From a virus: 53,223 nt of DNA. The notes below the pieces were generated by a model. It had not been told where the DNA came from, ran no database searches, and saw only the letters and a list, made by a program, of their open reading frames with translations. Of this stretch, positions 1 to 53,223 are shown piece by piece. The translations under genes were made by a program, and so were the position numbers. How positions within the stretch are numbered: the stretch's first letter is position 1; each line of letters begins with the position of its first letter. The stretch spans positions 1-53,223 of the IMG/VR virus record IMGVR_UViG_3300027749_005768. One strand, given 5' to 3'.

Positions 1-313
1 AACTTCGTCTTTTAGAGCTATTAACCTTCCGGTTTTGTTTTTCTTTAATAATATAATTATGATCAAGATTTTTATTGATATAACTACATATAGTAGCGCT
101 ACTAATATTTAAAATATTACGTATTGTATGGCAATCGAACTTATTATCTATGTAATAACAAATTAAATTACTCACAGCAATATATCCACCGTGTTCAATA
201 ACCCAGCAGGGAACCCGACAACCATCTACCCATTCATAGGACTTAGCGTTCTTTCCCTTGTTTGTTATTTTTTTAGAACCCAATCCTAAATTAGTCACTG
301 ATTGTTTATTCAT
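1..313 (-). CDS. Partial HTH-containing protein, possibly homing-endonuclease related
   Basis: The minus strand is open from an ATG at 313-311 to the window edge, giving 104 visible codons; the C-terminus lies outside the window. Residues 35-55 include a tryptophan- and cysteine-containing stretch (WVDGCRVPCWVIEHGGY), and a later segment (IRNILNISSATICSYINKN) reads like a helix-turn-helix of the NUMOD1 type that accompanies HNH and GIY-YIG homing endonucleases. The tail is very basic. A NUMOD/HTH part of a homing endonuclease is one explanation and a phage DNA-binding protein another; no nuclease motif is visible in the part present. Confidence 0.5.
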   Translation of the reverse strand, partial: MNKQSVTNLGLGSKKITNKGKNAKSYEWVDGCRVPCWVIEHGGYIAVSNLICYYIDNKFDCHTIRNILNISSATICSYINKNLDHNYIIKEKQNRKVNSSKRRS

Positions 314-383
314 ACTATGAATATTTATGCAATGAGATACATTTTAGTTGATTTTATTGTGATTAGTTTATATCATACTATAT

Positions 384-1082
384 ATGAAAGCAAAAGAAGT
401 ATTTCAATCAACAAAAGTAATCGAGCTCGGCTCTTGTGCGTTTAGACAATGGAGAGCGAATCATTCAATGTGTAGATTCCTACATGGTTATCAGCTTAAA
501 GCTAAATTGTGGTTTGGTGGTTCATCTCTCGATGATAAAAATTGGGTGGTAGATTTTGGCGGTCTTAAAGAACTTAAAGCTACATTACAAAGTATATATG
601 ATCATACAACTACTGTAGCAGCAGATGATCCTGAGATTGAAACCTTTAAATCCTTACACGATAAGGGAATTATTCAACTATATATTCTTAAAGATGGTGC
701 TGGTATTGAGCGTGCAGCAGAGAATGTCTTTACAATTGCTGATAAGTATGTTCGTGAGCTTACAAACGGTCGTTGCTGGGTAGACAAGGTAGAAGTATTT
801 GAACATCAAGATAACTCTGCTACCTATTCACAAGAACAAGCAGCTACTCAAACACAAAGCTTTAAGGCAGATATTGGCTTTACAAATCTGGATGGTACTA
901 TCACATTAGGCGCTCGAGCAGCGACAACAGATTCTATTACTTTTAGTAATAATATTAATAATACATCACAAGCAGACAGCATACCTACACCAGCACCCGT
1001 TGATAGAGGTGCTCGAGTAGGTAATAGCCCTGTATCTAGCGGAATGGGTAACCCATTCGCTGGTACATCGTGGGGTGCTTAA
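384..1082 (+). CDS. queD: 6-carboxy-tetrahydropterin synthase (QueD), phage type
   Basis: QueD/PTPS-fold enzyme that converts dihydroneopterin triphosphate to 6-carboxytetrahydropterin, the second step of preQ0 synthesis. The motifs run in family order: FRQWRANHSMC..LHGYQL (residues 20-38, with His27, Cys30, His34), VVDFGGLK (55-62), DHTTTV (73-78), GIERAAENV (107-115) and a VEVFEHQDNSA segment near 137-147. The bacterial HGH zinc motif reads HGY here, as I recall for phage QueD proteins. Residues 160-232 are a low-complexity S/T/N/G/P tail beyond the catalytic domain. The stop overlaps the end of convergent phoH by 4 nt. With queE downstream it belongs to the 7-deazaguanine DNA-modification pathway. 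Confidence 0.88.
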   Translation: MKAKEVFQSTKVIELGSCAFRQWRANHSMCRFLHGYQLKAKLWFGGSSLDDKNWVVDFGGLKELKATLQSIYDHTTTVAADDPEIETFKSLHDKGIIQLYILKDGAGIERAAENVFTIADKYVRELTNGRCWVDKVEVFEHQDNSATYSQEQAATQTQSFKADIGFTNLDGTITLGARAATTDSITFSNNINNTSQADSIPTPAPVDRGARVGNSPVSSGMGNPFAGTSWGA

Positions 1083-1828
1083 TGCTGTTTAGCTTCTAGT
1101 ATCTTAACAACAAACTTAAGAATCTTACTTCTAACGATTTCAGATTCTCCAAATTCGAATGCGTGGATCTTATGGTTCACGCATTCTTCCGTATTAAAGC
1201 GATCGTAAACTTCTTTAAAGCCTGATAACTTACCAATATCACTTTGATTTAAGTCACCGCAAATAACATATTTTGTATTTTTACCAAAACGAGTTAAAAT
1301 TGTAACTAACTCGCTTTTTGAAAGGTTTTGAGCCTCATCAACAATAACTAAAGAGTCATTAAAGGTAAGACCTCTTACAAAGTTAACAGGTACAGCACGG
1401 ATAATTTCATTTGTTTTAAGATTATTACACGTACTAGCATCTGTAATTTCTATTACTTTTTCAACAAGAGGTATAGCGTACGGAGAGAACTTATCATCTA
1501 TCTCTCCCGGTAGAGCTCCAATGCTACGTGATGCAGATTCAATAACAGACCGTATGTATATAATACCTGTTATTTTCTTCTCCTTGAGCATCTCAAGTCC
1601 TGCTAATACAGCAATATATGACTTAGCAGATCCAGCAGGACCAGCTACAAAAGCCATATTTGTATCATCGTGTTTTATACTATTATAAAACTGTTGATGA
1701 TTAGTGTTGAAGTGGAAGGGTTTCTTGATTTTAAAATCAAGTATCCAGTTTTTTTGAAAAGAAGCTTCAATATCTGAAACTTCCTCCAAACCAGCAGTCT
1801 TGCGCTTACGCACCACTTTACGGGTCAT
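1079..1828 (-). CDS. phoH: PhoH-family ATPase
   Basis: P-loop NTPase of the PhoH family, common in marine T4-like phages. Walker A is GPAGSAKS (63-70). It is followed by IYIRSVIESASRSIGALPGEIDDKF, the RxxxE..G.LPG..eeK signature of PhoH, and a Walker B LVIVDEAQN near residues 163-171. A GDLNQSD segment is the usual sensor region of the fold. The first 30 residues are basic, with no PIN or KH domain. PhoH proteins are proposed RNA helicases/ATPases; the role in phages is not settled. Transcribed convergently to queD and divergently from queE. Confidence 0.93.
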   Translation of the reverse strand: MTRKVVRKRKTAGLEEVSDIEASFQKNWILDFKIKKPFHFNTNHQQFYNSIKHDDTNMAFVAGPAGSAKSYIAVLAGLEMLKEKKITGIIYIRSVIESASRSIGALPGEIDDKFSPYAIPLVEKVIEITDASTCNNLKTNEIIRAVPVNFVRGLTFNDSLVIVDEAQNLSKSELVTILTRFGKNTKYVICGDLNQSDIGKLSGFKEVYDRFNTEECVNHKIHAFEFGESEIVRSKILKFVVKILEAKQH

Positions 1829-1836
1829 GTTAATAA

Positions 1837-1844
1837 TATTTAAT
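1837..1844 (-). promoter_or_regulatory. Late-promoter-like box ATTAAATA before phoH
   Basis: ATTAAATA on the minus strand, 8 nt before the phoH ATG. It resembles the T4 late consensus TATAAATA. The gap is longer than the usual 5-6 nt in this window, so the call is weaker. Confidence 0.4.
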
Positions 1845-1886
1845 CAAAACACTTGAATTCATCTCGTTATATTATACAATATCTTT

Positions 1887-2645
1887 ATGATTGACTGCGA
1901 TACAGAAACACTATTTTTATCTGATGATCTTGTGTTTTTCACGATTGAGGGAGAAGGAGAATATATCGGACAACCGTCTGTATTTATGAGAATGTCTATG
2001 TGTAATTTGAGCTGTATCGGCTTCGCTTCTGCAGATTCTCCTAATGGTTGTGATTCATTTGTATCGTGGTCTATTAAGAATAAGATGACATTTAACGAAA
2101 TCTTTAAGTTAATGTATGATAATTTTTACGTAGATAAGCTTCGTAAAGGTGCTATTTGGAAGCTTACAGGCGGTGAGCCTATGATTCAGCAAAAGCAGTT
2201 ACTCAAACTTGTACAGGCATTTATTGAAAAGTATGAATTTTTACCTCGTATTGACTTTGAAACTAATGCCACTCTTATGCCTGATCCGAGGTGGAAAAGT
2301 GATTTTAAGGCTACCTTTACTACATCACCTAAACTAACTACTAACGGTGACCCTGAAGAAAAGACATATAAACCTGAGGTACTTAAATGGCATAAAGAAA
2401 ACGGTTCTGGCTTTAAGTTTGTTATTGGTCGATCAGAGGATATTGATGAAATTTGGCGTAAGTATGTTAATGATTTTAACGGTATTAATGTACCTCTAAA
2501 TCGTATTTGGTTTATGCCTTGTTGTGGATCACGTGAAGAGCATCAAGAGAAAGCAGCTACTGTAGCTGAATATGCAAAAGCTATGTGTGTTAACTTTAGT
2601 CCTAGGCTGCACTTAGTACTTTGGAATTTGGCTTTAAAAGTTTAA
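1887..2645 (+). CDS. queE: 7-carboxy-7-deazaguanine synthase (QueE), radical SAM
   Basis: Radical SAM enzyme that contracts 6-carboxytetrahydropterin to 7-carboxy-7-deazaguanine. FFTIEGEGEYIGQPSVFMR (residues 17-35) is the QueE N-terminal signature, KLTGGEPM near 92-99 is the SAM-binding GGEP motif, and FETNAT follows. The cluster-binding cysteines are atypical: Cys39 and Cys43 have the usual CX3C spacing, but the third position (CX2C) is Phe46, and the next cysteine is Cys55 after an 11-residue insertion. Other QueE proteins also use extended spacing, so this is probably active. It overlaps the HNH gene by 1 nt (TAATG). Confidence 0.87.
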   Translation: MIDCDTETLFLSDDLVFFTIEGEGEYIGQPSVFMRMSMCNLSCIGFASADSPNGCDSFVSWSIKNKMTFNEIFKLMYDNFYVDKLRKGAIWKLTGGEPMIQQKQLLKLVQAFIEKYEFLPRIDFETNATLMPDPRWKSDFKATFTTSPKLTTNGDPEEKTYKPEVLKWHKENGSGFKFVIGRSEDIDEIWRKYVNDFNGINVPLNRIWFMPCCGSREEHQEKAATVAEYAKAMCVNFSPRLHLVLWNLALKV

Positions 2646-3244
2646 TGAAAGCCAAAGTATTAGTCCTTAATAAATATTATTTTCCAATTGCTGTAGAGGG
2701 TATTGAAAAAACCTTCGGTAATATTTTTTCTAAATCTGTTATTCCGTTAGATATTAGTTATGAAACTACAGATGAAAATATTGTTAACCAGGAGGTTATT
2801 GATTATTTTGTACCTATACCTATTGTAAAGGAGTGGTTAGAACTACCCATAAGACCGTTTGATGAATATATTCAAACAGCTCGTGGACCTGTTCGTATTC
2901 CATCTGTAGTAGTATGTGCGCGATACGATAAAATTGTTTATAATAGAGTCTCGTTTCCTACTAAACAAAATATTCTTAAACGTGATAACTATACGTGTGT
3001 ATATACCGGGAAAAAACTATCTAAAGAAGAACTTAGTGTCGATCACATTGTACCAAAAAGTCGTGGAGGTAATGATACATGGGAAAATATGGTTTGCTGT
3101 TGTCGTTTGACAAATTCACGAAAAGCATCTCTTACTCCCGAGCAAGTTGGATTAAAGTTAAAATATAAACCATACAATCCAAATAAAGGATTATCTTTTG
3201 AAATTTATAAGGATGAATGGGCTTCGTTCTTGAAAAACATGTAA
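2645..3244 (+). CDS. HNH nuclease-domain protein
   Basis: About 199 residues from the ATG at 2645, chosen because it overlaps the queE stop as TAATG; an in-frame ATG at 2621 lies inside queE. The N-terminal part (KVLVLNKYYFPI) matches the standalone HNH family often annotated as phage HNH endonuclease. The C-terminal HNH core is ILKRDNYTC..TG, then LSVDHIVPKSRGG and WENMVCCCRLTN. His and Asp of the DH motif and the Asn of the third element are present, but two of the four zinc cysteines (CxxC to CVYT, and CxxCN to CRLTN) are replaced. It sits between queE and a P-loop kinase and shares their direction. Confidence 0.75.
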   Translation: MKAKVLVLNKYYFPIAVEGIEKTFGNIFSKSVIPLDISYETTDENIVNQEVIDYFVPIPIVKEWLELPIRPFDEYIQTARGPVRIPSVVVCARYDKIVYNRVSFPTKQNILKRDNYTCVYTGKKLSKEELSVDHIVPKSRGGNDTWENMVCCCRLTNSRKASLTPEQVGLKLKYKPYNPNKGLSFEIYKDEWASFLKNM

Positions 3245-3262
3245 ACTAAACTATATAATATT

Positions 3263-4027
3263 ATGAGAATAGCTGTATCGGGGACTGCGTGTACCGGAAA
3301 ATCCACCCTCGTTAAGAACATCTTAGCTGTGTGGCCTAATTATAAAACACCTTCGAAGACTTATAGAGATCTTATTAAGGAAAAGAATCTACCACATTCA
3401 TCTGATACATCAATTGATACCCAGTGGGATATTCTTAACTTTATGCTCGATCAACTTCAAGCTGTTGATAAAAGCGCTAATATTGTATTTGATAGATGTC
3501 CTCTAGATAATCTTGCATATACTCTCTGGGCTCATGATAAAGGTATTGAAGGCTTTACAAAAGAGTATGTAGATAAAGCTATTAAGCTTACAAAGGAGTC
3601 TATGAGACACTTAGATCTTATTTTGTTATTAAGATACGATACATCTATTAAGATTGTAGATGATGAACTAAGGGATACAGATGTTACCTTTATAGAGGAG
3701 ATTGATAATATTTTTGATGCTCTGTATATACAATATAGACAAAATTATGAAGCAGATATATTCTTCCCAAAAGATGATTCACCAGGTATATTAGTACTAC
3801 CAACTAACCCTCAACAACGTATTGAAATGATTTCAGATTACCTTACACCGGAAGGCGAAATGTATGGAGACGATTCTTCTATCTTTAATCCTAATAATTT
3901 ATCTGAACTAGAAACACTTGTTAAGCAACAAAAAGCAGCACTTGATCAGGAGGAAGCTGAAAAAGCATTGTTCGAAAAGTTTAGTATACCTATTAAGCCT
4001 ATTTCAACTCGTACTATTATTCAGTGA
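3263..4027 (+). CDS. P-loop kinase/ATPase, AAA_28 (NadR-like)
   Basis: 254 residues with Walker A GTACTGKST (residues 7-15) and the FDRCPLDNLAYT segment (77-88) typical of NadR-like nucleoside or nucleotide kinases, then a helical lid. Residues 200-254 are an acidic, charged tail (LSELETLVKQQKAALDQEEAE) absent from the short family members. A clear paralogue lies at 33582-34142 beside queF, formyltransferase and dpdA, sharing the DRC.(L/V)D.L.YT.W..D.G motif. A deoxynucleotide or deazaguanine-nucleoside kinase is possible but the substrate is unknown. The last 24 nt overlap the convergent fibre gene. Confidence 0.75.
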   Translation: MRIAVSGTACTGKSTLVKNILAVWPNYKTPSKTYRDLIKEKNLPHSSDTSIDTQWDILNFMLDQLQAVDKSANIVFDRCPLDNLAYTLWAHDKGIEGFTKEYVDKAIKLTKESMRHLDLILLLRYDTSIKIVDDELRDTDVTFIEEIDNIFDALYIQYRQNYEADIFFPKDDSPGILVLPTNPQQRIEMISDYLTPEGEMYGDDSSIFNPNNLSELETLVKQQKAALDQEEAEKALFEKFSIPIKPISTRTIIQ

Positions 4028-4663
4028 TATAGTACCACCTATTATATTAAACATAGCGTACGTCACTGTTGGTGCATATACACCTGTACTATCACGAATA
4101 TAGAGAGTTACAGAATTAGTAGTTATATCAGAAGCAGATTGTACACCTATGTTGTAATTAATAAGAGTAGATGTTTGAACGCCATAAGGCATTAAAGTAG
4201 CATCACCAGAACTACCCGTATTTTTTTCAAAATTACGAATAAACTGAAATGTAAACGCAGATGTCGCTGGATTATAAGTTACCGTATCTTGAATATTCGA
4301 ACTACTATGTATAATAACAGAACCGGCAGTTGATGTTATAGTATTTACACTAAAGACGGCATAGGTCTCTATATTCGCTCCTGTTAGTAGGTAATTAATA
4401 TTTGCTGTATTGCTATCTATTTGCGTCTGTAAGTCAGTACTAAGTGTAGCATATTGAGAGCTTAGTGTAATAATATCAGCAGTATTACTTAAAATGGTAT
4501 CACTAAATGTAGTATTTTCTAATGAAATAATAAAATTATTAAAATCTAATATATTTGTACCACTAGGTGTTTCAATTATTAAAAAATCTCCTGAGACAAC
4601 GTCATTAATTTCAGGTAATTCTTTTATATTTACGTAAGAACCGGTATTATCTGTACATGCCAT
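4004..4663 (-). CDS. Small fibre/adhesin-like virion protein
   Basis: 219 residues, Ser/Thr/Asn-rich and nearly lysine-free, as in phage tail appendage proteins. Residues 1-45 (GSYVNIKELPEINDVVSGDFLIIETPSGTNILDFNNF) read like the attachment segment seen in phage fibre proteins. Residues 50-100 form a heptad-like stretch (ILSNTADIITLSSQYATLSTDLQTQIDSNTANI), probably a trimeric coiled coil. The C-terminal 110 residues are beta-rich. A late-type box lies 5 nt before the ATG, consistent with a structural gene. No specific family is recognised. Confidence 0.6.
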   Translation of the reverse strand: MACTDNTGSYVNIKELPEINDVVSGDFLIIETPSGTNILDFNNFIISLENTTFSDTILSNTADIITLSSQYATLSTDLQTQIDSNTANINYLLTGANIETYAVFSVNTITSTAGSVIIHSSSNIQDTVTYNPATSAFTFQFIRNFEKNTGSSGDATLMPYGVQTSTLINYNIGVQSASDITTNSVTLYIRDSTGVYAPTVTYAMFNIIGGTISLNNSTS

Positions 4664-4668
4664 ATATG

Positions 4669-4676
4669 TATTTATT
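4669..4676 (-). promoter_or_regulatory. Late-promoter-like box AATAAATA, 5 nt from start
   Basis: Minus-strand AATAAATA followed by CATAT and the ATG at 4663-4661. There is no Shine-Dalgarno between box and start. Part of the recurring TAAATA-N5-ATG arrangement. Confidence 0.6.
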
Positions 4677-4717
4677 ACAGTTGATCTTTTATTAGAGGTG
4701 ATATAATTAACAATGTA

Positions 4718-5578
4718 ATGAGTAACGAGAGAGAAAAAATCGGTGTAGGTATTATTACTTGCAATAGACCAAACTATCTACACAAATTACTTAATACTTT
4801 ACCTAATAAACACGAAAATAAAATAGATCATTTAGTTATTATTAATGATGGTAAACCTATTACAGATTTCGATTTAAGTTTTGGAGAATTAATTGATAAT
4901 GAAGTTAATCTTGGTGTTGGTAAGTCAAAAAATAAAGCTATGCAATATTTGCTAGATAAAGGTTGTGAATATATTTTTATTATTGAAGATGATACAATTA
5001 TAAAGGATACAGATATATTCACTGCTTACATCGATGCTAGTAAAACAACAGGCATACAGCATTTTAACTTCGGCCCAGGTACCCCCTTTAATAGAAAGCA
5101 GACAATAGTTAATTATGATTTACATAATAGGGAGCTTTTAGATAATAATTCAAAACCTAACCCTAAATTAACAATTGAATATAATAATAAAATATCAATT
5201 GATTTGTATGAGCACGTTGCTGGTGTGTTTAGTTTTTTTACTAAGAATATATTACAAAGTGTAGGGTTACATGATGAAAGATATAAAAATGCCTGGGAGC
5301 ATGTTGACCATACTTTTAGGATAATAAAAAATAATGGTCATCCGCCTTTTTGGTGGTTTGCTGATATACATAATAGTGTAAATTATCTTGAAATTCCTGA
5401 TGAAGCTATTAATGATAGTTCCACATCAAATAATAAAGAAGAGTGGTTTAAGAATATAAATGCAGGTAGAGAAATTTATAAACAGCAACACGGATTTTAT
5501 CCAAATATGTGCCCTCATACATCAAAAGAAGATGTTATTAATAATTTAAAAACTATTAAATCTAAATGGACGATTTAA
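4718..5578 (+). CDS. Family 2 glycosyltransferase
   Basis: GT-A fold glycosyltransferase of the GT2 type. It opens with GVGIITCNRPNYL (residues 9-21), the canonical nucleotide-binding strand, continues with LVIINDG and the NLGVGKSKNKAM segment, and has the metal-binding acidic triplet EDD at 90-92. WEHVDHTFRI near 200 fits the acceptor/catalytic-base region. It is the first gene of the twelve-gene sugar cassette and overlaps the next gene by 13 nt. GAGGTGAT at 4695-4702 is a possible but poorly spaced ribosome site. Donor and acceptor cannot be inferred. Confidence 0.85.
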   Translation: MSNEREKIGVGIITCNRPNYLHKLLNTLPNKHENKIDHLVIINDGKPITDFDLSFGELIDNEVNLGVGKSKNKAMQYLLDKGCEYIFIIEDDTIIKDTDIFTAYIDASKTTGIQHFNFGPGTPFNRKQTIVNYDLHNRELLDNNSKPNPKLTIEYNNKISIDLYEHVAGVFSFFTKNILQSVGLHDERYKNAWEHVDHTFRIIKNNGHPPFWWFADIHNSVNYLEIPDEAINDSSTSNNKEEWFKNINAGREIYKQQHGFYPNMCPHTSKEDVINNLKTIKSKWTI

Positions 5579-6981
5579 CGTTAATTACATGCTCGTATAA
5601 CACACCAGATATAACACTAACAATGTTAAAGTCGTGGATGTATATACATAATAGAACGCAAAGATTAGTTATTTGTGATAACTCTACAAATAATGAGACA
5701 AAAAATTTACTAAATAAATATAAAATACCACATATATCACGTTTTGATATGAGTCACGGTAATGGCGTTAATGAAGCATTAAAATTATGCAAAACAAAAT
5801 ATGCTTTACTAGTTGATACAGATGTTATTTTTCTAAAAGATCATAATGATATTTTTCAGCAGTTTAAAAATATGGATTTGGCGGTGATGGGTAAAGTAGA
5901 AGGTGACCGCGGCGGTAAGTCGATCTACAATAGAGTTAATCCATGGCACTGCTTTATTAATATTGAGAAAATTAATCAACATAATATTACTTTCTTTAAT
6001 GAGGTAAGAATGAAAGCTAGTTTTAAAGCTAATAAGATATATGATATTGGATCTACATTTTTAGAAGATATTAAATCATGCGGACTTAAAATTGGTAATG
6101 TTGATCTTGATGGTAAATATTATATTCATTTTGAAGGTATGAGCTGGTATAAAAATAAATTTGACTGTACAAAAGAAGATACTGGTATAGACTTTGGAGG
6201 TACACATAATAACACTGCTTATATAGATGCTTACGAACAAAAATATAAAACATTTCAAACTATTAAACAACAATATAAAGATATTGAACTAACTGATAGG
6301 TTTATATATAATGAACCTAAACTATTAATTAAATTTCCTACAAGAGGTCGTACAGAAAAATTTTTTAATACTTTAGATAAATATTACGAATTGCTATCAG
6401 GTAAATGTGATGTTAAGTTTTTAATTACATGTGATAATGACGATCTATCAATGAATAATCTTTCTGTAAGAGATAGATTTAAGACATACACTAATTTAGA
6501 GATTGAATATGGTGATAGTAAAACTAAAATTGAAGCTATTAATATAGGAGTTTCACAACGCGATTTTCAAATTGTATTACTTGCATCAGATGATATGATA
6601 CCGGTAGTCAAAGGATATGATCTAATTATAATCGAAAGCATGTGTAAAAGTTTTCCAGATTTTGATGGCATTGTCTGGTTTAATGACGGTGTACAACAAG
6701 ATAGGCTTAATACTCTTTGCATTTTAGGCAAAAAATATTACAATAGATTTGGTTATATATATAATCCTGAATATAAATCTTTATGGTGTGATATGGAATT
6801 TACACAAGTTGGTAATATATTAGATAAGCAAAAATATTTCGATCAAGTTATTATTAAGCATGACCACCACTCTGTAATAAAGGAAGGTTTTGATGAAATA
6901 TATTCACAAAACGAATTATATGAAAACGAAGATAGATTAACGTTCTTAAAAAGACAAACTATACAATTCAATGCAAGATAA
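5566..6981 (+). CDS. Two-domain glycosyltransferase (GT2-like plus second GT-A-like domain)
   Basis: 471 residues, about twice a single GT2 domain. Domain 1 begins LTLITCSYNTPDITLTML, has ICDNST and SHGNGVNEAL, and carries the DxD-type LLVDTDVIFL (Asp84/Asp86). From about residue 250 a second GT-like segment begins with KFPTRGRTEKFF, then FLITCDNDD and LLASDDMIP, the usual strand and acidic-cluster order. The protein may add two sugars in sequence or pair an active domain with an inactive one. It overlaps both neighbours (13 and 11 nt), so the cassette is translationally tight. Confidence 0.75.
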   Translation: MDDLTLITCSYNTPDITLTMLKSWMYIHNRTQRLVICDNSTNNETKNLLNKYKIPHISRFDMSHGNGVNEALKLCKTKYALLVDTDVIFLKDHNDIFQQFKNMDLAVMGKVEGDRGGKSIYNRVNPWHCFINIEKINQHNITFFNEVRMKASFKANKIYDIGSTFLEDIKSCGLKIGNVDLDGKYYIHFEGMSWYKNKFDCTKEDTGIDFGGTHNNTAYIDAYEQKYKTFQTIKQQYKDIELTDRFIYNEPKLLIKFPTRGRTEKFFNTLDKYYELLSGKCDVKFLITCDNDDLSMNNLSVRDRFKTYTNLEIEYGDSKTKIEAINIGVSQRDFQIVLLASDDMIPVVKGYDLIIIESMCKSFPDFDGIVWFNDGVQQDRLNTLCILGKKYYNRFGYIYNPEYKSLWCDMEFTQVGNILDKQKYFDQVIIKHDHHSVIKEGFDEIYSQNELYENEDRLTFLKRQTIQFNAR

Positions 6982-7723
6982 AATTCAATTTTTTATAGTT
7001 GTACATAATATCAATATTATAGATGTTTTTGAAAAAGTAGGTAAGTATAATAAGCTTCCTAACTACACTTATCTGTTAGTAGGTAATACAGATGAAGATT
7101 ATTCTTCAGATAAAATTATTCAATGCAACAGATTAGTCAATAATATTGAACATAAAAATAATTTTCTAGCTTATACAGGCTGGTATGTATTAGCTAATAA
7201 TGTCGAACTATTAGATAACTCCGAATTTACATGCTTGTTAGAATACGATACAGATATTGAAGAATATTTTAATATAGACGATATAACACCACGACTTAAT
7301 AATACATATATTAATGTCTGGGGTATTACAGGTATGGAGACACATTCCGGTATTTTTGAGAAAAGTCATTTTACGACGGGTCTATTTACATATTTTAAAG
7401 AAAAAAATATTAAAGAACTTACTACAAACAATAAGATGTGGATGACAACGAACAATATGTTTTTTAGAACACCATTTTTAAAGGATTATATAACTGATGA
7501 ATTTACAACAGACTTTTTTAATCATATAGATAACGATAAAATGTCTGGTCACTTTTTAGAAAGATTTTTATCAATATACTGCTTTTATAAAAATATTAAA
7601 TTTAGTATATTAGATAAATCCGGTCTTGTACATCGAGGGTATGATAGCCATTCTACTCAAAATATACACTCCAGTGATAGAGGTTATAACCAATTTAAAA
7701 CTATCAATAATATTCATGACTAA
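6971..7723 (+). CDS. Putative glycosyltransferase-like protein
   Basis: 250 residues of uncertain family inside the sugar cassette. The N-terminus (IQFFIVVHNINIIDVF) has the strand-loop character of a GT-A enzyme. LLEYDTDIEEYF near 90-101 offers a DxD. TTNNMFFRTPFL and ERFLSIYCFYKN resemble the C-terminal parts of capsular-polysaccharide glycosyltransferases in the DUF4422/GT32-like group. It overlaps the preceding gene by 11 nt and the following one by 8 nt. The role is inferred mainly from context. Confidence 0.6.
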   Translation: MQDKIQFFIVVHNINIIDVFEKVGKYNKLPNYTYLLVGNTDEDYSSDKIIQCNRLVNNIEHKNNFLAYTGWYVLANNVELLDNSEFTCLLEYDTDIEEYFNIDDITPRLNNTYINVWGITGMETHSGIFEKSHFTTGLFTYFKEKNIKELTTNNKMWMTTNNMFFRTPFLKDYITDEFTTDFFNHIDNDKMSGHFLERFLSIYCFYKNIKFSILDKSGLVHRGYDSHSTQNIHSSDRGYNQFKTINNIHD

Positions 7724-8441
7724 GAAAATACTAATATCATTCGCTACTAATCCTAAATGGTATAGATCACAACAACAGTTAAACGATAGTGCAAAACAAG
7801 GCGGTTTTAATGGTGTTATTAGCTATACGGATAAAGGTAGAGATTGGGAATTTGCAAAAAAATATAGTGATATAACTAGCACGAGAGGTTACGGTTATTG
7901 GCAATGGAAGCCTATTATTATCTTAGATGCTCTCAATAAACTCAATGATGGAGATATAGTGGGATATGTAGATAGTGGTAATTTAGTAACTAATAACTTA
8001 GATTATATTTTTAATAAATGTAATGAACAAGAAATAGTATTATTTGATAATAGAGACGGTAATTTTCAAAAAACTACTCATAAAAATAGAGAATGGACAA
8101 AGCGTGATTGTTTTGTCTTAATGGATTGCGATTCAGAAGAATATTACAATGCATCACAAGTAGATGGTGCATATCAGTTTTATAAAAAGACATCTAATAC
8201 TATTAAATTCCTAGAAGAATATATGAACTTCTGCTCGAATGATAATATAATTTCAGATTTACCAAATATAACAAAAGACAATTTACCCGAGTTTAAAGAT
8301 CATAGACACGATCAATCTATACTATCATTAATGGCTGTTAAGTATAAAATACCACTTCTACCTGAACCATCAGAATGGGGTAATAGTATTACTAACAGAC
8401 CTTACCCTCAACTCTTTCTACATCATAGAGGTACTTTATGA
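7716..8441 (+). CDS. Putative glycosyltransferase (GYGYWQWKP type)
   Basis: 241 residues from the ATG at 7716, chosen because it starts the homologous-looking segment (KKILISFATNPKWYRSQQQL) and gives an 8-nt overlap; the open frame upstream lies inside the previous gene. The motif RGYGYWQWKPIIILDAL followed by LNDGDIVGYVDSGN is characteristic of a family of polysaccharide glycosyltransferases in which the YxDxG is the metal/nucleotide-sugar site. The conserved DHRHDQSILSLM near the C-terminus fits the same group. Substrate unknown. Confidence 0.65.
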   Translation: MTKKILISFATNPKWYRSQQQLNDSAKQGGFNGVISYTDKGRDWEFAKKYSDITSTRGYGYWQWKPIIILDALNKLNDGDIVGYVDSGNLVTNNLDYIFNKCNEQEIVLFDNRDGNFQKTTHKNREWTKRDCFVLMDCDSEEYYNASQVDGAYQFYKKTSNTIKFLEEYMNFCSNDNIISDLPNITKDNLPEFKDHRHDQSILSLMAVKYKIPLLPEPSEWGNSITNRPYPQLFLHHRGTL

Positions 8442-9283
8442 AATTTCTAATCATACAAGAAAACGGACGACATGAGATTAGTAAGCATCTCAGAGAATGT
8501 AATAGCATGCAACGTGCTTTAATTAACAACGGTGTTAACTGTGATGTGTGGGGTCTTGGACATGATAATTATAATACTATACCAGACTATAATAATTATG
8601 ATGTGATTATCAATCTTGAAAATTACGATACTGGTTGGATGCCAAGCTTATCCCATATTACAAAACCTCTAAAGTTTCTCTGGGCTATTGATAGTCATGT
8701 AAGAGGTTATAGTTACTATAAAGATGTATTTAACGAAGGAAAATATAATTATATTCTTCAAGCGACAAAGGATTATCTTGATAAAGATAGTTTGTGGTTT
8801 CCTAATTGTTATGATGATGAGTTTATTAAGCCTAATACAGTAGAAAAGAAATACTTTGTTGGGTTTTGTGGTAATTTCGTTAATCGTAAACCTTATTTCG
8901 ACTATGTAGGATCACACGTACCATTAAAGCTAGATATTGATGTAAGAGGTAGTGATATGATTAATGCTATTAATTCTTATTGTATTCAATTTAATAAGAA
9001 TATCGCTAATGATATAAACTATAGAAGTTTTGAGACAATGGGATGTAGTACAGCTTTATTAACCAACTATAACACACAATATGATGAATTAGGCTTTAAA
9101 GAGAATGAAAACGTTTTTTATTATAGGTCTATTGAAGAAGCTGTTGAGCTATTAAAATATCTAGAGAATAATAAAGAAACGGTTCTTAAAGTTGCAAAAA
9201 CCGGGTATGAATTTGCTTCTACAAAACATACATTTAATAAGAGAGCTAGCAGCTTATTGAAATTTATAAAAACTAAACTATAA
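8438..9283 (+). CDS. Glycosyltransferase, group-1/CgeB-like
   Basis: 281 residues with a GT-B flavour: an N-terminal KFLIIQENGRHE strand, a middle FLWAIDSHV and LQATKDYLD, then VGFCGNFVNRKPYFDYV at the domain boundary. It ends with NDINYRSFETMGCSTALLTNY and FKENENVFYYRSIEEAVELL. This C-terminal pattern (R-x-FE-x-x-GCG-like, then 'enev.yy.s.eEa.ell') is that of the Glycos_transf_1_2/CgeB group. It overlaps the previous gene by ATGA-type coupling. Confidence 0.75.
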   Translation: MKFLIIQENGRHEISKHLRECNSMQRALINNGVNCDVWGLGHDNYNTIPDYNNYDVIINLENYDTGWMPSLSHITKPLKFLWAIDSHVRGYSYYKDVFNEGKYNYILQATKDYLDKDSLWFPNCYDDEFIKPNTVEKKYFVGFCGNFVNRKPYFDYVGSHVPLKLDIDVRGSDMINAINSYCIQFNKNIANDINYRSFETMGCSTALLTNYNTQYDELGFKENENVFYYRSIEEAVELLKYLENNKETVLKVAKTGYEFASTKHTFNKRASSLLKFIKTKL

Positions 9284-9291
9284 TACTAAAA

Positions 9292-9825
9292 ATGACTAAA
9301 CTTAACACCCGCACTGAATTACTTGAACTCATTCCAAAAAATCTAACTATCTTGGAAATTGGCGTCTTTAGAGGCGAGTTCGCAAAAGATATTCTAAAAA
9401 TAACACAACCAAAAGAGCTTTATCTTGTTGATATATGGGAAGGTAAGTGGGGATCTGGTGATAAGGATGGTAACAACTATGTTGAAATCGGTAATATGGA
9501 ATCTGTTTATTTGAGTTTGTTTCAGCAAACAAAAGATAAGCCAAATATACATGTTATACGTGCAAAGTCAGTATCTTTTTTAGAAAGCTGTAACAATAAT
9601 TTCTTTGATGTAATTTATGTTGATGGTGATCATACAGAGGAAGCAGTTTATGCAGACATGGTACATTCGTTTGCAAAAATTAAGAACAATGGGTTACTGA
9701 TGGGACATGACTATCACCATCAAATTGAAATTGCTGTAAATAGATTCTGCAGAGATTATAATCAAACAATTGAATACGTTACTGAAGACGGGTGCCCTTC
9801 TTTCTGTATTAAAGTTATAAAATAA
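9292..9825 (+). CDS. Class I SAM-dependent methyltransferase
   Basis: 177 residues. Motif I is LEIGVFRGEFAKDIL (residues 21-35), with the acidic end of strand 2 in LYLVDIWEG. FDVIYVDGDHTEEAVYADM and GLLMGHDYHH match the Methyltransf_24 group used in sugar and O-antigen decoration. A CTATAATA box lies 6 nt before the ATG, so this may be an internal promoter within the cassette. Likely substrate is a sugar or polysaccharide intermediate, by context. Confidence 0.8.
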   Translation: MTKLNTRTELLELIPKNLTILEIGVFRGEFAKDILKITQPKELYLVDIWEGKWGSGDKDGNNYVEIGNMESVYLSLFQQTKDKPNIHVIRAKSVSFLESCNNNFFDVIYVDGDHTEEAVYADMVHSFAKIKNNGLLMGHDYHHQIEIAVNRFCRDYNQTIEYVTEDGCPSFCIKVIK

Positions 9826-10772
9826 TGAAAGTAATAGCATTTCACTCTAACGAGTTAAACGTACGAGGTACTAACGTAGCAATGTATGACTACGCTCTCT
9901 ATAATGAAGAGATATTAGGTAATAAATCATATATTATATCTAATGCTAACTCGGATCTCTCAGCTTTAGATAAATTTAAAAATAGATTTGAAGTTTTTCT
10001 TTACGATAAGTTTGAAGATAATTACGCTTTTACAGCTAAAAAAGGTATTGAATATGTATATTATGTAAAAGCTGGAGATAGAGATGGTAGAGAAATACCA
10101 GGTACGAAATCTCTAATACATGCTGTCTTTCAACATAGAGACGAGCATGGTGATGCTTATGCATATATCTCAGAGTGGTTAGCTAATGAAATGGGTATGT
10201 CAGGTAGCTATGTACCTTATATGGTTGATATGCCTGACGCTACAAAAAGTTATAGAGATAAATTAGGTATACCTAATGACGCTATTGTTATTGGACGACA
10301 TGGTGGCTATTCCGAGTTCGATCTACCTTTCGTTTATAACGCTATATTTAACGCACTAAGTCAAAGAGATAACTTATATTTTTTGTTTATGAATACAAGA
10401 CCCTTTGGTGTTAAGCATAAAAATGTTGTTCACATTCAAGGTACATATAATATGCAACATAAATCAGATTTTGTTAATACTTGTGATTATATGATTCATG
10501 GAAGAAATATGGGTGAAAGCTTTGGCTTAGCAATTTGTGAATTTCTATATCATGATAAACCAGTTATTAGTTGGAATAATGGTAGTGATAAAAATCATAT
10601 TGAAATGTTAGGTGATAAAGGTATATGGTATAATAATGAAAAAGATCTAACATATATACTCACTAAACTTACTACTAATAGTAAAGAAAAAAACTACTAT
10701 AAATCTATAGTAGATAAATTTTCACCTAAAGTAGTTATGGAACAATTTAATAAAATATTTTTGAGTTTATGA
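9825..10772 (+). CDS. Group-1 (GT4-like) glycosyltransferase
   Basis: 315 residues with GT-B organisation. The N-terminal domain begins KVIAFHSNELNVRGTNVAMYDYA. The C-terminal domain contains IVIGRHGGYSEFDLPFV, FLFMNTRPF and HIQGTYNMQ, and then the donor-binding MIHGRNMGESFGLAICEFLYHDKPVI. The last is a good match to the GT4 E-x7-E region (ESFGLAICE). It begins by TAATG overlap with the methyltransferase and ends by ATGA overlap. Confidence 0.82.
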   Translation: MKVIAFHSNELNVRGTNVAMYDYALYNEEILGNKSYIISNANSDLSALDKFKNRFEVFLYDKFEDNYAFTAKKGIEYVYYVKAGDRDGREIPGTKSLIHAVFQHRDEHGDAYAYISEWLANEMGMSGSYVPYMVDMPDATKSYRDKLGIPNDAIVIGRHGGYSEFDLPFVYNAIFNALSQRDNLYFLFMNTRPFGVKHKNVVHIQGTYNMQHKSDFVNTCDYMIHGRNMGESFGLAICEFLYHDKPVISWNNGSDKNHIEMLGDKGIWYNNEKDLTYILTKLTTNSKEKNYYKSIVDKFSPKVVMEQFNKIFLSL

Positions 10773-11530
10773 GCCGTGTAGATTTTTTTCTTGTTACATA
10801 TGATAGACTGTATGATAAGGTTATAGAAAATCTTAACCCGAAGGAACTAAATCATGTAACATGCTATAATATTCAGAAGAAAATTACAAAGAATATATCT
10901 ACTCTTATACAAAAACAAATTAACGAGTGGGAGCTTCCATGGAATTCGTATGATTACCAAACAAAGCAATTTTATGAATATGGTGCTATAGTTCATCTTT
11001 TTAAAAATCAGCACTTAATAGAACACACAACACATGTTGGATTGTTGCATTATGATGTTATATTTAACGATAATTCAATCGATAAAATCCATAAAGAACT
11101 CACAATAAACAGTGACATTATTTTTTATCAAAAGATAAGACCGAGAGAGCAACTATCCTTATCATTATTTGAAGTAATCAAACTTTGCGAATTTATGAGT
11201 GAAAGTATGGGTGTATATATTGACCCTAATATAGCTTGGAATAATGGTTGGATTAGTGAATCACTTAGTGTGACACCTAAACATATATTCTTAAAGTTTG
11301 GCGAATTTTTATACTTTCACGGTACTCAAATAGAATCTATTCTCAAAAATAATGTATGGGGTATTATGAATCACTGCCCTCATAGAATATGCGGTATAGT
11401 GGAGCGTATGTGGGGATTCTATCTTGTCTCGCAAGGTTTACCTCTTAAACAATTAAATGTAATACATGACTGGGATTCCTATCAGCATCAACACATGGCT
11501 ATGAACGGTACTGGTGTTGCAACAATTTAA
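10769..11530 (+). CDS. Putative glycosyltransferase, DUF4422-like
   Basis: 253 residues. Features consistent with the DUF4422 capsular-polysaccharide group are TKQFYEYGAIVHLFKN, GLLHYDVIF in the position of the family's 'GxRHYRR' site, and CGIVERMWGFYLVSQGLPL near the C-terminus, the 'ER...yl' segment. No classical DxD is obvious. Coupled to the upstream GT by ATGA. Function is context-based. Confidence 0.55.
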   Translation: MSRVDFFLVTYDRLYDKVIENLNPKELNHVTCYNIQKKITKNISTLIQKQINEWELPWNSYDYQTKQFYEYGAIVHLFKNQHLIEHTTHVGLLHYDVIFNDNSIDKIHKELTINSDIIFYQKIRPREQLSLSLFEVIKLCEFMSESMGVYIDPNIAWNNGWISESLSVTPKHIFLKFGEFLYFHGTQIESILKNNVWGIMNHCPHRICGIVERMWGFYLVSQGLPLKQLNVIHDWDSYQHQHMAMNGTGVATI

Positions 11531-11534
11531 ATTT

Positions 11535-12095
11535 ATGAACGAACAAATACAGCAAATACTAAATGTAACTAATCAAGAGCTCGATCAACTTGATACCTCA
11601 AATGTTAATGGGCATGATATGCATTTTGATATATCGTGTTATCATGGTAATAGTGGTAGAGAGCATTACAGGCTTTTAATTTATACATCTACATTGTTCA
11701 ACGACGTAACACTTTTTGATATCGGTACAAATGCATGTAGATCAGCTGTAGCTTTATCATTTAATAAAAATAATAAGCTTAAGTCGTATGACATTATTCA
11801 AGTAATGCCTACTAACCCTACACTGGATAATGTTGAGTTTATTTTAGGGGATTCAACTAAAGATACAGATATAACATCAACACCGTTTATATTTTTAGAT
11901 GTAGATCATGATGGTACTTACGAAAATATTTTTTATAATTTTCTAAAAGAAACTAAATGGAAAGGCTTACTAATGTTAGATGATATACATTTAAACGAAG
12001 AGATGAAATCGTTTTGGGCTAACATAACAGAAGAAAAATATGACATTACGTCAAAAGGTCATTGGAGTGGTACAGGCTTAGTTGTTTTTAAATGA
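11535..12095 (+). CDS. Class I SAM-dependent methyltransferase-like protein
   Basis: 186 residues from the ATG at 11535, 4 nt past the preceding stop; a longer in-frame start at 11514 sits inside the upstream gene. FDISCYHGNSGREHYRLL precedes motif I, TLFDIGTNACRSAVAL. IFLDVDHDGTYENIFYNF and GLLMLDDIHL follow in the order of Methyltransf_24. It is the second of three such enzymes in the cassette and likely acts on a sugar intermediate. Confidence 0.65.
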   Translation: MNEQIQQILNVTNQELDQLDTSNVNGHDMHFDISCYHGNSGREHYRLLIYTSTLFNDVTLFDIGTNACRSAVALSFNKNNKLKSYDIIQVMPTNPTLDNVEFILGDSTKDTDITSTPFIFLDVDHDGTYENIFYNFLKETKWKGLLMLDDIHLNEEMKSFWANITEEKYDITSKGHWSGTGLVVFK

Positions 12096-12901
12096 GCAAA
12101 ATCTTTTATATTGATAATATTCTCAATGCTGCAAACTACGAGCAGTGTTGTAATTTTGTATTTTCACCACATGATGGTAAATTAGTAACACAGGAGTTTT
12201 TTGAACATAGCGGTGTTATTTTTTGCAAAACAGATTTTATACCGCAGCTGTTTGATATAATTAAAAATTCACCACATCAATATAATATTGTTACACATCA
12301 TTCTGATTATCCTATCGATAAAAAATTATTTTGCTTAAAACCGAAGTGTATTAAAAAATGGTATGCAATAAATCCTACTTATAGTCATCCTGATTTAATT
12401 GCAATACCTTTAGGTCTTAAAACACATAAAGGTTGTTATTTTGAACCTCAGTATATGACAGAATGGTTTGCATATAATATTAATAGACTATATAATAACG
12501 ATAAAAAACTAAACGTATATTGTAACTGGAATATTACAAATATTGAACGTAATAAAATAACTGAATCACTTAAAGTTAATAATATTAATATTACACATGA
12601 CTCTAATATTAACTTTAACGAATATATAGAACGAATATCACAACATAAATTTGTTATATCGCCTCCAGGTAATGGTATTGATTGTCATAGAACGTGGGAA
12701 GCTCTTTATGTAGGTAGCATACCAATTGTAATCAAGAATAATATATATGATAAATGGCGTGATTTACCTATATTACAGGTTAATAGTTATAACGATGTCA
12801 CACAAGAATTACTCGATACGTTTATAAAGCTACCGTGTAATTACGAAAAGTTATCAATTGATTATTGGAAACACAGAGTTAAATATATTAATGCCGGTTA
12901 A
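12092..12901 (+). CDS. Exostosin-like glycosyltransferase (GT47-type)
   Basis: 269 residues. The decisive segment is near residue 185: HKFVISPPGNGIDCHRTWEALYVGSIPIVI, which matches the exostosin C-terminal donor-site pattern (K..l.P.G...D..R.wEaL..G.iPVi). Upstream, AIPLGLKTHKGCYF and LNVYCNWNITNIERN fit the same family. Short phage members lack the N-terminal exostosin half. Coupled to its neighbours by a 4-nt and an 11-nt overlap. Confidence 0.8.
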   Translation: MSKIFYIDNILNAANYEQCCNFVFSPHDGKLVTQEFFEHSGVIFCKTDFIPQLFDIIKNSPHQYNIVTHHSDYPIDKKLFCLKPKCIKKWYAINPTYSHPDLIAIPLGLKTHKGCYFEPQYMTEWFAYNINRLYNNDKKLNVYCNWNITNIERNKITESLKVNNINITHDSNINFNEYIERISQHKFVISPPGNGIDCHRTWEALYVGSIPIVIKNNIYDKWRDLPILQVNSYNDVTQELLDTFIKLPCNYEKLSIDYWKHRVKYINAG

Positions 12902-13991
12902 TGAAGTACGAAATAAATTAAAAGTTTGCGTGTTGGGAAGCTGTAACCTTCAACACTTCCCTATTATCGATTACGGTGGTATAGAATCGTGTGTGGAGCA
13001 TCTTTGTACAGGTTTAAATACACACTTTAAAGATGAAGTTAAGTTTAGTGTTATAGTACCTAAGATTTTTGAAAATCGTGAAATTACAGAACAATATAGC
13101 TTCAATATTATTGAAGCTAATTATATAGGTTGCAGTCAGTCAGGGGTACATCCTATTAATTTTGCTTTAGAGGTAAAGCAAATGATAGGTAATGCGCCCG
13201 TTAAACCTGATGTAATTTGGTCACAAGGTGATTGGTCTGTCAAAGGCTTGTACGAACTAGGGATACCTATTATAGCCACTATACATGATAGCGGACCGTG
13301 GGTTGATGGTAAATATATTTTTAAAGAGAATGTCTACTATCGTTTTGTATCTAAATTTCTTTACGATTTTGTTTTTCAAGACTCTGAAAATAATCAAACT
13401 ATAAAAGATGTTAAGTCAAAAAGCTTTTGGTGTCATTCCGGATTAGATGATTATGAATACGATTTTGAACCTAATAAAGAAGATTATATTTTATGGGTAG
13501 CTGGTTTAAATTGGGGCTTGGAGAGTAAAGGTTTAGATACATTTATAGAATTGGCGAGAAGGCTACCAGAGGAGAAGTTTGTCGCGTACGGTACGGGTAA
13601 CGATGAAATTGCAAACTACCTAGTTAATGTATCAAAAGAATTACCTAATTTTGATTTTAGAGGTAAGTTAAATAGAGATCATACGCACCGCGAGGCATTT
13701 AAAAAAGCAAAGCTATTTGCAATGCTTAGTAGAATTCCAGAAGCATTTGGTAGAACGGGGTTAGAAGCTCTTTCAAAAGGTACACCTGTTATTGGTTCTA
13801 ATTACGGTTCTGTACCTGAGCAAGTCGGTCACCCTAATATTGGCTTTTGTTCAGATAATATAGATGAATTAGTTGAGTCTATTAAAAATAATAATTTTAA
13901 TAGTGAGCAATGCTATAACTTCACACGTAATAATTACCATGTAAAGAATGAAATACAGGGTATGCTTAAATTTACAAATTCTATTTTATGA
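12891..13991 (+). CDS. GT4-family glycosyltransferase
   Basis: 366 residues from the ATG at 12891, which gives an 11-nt overlap with the exostosin-like gene; an in-frame ATG at 12858 would add residues encoded inside that gene. GT-B layout: KVCVLGSCN..., DYGGIESCVEHLCTGL (the GG-x2-E loop of GT4) and IIATIHDSGPW. The C-terminal domain has ILWVAGLNWGLESKGLDTFIELA and the E-x7-E signature in PEAFGRTGLEALSKGTPVIGS. This is the clearest retaining glycosyltransferase of the cassette. Confidence 0.9.
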   Translation: MPVNEVRNKLKVCVLGSCNLQHFPIIDYGGIESCVEHLCTGLNTHFKDEVKFSVIVPKIFENREITEQYSFNIIEANYIGCSQSGVHPINFALEVKQMIGNAPVKPDVIWSQGDWSVKGLYELGIPIIATIHDSGPWVDGKYIFKENVYYRFVSKFLYDFVFQDSENNQTIKDVKSKSFWCHSGLDDYEYDFEPNKEDYILWVAGLNWGLESKGLDTFIELARRLPEEKFVAYGTGNDEIANYLVNVSKELPNFDFRGKLNRDHTHREAFKKAKLFAMLSRIPEAFGRTGLEALSKGTPVIGSNYGSVPEQVGHPNIGFCSDNIDELVESIKNNNFNSEQCYNFTRNNYHVKNEIQGMLKFTNSIL

Positions 13992-14593
13992 TTAATACAT
14001 ACAATAATAATATAATTGATACTTTAAAAAGTTTCTGCAATCTCGGCGCTTTCGGTCCAGGTGCATTATTATATAACCCTAATACAGAGGGTATGCACGA
14101 GCAATTAAGCTTTATTACAAGAGCGGTTCAGAACAAAAATATAGATTATGTCCTTGAAACTGGTACCGAATCTGGTCTTTTTTGTTATTTTATAAAATGT
14201 GTACTACCGAATGTACAAGTAATTACATTCGGTATGAATGGGGTAGATGATAATCGAGCTCAGAAATGCACAGATTTTTTAAATACAGAATTTAATAATT
14301 ATATTAAATTTATTGAAGGTGATAGTAAAATTACTCTAACATCTCTAACTAATACACCACAAATTAATTTTGCGTGGATTGATGGTGGTCATGATATACC
14401 TACCATTACTGCTGATTTAAATAACTGTAAACGACTCAATATTCCTATTATTTGTGTAGATGACTATTATATGATACATGATATTGTACAACCTGTTATT
14501 GTAGATTTTATAGCTAATAATCCTGAATATAAAATATCAGCAATATCAGATAAAGTTGATGATAGAGGCATATGTTTAATAGAACTTATATAA
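13988..14593 (+). CDS. Class I SAM-dependent methyltransferase
   Basis: 201 residues. Motif I is VLETGTESGLFCYFI. VQVITFGMNG marks strand 2, and NFAWIDGGHDIPTITADL plus IPIICVDDYYM match the Methyltransf_24/cephalosporin-hydroxylase-like group. It starts by ATGA overlap and is followed 1 nt later by glf, so it may act on a galactofuranose-containing product; that link is only inferred. Confidence 0.72.
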   Translation: MINTYNNNIIDTLKSFCNLGAFGPGALLYNPNTEGMHEQLSFITRAVQNKNIDYVLETGTESGLFCYFIKCVLPNVQVITFGMNGVDDNRAQKCTDFLNTEFNNYIKFIEGDSKITLTSLTNTPQINFAWIDGGHDIPTITADLNNCKRLNIPIICVDDYYMIHDIVQPVIVDFIANNPEYKISAISDKVDDRGICLIELI

Positions 14594-14594
14594 T

Positions 14595-15593
14595 ATGAAA
14601 GCTGTTATTATAGGTAGTGGGTTATCCGGAATTACTGCTGCAATTCTCTTAAGGAGAAAGGGATATGAAGTAGAAGTTTTTGAGACAAGAAATCATATTG
14701 GGGGTAATTGTTATGATTCTAACGTTAACGGAACCATGTTACATAGTTATGGACCTCATATCTTTCATACAGATGATGATGAAGTCTATAATTTTTTAAG
14801 TAACTATACAGAATGGCTTCCATTTAAATTACAACCTAAAGGTAATTCCAGACTAGGTCTAATATCATTGCCTTACAGTAAAAAGACTATTTCTGAAATT
14901 GGTAGAGAATTATCACAAGAAGAAATCATGGAGTATATCTTTAAAGATTATTCAGAAAAACAATGGGGTGTTCCTTTTGATGAAATACCTAAGTCTATTA
15001 CTAATAGGATACCAAAGACAAAAGATTCAGAAGACCCTACTTGGTTTGAAGGTCAGAAGTATCAATGTATTCCAAAACATGGCTACACAGTAATGATGAC
15101 TAAAATGCTAGAAGGTATTAAAGTCAATACAAACTGTGATAAAAACGATTGGAAGAAAGAAAAAACAGACTTAGTTGTTTATACAGGTAAGATTGATGAG
15201 TATTTTGATTATACTTTCGGTCAATTGCCTTACAGATCATTAGAGTTTAGACATCATATCACAAAGGATAAGCAAGATACCTTCATTATTAATCAGAACA
15301 ATAAGGAAGTAGATTATACCAGAAAGTATGATCATAGTTATTTCACTGAAAATCATAAAGGACTAACAGTGATAACAGAAGAATATCCTAAACAATATGA
15401 AGAAGGAGATATACCGTTTTATTCTATACCGTTTGGGGAAGGTATGGAAATGTATAGCAAGTATAAAAAATTAGCTGAAGAAGAAAATAATGTAATATTT
15501 GCTGGAAGATTAGCAACCTATACTTATCTGGATATGTGGATGGCGATAAAACAGGTAATGTTAAAGTTGAAAAATATTAACTCTATACTATAA
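14595..15593 (+). CDS. glf: UDP-galactopyranose mutase
   Basis: Flavoenzyme that interconverts UDP-galactopyranose and UDP-galactofuranose. The Rossmann FAD motif is VIIGSGLSGITAAILL (residues 4-19). Family blocks are NHIGGNCYD, HSYGPHIFHT, EKQWGVPFDEIP, IPKHGYTVMM and PYRSLEFR. The terminal FAGRLATYTYLDMWMAI matches the family's 'GRL..Y.Y.nMd..I'. 332 residues is short but complete (bacterial Glf is about 370-390). It is the last gene of the cassette and the best clue to its chemistry: the phage can supply Galf donors to its glycosyltransferases. Confidence 0.93.
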   Translation: MKAVIIGSGLSGITAAILLRRKGYEVEVFETRNHIGGNCYDSNVNGTMLHSYGPHIFHTDDDEVYNFLSNYTEWLPFKLQPKGNSRLGLISLPYSKKTISEIGRELSQEEIMEYIFKDYSEKQWGVPFDEIPKSITNRIPKTKDSEDPTWFEGQKYQCIPKHGYTVMMTKMLEGIKVNTNCDKNDWKKEKTDLVVYTGKIDEYFDYTFGQLPYRSLEFRHHITKDKQDTFIINQNNKEVDYTRKYDHSYFTENHKGLTVITEEYPKQYEEGDIPFYSIPFGEGMEMYSKYKKLAEEENNVIFAGRLATYTYLDMWMAIKQVMLKLKNINSIL

Positions 15594-15595
15594 TA
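15588..15595 (+). promoter_or_regulatory. TATAATA-type promoter box, 5 nt from start
   Basis: CTATAATA overlaps the glf stop and is followed by ACTAT and the ATG at 15601. It is the same spacing as the TAAATA boxes, but with a sigma70-like TATAAT core. Similar boxes precede the genes starting at 35496(-) and 43908(-). Confidence 0.5.
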
Positions 15596-15600
15596 ACTAT

Positions 15601-16182
15601 ATGATTGCTCAACAACATATATATGACGGTTCACTAATTCACTCCCGCTTTGCATACCGCTTCTTTAATAAGGAAGTATCACCTTACGGTAACATTGTTG
15701 CTTTTAGAGCTCCAATGTTTGTAAGTGATAACCTAATTGATCTTGAAGATTCTCTTACTAAGGATTATATCTTTAGTGATGATGCTATTAATTTCTGCTG
15801 GGAGATTCCTAACTTGTGCCCTATTGGTGCTGTAGCTTTTCAACGACTTCTTAATACAGCAATTGCAAATGTACTATCTCATATTATTCAAAGACCTATT
15901 CAAATGAAGGGTGATGATCTTATGGTTCATGACACATTTCTTGGCTCTGATAAGACGGAACGTGAAGTAGGTAAGGTTAGTGTATCTATTACATACTCTA
16001 AGGATAATGTAGCAATTGGTCATACAGGTATTAACGTTAATGCAGGTAAAAAAGCACCAGGATTTGCATATAGCTCTAATCTTAATGATGATCAAATTGA
16101 AGTATTTATTGCTAAGGTAGTAAACTACTTTAATAATGAAGTTAAGGACATTCAAATCGCGACTAGTAAGATTATTGTATGA
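15601..16182 (+). CDS. DUF366-like protein
   Basis: 193 residues that match, from memory of the family, the archaeal DUF366 pattern: YDGSLIHSRFAYRFF, FRAPMFVSDNLIDLEDSL, CWEI..., FQRLLNTAI, KGDDLMV, then GKVSVSITYSKDNVAIGHTGINV and IATSKI. The KGDDL and SVSI elements suggest the biotin/lipoate-ligase-like fold to which I believe this family is assigned. Biochemistry is unknown. It has its own TATAATA box and overlaps the next gene by ATGA. Because the family is mainly archaeal its presence in a T4-like phage is notable; a link to the deazaguanine genes is conceivable but not shown by proximity. Confidence 0.65.
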   Translation: MIAQQHIYDGSLIHSRFAYRFFNKEVSPYGNIVAFRAPMFVSDNLIDLEDSLTKDYIFSDDAINFCWEIPNLCPIGAVAFQRLLNTAIANVLSHIIQRPIQMKGDDLMVHDTFLGSDKTEREVGKVSVSITYSKDNVAIGHTGINVNAGKKAPGFAYSSNLNDDQIEVFIAKVVNYFNNEVKDIQIATSKIIV

Positions 16183-16556
16183 ACTTCTTTGATTTACTAA
16201 GAAAATTAGTTTTTAGTAAAAAGACAAACGCTGAAGATCTCGACTATGAAGGTCTTCAAGCGTTTGTTCCTTATATGCTAAATAGATGGATTTCTTTTTA
16301 CGATAAATCACAAGCTGTATTTGTAAACGAAACGTTTAATAGATTTACAGGCTTATTTGATGATAAGAACGAACACTACAAACTATACCATCACTTACTA
16401 CCTACAAGTAAGTATAAAAAAATTGCGTATGTAAAAAAGAAAAAAGAGAAGGAAGAAAAGGAAGATATAAATATTCCTATTCTTGCACGCAATCAAATGA
16501 TATCGCAACGTGAGGTAAGTATATACCTGGACTTTATTAAGACACTACCTAATTAA
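16179..16556 (+). CDS. Possible clamp-loader small subunit (gp62-like)
   Basis: 125 residues. The segment FVPYMLNRWISFYDKSQAVFVNETFNRF, followed by YKLYHHLLPTSKYKKIAYVKKKKE, has the layout of the phage clamp-loader A subunit family (PFI.NR..SY..D.v..aNE.N, then a basic KRf.KW.K region). That family partners the gp44 ATPase to load the sliding clamp. The lysine/glutamate-rich stretch at 85-97 is unusual. No gp44 or gp45 gene is in the window to support the call. Confidence 0.45.
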   Translation: MNFFDLLRKLVFSKKTNAEDLDYEGLQAFVPYMLNRWISFYDKSQAVFVNETFNRFTGLFDDKNEHYKLYHHLLPTSKYKKIAYVKKKKEKEEKEDINIPILARNQMISQREVSIYLDFIKTLPN

Positions 16557-16560
16557 CTAT

Positions 16561-16986
16561 ATGGCATCAAGAAGCATCGATACGCTAGCACCAATGAAAA
16601 GTCTTATTGACTTATCTTCACATTCAGATGGAGATTTCGGGTTAGAAGATTTAGAACTAACTTTCATCTTAGATGATATTATTCTCGTTGAATATGTCGA
16701 TATGACTGCAGATGGTGATGGTATACTTAGAAATGGAATTTATATTCCTACTAATACAATAACAAAAGCATGGAGAAAAGCTAAAGTTATTCTTGCTGGG
16801 CCAGATGTAAAGTATACTAAGGTAGGAGATATTGTGCTATTCCCTAGTAACTTAGGTATTACGGTTGCTAATATGGCTATTAAAGATCACGGTATTGTAG
16901 GTAATGGTGTATTTTTAAATGAGAGTAGAATTTTTGGTATTTGTAAAGCAAAAGAAATAAATGATAGTACCACAACAGACGCTTGA
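16561..16986 (+). CDS. gp31: GroES-like co-chaperonin (gp31-like)
   Basis: 141 residues. The core DLELTFILDDIILVEYVDM, then GIYIPTN, WRKAKVILAGPDVKYTKVGDIVLFPSNLGI follows GroES/gp31 topology: N-terminal strand, a mobile loop after residue 45, and the 'G..VkvGD.Vlf' strand. T4 gp31 replaces GroES so GroEL can fold gp23. The 30-residue N-terminal extension is typical of phage versions. It overlaps the next gene by 26 nt. Confidence 0.7.
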   Translation: MASRSIDTLAPMKSLIDLSSHSDGDFGLEDLELTFILDDIILVEYVDMTADGDGILRNGIYIPTNTITKAWRKAKVILAGPDVKYTKVGDIVLFPSNLGITVANMAIKDHGIVGNGVFLNESRIFGICKAKEINDSTTTDA

Positions 16987-17338
16987 AACATTACTGTTAG
17001 GTAATGTTCTCGATTTAAGATTTACAAGACGTATTCCTGTTGCTGGAAAACCAGCGACTCGTAGAATGATCTGTACAAAATCTTTTGAGTTATTAAACTC
17101 AACCAACGGTAAAATTGTCTTAAATTATACACCACCTAAACACGGAAAACAGCTTAATGAAGCTATTACTAATACGTGTGTTGTATGGGATTTATTAATG
17201 CAAAATTATCGCGTTGTATCTGCTGATCAAGTAGATGTTATAAGAGAGATGCCTGCAAATGATAAATTTTGGAAAATATTCAATGCTGAAATTCTTCCTA
17301 TGTCAGTAGACCAAAAAATTAACTTTATGAACTCATGA
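16961..17338 (+). CDS. WYL_2/DUF2693-like SH3-fold protein
   Basis: 125 residues. VLDLRFTRRIPVAGKPATRRMICTKSFELLNS, then NTCVVWDLLMQNYRVVSADQVDVI, matches the WYL_2 (DUF2693) pattern of phage Sm/SH3-like proteins: v.F.k..G..R.M.CT and a later 'v.D....wRs...d.I'. These are thought to bind RNA or regulate transcription, but no function is established. It starts inside the gp31-like gene and ends by ATGA overlap. Confidence 0.6.
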   Translation: MIVPQQTLETLLLGNVLDLRFTRRIPVAGKPATRRMICTKSFELLNSTNGKIVLNYTPPKHGKQLNEAITNTCVVWDLLMQNYRVVSADQVDVIREMPANDKFWKIFNAEILPMSVDQKINFMNS

Positions 17339-17679
17339 CACTTGAAATTTACAATAAAATTTTACAAAACTTTCTTCAGTCTAAAGTTACCTTTAAGTGT
17401 GATAATAAAGTATTAAAGACAGGAAAATTAAAACTTTTTAATGTAAAGCAATATTTTATAAAGTTCTATATAGAGACAGATAAAGGAGAAAGTAAAGTTT
17501 TAGAGCTACCGTATCCTTTTTTAATGAATTATGGTGATAATGGTATATGTACTTTAAACTATAGAGTAAGCTCTTTATGTAATAATACACAGCCAGTAAT
17601 AGGCAGACTAAAAACATGTAAGACAACTTCTTCTCATAAAATTTACGATAATGTTGTCAACATTATACCTATTAATTGA
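17335..17679 (+). CDS. Hypothetical protein
   Basis: 114 residues, no family recognised. It looks like a small beta-rich cytoplasmic protein: alternating hydrophobic strands (VTFKCDNKVLKTGKLKLFN, YFIKFYIETDKGESKVLELPYPF) and no membrane segment. Translationally coupled to the WYL_2-like gene, which suggests a shared role. Confidence 0.6.
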   Translation: MTLEIYNKILQNFLQSKVTFKCDNKVLKTGKLKLFNVKQYFIKFYIETDKGESKVLELPYPFLMNYGDNGICTLNYRVSSLCNNTQPVIGRLKTCKTTSSHKIYDNVVNIIPIN

Positions 17680-17706
17680 GAGGGAACTAGCATATAATAG
17701 TAATAT

Positions 17707-19344
17707 ATGCTTAATGGGTTATTACAAAAATTTCCGGAACCGTTTACTCCGAATAAGTCTCAAGTTAAACTGATTAAAAATATTGAGCAAGCGTTTGATG
17801 ATGGTTATAAGTTTGTAGTGTGCAGTGCACCGACAGGGTCAGGTAAATCATTTATATCTAAAACATTAGGTAATGATTCAAAAGAGCCTTCAGAAGATTA
17901 TATTGATCTTGTAAATTCATATCAAATCTATAAGCATAATAACGTTGGAGGTTATCAAAATGAAGCTGAGGATGAAAAACCGTTTGGTGCTTTTGCTCTT
18001 ACAATTACAAAGGCTCTACAAGATCAATATAAAGAATTATTTGATGATGTAGATGTTCTCAAAGGTAAGTCAAACTATCAATGCAGTTATGATAATAACT
18101 TCACAGTTGAGAGTGCACCGTGTGTACATATTAAGAGCTTAAAAGAGGACTGCTGGAAGAAGAATAGCTGTCCATACTATAATGCAAGAAACAAAGCTCT
18201 TACATCTAAGTTTGCTACACTAAACTATAATATGTTCTTTGCGTTACCAGCGCACGTAAAACGTAAGCAGTATCTTATTTGTGATGAAGCTTCTGAATTA
18301 GAAGATCAACTTGTTAAGGAATTTTCATGTCAGGTTAATTATGATTTTCTTAAAAAGTCAATGGTAATCATCCGTCCGTTTCCAAGTGATACAGATTACG
18401 GTAAGGTTGGTAAGTGGGTTAATACTCTATGTCAAGATATTGAGGAACGCGTCGAGGAGTTACGTGAGGAAATTACAAATAAAAGTGCAAAACGTACTCC
18501 TGCTGCTTTAAACGAACGGAAGAATGAAGTAATTTTACTACTAAACATTCATAGTAAGTTACGAGCTATTGTAGATACATGGCATGATAGTGAGTATCTT
18601 TTTGAACGAGTTGCAAAGGGAATTAATTTTATGCCTCTTAAGGTAGATAAACTATCTAGGTATTTGTTTGAGTATGCTGATAAAGTAATTCTTATGTCAG
18701 CTACAATTATTGACCCTGCAAATTTTTGTAAAACCTTAGGGATTGATAAGTTTAAATATATTGAAGCAGAGTCTACTTTTGATCCTAATAAAGCTCCAAT
18801 TTATGCCAATACAAAAGTAAAGTTAAACTATAGTAATATGCAGGCTAATTTACCTAAAATTGTAAGTCAGATCGAGCAGATCTGTAAGCACCATGAAAAT
18901 GATAAGGGACTTATTCATACGCAGACAAATACTATTACAAAATATCTTCAAGATAATCTTAAGTGTTCTCGTATTTTATATCGTGAACCAGGTGTACGAA
19001 ATGAAGAAATTTTAGATAAGCATTTTAATTCAGATAAGCCAACAATTATGGCTTCACCATCTATGTCTCATGGTGTAGATTTAAAAGACGATTTAGCACG
19101 TTTTCAGATTATTATTAAGGCACCATATCTACCTACTAATGATAAACGAGTAGAAAGAATGATGAAGGTAGACTTTAGCTGGTATACAAATAAAATGCTT
19201 AGTTCGCTTATTCAATCATGTGGACGTGGTGTTAGATCTAATAAGGACCACTGCATTACGTATATTCTTGATGCCGCAATTGTAGAAAATATTGTTAAGT
19301 ATAAACATAAGATTCCGAAATACTTTTTAGATAGATTTGTCTAG
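17707..19344 (+). CDS. DinG/XPD-type SF2 DNA helicase
   Basis: 545 residues. Walker A is APTGSGKS (residues 40-47), Walker B is the DEAS variant in LICDEASELED, and motif III is LMSATI. GLIHTQTNTITKYL is motif IV and QSCGRGVRS the motif VI arginine-finger region. Four cysteines between motifs Ia and II (QCSYD, PCVHI, DCWKK, SCPYY) have the arrangement of the XPD/DinG iron-sulphur cluster. This predicts a 5'-3' DNA helicase. A TATAATA sequence lies 7 nt before the ATG. The stop overlaps the start region of the gp15-like gene. Confidence 0.87.
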   Translation: MLNGLLQKFPEPFTPNKSQVKLIKNIEQAFDDGYKFVVCSAPTGSGKSFISKTLGNDSKEPSEDYIDLVNSYQIYKHNNVGGYQNEAEDEKPFGAFALTITKALQDQYKELFDDVDVLKGKSNYQCSYDNNFTVESAPCVHIKSLKEDCWKKNSCPYYNARNKALTSKFATLNYNMFFALPAHVKRKQYLICDEASELEDQLVKEFSCQVNYDFLKKSMVIIRPFPSDTDYGKVGKWVNTLCQDIEERVEELREEITNKSAKRTPAALNERKNEVILLLNIHSKLRAIVDTWHDSEYLFERVAKGINFMPLKVDKLSRYLFEYADKVILMSATIIDPANFCKTLGIDKFKYIEAESTFDPNKAPIYANTKVKLNYSNMQANLPKIVSQIEQICKHHENDKGLIHTQTNTITKYLQDNLKCSRILYREPGVRNEEILDKHFNSDKPTIMASPSMSHGVDLKDDLARFQIIIKAPYLPTNDKRVERMMKVDFSWYTNKMLSSLIQSCGRGVRSNKDHCITYILDAAIVENIVKYKHKIPKYFLDRFV

Positions 19345-20479
19345 ACTAAATAATATTATCAAAGATTATACTTACAATTTTGAAATAAAGGATCTACTTA
19401 CGCAATTTATTGCGGCTTTCGATGATGTTGTTATAAAGCGTTATGACAAAGATAGAAATGCAAAAGAAGACGTTGAGGTTCGTTATGTTTTAGCTCCTAA
19501 ACAACGGGTAATGTATGATATTGTTAATAAAGCACAAAATTTAACATTACCCGTTGTTGCTGTTAATGTTACTGGTATCTCAAGGGATACAACAAGAGTC
19601 TTTAATAAGCTTGATAGTATCTATAATCCGTTGAGTGAGACGAATAATAGTAATATTAAGATGCCAGTCCCTATTAATATTGAAGTTAATATGTCTATAT
19701 TAGCTAGATATATGCAGGATATGGATCAAATATTATCTAACTTTATACCATATAATAACCCATACATAATTCTTTCATGGAAGGAGCCTGCTGTTAATCC
19801 TCGTCAGGTTGTAGAAATACGATCAGAGGTATTATGGGGAGGTAATATAAGTTTAACTGAACCTACAGATACAACATACTCTGAAAAGTTTAGAATAGTT
19901 GCAGATACATCATTTACTATTAAAGGTTGGTTATTTAAAAATCAAAATGATTTATCTGCACCTATTTATTTTATTGATACAAACTTTATACCTGTAGATA
20001 AAGGGTTAATTATAAACATAGACGATTATAATTTTAATTATAACACACTCTCTACAACTGCTTCTAGCATTCCAGAGGTTGAAACAGTTAGTATATCTGC
20101 TATACCTACGTTTACAAATATATATTATAATTTATCTGGAGAAGGTAAACTACACGAGGTGAGTACTAACTTTAAAATAAATAATAAGTTTATTAATAAC
20201 TTTTTTATATATGGTAGTAATTTTAACCATACTACAGCTGTAATACTGAGTACAAATAAAACACTTGTAGGTACACTAACAAGTATTGCATCACGTTATA
20301 CTGGTACTACTACAGGGTATATAATTAGTGCATTATCATATAACATACTTACAGATAATATAATGACTATTTCTTTACCGCCTTTAACAGGTTCAAGTGA
20401 TTTTAATATTATAGTTAATAACGATGCAGGTTGGGGCTCATCTTACGATATAAATAACTTTACTTTTACGAACACCTGA
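19337..20479 (+). CDS. gp15: Tail sheath stabiliser/completion protein (gp15-like)
   Basis: Similar in layout to T4 gp15, which caps the tail tube and sheath for head joining: YTYNF...DLLTQFIAAFDDVVIKR, VEVRYVLAPKQRVMYDIV and the IEVNMSILARYMQDMDQIL block. At 380 codons it is about 100 longer than T4 gp15; residues 245-380 form an added beta-rich domain resembling an IPT/TIG fold (FFIYGSNFN..., ISLPPL..SDFNIIV). No ATG opens the gene. TTG at 19337 is the only standard start, but it lies inside the helicase gene. A TAAATA box sits 5 nt before an in-frame ATC at 19358 whose product aligns with the T4 N-terminus, so translation may begin there. Confidence 0.75.
   Translation: MSRLNNIIKDYTYNFEIKDLLTQFIAAFDDVVIKRYDKDRNAKEDVEVRYVLAPKQRVMYDIVNKAQNLTLPVVAVNVTGISRDTTRVFNKLDSIYNPLSETNNSNIKMPVPINIEVNMSILARYMQDMDQILSNFIPYNNPYIILSWKEPAVNPRQVVEIRSEVLWGGNISLTEPTDTTYSEKFRIVADTSFTIKGWLFKNQNDLSAPIYFIDTNFIPVDKGLIINIDDYNFNYNTLSTTASSIPEVETVSISAIPTFTNIYYNLSGEGKLHEVSTNFKINNKFINNFFIYGSNFNHTTAVILSTNKTLVGTLTSIASRYTGTTTGYIISALSYNILTDNIMTISLPPLTGSSDFNIIVNNDAGWGSSYDINNFTFTNT
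19345..19352 (+). promoter_or_regulatory. Late-promoter-like box ACTAAATA, 5 nt before an ATC codon
   Basis: ACTAAATA followed by ATATT and then ATC at 19358-19360, in frame with the gp15-like gene. This matches the box spacing used before ATG codons elsewhere in the window. Confidence 0.5.
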
Positions 20480-20486
20480 ATAAATA
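20479..20486 (+). promoter_or_regulatory. Late-promoter-like box AATAAATA before portal
   Basis: AATAAATA begins at the last base of the gp15-like stop codon. It lies 8 nt before the portal ATG. No Shine-Dalgarno is visible. Confidence 0.5.
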
Positions 20487-20494
20487 AGTTGTAG

Positions 20495-22324
20495 ATGGCT
20501 GGCGATACAACTTCAAATCAGAATAAAAACTATACAGGTAATGACGGTCGTTCGTCAACTTTTGGTAGGGGGTTAGCAACATTTATTCAAAATAAATTAC
20601 CCTACGCTAATATTATCGATACAGATAATAACCAGTTAAATCCTAAGTATAAGGTATTCGCTGATGCTGGATTACGTAGAACGGAGGCATTAGCTAAAAA
20701 TTCCGTTTCTCTCTCTAATGAATATAATAACTTACCTATTGGTTCTATAGGTAAAGATTCTTCTTTTGGTCAGGTAATGTATGCTAATATTCAAGAGAAT
20801 AAAGGCGCTAGATTACGAGACTATAGAGTTATGGCTGCATACTCAGATGTTGCAGATGCATTAGATGAAATTTGTGATGAGACAATTAACACAGATGAAA
20901 ATGGATGTGAGTTGACTCTTAGTATGAGACACGTAGATTTAAGCTCAAAAGATAAAACGAGCTTAGATGAAGAATTTAATAAATTTGCTGAGTACTTCGA
21001 TTTTAAAAATAAGGGTTGGCAATACTTTAGACAACTATTAATTGAAGGTGAATTGTTTTTTGAACTTATTATTCATAAAGATTACGTTCAAGAAGGTGTA
21101 CTAGGTGCAATCAACTTACCAGGTGAGTTAATTGATCCGGTATATAATAATATTCAGAATATGATGGTGAAGGGCTTTATATATAGAAAGCCTATTTTTG
21201 ATCCAAGACATCCAAATAAACAAGAAAAGGTAGAACATATACCACTAGATCAAAACCAAGTTGTTTATATTAACTCTGGTGTAATGAGTGAGTCAAAAAC
21301 AATGATTCTACCATTTTTAGAAAATGCTAGACGTGCATATAGGCAGTTGTCACTTATTGAAGATGCTATTGTTATCTATAGATTAGTAAGAGCACCAGAA
21401 CGTCTTATATTCAACGTTGATGTAGGTAATATGGCAGCACCAAAAGCCGAAGCATACCTTAAAAAGCTTATTGCTAACTACTGGTCGAGTAAAACATTCG
21501 ATGTTGATCAAGGAGATGTAGTTAAAAAGTTTAATCCGCAGTCGATGCTTGATGCTTTCTGGTTTCCAAAAAGACAAGGATCAGAAGGTTCAAGTGTAAG
21601 TCAACTTCAAGGTGGTCAGAATCTAGGCGAGTTAACTGACTTAATGTACTTTATTAAGAAGCTTTATCGTTCATTAAAAGTACCTACATCAAGACTTGAT
21701 CCTGCTGATGCATTTAGAGATGGTGCAGAAATCTTAAGAGAGGAGCTTAAGATGGCACGATTTATTATTAGACAGCAGCAACGATTTGCTGCTGGTATTA
21801 AAAGAGGATTTATAACACATCTTCAGTTAAAGGGTATATGGGAAAAACTTGATCTTACAGATGGAAATTTAAGTATAGAATTTAACGTTCCAACAAACTT
21901 CTATGAAATGCGTGAAAACCAAAGAATCGAACAACGTGCTGCTAGCTTTAACGCTGTAGCGTCAAATGAGTTCGTTTCTAAAACATATGCACAAAAGAAA
22001 TATCTTGACTGGAAAGATAAAGATATTCTTGCTAACAGAGAGTTTTTACGTAAGGATGCCGAACTTCAATGGGAATTGCAACAAATTACTACTCTCGGAC
22101 CTGCCTGGAGAGAGCAAATAATTGCTGCTGATGTTACAGATGCAGGTGCTGCTGAAGCAGGTGCTGGTGAAATGGGTGGTATGAGCGGCGGTATGCCACC
22201 AGCGTTTGGAGGTGGTGAAGCATCTATTGGTGGAGCACCAGCAGGTGGTGGAGCACCAGCAGGTGGTGAAGTACCGCTAGCAGGTGGCGCTCCAGCTGCA
22301 GAAACACCTCCTCCAGCTGCGTAA
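20495..22324 (+). CDS. gp20: Portal protein (gp20-like)
   Basis: 609 residues, the dodecameric DNA gateway of the capsid. Diagnostic gp20 segments are YRVMAAYSDVADALDEICDETI, YFRQLLIEGELFFELII, GVMSESKTMILPFLENARRAYRQLSLIEDAIVIYRLVRAPERLIFNVDVGNM and LKVPTSRLDP. The last 70 residues are a Gly/Ala/Pro-rich repeat (GGAPAGG units) not found in T4 gp20; it is probably disordered. It begins the head gene block, one gene downstream of the tail-completion gene, without terminase, sheath or tube genes between them, unlike T4. Confidence 0.95.
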   Translation: MAGDTTSNQNKNYTGNDGRSSTFGRGLATFIQNKLPYANIIDTDNNQLNPKYKVFADAGLRRTEALAKNSVSLSNEYNNLPIGSIGKDSSFGQVMYANIQENKGARLRDYRVMAAYSDVADALDEICDETINTDENGCELTLSMRHVDLSSKDKTSLDEEFNKFAEYFDFKNKGWQYFRQLLIEGELFFELIIHKDYVQEGVLGAINLPGELIDPVYNNIQNMMVKGFIYRKPIFDPRHPNKQEKVEHIPLDQNQVVYINSGVMSESKTMILPFLENARRAYRQLSLIEDAIVIYRLVRAPERLIFNVDVGNMAAPKAEAYLKKLIANYWSSKTFDVDQGDVVKKFNPQSMLDAFWFPKRQGSEGSSVSQLQGGQNLGELTDLMYFIKKLYRSLKVPTSRLDPADAFRDGAEILREELKMARFIIRQQQRFAAGIKRGFITHLQLKGIWEKLDLTDGNLSIEFNVPTNFYEMRENQRIEQRAASFNAVASNEFVSKTYAQKKYLDWKDKDILANREFLRKDAELQWELQQITTLGPAWREQIIAADVTDAGAAEAGAGEMGGMSGGMPPAFGGGEASIGGAPAGGGAPAGGEVPLAGGAPAAETPPPAA

Positions 22325-22326
22325 TA

Positions 22327-22334
22327 GATAAATA
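22327..22334 (+). promoter_or_regulatory. Late-promoter-like box GATAAATA, 5 nt from start
   Basis: GATAAATA followed by CTTAT and the ATG at 22340. No Shine-Dalgarno between box and start. Confidence 0.6.
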
Positions 22335-22339
22335 CTTAT

Positions 22340-23485
22340 ATGGCACTCGCATGTGAAGTATTACCTGTATCAGCTTTTCAATCTACAAGTGTAAATAGTA
22401 AAATGGACACATTTTCGGATTTATCAGATCGTATAAAGCGATCACTTGGTTACCCGCTTATTACACTTGAAGTTCATCAAGATCAATTATTTCAAAACAT
22501 ACAAATTGCTTGTGAATACTTTTCAAAGTTTGCAGGATTTACACAGGAATACTTAATTTTTGATTCTGCTCTATATGAGAAAAATAGAGGTATAAGACTA
22601 GATCATTTATTTACACTTGCGAGAGGTGGTCTAACAGATGCGCAAAAAATAGCTAATACTTCTGTGAGACCAGATGCTGACTTCACTGTTGAGACACCTG
22701 CTACAGTATATGTAGCTACATCAGCTATTAATTCTTCTGTATTTGCAGGTTCATCTTCTTTATCTAGTTTATTTACATCTGGGCTAACTGAATTTGAAAT
22801 AGTTGATCAGTCTTTATATACTACAATAACTACTTATAGTCCAATACTTACTAGTATATTTAGACAATCTATATCTAATAAGGTTTCACTACAATCGCAA
22901 CCTGCTACAGCAACACAATACTCTAATGTATTTGACTATGATTTAATGGATTATAGAAAGGTTGTATCTGTAGATGATTTTGAAGAAGGTTCTAATCAAG
23001 GTATTAACTCTTTATTTACACTCGAACAAACACTCGCACAACAAACATACTTTAGTTATGCTTTAGGTAATTATGGATTCGACCTTGTATCGTGGTATAC
23101 AACTAAAGAATGGATGAAGACGCGGGAGAAGATGTTAGCAACAAAACGCGATCTTAAATTTGATCCAAGAACACAATACTTACAAATGTATCCGCAACCT
23201 GGTTCAAGTAAGTTTTACGGGGTAATAGCTTGCTGGCTTGAAAGACCGTTAAGAGACTTAGTTAAAGAGCAGTGGGTATATGAATACGCTTTAGCTTTGA
23301 CTATGATTGTTATAGGTAGAGTGAGAGGTAAGTTTAGTAATGTTTCATTACTTGGAGGAGGTACACTTAACTATGATCTACTTAACGAAGGTACTACCAA
23401 AAAGAAAGAGCTAGAGGATATGTTAACAACAGGCGCTTCTGCTGGTTTTGGAGATTCAGATCCACCAATGTTTTTCTTAGGATGA
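22340..23485 (+). CDS. gp13: Neck/head-completion protein (gp13-like)
   Basis: 381 residues. DLSDRIKRSLGYPLITLEVHQDQLFQNIQIACEYFSKF (about 27-64) matches the N-terminal helical pattern of T4 gp13-type neck proteins. The C-terminal half has FDLVSWYTTKEWMKTREKML, RTQYLQMYPQP and WVYEYALALTMIVIGRVRGKF, in the same order as the family. Residues 85-210 are a Ser/Thr-rich insertion that makes it longer than T4 gp13 (309). gp13 joins the gp20 portal to the tail. Overlaps the next gene by ATGA. Confidence 0.72.
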   Translation: MALACEVLPVSAFQSTSVNSKMDTFSDLSDRIKRSLGYPLITLEVHQDQLFQNIQIACEYFSKFAGFTQEYLIFDSALYEKNRGIRLDHLFTLARGGLTDAQKIANTSVRPDADFTVETPATVYVATSAINSSVFAGSSSLSSLFTSGLTEFEIVDQSLYTTITTYSPILTSIFRQSISNKVSLQSQPATATQYSNVFDYDLMDYRKVVSVDDFEEGSNQGINSLFTLEQTLAQQTYFSYALGNYGFDLVSWYTTKEWMKTREKMLATKRDLKFDPRTQYLQMYPQPGSSKFYGVIACWLERPLRDLVKEQWVYEYALALTMIVIGRVRGKFSNVSLLGGGTLNYDLLNEGTTKKKELEDMLTTGASAGFGDSDPPMFFLG

Positions 23486-23913
23486 GTTCTAAATATAGGC
23501 AGGGAAAATTTATACCTATTAACAAGAGTAAGTTTATAGGTACATATGCAAATTATAGATCTGGACTTGAACTTAAATTTATGCGCTTTTGCGATAATAA
23601 CTCTAATGTAATAAAGTGGGGATCTGAAAATGTAGTGATACCTTATATAAGTCCGCTTGATGGCAGAGTTCATAAGTACTACGTAGATAACTTTGTAGTT
23701 ATACGTGAAGGTAATATAATTAAAAATTATTTAATTGAAATTAAACCTTCTAAACAAACACAACCACCAAAGACAAATTATAAAAAGAAAGAACATTTAC
23801 TATACGAGCAATCAGCATGGATAATAAATTCCGCAAAATGGGAAGCAGCACGCGAACTTTGTAAGAAAAAAGGCTTTGAATTCCTAATACTTACTGAAAA
23901 GCATCTTAATTAA
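23482..23913 (+). CDS. gp4: Head completion nuclease-like protein (gp4-like)
   Basis: 143 residues, close in layout to T4 gp4 (gp50): YRQGKFIPINKSKFIGTY, then YRSGLELKFMRFCDNNSNVIKW, VVIPYISPLDGRVHKYYVDNF and YLIEIKPSKQT. The E...D...ExK spacing (Glu in SGLELKF, Asp in YYVDNF, IEIKP) is that of TnsA/restriction-like nucleases, so it may trim packaged DNA ends before tail attachment. Coupled by ATGA to the neck gene. Confidence 0.8.
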   Translation: MSSKYRQGKFIPINKSKFIGTYANYRSGLELKFMRFCDNNSNVIKWGSENVVIPYISPLDGRVHKYYVDNFVVIREGNIIKNYLIEIKPSKQTQPPKTNYKKKEHLLYEQSAWIINSAKWEAARELCKKKGFEFLILTEKHLN

Positions 23914-23933
23914 ATAGATTTATATACAACTTA

Positions 23934-23941
23934 CATAAATA
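23934..23941 (+). promoter_or_regulatory. Late-promoter-like box CATAAATA, 5 nt from start
   Basis: CATAAATA followed by TAATT and the ATG at 23947. No Shine-Dalgarno present. Confidence 0.6.
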
Positions 23942-23946
23942 TAATT

Positions 23947-24612
23947 ATGGCATTAAAGCTTAACCTATTAGTAGAAAAACCAGCGTTAGAGGATCAGTTT
24001 GAATACGTTGTTGAAGAAAGTAACAGAAACGCTCCTTCTACTCTTTTTATTAAGGGTCCATATATGATGGCTGAGGGCGTTAATAAAAACAAACGCCTAT
24101 ATCCAATTGACGAGTTAAGACAAGAAGTTAAGAGGTATACAGAAGAAATGATTACCCCAGGGAGAGCTATGGGAGAGCTTAACCACCCAACGACTGCTGA
24201 CGTTGATCTTGAGCGTGCTTGCCATATTGTTACGGAAATGTATGAAGACAATAATGTGTTCTACGGTAAATCGAAAGTACTTTCTACTCCATGTGGTTTA
24301 ATTGTTAAGTCACTTATTAACGATGGGGTTAAGGTTGGTATGTCCTCTAGAGCACTCGGCACACTTGAGGAAGGCTCATCACATAACACTGTTAGAAATC
24401 TTAAACTGGTAGCTGTTGACTGTGTCGCTGATCCATCGTTTCCAAAAGCTTTTGTTAATGGTATCTTAGAATCCAAGCAGTGGGTTGTTGCTGTTAATGG
24501 CAAATATGAAGAAGTATACGAAAACTTTGAAAAGTCAATTTCCAAGCTTCCAAGAAAAGATATGGAATTTTTCTTAAGAGAACAAATCCTAAAATTCATA
24601 CAATCTATATAA
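23947..24612 (+). CDS. gp21: Prohead maturation protease (gp21-like)
   Basis: 221 residues; the S78/S80-type serine protease that cleaves scaffold, capsid and internal proteins during T4 head maturation. FIKGPYMMAEGVNKNKRLYP opens the domain. GELNHP (about 78-83) contains the catalytic His, and VGMSSRALG (about 133-141) the catalytic Ser. AVDCVADPSFP is the third conserved block. Its usual cleavage rule in T4 (after Glu in L/I-x-E) is relevant to several small proteins elsewhere in the window. Confidence 0.95.
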   Translation: MALKLNLLVEKPALEDQFEYVVEESNRNAPSTLFIKGPYMMAEGVNKNKRLYPIDELRQEVKRYTEEMITPGRAMGELNHPTTADVDLERACHIVTEMYEDNNVFYGKSKVLSTPCGLIVKSLINDGVKVGMSSRALGTLEEGSSHNTVRNLKLVAVDCVADPSFPKAFVNGILESKQWVVAVNGKYEEVYENFEKSISKLPRKDMEFFLREQILKFIQSI

Positions 24613-24615
24613 ATA
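24608..24615 (+). promoter_or_regulatory. T4-consensus late box TATAAATA, 5 nt from start
   Basis: Exact TATAAATA, overlapping the gp21 stop, followed by ATAGT and the ATG at 24621. With T4 geometry transcription would begin at or next to the A of the ATG. Confidence 0.7.
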
Positions 24616-24620
24616 ATAGT

Positions 24621-24914
24621 ATGGCAAAGAAGCAAGCTAAAAAATCTACAAAAAAGAAACCTATGCCACCTTGGTTAGCCAAGAAAATGGGTAAAGATAA
24701 GGAAACAAAAGGCGCTGCAAAGCCTAAGGCTAAAGGTAATCCTTTTGCTAAAAAAGGGAAAGAAGAAAAACTTACTGAATCTACAGGTATTGTAGAGTTT
24801 ATTAATGCAATTTCTTCGAAAAACTACGCTCAAGCTAATAAATATTTACAAGGTGTAATTGAAGATAAACTTCAACAAAGAATTAGCGCATCCTTAAACG
24901 AACCACTCTTCTAA
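24621..24914 (+). CDS. gp67: Prohead core protein (gp67-like)
   Basis: 97 residues in two parts. Residues 1-52 are extremely Lys/Ala/Pro-rich, and 53-97 form a helical segment (GIVEFINAISSKNYAQANKY..., EDKLQQRI) that matches small prohead core proteins of T4-like phages. EKLTES at about 50-55 is a candidate gp21 cleavage site, which would release the basic peptide into the head. It lies between the protease and the scaffold, the usual neighbourhood. Confidence 0.75.
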   Translation: MAKKQAKKSTKKKPMPPWLAKKMGKDKETKGAAKPKAKGNPFAKKGKEEKLTESTGIVEFINAISSKNYAQANKYLQGVIEDKLQQRISASLNEPLF

Positions 24915-24915
24915 T

Positions 24916-25770
24916 ATGAAAGTTACGAACATACTACCGGACGAAGCAACAGAGATTCTCACAGAAGAATCCCTTCAAGTTATTGAAAATGCCTTCAGCA
25001 AGAAACTTCAATTAACTGTTGAAGCTGCTCTTACTGAACAGGATGATCTATACTCGAAGAAACTTGAACAACTTATCTCTGCTATTGACAAAGACCACAC
25101 AACTAAATTAAAAAGAGTTGTAGAAGCTGTTGATAAAAACAATGCTGGGAAGCTTGTTAAAATTGTCAAAAAGTATGAGCGTGAGCTTACCACAGAAGCT
25201 AAACAATTTAAGTCTACTCTTACAGAAGCTATTTCCAATTATCTTGAAGAATTCCTTGATGAGGCTATTCCTGCTGAAGCAATTGCTGAGGCAACTAAGA
25301 ATAGAACAGCAAGAGAAGTTCTCGGTAATCTCCGTAAGGTATTAGCTATTGATTCAGCTCTTATGAGTGAGTCAGTACAAGGTGCTGTTGTTGATGGTAA
25401 GAATCAAATTGATGCTCTTACACAACAAGTTGAAAAACTTTCTAAAGAAAATGCTCTCGTTAAAGAAAGCTACTTTAAGACAAAGGCTTCTCTTTTAATC
25501 GAAACAAAGACTAACGGTCTTTCTGATAAGAAGAAAGAATATATCAAAAGAGTTCTTAGTGATAAAACACCTAAGTTCATCGAAGAAAACTTCGACTATA
25601 CTCTTAGATTATTCGACAAGAAGGAAAAAGAAAATATTGACATTCTTAGAGAAGAAGCATTCAGCGCACGTAAAGTAAAAGCTGACGCTCCTGTTCTTAG
25701 AGAGTCAACACAAATAAAAGAAACTATTTCAGGTAATCCGTATCTTTCAGAGATGCAGAAGTATAAATAA
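24916..25770 (+). CDS. gp22: Prohead scaffold protein (gp22-like)
   Basis: 284 residues, predicted to be almost entirely alpha-helical and highly charged. It opens with EEIL-like ILTEESLQVIENAFSKKLQ, has a repeated KLxxLxxxIDKDHTTKL heptad region (residues 40-90), and FLDEAIPAEAIAEA near 115. The ending NPYLSEMQKYK resembles the T4 gp22 C-terminus that binds the capsid shell. Placement directly before the major capsid gene is diagnostic. Its stop codon overlaps the TATAAATA box of the next gene. Confidence 0.88.
   Translation: MKVTNILPDEATEILTEESLQVIENAFSKKLQLTVEAALTEQDDLYSKKLEQLISAIDKDHTTKLKRVVEAVDKNNAGKLVKIVKKYERELTTEAKQFKSTLTEAISNYLEEFLDEAIPAEAIAEATKNRTAREVLGNLRKVLAIDSALMSESVQGAVVDGKNQIDALTQQVEKLSKENALVKESYFKTKASLLIETKTNGLSDKKKEYIKRVLSDKTPKFIEENFDYTLRLFDKKEKENIDILREEAFSARKVKADAPVLRESTQIKETISGNPYLSEMQKYK
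25762..25769 (+). promoter_or_regulatory. T4-consensus late box TATAAATA for the major capsid gene, long leader
   Basis: Exact TATAAATA overlapping the gp22 stop codon. The gp23 ATG is 84 nt downstream of the box, so this transcript would have a leader of about 80 nt, unlike the other late-type boxes. The leader contains AGGTC/GACCT arms and a purine-rich GAAAGGAAAAA at 25831-25841. Confidence 0.65.
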
Positions 25771-25853
25771 GAATAGAAAAGAATTTTTCACCCTGAACAA
25801 TGAGGTCCATCTAAGTGACCTGAGTTAATCGAAAGGAAAAACTAATATAAATT

Positions 25854-27326
25854 ATGAGAAATATACGTCCTACACAATCATTCGTAGATAAAAACAGAGC
25901 TGACCAACTTCTTGAGAAGTGGGCACCAATTCTTGATTTTAAATCCGATTCCGTTGCTGAGATAAGAAACGAAAACACTCGCCTTAATACAGCTATGCTA
26001 CTTGAAAACCAAGAAGCATGGTGCTTCCAAGAATCCAACGCTAATAGCGGTGGTGTTTTTGGTGCTAATGCAGGTGTTGGAAGTTTCAATGGTAATTCAC
26101 AAGTTAACTCCACTGACTCTTATGCTCAGGGAGATGCTCGTTTACCAAAGATCCTTATCCCAATGATCCGTCGTACATTCCCAGAACTTATCTCTAACGA
26201 GATTGTTGGTGTTCAACCGATGTCTGGCCCAGTTGGCCTCGCCTTCGCGCTTCGTTATGCTTATCAATCACAGAACCTCGGTTCCGGTGTTGATGGCAGC
26301 TCGCAAGCAACAGGTGGTGGTGGTAACTATCCAGGCAACAATGGTGCTCAATATAGCGGTAACGCTGCAAGTACTAATGAACTCGGCTATCAGTATCTTG
26401 ACACACGTTTCACTGGCTCTAGCTCGTCTAGACTTAGTGGTAACGCTGCCTGGACATTCGCAGATCAAGATCGCGGCGTAGCCAACATCTTATCAGCGTT
26501 TGAAATCACTGGTAACATCCCGCAAATCGAAGTCAAGTTTGAGAAGACAGCTGTTGAAGCTGGTACTCGTAGACTTGGCGCACGTTGGTCCGTTGAACTT
26601 GAGCAAGACCTTAAGAATATGAATGGTATCGATATCGATGCTGAAATCACAAACGCTATGTCGTATGAGATCCAAGCTGAAATCGACCGTGAAATGATCA
26701 TGAGAATGATCCAATCCGCCCTTAACGGTGGTTCATATTCGTTCTGGTCCCCTGCTTCTGCTGACGGCCGCTGGCTCGTTGAGAGAAATAGAGACTTCTA
26801 TCAAAAGCTTATCATTGAAGCAAACAGAATCGCTGTACGTAACCGTCGCGGCGCTGCTAACTTCATCGTTGCAACACCACGTGTTTGCGCCATTCTTGAA
26901 ATGCTCCCTGAATTCCAGTGGGTACCTGTTCAAGGTGACGTCTCAACACAACCAGTTGGTATTGCTAAGGTAGGTTCAGTTGGTGGAAGATTCGCAGTTT
27001 ACCGTGATACACGTACAGAAGTTCAAAACTCCGCACAATATACCACATCTCCTGCTTATTCAAATGCACCTTCTGGTGGTATTGAGTATGCGTTGCTTGG
27101 TTATAAGGGTTCTGAATTCTATGATACAGGTATCATTTACTGCCCATACATTCCTATCATGGTACAAAGAACAATCGGACCGAATGACTTCGCTCCACGC
27201 GTAGGCTTGCTTACACGCTATGGTGTCGTTGATAATATCTTCGGTGCTAATCTTTATTACCACGTTGTAATTGTTCAGGGTCTTGGTATTGCGTTCTCGC
27301 CAGCAAATCAAAGTGTATATTTTTGA
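25854..27326 (+). CDS. gp23: Major capsid protein (gp23-like)
   Basis: 490 residues, HK97-fold precursor shell protein. Recognisable gp23 blocks are LLEKWAPIL (19-27), LLENQEAW (49-56), FPELISNEIVGVQPMSGPVGLAFALRY, the VEAGTRRLGARWSVELEQDLKNMNGIDIDAEI stretch, and the C-terminal GLLTRYGVVDNIFGANLYY. A gp21 cut after Glu60 (CFQE/SNA) would be comparable to the T4 site after residue 65. The gene is visibly richer in C-ending codons (ATC, AAC, GGC, TTC) than its neighbours, as expected for the most expressed protein. A strong hairpin terminator follows. Confidence 0.97.
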   Translation: MRNIRPTQSFVDKNRADQLLEKWAPILDFKSDSVAEIRNENTRLNTAMLLENQEAWCFQESNANSGGVFGANAGVGSFNGNSQVNSTDSYAQGDARLPKILIPMIRRTFPELISNEIVGVQPMSGPVGLAFALRYAYQSQNLGSGVDGSSQATGGGGNYPGNNGAQYSGNAASTNELGYQYLDTRFTGSSSSRLSGNAAWTFADQDRGVANILSAFEITGNIPQIEVKFEKTAVEAGTRRLGARWSVELEQDLKNMNGIDIDAEITNAMSYEIQAEIDREMIMRMIQSALNGGSYSFWSPASADGRWLVERNRDFYQKLIIEANRIAVRNRRGAANFIVATPRVCAILEMLPEFQWVPVQGDVSTQPVGIAKVGSVGGRFAVYRDTRTEVQNSAQYTTSPAYSNAPSGGIEYALLGYKGSEFYDTGIIYCPYIPIMVQRTIGPNDFAPRVGLLTRYGVVDNIFGANLYYHVVIVQGLGIAFSPANQSVYF

Positions 27327-27373
27327 TATACAACTAGTTAGCTGATCTCTAAAGGGAATCACAAACAAACTAA

Positions 27374-27405
27374 GAACCGTAGGGAACCGAAGATCCCTAC
27401 GGTTC
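27374..27405 (+). terminator. Rho-independent terminator after gp23
   Basis: Perfect 12-bp stem GAACCGTAGGGA/TCCCTACGGTTC with an 8-nt loop, followed by ACTTTTGT. Placed 47 nt after the gp23 stop. Confidence 0.8.
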
Positions 27406-27410
27406 ACTTT

Positions 27411-27446
27411 TGTACTAAAATAAACCCAGTCAAAGCAGGAAAATTA
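27411..27446 (+). repeat. Direct repeat copy 1 (TGTACTAAAATAAAC...AGGAAAATTA)
   Basis: A 15-nt block at 27411-27425 and a 10-nt block at 27437-27446. Both recur 87-89 bp downstream with slightly different spacing. Function unknown; possibly a regulatory element or a local duplication. Confidence 0.65.
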
Positions 27447-27499
27447 TGTTTAGTGTTTGCGTTTCGTTTCTTTATCTTAAAATAACCTTCACGAATTAA

Positions 27500-27533
27500 T
27501 GTACTAAAATAAACTGTTTTAATAGGAAAATTA
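27500..27533 (+). repeat. Direct repeat copy 2 (TGTACTAAAATAAAC...AGGAAAATTA)
   Basis: Second copy: blocks at 27500-27514 and 27524-27533, identical in both conserved parts but differing between them. It lies just upstream of the promoter box of the next gene. Confidence 0.65.
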
Positions 27534-27542
27534 ACATTTAAC

Positions 27543-27550
27543 CATAAATA
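27543..27550 (+). promoter_or_regulatory. Late-promoter-like box CATAAATA, 5 nt from start
   Basis: CATAAATA followed by TTAGT and the ATG at 27556. It comes after a terminator, so this gene must have its own promoter; this is the best candidate. Confidence 0.65.
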
Positions 27551-27555
27551 TTAGT

Positions 27556-27987
27556 ATGGCATTACTCATTAACTTTACTAACCAGGCATTATCAGCAGCT
27601 ACAGATAAACCTGCGAATCTTAACTGGTCACTTTCTGGTACAGGTACGTATAAGACAGTCGAACTTCTAACAAGCGGTACTGGTATTGGTACACTTAGTA
27701 CAAAGGTAGTTCAAGGTGTACTCTTTAGTACCCTCTTATCATCTGCAGTCTCACCAGCTTCCGGTACAGGTAGCTTTGCAACACTATCTGCTGCAACAGG
27801 CTTAACATTCAGAGTAGACGCTGCACATAACACCCGTCAATTTGCTGTGTTATATACTGATGAATCTTCATCAGTATTTACATGCTTAACAGCAAGTGCG
27901 TTAGCAACAGCACAACAGTTATCAGCTAATTCATTTGATAATAGCTGGCCTGAAATCAGAAGATTGGTAACACTTGGTTATCATTGA
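27556..27987 (+). CDS. Probable virion protein, unknown family
   Basis: 143 residues, Ser/Thr/Ala/Gly-rich, almost no lysine, with alternating hydrophobic strands (LLINFTNQALSA, TGTYKTVELLTSGTG, FAVLYTDESSSVFTCL). The composition and the isolated, independently promoted and terminated position after gp23 suggest an abundant virion component such as a head decoration protein. I recognise no family. Confidence 0.6.
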   Translation: MALLINFTNQALSAATDKPANLNWSLSGTGTYKTVELLTSGTGIGTLSTKVVQGVLFSTLLSSAVSPASGTGSFATLSAATGLTFRVDAAHNTRQFAVLYTDESSSVFTCLTASALATAQQLSANSFDNSWPEIRRLVTLGYH

Positions 27988-28008
27988 TATCTCTTAATTC
28001 TTAAAATA

Positions 28009-28044
28009 AAAAAAGGCTTAGTATTAATTTACTAAGCCTTTTTT
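28009..28044. terminator. Bidirectional terminator between convergent genes
   Basis: Perfect 15-bp stem AAAAAAGGCTTAGTA/TACTAAGCCTTTTTT with a 6-nt loop. It has a T-run on both strands and lies between the 27556 (+) and 28060 (-) genes, so it can end transcription from both sides. Confidence 0.92.
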
Positions 28045-28059
28045 ATTAGATTTATTTTA

Positions 28060-31000
28060 TTAAGGTACAATAAAGAGTTGATTGGTAATAGTACTTCTCC
28101 ATATAAAGCCACTACCTAAACCTACAGAAGAAGTAGGAACATTAGTAAGAGCTAGTGTAGGAGCGTATGCTGTATTAGCTGATAGAGCAGTTATATTACC
28201 ACCAGCAATAATAGACGAGCAAGCAGCTGTATTACAAATACAATTATTATTTCCATTTAGTATAGTAGAATAACTAGCACTAGCTGTATTACAGTAGCCA
28301 GACGCTGTGGAATAACTTCCACTGGCTGTATTGAATCTACCACCAATTATAGTAGAATAACAACTACTAGCTGTATTACATGTACCGTTGATTACGGTGG
28401 AATATCTAGCACTAGCTGTATTACAAAAACCGATACCTACAAATGAATTATACTCACCACTAGCTGTATTACTATTACCACCTATAATTGTCGAATACAA
28501 ATTACAAGCTTTATTACCACCACCACCACCAATAAAGGAACTTTCACCACTAGCTTTATTATTACTACCACCAATTATAGAAGAACAACTACCACTAGCC
28601 TCATTACCGATACCACCAACTACTAGTGACGGGTAGTGTCCACTAGCTGTATTATTAATACCACCAACTATAGTTGGAGCATAATAGCCACTAGCTGTAT
28701 TACCTCTACCACCACCTATAAAAGCATCATTATAATTACTAACTGTTGTATTACCGATACCACCAACTATAACAGCATGACAACTACTAGCAGTATTACA
28801 ACAGCCACCACCTATAAAACCATAATCACTATTAGTACTATTACTTCTACCACCACCTATATTAGAATAAGCACCGCTAGCTGTATTACAATAACCACCA
28901 CCTACATTAGACCAATAACTACTAGCTGTATTACATTTACCTCCTGCTATAGTAGAATAAGGAGCACTAACTGTATTATTACGACCGCCAGCTACATTAG
29001 AATAAACACCACTACTGTTAACCGCATTACAAAAACCACCAGCTACATTAGAATAATGACCATTAGCTGTATTACAATAACCACCACCTATATTAGAACA
29101 AAGACCACCGGCTATATTACTTAAACCACCACCTACTGTAGAATAATGACCATTAGCACGGTTAATACTACCACCAGCTACATTAGAATTATTACCGCTA
29201 GCTGTATTATTACCTCTAATTGGTTTAATAGAGGATGTAGCATCTACTAGGGTATAGGGTCTTGATGATAATTCATTATAAGCACTGTTCCAATTACCAC
29301 TTGTAGTTTTAACAGTTGTATATGTATTATTCCATAAACTTGAACTAAGATTTAAAGCTGTTGTAGATGTATAAGCACTGTTCCAATTACCGCTAGTAGA
29401 ATGAACTAAAGCATTTACAGCAGCATCTCCACTACCTCCTCCACCACCTGAAAATATAGTTGCTAGATCAACCCCTGCACTTAAAATTTGACCGGTAACA
29501 TTTAAGTTACCTCTCATTATACCACCGTTAGCAAATTGAACAGCTACAGAACCACCACCTGATGATAGCTCTATAATACGTCTTACATTAGCTAGCTCCA
29601 GGTTGAACCTATTTGAAATAGATTTCTCTAAGTCTGTCTTGATCGTTTTTACATCAACGTCTCCCTTGGTCTCCAAGGTCTTTTCGACTACTATAGAAGG
29701 TACACTATTCTTAATTAGAGATACTTCATCTAAGATAGATTTTTTACTTTGTTCAATAATCTCTATTATATGAGCTTTATCTCTTGTAGTAATATCTGTC
29801 ACACTAGATTCAATTAAAGTAATTCTATCATCATAATAACTTGTAATCTTACCCTCAGCTATTGTAATTTTATTCTCGAGATCACTAGTTAAATCTCTTA
29901 CTGTATTATCTAATGATTCTTTTAAAGTAGTATTATTAATAATAATTTTATTCTCAACATTACTAGTTAATTTCTTAACTGTATTATCTACTGATAATTT
30001 TAAAGTATCAACATTTTGTTGAAGCGTTAGCGTACTACCCTTAAAATCGTTAATAGTTTTTTCAACTATAGTAGAAGAGTTTTGAAAAATACTAATATTA
30101 TCCTCAAGTAGACCGATTTTAGATTGTGTATCTACACTAAGATCATCTATCTTCGATTCTACTGTTACAATACTATCATTAACGTTACTAAGTGTATGTT
30201 GAACATTAGCTTGAATATCATTAATTTTAGACTCCGTACTAACAATACTATCATTAACCACATCAAGCGTATCTTTTACATCAGCATGTATTTTGGATAC
30301 ATTAACATCAACAGTGTTAACTATACCTTCAATTACTCTAACACTAGCATCTGTTGCATCTATCTTTGTTGCTAAACTACTAATATTACTAGCAATTGAT
30401 TCTTCTAATTGTGTCTTAACATTACCAATACGGCTTAAAGCTTTATTAGAGTTTTTAATAATAGAATCATTAAGTTCTACATTTGTTTGCTCTAAGCTAA
30501 GAATAGTACTATCTAACTTACTAACAACGACTTGCACACTCCCCGTAACATTAGCTTCCCAATCACCTAATACTTTAGTAAGTGATTTTGAAACTGTTTC
30601 AAATTTAACATCTAGGTTTTTATTATTTGTTGTATCTCTACTTTCAATCTCTTTAATAAGATTGTTTGTAAGAATATTCTTAGCTAATTCAGATATACGA
30701 TTTTCAAATAACTCTACAGATTGAGTATTTTGATCTTGTATAGTAGACTCTAAGTCTTGCGTTAACTTATCAGAAAGACTATTAATAGACACAACAATAA
30801 AGTCGTAAGCCTTCTCACTCTCTTGTTCTGTATATGTAAAGAGTTCATCACGTGTATTTTCTGTGAGTTGTAAAAACTCATCTAGTAAATCCTTTTTAAA
30901 TTTTTCTTTTGATTTAAAGAATACTTCACGTTCTTGATACTTAGCTTCTTTTACTTCGCGTAAGTTTTGTTGTTTAACAGACTCAGCAAATTCACCCGCT

Positions 31001-31392
31001 AATTTTCTAGCTTGTTTAATCTCCTTAAGTATAGATTCTTTTTTTTCAAAGATAATCTCCTCTACTTCTTCTGCTTCATTCTTAAATTCCTCTAAGACCT
31101 CTTTTGGTTTACTAGTAGTACCTATAAAGGTAGAATTAAATTCGTTAAATATAACTTCGAACCTACCGCGTTGTATTACAAACGGTGCTTCTAATTCCTT
31201 ACCTTCAATTACTATAGGAATATTTACAACAGGATTTCCTTTATATTCGGAAACCTTTTCTGCAATGTATTTATTTCCGTTTATCTCTAACTCAAAAACA
31301 TCAAAAAAGATCTCAGTGTAATCCTTAATAATTAAGATGTTCTGGTTAGAGCTAGTAAAGGTAGGTGTTACCTTTTCGCTAAACAGTCTCAT
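28060..31392 (-). CDS. Large tail fibre/adhesin with Cys-rich repeat domain
   Basis: 1110 residues in four parts. Residues 1-100 are a globular beta-rich attachment domain. Residues 110-620 are mostly coiled coil (repeated SIVSTESKINDIQANVQ-type heptads). Residues 620-720 are a Gly-rich hinge with GGGGGSGD. Residues 730-1075 are about sixteen units of 20-23 residues with the pattern GG..NtAsG.YS.i.GG, like the stacked turns of YadA-type trimeric adhesin heads. About 17 cysteines occur in these repeats, often just before NTAS. The end (GSGFIWRSTITNQLFIVP) lacks an intramolecular chaperone peptidase. It is probably the main host-binding fibre. Confidence 0.85.
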   Translation of the reverse strand: MRLFSEKVTPTFTSSNQNILIIKDYTEIFFDVFELEINGNKYIAEKVSEYKGNPVVNIPIVIEGKELEAPFVIQRGRFEVIFNEFNSTFIGTTSKPKEVLEEFKNEAEEVEEIIFEKKESILKEIKQARKLAGEFAESVKQQNLREVKEAKYQEREVFFKSKEKFKKDLLDEFLQLTENTRDELFTYTEQESEKAYDFIVVSINSLSDKLTQDLESTIQDQNTQSVELFENRISELAKNILTNNLIKEIESRDTTNNKNLDVKFETVSKSLTKVLGDWEANVTGSVQVVVSKLDSTILSLEQTNVELNDSIIKNSNKALSRIGNVKTQLEESIASNISSLATKIDATDASVRVIEGIVNTVDVNVSKIHADVKDTLDVVNDSIVSTESKINDIQANVQHTLSNVNDSIVTVESKIDDLSVDTQSKIGLLEDNISIFQNSSTIVEKTINDFKGSTLTLQQNVDTLKLSVDNTVKKLTSNVENKIIINNTTLKESLDNTVRDLTSDLENKITIAEGKITSYYDDRITLIESSVTDITTRDKAHIIEIIEQSKKSILDEVSLIKNSVPSIVVEKTLETKGDVDVKTIKTDLEKSISNRFNLELANVRRIIELSSGGGSVAVQFANGGIMRGNLNVTGQILSAGVDLATIFSGGGGGSGDAAVNALVHSTSGNWNSAYTSTTALNLSSSLWNNTYTTVKTTSGNWNSAYNELSSRPYTLVDATSSIKPIRGNNTASGNNSNVAGGSINRANGHYSTVGGGLSNIAGGLCSNIGGGYCNTANGHYSNVAGGFCNAVNSSGVYSNVAGGRNNTVSAPYSTIAGGKCNTASSYWSNVGGGYCNTASGAYSNIGGGRSNSTNSDYGFIGGGCCNTASSCHAVIVGGIGNTTVSNYNDAFIGGGRGNTASGYYAPTIVGGINNTASGHYPSLVVGGIGNEASGSCSSIIGGSNNKASGESSFIGGGGGNKACNLYSTIIGGNSNTASGEYNSFVGIGFCNTASARYSTVINGTCNTASSCYSTIIGGRFNTASGSYSTASGYCNTASASYSTILNGNNNCICNTAACSSIIAGGNITALSANTAYAPTLALTNVPTSSVGLGSGFIWRSTITNQLFIVP
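28200..29215 (-). repeat. Coding repeats of the fibre adhesin domain
   Basis: About sixteen degenerate units of roughly 60-69 bp, each encoding G-G-x-x-N-T-A-S-G-x-Y-S-x-I. On the plus strand the visible unit is CTAGCTGTATTA followed by an ACCACC-rich stretch. Units vary in length and sequence, so they are protein repeats and not a satellite or CRISPR. Confidence 0.85.
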
Positions 31393-31398
31393 TAAACA

Positions 31399-31406
31399 TA
31401 TTTAGT
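31399..31406 (-). promoter_or_regulatory. Late-promoter-like box ACTAAATA, 6 nt from start
   Basis: Minus-strand ACTAAATA, then TGTTTA and the fibre ATG at 31392-31390. Confidence 0.55.
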
Positions 31407-31432
31407 CAATATAGAGACAATGCAATATATTA

Positions 31433-31762
31433 TTAGATAGCTGTATGAGCATTTATACTGAAGTATTGCGTTCTGCAATATATAGTACCAGTAGAAGCAG
31501 CACTAGCTGAAACAACAGAAGAGTTTGTTAAACCTCTAAATGTAAATTGATCGTTTTGGGATAATAAAAATCCATTACCTGCAGCACTATTATTATTATC
31601 AAAGATAAGAACATTACCACCGGTCTTATTTACAATAATAAGCTCTGCGCAAGGATATGCAGAAAGCTGTACGAGTGGTGTACCAATTACTTGATTAAAG
31701 GAAAAGCAATTATTTGGATTATAGAAGGTTGTTCCGTTATTTGTAGTAGGCACCGCTGGCAT
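31433..31762 (-). CDS. Small virion-like beta protein
   Basis: 109 residues without a recognised family. The composition (Asn/Ser/Thr/Ala-rich, a single Arg pair, no Lys run) and the pattern CAELIIVNKTGGNVLIFDNNN...FLLSQNDQFTFRGL resemble single-domain beta-sandwich decoration or fibre-associated proteins. It sits immediately upstream of the large fibre on the same strand with a separate late-type box, so the two are probably co-expressed structural proteins. Confidence 0.6.
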   Translation of the reverse strand: MPAVPTTNNGTTFYNPNNCFSFNQVIGTPLVQLSAYPCAELIIVNKTGGNVLIFDNNNSAAGNGFLLSQNDQFTFRGLTNSSVVSASAASTGTIYCRTQYFSINAHTAI

Positions 31763-31767
31763 ATTAT

Positions 31768-31775
31768 TATTTAAT
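31768..31775 (-). promoter_or_regulatory. Late-promoter-like box ATTAAATA, 5 nt from start
   Basis: Minus-strand ATTAAATA, ATAAT, then the ATG at 31762-31760. Confidence 0.6.
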
Positions 31776-31791
31776 CTATAAATAAAAAATC

Positions 31792-31809
31792 CTACCGTTT
31801 TAAGGGTAG
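31792..31809 (-). terminator. Weak terminator candidate
   Basis: On the minus strand a 5-bp stem CTACC/GGTAG with an 8-nt loop is followed by GATTTTTTATTT. It would stop read-through from the queF side just before the promoter box of the 31762 gene. The short stem keeps confidence low. Confidence 0.35.
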
Positions 31810-31846
31810 AGGTACGTCCAATTAGGTTGTTATATTACTCGTAACG

Positions 31847-31854
31847 ATTAAATA
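31847..31854 (+). promoter_or_regulatory. Late-promoter-like box ATTAAATA, 5 nt from start
   Basis: ATTAAATA, GTAAT, then the ATG at 31860 of the GIY-YIG gene. The endonuclease uses the same upstream arrangement as the structural genes. Confidence 0.6.
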
Positions 31855-31859
31855 GTAAT

Positions 31860-32594
31860 ATGAGAATATACGGTATAAAAGATAAGCAACAAGAAAAAAT
31901 AGTTTATATAGGTAAGACAAAAAACGTTAACGATTTTAAACCGCACGGTAAACATATATTAAAATTATTTAACACGTATCCGGAGAGATATGAATATGTT
32001 ATTATTGAACAGATATATGAGGAAAATATCCTTGACGAGCGTGAAGTATATTACATAGAATTTTATAATACATTCATAAATAATAAGTATTTTAACTTTA
32101 CAAAGGGTGGTAGTGGTGGATTTACTTTAGGAAAATATTCTGCAGAAGAACGCAAAAAAATAAAGCAAAAAGAATTAAAAACAAAAATAGATAACCCCTT
32201 TATAATGAAAGATACAGCAAGACGAGCGAGAGCAACATTTTTAAAGAGACCGTTGGAAGAAATAGAAAAAATTAATAAGTGTAGAATCGAAAAATCTATA
32301 GCAGCTAGAAAAGCTAAACAACTACAAATGACCTCACATGAAAAAGAATGCCGTACTTTAATTCATTCAAATATAGTTAAAGAAATTCATAGACATCGTA
32401 GTAAAGAACAAAAAGATCAAATTAATGCAAAAATAAGTAACACACTAACTGGTGATAGAATAAAGCTTAAAAATAATATAACAGGTGAAGAGAAAGAATT
32501 ACCTTTCTCACAATGGAAAAAACTTTTTAGAGTTGATGTATATCATCTCAAAAAAGGTCTACAAAAAACCTCTCATGGATGGTCACTTCCATGA
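31860..32594 (+). CDS. GIY-YIG homing endonuclease
   Basis: 244 residues. The N-terminal nuclease domain has YGIKDKQQEKIVYIGKT (the GIY...YIG strands, residues 3-19), an Arg in the YPERYEYVIIEQI region, and LDEREVYYIEFYNTF with the catalytic Glu. FTKGGSGGFTLGKYSAEERKKI then starts a NUMOD3-like DNA-binding tail, and the C-terminus (FSQWKKLFRVDVYHLKKGL...SHGW) fits a NUMOD1/HTH end. It stands alone on the plus strand between two minus-strand blocks, as expected for a mobile free-standing endonuclease. A hairpin overlaps its last codons. Confidence 0.85.
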   Translation: MRIYGIKDKQQEKIVYIGKTKNVNDFKPHGKHILKLFNTYPERYEYVIIEQIYEENILDEREVYYIEFYNTFINNKYFNFTKGGSGGFTLGKYSAEERKKIKQKELKTKIDNPFIMKDTARRARATFLKRPLEEIEKINKCRIEKSIAARKAKQLQMTSHEKECRTLIHSNIVKEIHRHRSKEQKDQINAKISNTLTGDRIKLKNNITGEEKELPFSQWKKLFRVDVYHLKKGLQKTSHGWSLP

Positions 32595-32600
32595 GAGGTT
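32567..32600. terminator. Hairpin overlapping the endonuclease stop codon
   Basis: Perfect 12-bp stem AACCTCTCATGG/CCATGAGAGGTT with a 10-nt loop, containing the final codons and TGA stop of the GIY-YIG gene. The minus-strand side runs into GGTTTTTTG, so it can also terminate transcription downstream of queF. Confidence 0.75.
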
Positions 32601-32620
32601 AATATTTATTAAATAATATA

Positions 32621-33565
32621 TTATTGCTTTGGCGTTTTGACATGTAATACCGTCTCATCACTTAACGTATAATGAAGCAATTTACTATCAGAAACACGTT
32701 CTGGATTAATATCCCAACCACCACGTCGTGCATAAAGACACTTTACAGATAATTCATCTGGTTGTAATGTATCTAATAAACGCTTATAGATAGCTTCACA
32801 AATTTCTTCATGAAAGTGACATTCGTCTCTGAAAGATACAATATACTTTAGTAGTGAAATAGGGTCTACAGTTTTATTACCTTTTATTGTAATATATACA
32901 TCACCTGTATCTGGTTGAGCTGTTACTCTGCAACGGGATCTTAATAATGCGCTATGATACTTTTCTTCTCCAATAACAGAATCAATAACACTAAGTAACT
33001 CAGGAGTTTCAGTATATGTATCAAAAGTTTCATTTTCAATAGGGTATTCATCTTCTAGTGTAATATAAGTACTTTTTATATTACGTTGATGACTCCACTC
33101 TTCACGCGCTAGTGTATTATCAATAAGAGCAATATAATTTGAAATAATTTTAACTGTTACCTCAGTTTCTAGCAATTCTGATAGATCTTTAATCGCACGG
33201 TTCTTGATTTCCTCAAGTACTTCTTGAGCTGTATTACCAAGTCTTGTCATACTAAACGAGTTAAAATAAAGCTTAGTAGATTTAGATTCAACAATATATT
33301 TATTACTGCATGGATAAACAAACTTACAAATACCTACAACAGGTAATCCATTATTTGTAAGACCTGTAACTTCATACCCGTTCCAGGTATCATAGCCTAC
33401 AAACGGAAGATCTTCATCTTCAAGACCAAGATGCGTTCTATTTGATTGTCGTGGTTCACGAACTAATAGTGATGGGTCGTATATTGCAGCGTACTCTGAT
33501 GATTGACCGAGATGCTTACTAATACGAGAATTATCTAATTCTACTGCTTTCTTCTTTGTTGCCAT
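32621..33565 (-). CDS. queF: 7-cyano-7-deazaguanine reductase (QueF), long form
   Basis: 314 residues from the ATG at 33565-33563, chosen because the homologous part starts there; the frame is open for 11 more codons. QueF reduces the nitrile of preQ0 to the aminomethyl of preQ1 with NADPH. The QueF signature ESKSTKLY is at 93-100. The second half holds the nucleophile and general acid in RCRVTAQPD (Cys212, Asp219), then SLLKYIVSFRDECHFHEE (Glu253/Glu254) and ARRGGWDINPER. Both catalytic residues are intact, so this is a true reductase, not an amidotransferase-like QueF-L. It is last in a four-gene set with dpdA. Confidence 0.92.
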   Translation of the reverse strand: MATKKKAVELDNSRISKHLGQSSEYAAIYDPSLLVREPRQSNRTHLGLEDEDLPFVGYDTWNGYEVTGLTNNGLPVVGICKFVYPCSNKYIVESKSTKLYFNSFSMTRLGNTAQEVLEEIKNRAIKDLSELLETEVTVKIISNYIALIDNTLAREEWSHQRNIKSTYITLEDEYPIENETFDTYTETPELLSVIDSVIGEEKYHSALLRSRCRVTAQPDTGDVYITIKGNKTVDPISLLKYIVSFRDECHFHEEICEAIYKRLLDTLQPDELSVKCLYARRGGWDINPERVSDSKLLHYTLSDETVLHVKTPKQ

Positions 33566-33581
33566 AATATATTTTAATTTA

Positions 33582-34142
33582 TTAAATGTTAATATCAAGA
33601 CCTTTTTCTTTAAGAGTCTCTTTAATTATTTGTAATCTTTCTTCTACTGTACCTTTTAGAATTACCAAATTATCTTGCGGATATCTAAAATGTTTATCAA
33701 ATAAATCGATAATATCTTCTCTAAATTTAGTATTAACACTTCTCTCACCATCATCTTCTAGTACAACATCTTCAGGTGAAGTGTAAAAAATAACATCATA
33801 CTTATGAACAGTATTTTCATATACTATTCTTGCAAAACTATAAGCACTCATATCAAGACCCTGATCACACAGCCAATGCGTATATACTAAACCATCTACT
33901 GAGCAACGATCTAAAATAACGTTAGTATCTTTATACTCAACAGCATAAGCATTTTTAACATGCTCTGCCATAATCATCATCTGAGTCATAACATTACCTG
34001 CTTCATTAATAGGTAAATCATATAATCTCTTTACAAGTCTTGTAACTTCAGGTACAAATTTAATATTAGAATTACGTTCTGCAAGATACTTTAGTAATGT
34101 AGTTTTTCCACTCGACTGTGGTCCCGAAAAAGAAATTAGCAT
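33582..34142 (-). CDS. P-loop kinase/ATPase, AAA_28 (NadR-like), in the dpd set
   Basis: 186 residues. Walker A is SGPQSSGKTT (5-14), with VILDRCSVDGLVYTHWLCDQGLD about 75-97 and an FREDIIDLFD helix. It resembles the protein at 3263-4027 in size of core, motifs and spacing, but lacks that protein's acidic tail. It overlaps the formyltransferase gene by 7 nt and is followed 16 nt later by queF, so it is firmly inside the modification set. A nucleotide or nucleoside kinase for a modified guanine is a reasonable idea; the substrate is not evident. Confidence 0.78.
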   Translation of the reverse strand: MLISFSGPQSSGKTTLLKYLAERNSNIKFVPEVTRLVKRLYDLPINEAGNVMTQMMIMAEHVKNAYAVEYKDTNVILDRCSVDGLVYTHWLCDQGLDMSAYSFARIVYENTVHKYDVIFYTSPEDVVLEDDGERSVNTKFREDIIDLFDKHFRYPQDNLVILKGTVEERLQIIKETLKEKGLDINI

Positions 34143-34696
34143 ACAATATTATAACGTTTATTAGTAAAGAAATCAACCCATGAATTGAGAGAAGTTTGCT
34201 TTAAAATATTGTAGGTATTATCTAGTGTATCGCAATGCACGTTAGATATTTTATCATAACAGATAATACTACCACAGTCAATATCTTTTGTAACTTCATG
34301 AATAACACTACCAACATACAAGTAATCTCCTATTCTATCATAAGCTCGTTGTTGTGGATCTTTACCTTTTAATTGTGGATAATAATTAATTAGTCCAGGA
34401 TGACCATTATAAATTTTAAACTCCTCACAAATCTCTGGAGGAATAATATTAAGCCAACCATGTAAAGTAATAATATCAAAATCTTTAAACACAGATCTAT
34501 AAAACTCAAGCTTTATATCTCTAAATCGACCTTTAATACTATTAACAACAATAGACTTACAACAGTTATTAATTTCAGGATCCCACTTATTGTGATCTAA
34601 ATTATCTGTAATAACTCGATCAGGTGAATAACCAAGACTTTTAGAAAGATTAACAATCTCACTTCCAGTCATAGAGTAGAGCGCTAGCCATTTCAT
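34136..34696 (-). CDS. dpdN: Formyltransferase-fold protein, candidate DpdN (dPreQ1 formyltransferase)
   Basis: 186 residues with the PurN/Fmt formyltransferase fold. The catalytic triad of GAR transformylase (Asn, His, Asp) is visible as IYNGHPGLI (Asn97, His99) and TKDIDCGSII (Asp140), and the intervening PQLKGKDPQQRAY matches the 'lP.ykG..p...A' loop. It overlaps dpdA by 4 nt and the kinase by 7 nt. Published work on phage 7-deazaguanines (Cui et al.) named a dPreQ1 formyltransferase DpdN that makes formylamino-dPreQ1; this gene fits that role by fold and place. Simple purine biosynthesis (PurN) is less likely here. Confidence 0.75.
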   Translation of the reverse strand: MKWLALYSMTGSEIVNLSKSLGYSPDRVITDNLDHNKWDPEINNCCKSIVVNSIKGRFRDIKLEFYRSVFKDFDIITLHGWLNIIPPEICEEFKIYNGHPGLINYYPQLKGKDPQQRAYDRIGDYLYVGSVIHEVTKDIDCGSIICYDKISNVHCDTLDNTYNILKQTSLNSWVDFFTNKRYNIVC

Positions 34697-35496
34697 GGAT
34701 TACTAATATTACGAAATTCTTCTACGTTAAAAATAATATCATTCATCTGATCTGGAGTCAGTTCAGCATCAATAAGATCTGCTAGAAGAACCTTAGGTTT
34801 GTGATAAAGTCCAATACCTTTAAGGTAACGAGAACCTGTAATACCAGCTACAACAGGATTAGAAGTATCTACACTACGTATACTCTTATTATAAGCGTAA
34901 TAGCCAAACTCTTTTGCAAGCGAACAACCTAACAAATGATGAGGTTTTGTATACTCCCAAATACCGTCAGCCATTAGCATATTAATAAGCTTCTGACGAC
35001 CATCACACATTCGCTCTAGTTTTGCTTGTTCAGGATTATCACTTGTAGCTCTGCCAATGATCTGATAATATGAATAATCAAAAGAGATTGCAATATAATC
35101 AGCATATGCAACCATAAACTCATAACACGCAATAAGTTCATCATATGTCTTACCTTGAACAACACCAACTTTAAGTCCAGGTAGATCCTGATATTCGTTT
35201 GTAAAATGGTAGAACGATGTTCGTGTCTCTTTATAATCTTCTAAGACATCAGGTACAATATAGTAAGTAGGTTTAAGCTCTTCAATATATTCTGCATACT
35301 TATCACTATTAAAAGCTTCACCAAGCTCAAAGATTGAGTTATCAAGCATTACCTCACGACCGAGATTTAAAGATGTCTTAAAGAAATTATAATACTTTGG
35401 ATGTGTATCGAAGAGATGCACGAGAGCGTAATCGAAGTCATTATAGTGCCTAGAATGATCTAGAATAGAAATAGGAGTTTCGTGCGTTACTAACAT
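34693..35496 (-). CDS. dpdA: DpdA-like DNA guanine transglycosylase
   Basis: 267 residues, TGT-related TIM barrel of the phage DpdA type, which exchanges guanine in DNA for a 7-deazaguanine base. Visible conserved points are LDNSIFE (Asp52, the substrate-binding Asp region of TGT), YIVPDVLED (Asp83), GVVQGKTYDEL (111-121), YIAISFDY, HHLLGCSLAKEFGYY (186-200) and SIRSVDTSNPV (Asp210, candidate nucleophile). No tRNA-TGT zinc site is seen. Subfamily (probably DpdA2) should be set by phylogeny. First gene of the dpdA-formyltransferase-kinase-queF set, with a TATAATA box 5 nt before its ATG. Confidence 0.85.
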   Translation of the reverse strand: MLVTHETPISILDHSRHYNDFDYALVHLFDTHPKYYNFFKTSLNLGREVMLDNSIFELGEAFNSDKYAEYIEELKPTYYIVPDVLEDYKETRTSFYHFTNEYQDLPGLKVGVVQGKTYDELIACYEFMVAYADYIAISFDYSYYQIIGRATSDNPEQAKLERMCDGRQKLINMLMADGIWEYTKPHHLLGCSLAKEFGYYAYNKSIRSVDTSNPVVAGITGSRYLKGIGLYHKPKVLLADLIDAELTPDQMNDIIFNVEEFRNISNP

Positions 35497-35501
35497 ATTA
35501 C

Positions 35502-35509
35502 TATTATAA
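35502..35509 (-). promoter_or_regulatory. TATAATA-type box, 5 nt from dpdA start
   Basis: Minus-strand TTATAATA, GTAAT, then the ATG at 35496-35494. Probably drives the whole dpdA to queF set. Confidence 0.55.
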
Positions 35510-35533
35510 GGTAGTTCCTTATTGAATTCAAGT

Positions 35534-35541
35534 ATTAAATA
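35534..35541 (+). promoter_or_regulatory. Late-promoter-like box ATTAAATA, 5 nt from start
   Basis: ATTAAATA, GTTAT, then the ATG at 35547. It starts the baseplate spike operon, divergent from dpdA. Confidence 0.6.
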
Positions 35542-35546
35542 GTTAT

Positions 35547-36476
35547 ATGGCAGTTGTTGGTAAAACCGATCCTACAATAGGACAAAAAGTAAACGCGAGT
35601 ATAAAAGCAGCGACAACAAATATTGTTAACGGGCTATTAAAGGCTCTTACAGATGCAGTAAATAATGCTATAAATTCATTTTTAGGACCTATAACTAATA
35701 TTATAAGTCTTATTAGTGGTATAACAGCTCTTGTAAATGGTATAATACTAAGTGTTAAAAAAACCACAACAAGTATACAATCTTCATTTGCGAAAACAAG
35801 CGATCTCAAAATAACGAAGGATATGCTTATTTCGACAGCCCAAAAAGTATCACTTTTAACAGGTGGTACACTCTTAGCTAAACGACTTGCAGGTAGTGCT
35901 TGGAAGTCAATGCCTATTGGTAGTCAAATAGGCGCTATAACTTCTGCCGCAAATGGTATAATGTGTATACCATCTATACTTAACGGATTACCAGGAGTAT
36001 TAGGTAACGTAGCAAGTTCCGCTCTTTCAGCTCTTTCAAACGCTGCAACTGGTGTGTTAGGAGCTGTTATAGGTTCTGCAGGTGCAGCAATTGAAAATGC
36101 AATATGTAAATTACTCAATAAACCTTTTGTAGCTTTATTAAAGCTTTTTGCTGACCTTCTTGCTATTATTGCTGTTGTAAAGGCTATTGTAAAATTAGTT
36201 GAAGATCTTTTAAGCTTTCACTTTAATCAAGAAAATTGTCGTTTTGCCGCTGCTGAAATAGGTAAATGTTTATTAGCAAACGCATTAAGTAATATTAGTA
36301 AAAGAATGCTTAAGGATGCAAAATTAAAATATGGTGACGGGGCTTGTGCTAAGTTAGCAAAAGATGCTCAAGCTGCTTTAAATAACCCTGGTAATATTAT
36401 TAATAAGTATATGACAAAACAAAAATTAGAGACAACTAAGGCATACTCGCAGGTAGGTGCTACTAGAATTATATGA
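35547..36476 (+). CDS. Hydrophobic tail/baseplate-associated protein, unknown family
   Basis: 309 residues, unusually rich in Ala/Ile/Leu/Ser, with long hydrophobic helices (FLGPITNIISLISGITALVNGIIL at about 45-68, a Gly/Ala-rich block at 145-185, FVALLKLFADLLAIIAVVKAIVKLV at 193-217). It could be a tape-measure-like or membrane-interacting injection protein. It is coupled by ATGA to the gp5-like OB-fold gene, so a baseplate hub or tail-tip role is inferred. Four cysteines occur in the C-terminal half. Confidence 0.6.
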   Translation: MAVVGKTDPTIGQKVNASIKAATTNIVNGLLKALTDAVNNAINSFLGPITNIISLISGITALVNGIILSVKKTTTSIQSSFAKTSDLKITKDMLISTAQKVSLLTGGTLLAKRLAGSAWKSMPIGSQIGAITSAANGIMCIPSILNGLPGVLGNVASSALSALSNAATGVLGAVIGSAGAAIENAICKLLNKPFVALLKLFADLLAIIAVVKAIVKLVEDLLSFHFNQENCRFAAAEIGKCLLANALSNISKRMLKDAKLKYGDGACAKLAKDAQAALNNPGNIINKYMTKQKLETTKAYSQVGATRII

Positions 36477-37453
36477 TAACATCATTACACATTGGAACGG
36501 TAGTTAAAAACTCTGATTACGGTAATACTGTATCAAAGGGTAGCGAATATCTAGGCCGTGTTAAGGTTGCTATACCAGGTATGACACGTATGAATGGTGT
36601 TGAGTATTTTAAAGCTCCTGGTGCAGGTGGCGATTTAAATGCAACTGCAATTAGAGATGTTCATGATTTTGAGGTTTGGGCATATGTTGTATCTCCGATG
36701 GCTGGTGAAAGTTCTATGTCAAAATATAATAATGCTCGTGATGCTTCTTCATTAGCGGATGGAAATGATATAGGTAACTTTAACAATCCAAACGGATATA
36801 CTACACCGCCCGCGGCAATGTTTTCTTCGATGAAGTTAGATGGGCATTCTGGAGGACCTGGGGTAACAATGTCTGCTGGTGTTAATCCGTATGGTAACTG
36901 TTATGTTACAGAAAACCATTCAGATTCTGGTAAAGGTATGTTTGGTGTACCTTCAGTAGGTGCAAAAGTATTAATAGGATTCTTAAATGGTTCTCGTAGT
37001 ACACCTGTTATTTTAGGCAAAATACACGCTGGTTCAGAGATGGAACAAATATACGGTGTAGGTACTGCATACCCAGATTACCCTAATGCATTCGAAAATA
37101 CTCATTCGAATAATATATCACCACCTACTTCTGCTCTAATTACTACAGCACCTAATAACAATACAACTACAGCTACAACTAGTTGTGGACCTATAACAAC
37201 TGCGAATGCTGTTAGTTTAGCAAATAAGTATAATTCCTTACAATCAAAAATAAATAAAAATTTAAGTACAATGCAAACACCCGGCGCATCGGCAGATAAA
37301 GTTCTAACTCTTTCTACAGAAATTGATAATTTACGAGCCCAAGCAACGCCGATTTATGATTGCTTAATATCTATGCAGGGACAAATTGATGCTTCATCTT
37401 CCAGCACACGTATAGATGTATTAAAATTAATACAAAATAATAACGCTGGTTAA
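36473..37453 (+). CDS. Baseplate spike OB-fold protein (gp5 N-terminal-like)
   Basis: 326 residues. The N-terminus (HIGTVVKNSDYGN..., YLGRVKVAIPGM) and later FEVWAYVVSPMAGES, GMFGVPSVGAKVLIGFLNGSRSTPVILGKI have the layout of the gp5/VgrG OB-fold at the centre of contractile-tail baseplates. There is no T4-type lysozyme domain after it; residues 225-326 are Thr/Asn-rich and then helical. The needle is encoded by the next gene. Confidence 0.8.
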   Translation: MITSLHIGTVVKNSDYGNTVSKGSEYLGRVKVAIPGMTRMNGVEYFKAPGAGGDLNATAIRDVHDFEVWAYVVSPMAGESSMSKYNNARDASSLADGNDIGNFNNPNGYTTPPAAMFSSMKLDGHSGGPGVTMSAGVNPYGNCYVTENHSDSGKGMFGVPSVGAKVLIGFLNGSRSTPVILGKIHAGSEMEQIYGVGTAYPDYPNAFENTHSNNISPPTSALITTAPNNNTTTATTSCGPITTANAVSLANKYNSLQSKINKNLSTMQTPGASADKVLTLSTEIDNLRAQATPIYDCLISMQGQIDASSSSTRIDVLKLIQNNNAG

Positions 37454-37454
37454 A

Positions 37455-37462
37455 TTAAAATA
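37455..37462 (+). promoter_or_regulatory. Late-promoter-like variant box TTAAAATA, 5 nt from start
   Basis: TTAAAATA, TATAT, then the ATG at 37468. It deviates from TAAATA by one extra A but keeps the spacing. Confidence 0.4.
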
Positions 37463-37467
37463 TATAT

Positions 37468-38853
37468 ATGGCTACAGATAATACTATTAATAATGCAAAC
37501 GAGATAAACAACTTTAGACAAAGTACAGTTTGGAATCATACCGCTGGTACACTTAAGTTTAACAACTCTACAGGTAGAGAGTATGTTCATATAGCACACA
37601 AATCAGGAAGCAATTTAACTTTTGGTAATCAAGCAACATCAGAATTTAATCCTAATAATAGACAAACATTAACAAACGGAGATACCTTTCAAACAACAAA
37701 AGGTAATCACCATATAATGGCTGAGCAGCTAGAGCAAAGAGTGTTTGGAGATGTTACAATTTTAACTGGTAATCCAAATATGTATAGTTCTTCTTTTATG
37801 AATAGCTATATGCAGGAACAAGCAACATTAGCAGCTCATAAAGCTAGCCCTGAATTAAAGCAACCTGGATTTAGTAATGTTACAGGTAGCGTACATAAAG
37901 CAGCTGGAGGTCAGCCAGACCCTTTAACAGGATCTACACAGGGTAAGAGTTTTACAAAAAATGAATCGCATCAAAACATGACGCAGATTTATAAGGATAC
38001 ACAAAAGAAGCTAACACCTTTTGAAAAAGAAATGGGTAATGGCGGTAGTATTAAACTACTTTCCGGAAAGGATTTATTATTAATGGCAGGTACTGCACCA
38101 TCTAATTTCGATACTGTTTTTATTAATCCTGTAGGGAGAAAAGTAAAGCAAAAGTTTGAATATGATAATAATAAAACAGTTACATTAAAAGAAACATCTG
38201 CACCTTACTTTGAAGAAAAGGATGTGGCAACAGGTGTACCTTTTGGCAATATACACATTCAAGCTGGTAATAAGCTAGATCTTAATTCAGCTGCTGGTGG
38301 TATAAACTTAGGTACAAGTGGTCCTATTAGATTATCTACAAAAGCAATAACATATATAGGTGGAGCTCAGGTGAATATAGCTGGTAGTGCTGGTGAAGGA
38401 GCAACAGGAGATGTTTTTATTACATCAGGTGATCATATCGAAATAAATGGACCTAATATTAATATTAAAGGCAAGACACACGTTTTTATTGAGCCTGGAT
38501 TAAGCGTAGAGGGCAATCAAATTATTAAGGGTGACTTAGTAGTAAGTGGTAATTTAACTGTTATTGGTAATATTGTATGTAAAGGTGCAATTGGCGCAGT
38601 TGGAAATATTGGCTCGGAAGCATCAATACAGAGCACACAAGATATTCAGTGTGGAGGATCTCTTAGTGTTGTTGGCAGCATTCATTGTAGCGGTAGTGCA
38701 GATGTTGCTGGTAGTATAGGCGTTGGCGGAGGTATTACTGCAGGTGGAGATATTGTAGCTGATAATGCAGGTACAAAAGTTTCACTATTAAATCACATTC
38801 ACTTAACTGCCGGTATTGGAGTGCCGTCACCACCATTTCCAGGTGTGTTATAA
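37468..38853 (+). CDS. Baseplate central spike, beta-helix needle (gp5 C-terminal-like)
   Basis: 461 residues. Residues 60-110 (RQTLTNGDTFQTTKGNHHIM) and 190-230 (GNGGSIKLLSGKDLLLMAG) look like gp5/VgrG-needle repeats. From about 265 the sequence becomes a regular beta-helix: KLDLNSAAGGINLGTSGPIRLSTKAI, then DHIEINGPNINIKGK and hexapeptide-like VSGNLTVIGNIVCKGAIGAVGNIG. The end HIHLTAGIGVPSPPFPGVL contains the HxH and PSPP features of spike tips that bind a metal or a PAAR cap. The gp5 functions are thus split over two genes. Confidence 0.82.
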   Translation: MATDNTINNANEINNFRQSTVWNHTAGTLKFNNSTGREYVHIAHKSGSNLTFGNQATSEFNPNNRQTLTNGDTFQTTKGNHHIMAEQLEQRVFGDVTILTGNPNMYSSSFMNSYMQEQATLAAHKASPELKQPGFSNVTGSVHKAAGGQPDPLTGSTQGKSFTKNESHQNMTQIYKDTQKKLTPFEKEMGNGGSIKLLSGKDLLLMAGTAPSNFDTVFINPVGRKVKQKFEYDNNKTVTLKETSAPYFEEKDVATGVPFGNIHIQAGNKLDLNSAAGGINLGTSGPIRLSTKAITYIGGAQVNIAGSAGEGATGDVFITSGDHIEINGPNINIKGKTHVFIEPGLSVEGNQIIKGDLVVSGNLTVIGNIVCKGAIGAVGNIGSEASIQSTQDIQCGGSLSVVGSIHCSGSADVAGSIGVGGGITAGGDIVADNAGTKVSLLNHIHLTAGIGVPSPPFPGVL

Positions 38854-39105
38854 TTACTTTTTATACTTTATAATATAAATCATCATTACTGTGCAGCATA
38901 ATGTACCGAGGATACTATTAATAGCCATACCTATATTAAAGCCGATACCGTGTAGCATATATAACCCACAAAAAATATAACCTAGTAGAGAAAGAAAGAA
39001 CATAGAGAGGCTTAACCCCTCTACGCTCTTATATCTTATAGTTTTATAAATTTGTGGTATATAGCAGACAAAAAAGCATACTGCGTATAAGACACCAAAA
39101 ATCAT
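38854..39105 (-). CDS. PQ-loop membrane protein (SemiSWEET-like)
   Basis: 83 residues with three membrane segments (about 2-22, 35-52 and 58-78) and the PQ motif at 17-18 in CYIPQIYKTIRYKSVEGLS. This is the bacterial SemiSWEET layout (PQ..K..k.KS.eGiS), a half-transporter that dimerises to move sugars. The TM3 Asn used in sugar binding has a counterpart (Asn63), while the TM2 Trp appears to be replaced by Cys46. It is coupled by ATGA to clpP. An unusual phage gene; a role in sugar exchange or another small-molecule transport is inferred only. Confidence 0.75.
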   Translation of the reverse strand: MIFGVLYAVCFFVCYIPQIYKTIRYKSVEGLSLSMFFLSLLGYIFCGLYMLHGIGFNIGMAINSILGTLCCTVMMIYIIKYKK

Positions 39106-39740
39106 AGAACACCATCCACAAGACCTAATTCAATACACTTTGAAGATTCAAACCATAGGTCGTGTTTAAGAATCTCATCTATTTGCTTCATCGGCACCTT
39201 TGTATATTGCTTATAGATATCTTTAATCATTTTCATAATACGGCGATTGTTTTCCATATCATCTTCTAATTCTGAGAACTTACCATATGCACCTGATGTT
39301 AACTGATGAATAAGCATTAAAGAATTTTTACCAATATAACGCTTCTTACCTACTACAGAGATAAGAGTTGCAGCTGAAGCAGCAGCTCCATCAATGTATG
39401 TATGAACTTCAGATTTTAGAGTTCTAATTGTATCAATAATAGCAAGACCTGCAAAGACTGATCCACCATATGAGTTAATTCTTAGCTTAATATGAGGTGT
39501 AAAATCAGGACCTAAAAAGTTATATGTATTTTTAAGTTTTGCATCAAGCTCATATAGTACGGAGTTGAGATCTAGTGCGGATTGCTCAGTTACATCTGTA
39601 TAAAAGAAAACTGTATTTTCTACTACCCTGATACCGCTACTAGCAGCTCCACCACCTAATCCACCGGCATTTATAAAAATTTGCTGTGGCTTAGTCTCTT
39701 CCTCATCAACACCCTCGTTCAGATTATATTTCCACTTCAT
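39102..39740 (-). CDS. clpP: ClpP-type serine protease
   Basis: 212 residues from the ATG at 39740-39738, chosen because a TAAATA box lies exactly 5 nt upstream; a longer frame begins at 39767 but overlaps nrdA. ClpP fold: IKLRINSYGGSVFAGLAIIDTI, catalytic Ser122 in DGAAASAATLI, catalytic His145 in LMLIHQL, and LGLVDGVL near the end. The third triad residue is not clear by eye. An N-terminal Gly-rich stretch (GGLGGGAASSG, 26-36) is atypical. Phage ClpP proteins may act in head maturation or with host ClpX/ClpA. Confidence 0.9.
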   Translation of the reverse strand: MKWKYNLNEGVDEEETKPQQIFINAGGLGGGAASSGIRVVENTVFFYTDVTEQSALDLNSVLYELDAKLKNTYNFLGPDFTPHIKLRINSYGGSVFAGLAIIDTIRTLKSEVHTYIDGAAASAATLISVVGKKRYIGKNSLMLIHQLTSGAYGKFSELEDDMENNRRIMKMIKDIYKQYTKVPMKQIDEILKHDLWFESSKCIELGLVDGVL

Positions 39741-39745
39741 GTTAT

Positions 39746-39753
39746 TATTTAAT
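39746..39753 (-). promoter_or_regulatory. Late-promoter-like box ATTAAATA, 5 nt from clpP start
   Basis: Minus-strand ATTAAATA, ATAAC, then the ATG at 39740-39738. It supports the shorter clpP start. Confidence 0.6.
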
Positions 39754-39756
39754 ATA

Positions 39757-41406
39757 TTACGCTTCACATGATGAACAATTTAAAATACTTCTTGCAAGTT
39801 CCTGGGCTGGATTAGCGCTACGTTGATAGTATAAAGACTTGACACCTTGCTCCCACGCGAAGATAAGTAACTCATTGACTTCCTTAGGCTTAGCGTTAGG
39901 AGGAATCATTAAATTAATTGATTGTCCTTGGTCAATATACTTTTGTCTTTGCGCTGCTTGAATGATAATTTCTTTCTGAGAGATTTCACCAAACGTCTTA
40001 AATACATCCTTCTCATCTTGCGTAAGAAACTTAAGATGTTGGACAGATCCACCATGCGAGAGAACATCTTTCCATACTTCAAGTGTATCTTGATCTTTTG
40101 TTTTCAAGAACTTAGCAAGATAAGGATTCTTGAAAGTAAACTTACCCTTAGCAAGATCCTTAGTAAAGTAATTACTATTAAGAGGTTCAATAGAAGGAGA
40201 TACTTGACCGAGAATAAATGAACTAGATGTAGTAGGAGCAATAGCAATCGTTGTAGTATTACGTCTCCTGTAACCTTCAAGTAGAGGCGGTTCACCAAAG
40301 ATACCAGCTAACTCTACTGTAGCTTTATCGCATTTAGTTCTAAGAGTTGAGAATACTTCACCATTTAAAAGCTTAGCATCCATAGATTCGAAAGCAATAA
40401 GTTTTGATTGAAGTAAAGAATGCCAACCAAGTACACCTACACCAACAGCACGTTGATTAACAGCGAACTTTCTAGGTGCTTCCATAAATGGAACTCCTTC
40501 AGTCTTATTAATAAACTCGGTCATGACCGAGTCAAGAAAATACACAAGCGTCTCAATTGCATCTGTATCTTTAAGATCATCCCAACGTTCAAGGTTAATC
40601 GAAGAAAGGTCACATACAAACGATTCATCATCTTGATTGGAAAGGAAAATCTCTGTACAAAGATTAGAATGATTAATCTTTAAGCCTTTATCTTTATAGA
40701 CTTGAGGAGCTTGATTATTAGCAGTATCAGTAAAGAAGAGATAAGGGTAACCAGATTCAAAGCGCTTCTTAATAACAAGACCCCAAATCTTACGAGCTTC
40801 CTTATCACCAGCGATCATCTTTTGCATCCATTCATCGGTAATAGTAACACCAATCGAAAGATCTTGAATGTCATTACCTTCACCTCTAATGCCTAGAAAC
40901 TCTTCAATATCACCGTGATCAATAGGTAGATAAGCAGCAAAAGATCCACGACGTACATTGCCTTGTGATACATAATTAACTAAAGAATCAAAAACTGTTA
41001 ACTGGTGATGTACGCCTGTAGCAGTACCACCAGAATTAATAACCGAACCACGAGGTCTAATAGCACCAAAGTAACCAGAAGTACCTCCACCAATCTTAGA
41101 CATAGCACCAATTTCGCCAATCTTGGTAAGAATCTTATTCATGTCATCTGGTACATAACTACCAAAGCATGAAATAGGTGCGCCACGATCTCTACCAAAG
41201 TTACTCCAGATGGGAGTAGATAGAGAATAGAACCCACGATGCATATAGGATTCAAACTTATCAGCAAAGCCTTCTATACCTAAATATCTTTCAGCTGCAT
41301 CAGCAATATCTCTAATGCGTTGCTCTGGTGTCTCATCTTTTGTGAGGTAGTCTCTCTCTAGAAATTTTCTAGAGTCCTTGTTTAGCCAGTAAATATCTTT
41401 GCTCAT
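39757..41406 (-). CDS. nrdA: Class I ribonucleotide reductase alpha subunit
   Basis: 549 residues, much shorter than the 761 of E. coli NrdA and without an N-terminal ATP-cone, so activity allostery is likely lost. The catalytic core is intact: ISCFGSYVPD with the redox cysteine, NLCTEIFLS (the N-x-C-x-E active site), APTTSSSFILGQVSPSIEP, SLYYQRS (radical-transfer tyrosine pair) and the C-terminal CSSCEA that accepts electrons from thioredoxin or glutaredoxin. nrdB lies on the same strand, separated by two small genes. Confidence 0.96.
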   Translation of the reverse strand: MSKDIYWLNKDSRKFLERDYLTKDETPEQRIRDIADAAERYLGIEGFADKFESYMHRGFYSLSTPIWSNFGRDRGAPISCFGSYVPDDMNKILTKIGEIGAMSKIGGGTSGYFGAIRPRGSVINSGGTATGVHHQLTVFDSLVNYVSQGNVRRGSFAAYLPIDHGDIEEFLGIRGEGNDIQDLSIGVTITDEWMQKMIAGDKEARKIWGLVIKKRFESGYPYLFFTDTANNQAPQVYKDKGLKINHSNLCTEIFLSNQDDESFVCDLSSINLERWDDLKDTDAIETLVYFLDSVMTEFINKTEGVPFMEAPRKFAVNQRAVGVGVLGWHSLLQSKLIAFESMDAKLLNGEVFSTLRTKCDKATVELAGIFGEPPLLEGYRRRNTTTIAIAPTTSSSFILGQVSPSIEPLNSNYFTKDLAKGKFTFKNPYLAKFLKTKDQDTLEVWKDVLSHGGSVQHLKFLTQDEKDVFKTFGEISQKEIIIQAAQRQKYIDQGQSINLMIPPNAKPKEVNELLIFAWEQGVKSLYYQRSANPAQELARSILNCSSCEA

Positions 41407-41411
41407 ATAAA

Positions 41412-41813
41412 TTATCGAAATAGTTCTTGGTAGTCTTTTGGAAGTGTGTTGATATCGATCAACTTCGCTTTAATTTTTTCAATATTATTATTAATAGCTT
41501 TTTGCAATCTATGATGACCATCTAGAATTTGATATTTACCTTGCTTTTTTAAGACAATAATAGGGTATTGTAGATCAGACTTTTGAATATTAGCTAATGT
41601 TTTAGCGTCTTTTTTATCTTTATGTAAAGCGTATGGCTCTAACGCCTTAGTTAACATTTCAATAACAGGAACATTTTTCGTAACATTCATCAAATCATTT
41701 ATTGTTACTGTTATCTCCTTACCGTTAATAGTATCTGTCCAAGATGTATTACCCCAGTTCTCACCGTGTATACTCTCATACAAAAATTGTAGTTTGTGTG
41801 TATCTTTGCTCAT
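41412..41813 (-). CDS. ParB/Srx-like domain protein with possible capsid-targeting peptide
   Basis: 133 residues. DLQYPIIVLKKQGKYQILDGHHRLQKAI (about 80-107) is the ParB N-terminal-like motif (G.HR...A), a nucleotide-using fold. The N-terminus MSKDTHKLQFLYESIHGENW ends its first helix with LYES, similar to peptides on several other small proteins here that fit the L-x-E rule of the prohead protease. It sits between nrdA and an ART-like gene. A DNA nuclease, CTPase or packaged effector are all possible. Confidence 0.68.
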   Translation of the reverse strand: MSKDTHKLQFLYESIHGENWGNTSWTDTINGKEITVTINDLMNVTKNVPVIEMLTKALEPYALHKDKKDAKTLANIQKSDLQYPIIVLKKQGKYQILDGHHRLQKAINNNIEKIKAKLIDINTLPKDYQELFR

Positions 41814-41819
41814 ATAAAT

Positions 41820-41827
41820 TATTATAA
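41820..41827 (-). promoter_or_regulatory. TATAATA-type box, 6 nt from start
   Basis: Minus-strand TTATAATA, ATTTAT, then the ATG at 41813-41811. The box overlaps the 3' end of the upstream gene. Confidence 0.45.
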
Positions 41828-42307
41828 AATTGCGTTAGTGTTTAAAATTACTAATGAAAGGTTTTCAGATTCAGTATTACCTTCTGCAGTATTATGATAT
41901 ACTGCAACGGTATAACCTCTTTGACGTGCACGCTTTATCTGTGAACCGTTTTCGGCATTGAATGATCCACCTTCATCTTCAAGAAGAATAGGGTATACTT
42001 TTTGAAGATCAATAGTATATTTATAAATATACCAATCATCTTCTTCCATTATTTCAAACCGATCGCGCGCTTGTTCAATAGACCCAAAGTGTGATGCGTA
42101 ATCTTCAAAATCTGTTACAGGTGTAAAATTTTGATTAGGTGAATGAGCAGCTTTATATGCATTTATGTAAGGTATCTCTTGTAATACAGAAAAGGAAATA
42201 TCAGCCGTTAAATTAGGAGCTGTATTTACCTTAACTCTATCTACAAATGATTCTAATTGTTCATTCCAATCATATGTTTCCTCTAAAAAAATACTAAAAC
42301 TTTTCAT
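41822..42307 (-). CDS. Small protein with ADP-ribosyltransferase-like C-terminus
   Basis: 161 residues. The N-terminal peptide MKSFSIFLEETYDW strongly resembles T4 capsid-targeting sequences (short Met-Lys helix ending in L/I-x-E). The C-terminal IKRARQRGYTVAVYHNTAEGNTES..., then LSLVILNTNAI has the shape of the last strands of phage ADP-ribosyltransferase domains (GyDgv.Y.N..E......vv.n...I). A conserved R-S-E triad cannot be assigned with confidence. In T4, Alt is a packaged ADP-ribosyltransferase, so the combination is suggestive. Confidence 0.5.
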   Translation of the reverse strand: MKSFSIFLEETYDWNEQLESFVDRVKVNTAPNLTADISFSVLQEIPYINAYKAAHSPNQNFTPVTDFEDYASHFGSIEQARDRFEIMEEDDWYIYKYTIDLQKVYPILLEDEGGSFNAENGSQIKRARQRGYTVAVYHNTAEGNTESENLSLVILNTNAIL

Positions 42308-42312
42308 AGGTT

Positions 42313-43293
42313 TTAGAATAAATCTTCCTCTGTAAATGATTGACTCTTCTTAGAGTATTCCACGGGCCTGCTATGAAAAAAATCGGTCATATTATTGCCC
42401 AATAATTCTTCCGTAAACCACATAGTAGACTCTAAAATAGAAGAATCTACTTCAAAAGGCTTAGGAAGACCAATTTGTGAAAGTGATTCGTTAATACGAT
42501 TTTTAATAAATTCCTTGAGAATTGGCGCTGAAAGACCTGGTTCATTGATACCATTAACCATCCAATCAACAATCTTACTCTCTGATTTGAATGCTTCGTG
42601 TGCTGCAGCTACAATACGCTCTGTCAGCTCTTCGTCAAAGAGTTCAGGATGTTCTTCACGGATAGTATTAATAATTTGAATACCCACAAGAGCGTGAATG
42701 TTCTCCTCATTACGAGTATACTTAACCTGCTGGTCGGTATCCTTTAAAACGTTCTTAAAGCGAGCAAAATGATTAATAACATAGAACTGCGAGAACAAAG
42801 AAACGTTCTCAACAAACAAAGTAAACAATGTTAAAGCGTATAGATATTGCTTCTTTGAGTCCTTATAGAACCTATGTGTATACTTACGGAGATACTTGAC
42901 TCTCCCTTGTATCCATTCCAGCTTAAGGTTCTCTTCAAAAATATCTTCAAGTTCGAGAACCTTGAGCAAACGTTCGTATGCGTTGTTATGAATTACTTCT
43001 GTATTAGACATAACGATACCAAGATCATATAGAGCTGGGTGAGGTAAATTCTCACCCAACTTAGCCCAGAATGTCTTAACAGCTACTTCAATCTGACCAA
43101 TAGCGGAGAGTGTACGTACTACAATCTCTCTTTCTTGATCTGTCAATTCAACTTTAAACTGTTGAACATCTGATTTAAAGTTAAACTCTTTATCAGTCCA
43201 GAATCCATTATGCATTGCCTCAATGAACTGTTCTGTCCATGGATACAAATTGGGTTTACGACTGATTTGCTCTTCAAAAATACTTTTTCCCAT
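42313..43293 (-). CDS. nrdB: Class I ribonucleotide reductase beta subunit
   Basis: 326 residues of the diiron/radical subunit. The metal ligands and radical tyrosine of the Ia type are present: IGQIEVAV (Glu in the first ligand position), NTEVIHNNAYERLL (Glu, His, Tyr in E-x2-H-x3-Y), FVENVSLFSQF (Glu) and RNEENIHALVG (Glu, His). So a tyrosyl-radical enzyme is expected. The C-terminal tail (SQSFTEEDLF) ends with an acidic-hydrophobic peptide suited to dock NrdA. Separated from nrdA by two small genes. Confidence 0.95.
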   Translation of the reverse strand: MGKSIFEEQISRKPNLYPWTEQFIEAMHNGFWTDKEFNFKSDVQQFKVELTDQEREIVVRTLSAIGQIEVAVKTFWAKLGENLPHPALYDLGIVMSNTEVIHNNAYERLLKVLELEDIFEENLKLEWIQGRVKYLRKYTHRFYKDSKKQYLYALTLFTLFVENVSLFSQFYVINHFARFKNVLKDTDQQVKYTRNEENIHALVGIQIINTIREEHPELFDEELTERIVAAAHEAFKSESKIVDWMVNGINEPGLSAPILKEFIKNRINESLSQIGLPKPFEVDSSILESTMWFTEELLGNNMTDFFHSRPVEYSKKSQSFTEEDLF

Positions 43294-43300
43294 GGCTATA

Positions 43301-43308
43301 TATTTAGA
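43301..43308 (-). promoter_or_regulatory. Late-promoter-like box TCTAAATA before nrdB
   Basis: Minus-strand TCTAAATA, 7 nt before the nrdB ATG. Slightly longer gap than typical. Confidence 0.4.
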
Positions 43309-43328
43309 TTATAAATGTAATATAGCTA

Positions 43329-43556
43329 TTATTGAAGTGGAATACTTTTCTTAAGACTGCCATTATTAAGATTATACATTTTTATAGTCTTATTTTTACC
43401 CTGCTGAACCGTAATAGACATCTCACTCTCCATAACGATAGGCTGTGAAATCATTGTACCGTCTACATTTATAATTCTATGAAGTGAACCTGTTGATGCA
43501 TCATATACTCTTACTGTATTATTATTTCCTACTTGCGCTGTAAATCTCTTTGTCAT
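43329..43556 (-). CDS. Hypothetical small beta-rich protein
   Basis: 75 residues with two similar halves: VGNNNTVRVYDASTGSLHRII and QQGKNKTIKMYNLNNGSLKKSI. These look like two blades or strands of a propeller-like repeat (V..Y....GSL...I). It is one of the few genes here with a Shine-Dalgarno (AAAGGA, 9 nt before the ATG). It overlaps the upstream gene by 35 nt. Confidence 0.6.
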   Translation of the reverse strand: MTKRFTAQVGNNNTVRVYDASTGSLHRIINVDGTMISQPIVMESEMSITVQQGKNKTIKMYNLNNGSLKKSIPLQ

Positions 43557-43908
43557 AATTTAAATCCTTTATATTATTTATGAATACCGATACGTCATAA
43601 TCAGATTTATGTGTAGCAAAATTACTACTAGATCTGCTTGAAGTATCACTATTTTTTACTTTATGATATACCATAATATCAATAATTTCTTGCGACTCAA
43701 TATTAATTAAATCACTACCTGTAATATTAAGAATATTACGTATCTCTTGTACATTATAACCGCGTATAATGAGAGATTTAACTTTCTTAGTAACGTAGTA
43801 CTTTTGCAATGTTTCTACATTAGTATATTCTTCTACACGCTTATTAAAATTATCAGTAGTAAACGTAAAAGATTTACCTGAAATCCTACAATTAACAGAT
43901 TTGGACAT
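43522..43908 (-). CDS. Hypothetical protein with possible HTH
   Basis: 128 residues from the ATG at 43908-43906, chosen because a TATAATA box lies exactly 5 nt upstream; the frame is open for 13 more codons into the phosphoribosyltransferase gene. CRISGKSFTFTTDNFNKRV near the N-terminus is followed by SLIIRGYNVQEIRNILNI, which reads like a helix-turn-helix, and a Ser-rich, acidic C-terminus. Family not recognised; a regulator is possible. Confidence 0.55.
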   Translation of the reverse strand: MSKSVNCRISGKSFTFTTDNFNKRVEEYTNVETLQKYYVTKKVKSLIIRGYNVQEIRNILNITGSDLINIESQEIIDIMVYHKVKNSDTSSRSSSNFATHKSDYDVSVFINNIKDLNYDKEIYSASRK

Positions 43909-43913
43909 AAGCC

Positions 43914-43921
43914 TATTATAC
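43914..43921 (-). promoter_or_regulatory. TATAATA-type box, 5 nt from start
   Basis: Minus-strand GTATAATA, GGCTT, then the ATG at 43908-43906. Confidence 0.5.
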
Positions 43922-43922
43922 A

Positions 43923-44357
43923 TTACTCCCATGGGAAGACAAGCCACGTTTTTTCAGGAACTGAAAACCCATAATAATCAACCATATGTGATGCTTTATC
44001 CTTTACAAATAAAGACGCATACTCAAAAGTGTGTAAATCTTCATGACTATAAAGATATTGAAAAATACGAAATGTATTACCTGAATCGCAAATATCATCT
44101 ACAACTAGATATTTAGATCTAGTTGTTAGTAAATTAGGTTGCTGATATAAAACGTAGTTATCTTCCTGAACTTGATTATTATATGTATTAACACCGAACG
44201 TTAATACTTTTTTATTAAGTTTATAACCTAACATTGTTGCAGGAATAAGTCCTCCACGACCGATTCCAATAATATAGTCGTAGTCTAAACTAACTCTCTC
44301 TGCAAGTTGATCTACCATAAAGGCAATATTTTCATAACTAACAGACTTCTTTACCAT
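43923..44357 (-). CDS. Type I phosphoribosyltransferase
   Basis: 144 residues. DYIIGIGRGGLIPATML (27-43) and the PRPP-binding loop YLVVDDICDSGNTF (about 83-96) are diagnostic of purine/xanthine-type phosphoribosyltransferases, and the end WLVFPWE matches the family's W-V-x-F-P-W-E. It could salvage purine bases or modified guanines. Phosphoribosyltransferases have been noted near phage deazaguanine genes, but this one is 8 kb from dpdA. Confidence 0.87.
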   Translation of the reverse strand: MVKKSVSYENIAFMVDQLAERVSLDYDYIIGIGRGGLIPATMLGYKLNKKVLTFGVNTYNNQVQEDNYVLYQQPNLLTTRSKYLVVDDICDSGNTFRIFQYLYSHEDLHTFEYASLFVKDKASHMVDYYGFSVPEKTWLVFPWE

Positions 44358-44391
44358 AAGATAATTATAACTGTATTTTTTGTATTAATCA

Positions 44392-44399
44392 ACTAAATA
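44392..44399 (+). promoter_or_regulatory. Late-promoter-like box ACTAAATA, 6 nt from start
   Basis: ACTAAATA, AATGTA, then the ATG at 44406. Confidence 0.55.
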
Positions 44400-44405
44400 A
44401 ATGTA

Positions 44406-44747
44406 ATGAGTAAGTATGGTTATGAAGAGCTTCAGTTGCTTTATGAAGATGGCTTTAGAGGTCAAGCAGCAGACTTAGGTACTAATAATTCTAACTATCA
44501 ATATGCACCAAAATCTGATGAAAAACTTTCAGCTAGATTTCCAGCATTACAAGGTATAAAATCAGAACCACTAGGTACACCTACAGGCGATTTTTATAGT
44601 GGTGAAGATGAAGAGGTTACAATACCTATACATCACTTAAAGAAGAAAATTAACGAATTGATAGAAGACGCAAACGATCGCGGTATGGGTCACTCTATTG
44701 ATCATTTACATAGCCTCTTAACGTTTGCTGATAGCTACAAGAAGTAA
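44406..44747 (+). CDS. Hypothetical protein with LYE-type N-terminal peptide
   Basis: 113 residues, acidic and largely polar. The N-terminus MSKYGYEELQLLYEDGF carries the L-Y-E motif seen on other candidate internal head proteins in this window. The middle is Pro/Gly-rich and probably flexible, and the end (HHLKKKINELIEDANDRGMGHSIDHLHSLLTF) is helical. No domain recognised. Confidence 0.6.
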   Translation: MSKYGYEELQLLYEDGFRGQAADLGTNNSNYQYAPKSDEKLSARFPALQGIKSEPLGTPTGDFYSGEDEEVTIPIHHLKKKINELIEDANDRGMGHSIDHLHSLLTFADSYKK

Positions 44748-45017
44748 TTACTTGCTTCTAGCTATAATTAAATCTAGTATATGATCTGCAAACCAGCATA
44801 CAGCAGCACCATATGTAGCAAATACAACCGGATTATAATGCCCAACTAAGCCTGTAAATACACCAGCCCAAAAGCCTAAACAAAGAGAACAGGAAAATAA
44901 CTCTTTAAAGTATTTATACTTAACGAGTTTACTTTTAAAAAAGGAAAGTATAGAACCATACTTTAATATAAAGCATAACCCTATACATGAAAAGGTATAG
45001 ATAATTAAATTAACCAC
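44748..45017 (-). CDS. Membrane protein, DUF1360-like
   Basis: 89 residues with two or three hydrophobic segments (1-20, 44-60, 65-85). FKELFSCSLCLGFWAGVFTG is close to the DUF1360 signature (L.C..C..fW.g), and FADHILDLI fits its end. It overlaps the next gene upstream by 8 nt. Function of the family is unknown. Confidence 0.65.
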   Translation of the reverse strand: MVNLIIYTFSCIGLCFILKYGSILSFFKSKLVKYKYFKELFSCSLCLGFWAGVFTGLVGHYNPVVFATYGAAVCWFADHILDLIIARSK

Positions 45018-45216
45018 AAATTAGTGTTTCATCCTTTGGCTTATCTAAAGCTCTTACTGCATCTGCAACGAGCTCTAATTCACTCTTTTTAACTCTAATC
45101 TTATTACCATAATCATCGAGAACCTCGTAATTATCTTCATCGATCTTTGTAATAATAGGGCAGCAATTACCCTTACCACACAATTGAATTTCCTGTTCTG
45201 ATAGTCTTTTTAGCAT
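45010..45216 (-). CDS. Hypothetical small protein with CGKGNCCP motif
   Basis: 68 residues. LCGKGNCCPIITKIDEDNYEVLDDYGNKIRVKKSEL combines a three-cysteine motif with a short beta segment, a pattern I recall from many phage hypothetical proteins. It may bind metal. It is expressed with the DUF1360-like gene. Confidence 0.6.
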   Translation of the reverse strand: MLKRLSEQEIQLCGKGNCCPIITKIDEDNYEVLDDYGNKIRVKKSELELVADAVRALDKPKDETLICG

Positions 45217-45222
45217 ATAAAC

Positions 45223-45230
45223 TATTTACT
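45223..45230 (-). promoter_or_regulatory. Late-promoter-like box AGTAAATA, 6 nt from start
   Basis: Minus-strand AGTAAATA, GTTTAT, then the ATG at 45216-45214. Confidence 0.5.
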
Positions 45231-45836
45231 TTAAGCACACGATTTTACCAGTGCTGATTCTGCATCTCTTCTTCTTAAAAGTCCATCTAAACCTTTACCG
45301 ACCCAAATATGTTTCATATTTGTAATTTCTCGTGCAATCGCGGTATAGTCTTTTTTAGGTACGAGGTTATGAATATTCATCATTTCTGTTCTGTTTGTAC
45401 CAGTTAGAGCTCCACCGCGGTTAAAGACTAAAGAAACAAGCGCACCAAACGCGTCAGGTTTAAGTTGATCTACACCAGGAAAAGCTTTAATAGTCTCATT
45501 AATAAATCTCGGTACAGTATTACTTTTAAATACGGCTAAACCACTATCCCAAGATACAGTAATATCCTTTACATTAGGTATTAATAGTTTAGCAAACGAA
45601 CCTTTTGAACCGAGACATTTAGCTAATCTATTAAAGTCAGAATCAGGTAAGTGAGATTTCCAATCTTTTGTAAATTGATCACCTGTGTTATAACCTAGAT
45701 CATAACCAATACCAATTGTAACACCTGAAGCACCACCTGGATATGTTGGATGTTTAAGTTCTTTATTAAAATAAGCCTCACCTCCACCTACTTCATACTC
45801 AAGTATTAAACTAAGAGCTTTATCTGATAATTCCAT
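45231..45836 (-). CDS. Endolysin, GH24/pesticin-like lysozyme
   Basis: 201 residues. ILEYEVGGGEAYFN (11-24) places the catalytic Glu at about 15, and PGGASGVTIGIGYDLGY (33-49) has the T-x-G-x-G strand and the Thr equivalent to T4 lysozyme Thr26. FGALVSLVFNRGGAL and LLRRRDAESALV match the C-terminal lobe of the GH24/pesticin group. No signal peptide, so release depends on a holin. Transcribed divergently from the holin/spanin genes. Confidence 0.87.
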   Translation of the reverse strand: MELSDKALSLILEYEVGGGEAYFNKELKHPTYPGGASGVTIGIGYDLGYNTGDQFTKDWKSHLPDSDFNRLAKCLGSKGSFAKLLIPNVKDITVSWDSGLAVFKSNTVPRFINETIKAFPGVDQLKPDAFGALVSLVFNRGGALTGTNRTEMMNIHNLVPKKDYTAIAREITNMKHIWVGKGLDGLLRRRDAESALVKSCA

Positions 45837-45844
45837 AACACTTG

Positions 45845-45852
45845 TATTTACT
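45845..45852 (-). promoter_or_regulatory. Late-promoter-like box AGTAAATA before endolysin
   Basis: Minus-strand AGTAAATA, 8 nt before the endolysin ATG. Faces away from the box at 45862. Confidence 0.45.
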
Positions 45853-45861
45853 CAATAGTGG

Positions 45862-45869
45862 ATTAAATA
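45862..45869 (+). promoter_or_regulatory. Late-promoter-like box ATTAAATA before the holin candidate
   Basis: ATTAAATA, 9 nt before the ATG at 45879. It forms a divergent pair with the endolysin box. Confidence 0.45.
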
Positions 45870-45878
45870 ATAGTACAT

Positions 45879-46067
45879 ATGGAAACATTAATACAACTAG
45901 TACAACAGTACCCATGGTTTAACGTCGTGGCTGCATTCGTAACATTAGCATCAGCTATCGCTGCCATCACCCCAACACCTAAAGCAGGTTCAACACTTGC
46001 TAAGATCTATTCACTTGTTGATCTTGTTGCCCTTAATATCGGCAAGGCTAAGCAAATCGGCAAATAA
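45879..46067 (+). CDS. Holin candidate, small membrane protein
   Basis: 62 residues with one membrane segment (about 14-31, FNVVAAFVTLASAIAAIT) and a conserved-looking tail TPKAGSTLAKIYSLVDLVALNIGKAK. It lies between the endolysin promoter and the Rz/Rz1 genes and overlaps Rz by TAATG. Position and size support a holin, but a small virion or membrane protein cannot be ruled out. C-ending codons are frequent, suggesting high expression. Confidence 0.55.
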   Translation: METLIQLVQQYPWFNVVAAFVTLASAIAAITPTPKAGSTLAKIYSLVDLVALNIGKAKQIGK

Positions 46068-46327
46068 TGGATATAATCGGTTTAATAAAAAACGCCTTAC
46101 TTGCTCTAACTGTTTATTTACAGCTAAAGAGTAAGGCGTTTGTTTACGATATAAATCAAAAATCTAAAGCTAAACAACAAGAATTAACAGATGAAATTGA
46201 AAAATTACGCACATCTAAGTCTAGCAATGATAATGATAGGGCTGACATCCTGCGCGATGATCTCCTCAAAGAAAGAGCCTATCTACAACATATTTCAACC
46301 GTCTACTCTCTCACTGGTCAAGGGTAA
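46067..46327 (+). CDS. Rz: Inner-membrane spanin (Rz-like)
   Basis: 86 residues: an N-terminal membrane anchor (IGLIKNALLALTVYLQL) followed by a charged coiled coil (QKSKAKQQELTDEIEKLRT, DILRDDLLKERAYL). This is the i-spanin layout, and the o-spanin gene starts inside it in the +1 frame, the classical nested Rz/Rz1 architecture. A 12-bp inverted repeat lies in its first 75 nt. Confidence 0.8.
   Translation: MDIIGLIKNALLALTVYLQLKSKAFVYDINQKSKAKQQELTDEIEKLRTSKSSNDNDRADILRDDLLKERAYLQHISTVYSLTGQG
46090..46141 (+). promoter_or_regulatory. Long inverted repeat inside Rz
   Basis: Perfect 12-bp arms AAACGCCTTACT (46090-46101) and AGTAAGGCGTTT (46130-46141), with an inner CTGT/ACAG pairing. It is followed by G and TTTACG. 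The structure lies in coding sequence between the Rz start and the Rz1 start and could attenuate transcription or translation of the spanins. Confidence 0.7.
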
Positions 46328-46430
46328 ACCTATAATGACTACAGAGGGTCTATATACTCCTCAAACAGACGAGATCTGGGATTCACATGCCAGGTATCGT
46401 AAGCTTGAAGAGCAGTTATTACATAATTAA
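46191..46430 (+). CDS. Rz1: Outer-membrane lipoprotein spanin (Rz1-like)
   Basis: 79 residues beginning inside Rz in the +1 frame. MKLKNYAHLSLAMIMIGLTSC is a lipoprotein signal with lipobox L-T-S-C and lipidated Cys21. The mature part is 59 residues with scattered prolines and a polar C-terminus (ARYRKLEEQLLHN). It would pair with Rz to fuse the two membranes at lysis. This pair is good evidence for a Gram-negative host. Confidence 0.85.
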   Translation: MKLKNYAHLSLAMIMIGLTSCAMISSKKEPIYNIFQPSTLSLVKGKPIMTTEGLYTPQTDEIWDSHARYRKLEEQLLHN

Positions 46431-46431
46431 G

Positions 46432-47136
46432 TTATAAGAATAGCCAATCCGTCCATTTAGGCGCCGGGTTGGCTATTCTCCACCTACATGTATCTTTATG
46501 GATATTAAGAAATTGTGCAGCTTCTAATATGGTATCATATTTAACTTTATTAATCATAACAGCTCTTGCTGCTGGATTAAGTTTACCTAATCTAGATATA
46601 GAGAGTTTTGCTTTTGTATGTTCAGTATGTTTAAAAGGATTATTATTAGCGCTTAATTTTCGTTTAAAAGATATAATTTTTTTTGATGTGAGGGTATGTT
46701 TTTTACCAGTAAATGTACCTGGTTGATATTTGAATCTCTCTTTTGCTTTTATAGATAATTTTCCTCTTGTACTCTCGCTACATATATGACCTTTAAGTGT
46801 AGTAGATAACTTTATAGATCGCTCCTGCTTTAATTTTTTATATAAGCAACTATTAGTATATCTTAAACCATTACCACGGGGATTACTAATATTCATAAAA
46901 TGAAATGCGTGTAGCATTTTATATTTACTTTTACCCTTTGTAAATTTACATAAAAGGTAATGACATATATAGTGCTCTCTTGCTGTTAGTACTGCTATAT
47001 TATCTATATTATTAGAACCACCTAATGATCTTGGTAATATATGATGTAATTCAGTATAACAATTAACAATACGTTTTTTACTATTATTAATAATATTATA
47101 ATAAATCTGTCTATACTTATTATTAATTATCGTCAT
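46432..47136 (-). CDS. HNH homing endonuclease with NUMOD modules
   Basis: 234 residues. YTELHHILPRSLGGSNNIDNIAVLTAREHYICHYLL (27-62) is a complete HNH core of the phage homing type. FTGKKHTLTSKKIISF and FKHTEHTKAKLSISRLGKLNPAA are NUMOD3-like, and YDTILEAAQFLNIHKDTCRWRI is a NUMOD1 helix-turn-helix. It overlaps the end of thyX by 14 nt and sits between thyX and the lysis genes; thyX-type genes are common homing targets. A hairpin spans its last codons. Confidence 0.9.
   Translation of the reverse strand: MTIINNKYRQIYYNIINNSKKRIVNCYTELHHILPRSLGGSNNIDNIAVLTAREHYICHYLLCKFTKGKSKYKMLHAFHFMNISNPRGNGLRYTNSCLYKKLKQERSIKLSTTLKGHICSESTRGKLSIKAKERFKYQPGTFTGKKHTLTSKKIISFKRKLSANNNPFKHTEHTKAKLSISRLGKLNPAARAVMINKVKYDTILEAAQFLNIHKDTCRWRIANPAPKWTDWLFL
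46437..46479. terminator. Hairpin at the 3' end of the HNH gene, facing Rz1
   Basis: Perfect 11-bp arms AGAATAGCCAA/TTGGCTATTCT that extend through a G-T pair to about 15 bp. It lies in the last HNH codons and just after the convergent Rz1 stop, so it may end transcription from both sides. Only weak T-runs follow. Confidence 0.6.
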
Positions 47137-47830
47137 TTATGTCTAATAAACATTGCGCTGAAATCGGAAATTTCTCCAGAACAATTTTTTTGATTTGATC
47201 TGCAACAAGTCTTGTTTCGCGCTGAACATCTTTGGTAGATCTTAATTTACAGACTCGTACAAAAAAAGCTAAACTACCTGTCCAATACCATTCTGTATAC
47301 ATATTTTGCGGTAATATCATCCTGGCTTGCTCAGGGCAAATACCCGCTTCAAGCATAATATGATATGTATTAAGAGCTTGCGCATTTAAAGTCTTGGTAA
47401 ACTTTGTAACACTTTCTGTTATAGACACTTTATTACCTTTAATGTCACCCATATACGGATGTGTAAAGCTAATTTCTTCTACGAATTGATCTTCATGAGA
47501 GCCTTGCTTTTTATCTTTATTACGCATACGCCAGTTCTCTGGATAATAAAACTCAGGCGCCGTGTCAACATAACGTCTCGAAACTTCATTAATAACACCT
47601 CCAATAGTATGCTTAAACAATTGACGCGCTACAAACAAGGGAGCTTTAACATGGAACGAAAGAGAGGCATGACCAAAAGGAGTCCAGTGATTCTCTCTAG
47701 CAAGAAACGCGATTAAACGTTTATCACCTTCAGTAATATTACCTGTATCATTTACTTTATCGAATGATACTCTAGCAGCATTAACTACAGAGAGATCAGA
47801 TCCCATACTATCTACTAGTTTAATTTCCAT
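47123..47830 (-). CDS. thyX: Flavin-dependent thymidylate synthase
   Basis: 235 residues. It makes dTMP from dUMP with FAD and methylene-tetrahydrofolate. VVNAARVSF opens the fold, HWTPFGHASLSFHVKAPLFVARQLFKHTIGGVINEVSRRYV carries the ThyX signature (RHRxxSxNExSxRY, here RQLFKHTIGGVINEVSRRY), and GICPEQARMILPQNMYTEWYWTGSL is the C-terminal substrate block. The R-to-K change in the motif is seen in phage ThyX proteins, as far as I recall. Confidence 0.94.
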   Translation of the reverse strand: MEIKLVDSMGSDLSVVNAARVSFDKVNDTGNITEGDKRLIAFLARENHWTPFGHASLSFHVKAPLFVARQLFKHTIGGVINEVSRRYVDTAPEFYYPENWRMRNKDKKQGSHEDQFVEEISFTHPYMGDIKGNKVSITESVTKFTKTLNAQALNTYHIMLEAGICPEQARMILPQNMYTEWYWTGSLAFFVRVCKLRSTKDVQRETRLVADQIKKIVLEKFPISAQCLLDINDDN

Positions 47831-47833
47831 ATA

Positions 47834-47956
47834 TTACTTACCTTGACCGCGATACTTCTTTTTGTAATTTTTAGATTGCTTAAGATGCGAAGTTTTAGCT
47901 TTAGCATGAATACCTTTACGACGAATTTTTTGTGTAGCTGATGTTTTATTCTTCAT
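47834..47956 (-). CDS. Small basic protein conserved in T4-like phages
   Basis: 40 residues from the ATG at 47956-47954. About 16 of the 40 are Lys/Arg/His. The sequence ends SKNYKKKYRGQGK and contains RRKGIHAKAKTSHLKQ, a pattern I recognise from very short 'KARRKGIHAKTKTS...SKNYKKxYRGQGR' proteins found in many T4-like phages. It looks like a ribosomal-type or nucleic-acid-binding peptide. The gene ends 4 nt before the thyX start codon. Confidence 0.72.
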   Translation of the reverse strand: MKNKTSATQKIRRKGIHAKAKTSHLKQSKNYKKKYRGQGK

Positions 47957-48013
47957 TACATTAAAATAATATAATAAAAATGAAATAAATCAAGACTATC
48001 ACTGGCGAATACG

Positions 48014-48021
48014 TATAAATA
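48014..48021 (+). promoter_or_regulatory. T4-consensus box TATAAATA before a small gene
   Basis: Exact TATAAATA, 15 nt before the ATG at 48037. An overlapping ATTAAATT at 48023-48030 has a 6-nt gap and may be the functional box. Confidence 0.5.
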
Positions 48022-48036
48022 TATTAAATTAATCGT

Positions 48037-48219
48037 ATGGAAGAACGTGTATACATAACAGAGATATTCAAACAGGAGCTAGTTAACCTTGGTTGCGTAG
48101 CTGTTGATTATATTGATATATATAGAAAAGAAGGAAGTAAAATATTTTTTCAGGCAGGTAAGTGTAAATTTCACTTCTCTAAAGATGAGTTAGCAGAAGC
48201 TACTCTTACCGCGGAGTAG
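48037..48219 (+). CDS. Hypothetical small protein
   Basis: 60 residues without a recognised family: an N-terminal helix (VYITEIFKQELVNLG) and beta segments with two cysteines. A promoter-like box precedes it, and its last 14 nt overlap the convergent gene at 48206. Confidence 0.5.
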   Translation: MEERVYITEIFKQELVNLGCVAVDYIDIYRKEGSKIFFQAGKCKFHFSKDELAEATLTAE

Positions 48220-48748
48220 AACTACACTCTGAAGGATACATAGCTTCTCGCTTTATAGTAAAGCTATAAAGTTTTTTACCACTTTGATCTTCATATTCAG
48301 GACCGTTATACCTTTTCATTAAATCAGTCATAAACCGCTCCTGTGTAGTTGATAGTGAACACGCTTTAAAGTGGTACGTATTACCAGCTTTAACCACGTG
48401 CATATAGCCTGCTAAATAAAGTATTTTATATAAAGCATCAGAACCAGCCGCTATCATATTACCAAATTCTTGCTCTACCTTATCTGTTAGAGTATCATTT
48501 TCATCCCGGTAATCATATGCAGCAATCAGCATATTTTTTGCAGCTTCAGAATGTTGTGAAGTAGCAATATAGTTACCAGATTTATCAACCCAGAGTCCGT
48601 AAGGAGGACGATCTGGTAATTTACTTCTTGATGTTAATCCTAATATACTAATAGGCACACCAGAAATAATACTGTGACCACTCTCCTGTGAAGTATCGAT
48701 ATTAGAAGCAATACTTTCACGTAAAAAATATTCTTTAAACGAAATCAT
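48206..48748 (-). CDS. Candidate internal head protein with capsid-targeting-like peptide
   Basis: 180 residues. The N-terminus MISFKEYFLRESIASN is very like T4 capsid-targeting peptides (MKTxQEFIxE), with L-R-E as the predicted cut. The rest is a globular alpha/beta protein (YGLWVDKSGNYIATSQHSEAAKNML..., DALYKILYLAGYMHVVKAGNTYHF) with no family I can name. It is 5 nt downstream of the next gene on the same strand, probably co-expressed. Confidence 0.6.
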   Translation of the reverse strand: MISFKEYFLRESIASNIDTSQESGHSIISGVPISILGLTSRSKLPDRPPYGLWVDKSGNYIATSQHSEAAKNMLIAAYDYRDENDTLTDKVEQEFGNMIAAGSDALYKILYLAGYMHVVKAGNTYHFKACSLSTTQERFMTDLMKRYNGPEYEDQSGKKLYSFTIKREAMYPSECSSTPR

Positions 48749-48753
48749 AACTA

Positions 48754-49086
48754 TTAAACAGCGCCTTGTCCTGGTGAGGGTGGTTGATGATTCTGAAGTA
48801 TTGTTGAAATACCTTGAATATGTTGAGCAATAGTAGGATCTGTAATTTGAAGCTTTTGTAACTCCCCTTGTAAGGTTTGAAGTGCAGCAGTAGCAGGCCC
48901 TGTAACACCTGTAGCAGGTGCTTGAGGCTGTGTTGGTGTTGTTCCGGGAGCGCCGCCTGTAAATTGACCAGTTGGATTGCCGCTAGCTACAGCACTTGCT
49001 GCATTTTCTTCACCTGAAAGATCCGCTTCTCTATAGATGCTATCATATGCTTCAGAAAACATTTTATAATCACTTTTTGTTGACAT
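48754..49086 (-). CDS. Gln/Pro/Thr-rich small protein, possible internal protein
   Basis: 110 residues. An N-terminal acidic helix (DYKMFSEAYDSIYREADLSGEE) is followed by a disordered G/P/T/Q region (NPTGQFTGGAPGTTPTQPQAP) and a helical tail (LQTLQGELQKLQ...ISTILQNHQPPSP). Cut sites after F-S-E or Y-R-E are conceivable. The gene has an exact TATAAATA box 5 nt upstream, so it is almost certainly late and possibly virion-associated. Confidence 0.55.
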   Translation of the reverse strand: MSTKSDYKMFSEAYDSIYREADLSGEENAASAVASGNPTGQFTGGAPGTTPTQPQAPATGVTGPATAALQTLQGELQKLQITDPTIAQHIQGISTILQNHQPPSPGQGAV

Positions 49087-49091
49087 ATAGT

Positions 49092-49099
49092 TATTTATA
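49092..49099 (-). promoter_or_regulatory. T4-consensus late box TATAAATA, 5 nt from start
   Basis: Minus-strand TATAAATA, ACTAT, then the ATG at 49086-49084. ACTAT also matches the bases that follow T4 late boxes. Confidence 0.7.
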
Positions 49100-49110
49100 C
49101 AACTTGCATA

Positions 49111-50007
49111 TCATATAAATTTATTTCCTCTCTGTATTAGACCGGTATTTAGTAAACTAAAAATATGCAATCCATTAATATATACAGCTTGTTCTGTACC
49201 ATGTGTACTATAACGTGTATCACCAATTTGTGCAGGTCCTCCCATTCTGTGTAATACTCCATTCTGACAATATTCTACTATATGGTCTAATTTACCTCTT
49301 TTGTGCTCTATAGCAGGTCCATCGTCTTCTGGTCTATGATATCTACCTTCACGACGATATTCATAACCAACTAACTTACCCGATTTATAATATTTCATAG
49401 CAGGTCCATCCTCAGAGTCACGATTTATCTGTCCATTTGTATACCATGCTTCTGTTTCAATATTACCTTTAGAGTCATATGCTATTAAAGCAGGTCCATC
49501 ATCTCTGTGTAAACGCTGACCTTCTATATCTTTACTATACCTAACTGTACGTTCTCTTTCATTAATTATTTTGTAAAGATCGCCTTCCTTTGTTATGGTC
49601 TTAGCAAGTGATGCTAAAAACTTTGTACCACTTAACTTTTCATCCTCAAAGACTAATTTAGTTGTACCAGACATAGCACTCGTTGTTTCTTCACGAGCCC
49701 ATATAAACGGTCTATTGTTTAGCCTTTTATCACTATAATTATGTAGTGTGCCAAGTATATACGTACTATATACTCCACGACCATTTGATTTATCCGCTCT
49801 ATAAATTTTAGTAAATACAGCACCAGCTTTTCTTTCAACTAACTCTAAATTTTTACGAGTAGCGCCAGATATAATCTTCTTATCATCTTTATACTCATCG
49901 TAATCGTATTCATCAATATGTGTATTTTTTACAAGCTTAAACTTACCAAAGATTAAATTATTACCATTGATAAGGCTCTCGTAAAGTAGTTTAAGTTTAT
50001 AGTCCAT
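49111..50007 (-). CDS. DGPA-repeat protein with LYES N-terminal peptide
   Basis: 298 residues. It begins MDYKLKLLYESLINGN, again with L-Y-E-S. From about 165 to 265 it carries four HR..DGPA-type repeats (RLHRDDGPALIAYDSKG, INRDSEDGPAMKYYKSG, YHRPEDDGPAIEHKRG, VLHRMGGPAQIG). These are separated by 'G.....WYtNG' strands, the MORN-like repeat seen in several phage and giant-virus proteins. Residues 20-160 are an unrelated mixed domain. Function unknown; a packaged or structural protein is possible. Confidence 0.68.
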   Translation of the reverse strand: MDYKLKLLYESLINGNNLIFGKFKLVKNTHIDEYDYDEYKDDKKIISGATRKNLELVERKAGAVFTKIYRADKSNGRGVYSTYILGTLHNYSDKRLNNRPFIWAREETTSAMSGTTKLVFEDEKLSGTKFLASLAKTITKEGDLYKIINERERTVRYSKDIEGQRLHRDDGPALIAYDSKGNIETEAWYTNGQINRDSEDGPAMKYYKSGKLVGYEYRREGRYHRPEDDGPAIEHKRGKLDHIVEYCQNGVLHRMGGPAQIGDTRYSTHGTEQAVYINGLHIFSLLNTGLIQRGNKFI

Positions 50008-50013
50008 ATCTTT

Positions 50014-50021
50014 TATTTATA
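50014..50021 (-). promoter_or_regulatory. T4-consensus late box TATAAATA, 6 nt from start
   Basis: Minus-strand TATAAATA, AAAGAT, then the ATG at 50007-50005. Confidence 0.65.
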
Positions 50022-50033
50022 TTATATTGCGCC

Positions 50034-50055
50034 CGCAGAGCATCTGCCGCTCGTT
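50034..50055 (+). repeat. 22-nt exact repeat, intergenic copy
   Basis: Identical over 22 nt to 52635-52656. The core GCAGAGCATCTGC can form a short hairpin (GCAGA/TCTGC). It lies between the 50007 gene and the 3' end of the first MRYK gene and is much more GC-rich than its surroundings. Confidence 0.9.
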
Positions 50056-50363
50056 TAGTTTAGAGAGATTAGATAGTTGAGCATATTGTTGTATACTTCT
50101 TTTTTTTGTAGTTCTACCGAATTAATTCCATATACACCACTTAATAATAAACTTGCATTATACCATTCATTAGTCTCAGGTAAGAAAAATAAATTATGGT
50201 ATCCCTTATCACACATCCAAATATTATCTTTAAGCTTTGTACCATTTTGCATAAAGACATGGCCGTACTTAGCGTCTTTAAAGCTACCATTTTTTTCAAC
50301 TAATACACGCGCGTATGCTAGTCTCCATCTTTTTGAATCAATACTATACGCTATATATCTCAT
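50055..50363 (-). CDS. MRYK-family paralogue A (divergent)
   Basis: 102 residues, last and most diverged member of a six-gene tandem family on this strand. It starts MRYIAYS, and FLPETNEWYNASLLLSG stands where the others have the PE.HP.FN.DI signature. Overlaps the start of its upstream neighbour's stop by ATGA. No known domain; soluble, mixed alpha/beta. Confidence 0.6.
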   Translation of the reverse strand: MRYIAYSIDSKRWRLAYARVLVEKNGSFKDAKYGHVFMQNGTKLKDNIWMCDKGYHNLFFLPETNEWYNASLLLSGVYGINSVELQKKEVYNNMLNYLISLN

Positions 50364-50821
50364 ATATTTCTACCTGTGTTAGGTCTCTTTAGTAAGTGCT
50401 TATACTTATTATTCTGTTGTAACATTTCCTCTACAATACTATCAGTCACTCTATACACTATATCAACAACCTCATTTAATGTCTTAGTAGGTTTAAACTC
50501 TCTACTATTATTATATAGAATATCTACGTTAAACAGAGGATGTGTTTCTGGAATGTAGACCCATCTAGTAAAGTTAAAATTACCACTATCATCAGAAAAG
50601 ATACCATTTGATAATTCAAAACATATAAAATTCTTACTACCACCGTGTTTTAAACTGAGTGCATCGTCAGGCGTGGTAGCTATAAAGGGATATGTATCTC
50701 CCTTTAAACACTCAGGTAATGATGTATCACGACCATGACCTACTACTTCTACCATACCAGGCTTATGAGGGGATATTAAACCTGATGACCAATTTCTGTT
50801 TACTAATACTTTATATCTCAT
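50360..50821 (-). CDS. MRYK-family paralogue B
   Basis: 153 residues, the longest of the family. It starts MRYKVLV and has the family signature as WVYIPETHPLFNVDILYNN at about 87-105. The C-terminal extension (VVDIVYRVTDSIVEEMLQQNNKYKHLL) is helical. Function unknown. Six nt separate it from paralogue C. Confidence 0.65.
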   Translation of the reverse strand: MRYKVLVNRNWSSGLISPHKPGMVEVVGHGRDTSLPECLKGDTYPFIATTPDDALSLKHGGSKNFICFELSNGIFSDDSGNFNFTRWVYIPETHPLFNVDILYNNSREFKPTKTLNEVVDIVYRVTDSIVEEMLQQNNKYKHLLKRPNTGRNI

Positions 50822-50827
50822 ATACGG

Positions 50828-51154
50828 TTAGTTTGACTTAAGACCTTCTACAAACTCTGGTAAATATTCTGCTATTAGATTATACATAGGCATATCTGCT
50901 TTACCTTGAAATAAACTATCACTAAGTTCTCTAAGCTGATCTATAGTAAACTCACATATATCTAGATTAAAGAGAGGATGAGACTCTGGTATACACACCT
51001 GCACTACAACTTGATATTTATATTTATTTAAACGCTTAATAACTATAGGCTTAGTATCTATTTCAACATCAGGATCAACATATACATTCCAAAAGGCAAA
51101 TTCACCGTGTACCATACCGTAATCTGCCTGCATTTCCATTCTTTTGTATCTCAT
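50828..51154 (-). CDS. MRYK-family paralogue C
   Basis: 108 residues. It starts MRYKRMEM and carries QVCIPESHPLFNLDICEF at about 52-69, then a helical C-terminus. Coupled by a 4-nt ATGA overlap to paralogue D. Function unknown. Confidence 0.65.
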   Translation of the reverse strand: MRYKRMEMQADYGMVHGEFAFWNVYVDPDVEIDTKPIVIKRLNKYKYQVVVQVCIPESHPLFNLDICEFTIDQLRELSDSLFQGKADMPMYNLIAEYLPEFVEGLKSN

Positions 51155-51534
51155 CGTTCTAGTCTTAGTATAGGTTTAACAAATTGTACTACTATTTTAG
51201 ATTGAATAGCATCAACTGTATCACTATCCATTGGTAGATCATCTTCATCACCGCGCATATCTAACAGGTTATACATTAAATCAAAGTTAAAAAATAGATC
51301 TGATTCACTCATAATTCTATTAAAAATGTTAGTGTACGCTCCGCCTGGTATGTGTCTTCTATAAAATCCCGGTATATCTTTTAGCTCGAAGTAATCACTA
51401 TTACCATCATCATACACACTACCAGGATGCTCGCTAATTATATTTGTACCACCATTGAGAGTAAAATGATGTATCCGTGAGCCAATCATAGATTGCTCTA
51501 GTGGCATATAGAACGGTATTGCTTTGTATCTCAT
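51151..51534 (-). CDS. MRYK-family paralogue D
   Basis: 127 residues, closest to paralogue F: both have MRYK..(P/Y)FY(M/L)PL, MIG(S/T)RI, an (S/D)VY.D acidic stretch, then YR(R/K).I(P/A)GG(A/S)YTN.F and SE(S)D.FFNFD(L/I). The end (VVQFVKPILRLER) also parallels F's VPQFVGND. Coupled by ATGA overlaps on both sides. Confidence 0.68.
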   Translation of the reverse strand: MRYKAIPFYMPLEQSMIGSRIHHFTLNGGTNIISEHPGSVYDDGNSDYFELKDIPGFYRRHIPGGAYTNIFNRIMSESDLFFNFDLMYNLLDMRGDEDDLPMDSDTVDAIQSKIVVQFVKPILRLER

Positions 51535-51899
51535 CGTGGGGTGTTTTCTATTGTTGTTAATTCAGCAAATAGTATATCATATATTTTATTTTTTATACTC
51601 CAATCTTCATCTTGCTCAAGTTGATACATTTTACGCTTTAAAATATCACAGTTAAAGTAGGGATGATCCTCTCTCATAACAAACTTATAACCGCTTTTTT
51701 TACTACCCCCTACCCATATTAATGACTTATTATTATTAGTACCTAATGTCTCCCAACCTGACCCGTATGACTTATATACACCCTCTATATTATTAAAGAT
51801 GATAGCGTCAGCGCTCCGATTAGTAGCAAACGTAATCAGATATTCCTGATCGTTATCCTCATTCATAAAAGAGTTTGTTTTAGCAGCTTTATATCTCAT
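51531..51899 (-). CDS. MRYK-family paralogue E
   Basis: 122 residues. It starts MRYKAAK and has KFVMREDHPYFNCDILKRKM at about 72-91. The part between start and signature is different from D and F (FATNRSADAIIFNNIEGVYKS), so only the two ends are conserved. Four nt from paralogue F. Function unknown. Confidence 0.65.
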   Translation of the reverse strand: MRYKAAKTNSFMNEDNDQEYLITFATNRSADAIIFNNIEGVYKSYGSGWETLGTNNNKSLIWVGGSKKSGYKFVMREDHPYFNCDILKRKMYQLEQDEDWSIKNKIYDILFAELTTIENTPR

Positions 51900-51903
51900 A
51901 TGT

Positions 51904-52272
51904 TTACCATTCCTGGGTTAATAGATCGTTACCCACAAATTGTGGTACAATATGTCCTTTATATTCATATACACCAATACTTATATTTGGAAAATTATCA
52001 TTGCATATAAGTTCGTAGGATATATCGAAGTTAAAGAAAGGATCTGATTCCTTTACTACTTTAACAAACCTATTAGTATACGAACCACCAGCTATCCGTT
52101 TTCTATATATATTTGTATTACCTTGCCTATAATAATCATCTATTTCATCCGAATATACATCACCAGGCATCTTATACACAATTGCATAATCCTCCGATAC
52201 AAACTGTGTGATACGCGTACCTATCATATCATAGTGTAAGGGTAAATAGAAATATATTACTTTATATCGCAT
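51904..52272 (-). CDS. MRYK-family paralogue F
   Basis: 122 residues, first gene of the tandem family and close relative of D, from which it is separated by E. It carries YFYLPLHYDMIGTRI, YRKRIAGGSYTNRF and KESDPFFNFDISYEL. A late-type box lies 6 nt before its ATG and may drive the whole array. Function unknown. Confidence 0.68.
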   Translation of the reverse strand: MRYKVIYFYLPLHYDMIGTRITQFVSEDYAIVYKMPGDVYSDEIDDYYRQGNTNIYRKRIAGGSYTNRFVKVVKESDPFFNFDISYELICNDNFPNISIGVYEYKGHIVPQFVGNDLLTQEW

Positions 52273-52278
52273 TGATAG

Positions 52279-52286
52279 TATTTAGA
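52279..52286 (-). promoter_or_regulatory. Late-promoter-like box TCTAAATA, 6 nt from start
   Basis: Minus-strand TCTAAATA, CTATCA, then the ATG at 52272-52270. It overlaps the 3' end of the phosphoesterase gene. Confidence 0.5.
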
Positions 52287-52950
52287 CAATATAAGTCAGT
52301 TTAGTAGTACCATCTTTCTCTATTACAATACACGAACACAACTCATCACAAAATGAACCAGAATTGATATATGTACAACCATATTCAGAGTTATATACTT
52401 CTTCCGGGTAGTGTGTATGACCAGCCATAATAACATCGTATTCTCTACCGTGTTTATCTAAGAACTTCTTTGATACAATATCCTTAGCACGAACCCAAGA
52501 CTTAGACCAAGCCTTTAAACGACGAGTTATAATGTTCTTCTTATCAAACTTTTGTATCCAGTAATATAGACCAGTAAAGACAAAAGTAGATATAGGCCGA
52601 CTCTGAACCCAGTGATCATATTCATCGCCATGCTCGCAGAGCATCTGCCGCTCGTTGACCTTAAAACTGTAGGATTTAGTAAACACCATGCCTGTAATAG
52701 CCGCTAAGAACTCTGCACACCCGTCGTGATTACCCTTTACTAATATAACCTTGTGAGATTTCGATAACTTTCGAATCTTAGTGAGTATCTTCCAGTCCTT
52801 CCGGGTATATCTATGAAACGAATGATTGTCGAATAAATCACCATTTATAATAAGAGTCTCAAATGGTGTATCTAATATCTCGAGTACCTTATCTCTCTCA
52901 CACACTGAGGAGCCTAAATGGATATCAGATATAATTAGAGTATCAATCAT
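52282..52950 (-). CDS. Metallophosphoesterase (LpxH/YfcE-like)
   Basis: 222 residues with every motif of the calcineurin-like fold: IISDIHLGS (Asp9, His11), INGDLFDNH, VKGNHDG, LCEHGDEYDHW and MAGHTHYPEEV. The middle 130-160 region is aromatic and basic (FVFTGLYYWIQKFDKKNIITRRLKAW), as in LpxH-like UDP-diacylglucosamine hydrolases that associate with membranes. Substrate unknown: a cyclic nucleotide, sugar nucleotide or nucleic acid are all possible. The 22-nt repeat lies within it. Confidence 0.88.
   Translation of the reverse strand: MIDTLIISDIHLGSSVCERDKVLEILDTPFETLIINGDLFDNHSFHRYTRKDWKILTKIRKLSKSHKVILVKGNHDGCAEFLAAITGMVFTKSYSFKVNERQMLCEHGDEYDHWVQSRPISTFVFTGLYYWIQKFDKKNIITRRLKAWSKSWVRAKDIVSKKFLDKHGREYDVIMAGHTHYPEEVYNSEYGCTYINSGSFCDELCSCIVIEKDGTTKLTYIV
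52635..52656 (+). repeat. 22-nt exact repeat, coding copy
   Basis: Second copy of the 50034-50055 sequence, here inside the metallophosphoesterase gene, where the minus strand encodes NERQMLCE (next to the conserved EHGDEYD). The coding copy is likely the original. Confidence 0.9.
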
Positions 52951-53223
52951 CTATAAGATATTTACAATTCCCTATATAGAAGGCTCGGAAATTCGCGCAA
53001 AAAAAATTTCCGAGAACCCCTTATTACAAACTTTCGATTTTTTGTCGAAAAAATTTAGCCATGGCAGATCGCAGTTCCCTTTCTCGTTTGTCTCTGTACA
53101 CAATTCCGAGCGCTGACACTCTCTAGAGCGATAGGGAACTAGCCTACACTGTAGCATACACCACGATGCCTCTCCCATTCGTGACACAAAAAGACCCAAA
53201 GAGTGATAACACTCAATGGGAAC
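52951..53223. other. Non-coding region with inverted repeats at window end
   Basis: About 270 bp with no credible gene and higher GC than the surroundings. It holds CTCGGAAATT/AATTTCCGAG (52984-52993 and 53005-53014), TTTCGA/TCGAAA (53032-53037 and 53045-53050), AGTTCCCT/AGGGAACT (53073-53080 and 53133-53140), and a third TTCCGAG at 53104-53110. It may be a control region; a 75-codon minus-strand frame across it lacks gene-like features. Confidence 0.55.
52959..52966 (-). promoter_or_regulatory. Late-promoter-like box TGTAAATA before phosphoesterase
   Basis: Minus-strand TGTAAATA, 8 nt before the ATG at 52950-52948. Confidence 0.4.

Follow-up and report, generated by a model that had tools for sequence, protein, structure and literature searches.

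Four tightly packed minus-strand genes of a virus are likely to form the second half of a phage pathway for 7-deazaguanine DNA modification, which would place dPreQ1, probably in its formylated form (formylamino-dPreQ1), in the DNA and thereby block restriction; this supports the interpretation given in an earlier note on the sequence. The genes lie within a window of 53,223 bases (33% G+C; IMG/VR virus record IMGVR_UViG_3300027749_005768), which is the whole stretch of DNA analysed here. In the predicted order of reactions, FolE, QueD, QueE and QueC would convert GTP to preQ0 (folE and queC lying off this fragment), and QueF would reduce preQ0 to preQ1 with NADPH. A small DpdA of the DpdA3 type would replace guanines in the phage DNA, perhaps a great many or even all of them, with the deazaguanine, and a formyltransferase (FT) would use 10-formyltetrahydrofolate to N-formylate the aminomethyl group, either on the free base or on DNA. 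The expected product in the virion DNA, 7-(formylamino)methyl-7-deazaguanine (formylamino-dPreQ1), should protect it from restriction enzymes. The remaining gene would encode an active nucleoside- or nucleotide-type kinase of the same pathway, serving for example the displaced guanine or the modified nucleotide. Formylamino-dPreQ1 and the DpdN formyltransferase have reportedly been described by Cui et al. 2023. The chemistry is of this already described kind; the gene set proves to be widespread, and the near-constant kinase partner is new. If the proposal is correct, uncultured phages would commonly carry N-formylated deazaguanine DNA, which has been described in very few phages so far, and the conserved operon would offer a clean test of wholesale guanine replacement by DpdA3 phages while pointing to their kinase partner.

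Gene content and linkage of the operon

The earlier note had described four adjoining minus-strand genes at positions 32621-35496, which the open reading frames and their Pfam and PHROG matches bear out. The dpdA gene (34693-35496, minus strand) encodes a 267-aa protein assigned to the DpdA3 type of DNA guanine transglycosylases, the type found in Campylobacter and Flavobacterium phages. It is followed on the minus strand by a dpdN-like FT gene (34136-34696; PF00551, 3e-8), which overlaps it by 4 nt, and by a gene for a P-loop kinase of the thymidylate kinase/deoxynucleoside kinase/NadR-kinase superfamily (33582-34142; PF13521 (AAA_28), 6.5e-18), which overlaps the FT gene by 7 nt. The last gene, queF (32621-33565, minus strand), encodes a bimodular protein of the NADPH-dependent preQ0 reductase type (QueF_N, 8e-31; QueF, 1e-19). 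Its listed open reading frame starts with TTG at 33598, but the ATG at 33565, shortly past the kinase stop codon, is the likely start, and the numbering of Cys212 and Asp219 used below arises from it.

At the opposite end of the window, queD and queE were found on the plus strand, in agreement with the earlier note. The queD gene (384-1082) encodes a 6-carboxytetrahydropterin synthase-like protein (PF01242, 1.2e-14; TIGR03367, 3e-7, under its cut-off), and queE (1887-2645) a 7-carboxy-7-deazaguanine synthase-like radical SAM protein (PHROG 2076 QueE-like, 5.8e-40; TIGR03963, 8e-14, under its cut-off). The search for folE and queC that had been proposed gave a divided answer. Neither gene is present on the 53-kb fragment, but both are carried by a 105-kb contig of the closest larger relative (locus L085), whose DpdA is 85% identical to that of the window and which also has the FT and the kinase. 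Among 13 records searched, queC was found in 11 and folE in 10. Rfam families, the preQ1 riboswitch included, and tRNAs were looked for in the 53,223-base window and not found.

Comparison of the four operon genes with those of the nearest large relative gave dN/dS values of ~0.12-0.29 (NG86; synonymous sites partly saturated), indicating that all four are under purifying selection. These low values argue against a chance assembly of the gene set, as does the gene order, which recurs in one isolated phage and dozens of viruses from metagenomes.

The linkage was examined in a census of distinct dpdA loci for which 3.5 kb or more of downstream sequence was available. The order dpdA-FT-kinase-queF occurs in 83 such loci, dpdA-kinase-queF without the FT in 32, and dpdA-FT-queF without the kinase in 2; no FT-bearing dpdA locus without QueF was found among them. 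Three loci, all from the CP220 group of Campylobacter phages, carry dpdA and the kinase only, and in nine dpdA loci the FT lies farther off, with a gap of ~6.5 kb between dpdA and FT-kinase-queF. Some of the census loci were found by FT similarity, which inflates the FT counts; scans based on DpdA are free of that bias. More than 500 stretches encoding FT relatives, and more than 500 encoding DpdA relatives, came out of the scans for the two proteins. The constant company of QueF with the FT at dpdA loci, and the lack of the FT in the QueF-less CP220 group, would be expected if the FT acts on the amine of preQ1.

The loci that lack the FT fall, on the DpdA tree, into one main clade, the CP220 group and two single tips; the tips may reflect assembly or truncation. 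FT presence requires 4 changes on this tree, compared with 9.5 in shuffles. Within the FT-less clade, no FT was found on contigs up to 93 kb, and a 185-kb contig gave a weak match only. The division predicts formylamino-dPreQ1 in the FT-bearing clade and plain dPreQ1 in the FT-less one, so that these sister clades would form a natural comparison.

Formyltransferase and kinase

The catalytic triad that had been noticed in the FT (Asn97, His99 and Asp140) is intact, and it is invariant in 74 distinct relatives. The protein matches Formyl_trans_N at 3.2e-8, and in the motif alignment the folate-side G-x-L-x-I-x-P segment is kept alongside the triad. It is 41% identical to the FT of the Flavobacterium phage immuto. 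Among 84,980 species genomes, the FT family is represented by no more than 2 fragmentary matches, in MAGs.

A rival reading holds that the DNA carries dPreQ1 only and that the FT is a PurN of purine biosynthesis, or some other folate enzyme, placed in the operon by chance. PurN is the best curated model (TIGR00639, 1.3e-8), genuine purN genes are also carried by phages, and the DpdA clade with kinase and queF but no FT suggests that the FT is dispensable. However, the match reaches 34.6 bits against a PurN cut-off of 150.1, and the substrate side of the protein differs. The SGNGSN loop of PurN binds the phosphate of the substrate, GAR. This loop is kept as SGNGSN or SGNGTN in the PurN proteins of E. 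coli, an Acinetobacter phage and cyanophages, whereas the operon FTs carry S-x-T-G-x-E (S8-x-T-G11-S-E13 in the window), in which Glu13 is invariant among relatives. A glutamate at this position would be unfavourable for a phosphate and favourable for a cationic amine like that of preQ1. In the tree, 29 operon FTs are split from 7 references at 100/98, with Fmt and PurU on long branches; the firm grouping with PurN that the earlier note had named as counter-evidence did not occur. The FT also keeps its place between dpdA and kinase/queF across the deep DpdA tree. Judged by its sequence, the FT is not a PurN, and a chance folate enzyme in this operon is very improbable.

One FT subclade departs from this linkage. 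In 13 FT loci, no dpdA (13 searched) or queF (11 searched) was found on contigs up to 61 kb, which are fragments, and nine representatives of these loci form one clade in the tree. A class II glutamine amidotransferase gene lies directly upstream of the FT gene and overlaps it in all members, and queC lies upstream in those members that reach far enough. A similar amidotransferase directly follows dpdA-FT-kinase-queF-queC in loci L039, L044, L073 and L077; the subclade protein plausibly supplies ammonia to QueC. The subclade may represent the same pathway in a rearranged form, or its FT could have another substrate. It weakens the generalization that the FT occurs only with queF. In a separate locus (L083), a 447-aa gene beside the FT was first taken for a possible DpdA; its product is an acidic low-complexity protein and probably structural.

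The kinase scores above the PF13521 cut-off and exhibits a P-loop kinase fold with a (D/E)R motif, in which K13, D78 and R79 are conserved. Thymidylate kinase (TMK), NadR kinase and deoxynucleoside kinase (dNK) are the best fold matches of its AlphaFold model (pLDDT 93.7), to about the same degree. Of the 120 loci with a contiguous downstream operon, the distant CP220 included, 118 have it next to dpdA, directly or after the FT. Its near-constant presence beside DpdA3, exceeding that of the FT and of QueF, is a new finding; the earlier note had assigned the kinase no role. It is nevertheless not obligatory, as one 160-kb contig carrying dpdA-FT-queF lacks it entirely. A second, longer AAA_28 kinase (3263-4027, plus strand; PF13521, 1.1e-13) is encoded near queE; it is a paralogue of the operon kinase, paralogues of similar length occur in several relatives, and it is possibly related to the pathway.

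The role of the operon kinase is most likely nucleotide supply or salvage around the base exchange. A stronger reading would make it a core part of DpdA3 systems, acting on a deazaguanine (deoxy)nucleotide or on the displaced guanine; DNA transglycosylation alone would then not suffice for complete replacement, which would depend on a nucleotide-level step (pre-replicative incorporation or obligate salvage). We consider this reading unlikely. Its most explicit form, which we hold to be very unlikely, is that the base exchange by DpdA3 takes place at the level of a mononucleotide, the kinase raises the product towards the dNTP and the polymerase incorporates it, giving complete guanine replacement. 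The presence of a kinase with the TMK/dNK/NadR fold beside dpdA in nearly all contiguous loci, CP220 included, is in line with such a route, but the 160-kb contig has the other three genes and no such kinase. Moreover, all DpdA and TGT enzymes characterised to our knowledge act on polynucleotides. Crippen et al. 2019 reportedly saw no dADG phosphates in cells infected with CP220-type phages, so that nucleotide-level incorporation, although possible, is disfavoured.

QueF and DpdA

Cys212 and Asp219 of QueF, which the earlier note had found intact, align with the catalytic Cys/Asp pair of E. coli QueF. The NADPH motif is also present, with ESKSTKLY at positions 93-100 (E93-S-K-S-x-K-L-Y), and fits the pattern E(S/L)K(S/A)xK(L/Y)(Y/F/W). 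Both features show little or no variation among 105 relatives. Against the TIGR03138 equivalog, QueF scores 233.9 bits, under the cut-off of 293.45 that marks the level for confident naming; the catalytic features of the family are kept nonetheless. Phage QueF is difficult to distinguish by sequence from the QueF-like amidotransferase, QueF-L (PMC6884629). An amidotransferase in the place of QueF would yield DNA with dG+ or a formylated amidine and not dPreQ1, and the FT subclade, whose contigs lack queF and pair the FT with a class II glutaminase and queC, could be taken in its favour. Both reductase features of the window protein speak against this, and dPreQ1 was demonstrated in phage Dp-1, which carries such a protein (PMC6884629). 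An amidotransferase is therefore highly improbable here. A reductase is the better reading of the Cys/Asp pair and the NADPH motif, which favours the reaction assigned earlier to QueF, the formation of preQ1 from preQ0.

The window DpdA matches PHROG 19058 at 1e-53 and no Pfam family. Sequence searches of Pfam, NCBIfam and the PDB returned nothing credible, and the Pfam TGT model does not match the protein. Its AlphaFold model (40 relatives in the alignment; pLDDT 94.9) has a TGT-type TIM barrel, and the best 46 PDB matches in Foldseek are TGTs and the DNA preQ0 insertase DpdA (7ui4), with E values from 2e-7 for the TGTs and 1e-5 for 7ui4. The likeness to TGT is structural only: when the DpdA profile was aligned to E. 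coli Tgt by hhalign, the result was not significant (3% probability), although GVVQG was set against GIIQG and KPHHLLG against KPRYLMG. Asp52, Gln114 and Asp210 are located at barrel strand ends in the model and are invariant in 105 relatives. Matched to TGT by motifs, Asp52 and Asp210 are candidate catalytic aspartates and Gln114 is a candidate base-binding glutamine.

The window DpdA is 46.6% identical to that of immuto and 42% identical to the CP220 protein over 99% of its length (E 9e-49). This homology and the TGT/DpdA fold of the model uphold the original description of the gene product as a DpdA-like transglycosylase. A scan with the CP220 DpdA returned the known Campylobacter phages and two weak matches only. 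In the CP220 genus, guanine replacement by dADG is reportedly 100%, and we take the DpdA group of this genus to be the DpdA3 named by Cui et al. 2023. The homology to the CP220 DpdA makes extensive guanine replacement a reasonable prediction, and by this analogy replacement at very many or all guanines is plausible. In the passage of PMC8713573 that cites Crippen et al. 2019, guanosine is stated to be replaced by deoxyinosine or deazaguanosine in the two known genera of Campylobacter phages. It is extremely unlikely that the genes raise preQ1 or queuosine in host tRNA and thereby aid translation with no DNA modification, a role proposed earlier for phages that carry queuosine genes but lack a recognised DpdA (PMC6884629): preQ1 is a tRNA precursor, but the window protein has no Pfam TGT match and is homologous to proteins of Campylobacter phages with deazaguanine DNA (as given in that passage of PMC8713573), and N-formylation would stop onward queuosine synthesis.

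Comparison with known systems

At the level of single enzymes, the window QueF shares with E. coli QueF the two-domain architecture, the Cys/Asp pair, ESKSxKLY and 36% identity, and differs in having linker insertions. The FT resembles PurN, including cyanophage PurN, in the Formyl_trans_N fold, the Asn-His-Asp triad and the folate-side segment; it differs in lacking the SGNGSN loop, in an insertion before LKGKDPQ and in its separate clade. A functional counterpart is DpdN, which is reportedly the predicted dPreQ1 formyltransferase of Cui et al. 2023 in a phage with dpdA and queF. The features expected of a DpdN, Formyl_trans_N with Asn/His/Asp and linkage to dpdA and queF, are found in the window FT, the 13-locus subclade being the exception to the linkage.

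Among whole systems, the Campylobacter Firehammervirus CP220 shares the homologous DpdA and a homologous kinase directly downstream. In contrast to the window, no FT or QueF adjoins its dpdA, and its reported base is an amide, dADG, and not an amine. The isolated Flavobacterium phage vB_FspM_immuto_2-6A (MW353175) has the same dpdA-FT-kinase-queF order, with QueD, QueE and FolE encoded nearby and QueC in the same genome. It belongs to another lineage, and a 153-bp open reading frame lies between its dpdA and FT genes; identity to the window proteins is 41-47% for dpdA, FT and queF, and 30% for the kinase.

A glutamine amidotransferase beside queC

A standalone class II glutamine amidotransferase overlaps the dpdN-like formyltransferase gene near queC in the related viral locus L083 (7199-10549) and in 12 more formyltransferase loci. 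The same type of protein is encoded directly after queC in dpdA-formyltransferase-kinase-queF-queC operons (L039, 8961-10371; L044, 12168-13576). The standalone protein begins with MCG or MCA, and it looks like a split form of Gat-QueC that serves as the ammonia source for QueC.

Kinase paralogues and a kinase-free contig

A second AAA_28 kinase of 254 aa, paralogous to the operon kinase, is encoded near queE (window 3263-4027). Similar paralogues are present in several relatives, and the one in a Campylobacter phage adjoins a dUTPase. The 160-kb L046 contig carries the gene series dpdA-formyltransferase-queF-queC, and no kinase copy was found anywhere on it, which makes it a natural test case for the role of the operon kinase.

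Other genes of the window

An ORF at 2621-3244, flanked by queE and the second kinase gene, contains an HNH region similar to those of Cas9d (6e-17) and IscB (4e-12) and is probably a standalone HNH endonuclease. A GIY-YIG endonuclease-like ORF (31860-32594, plus strand) directly adjoins queF, possibly as a homing intruder beside the operon. The 1110-aa protein encoded at 28060-31392, which ends in many short YSTIxGGxxNTAS-like repeats, is probably a tail fibre or adhesin. The small phosphoribosyltransferase at 43923-44357 could salvage the guanine released by DpdA; in the isolated Flavobacterium phage vB_FspM_immuto_2-6A, a phosphoribosyltransferase likewise occurs, located between queE and folE.
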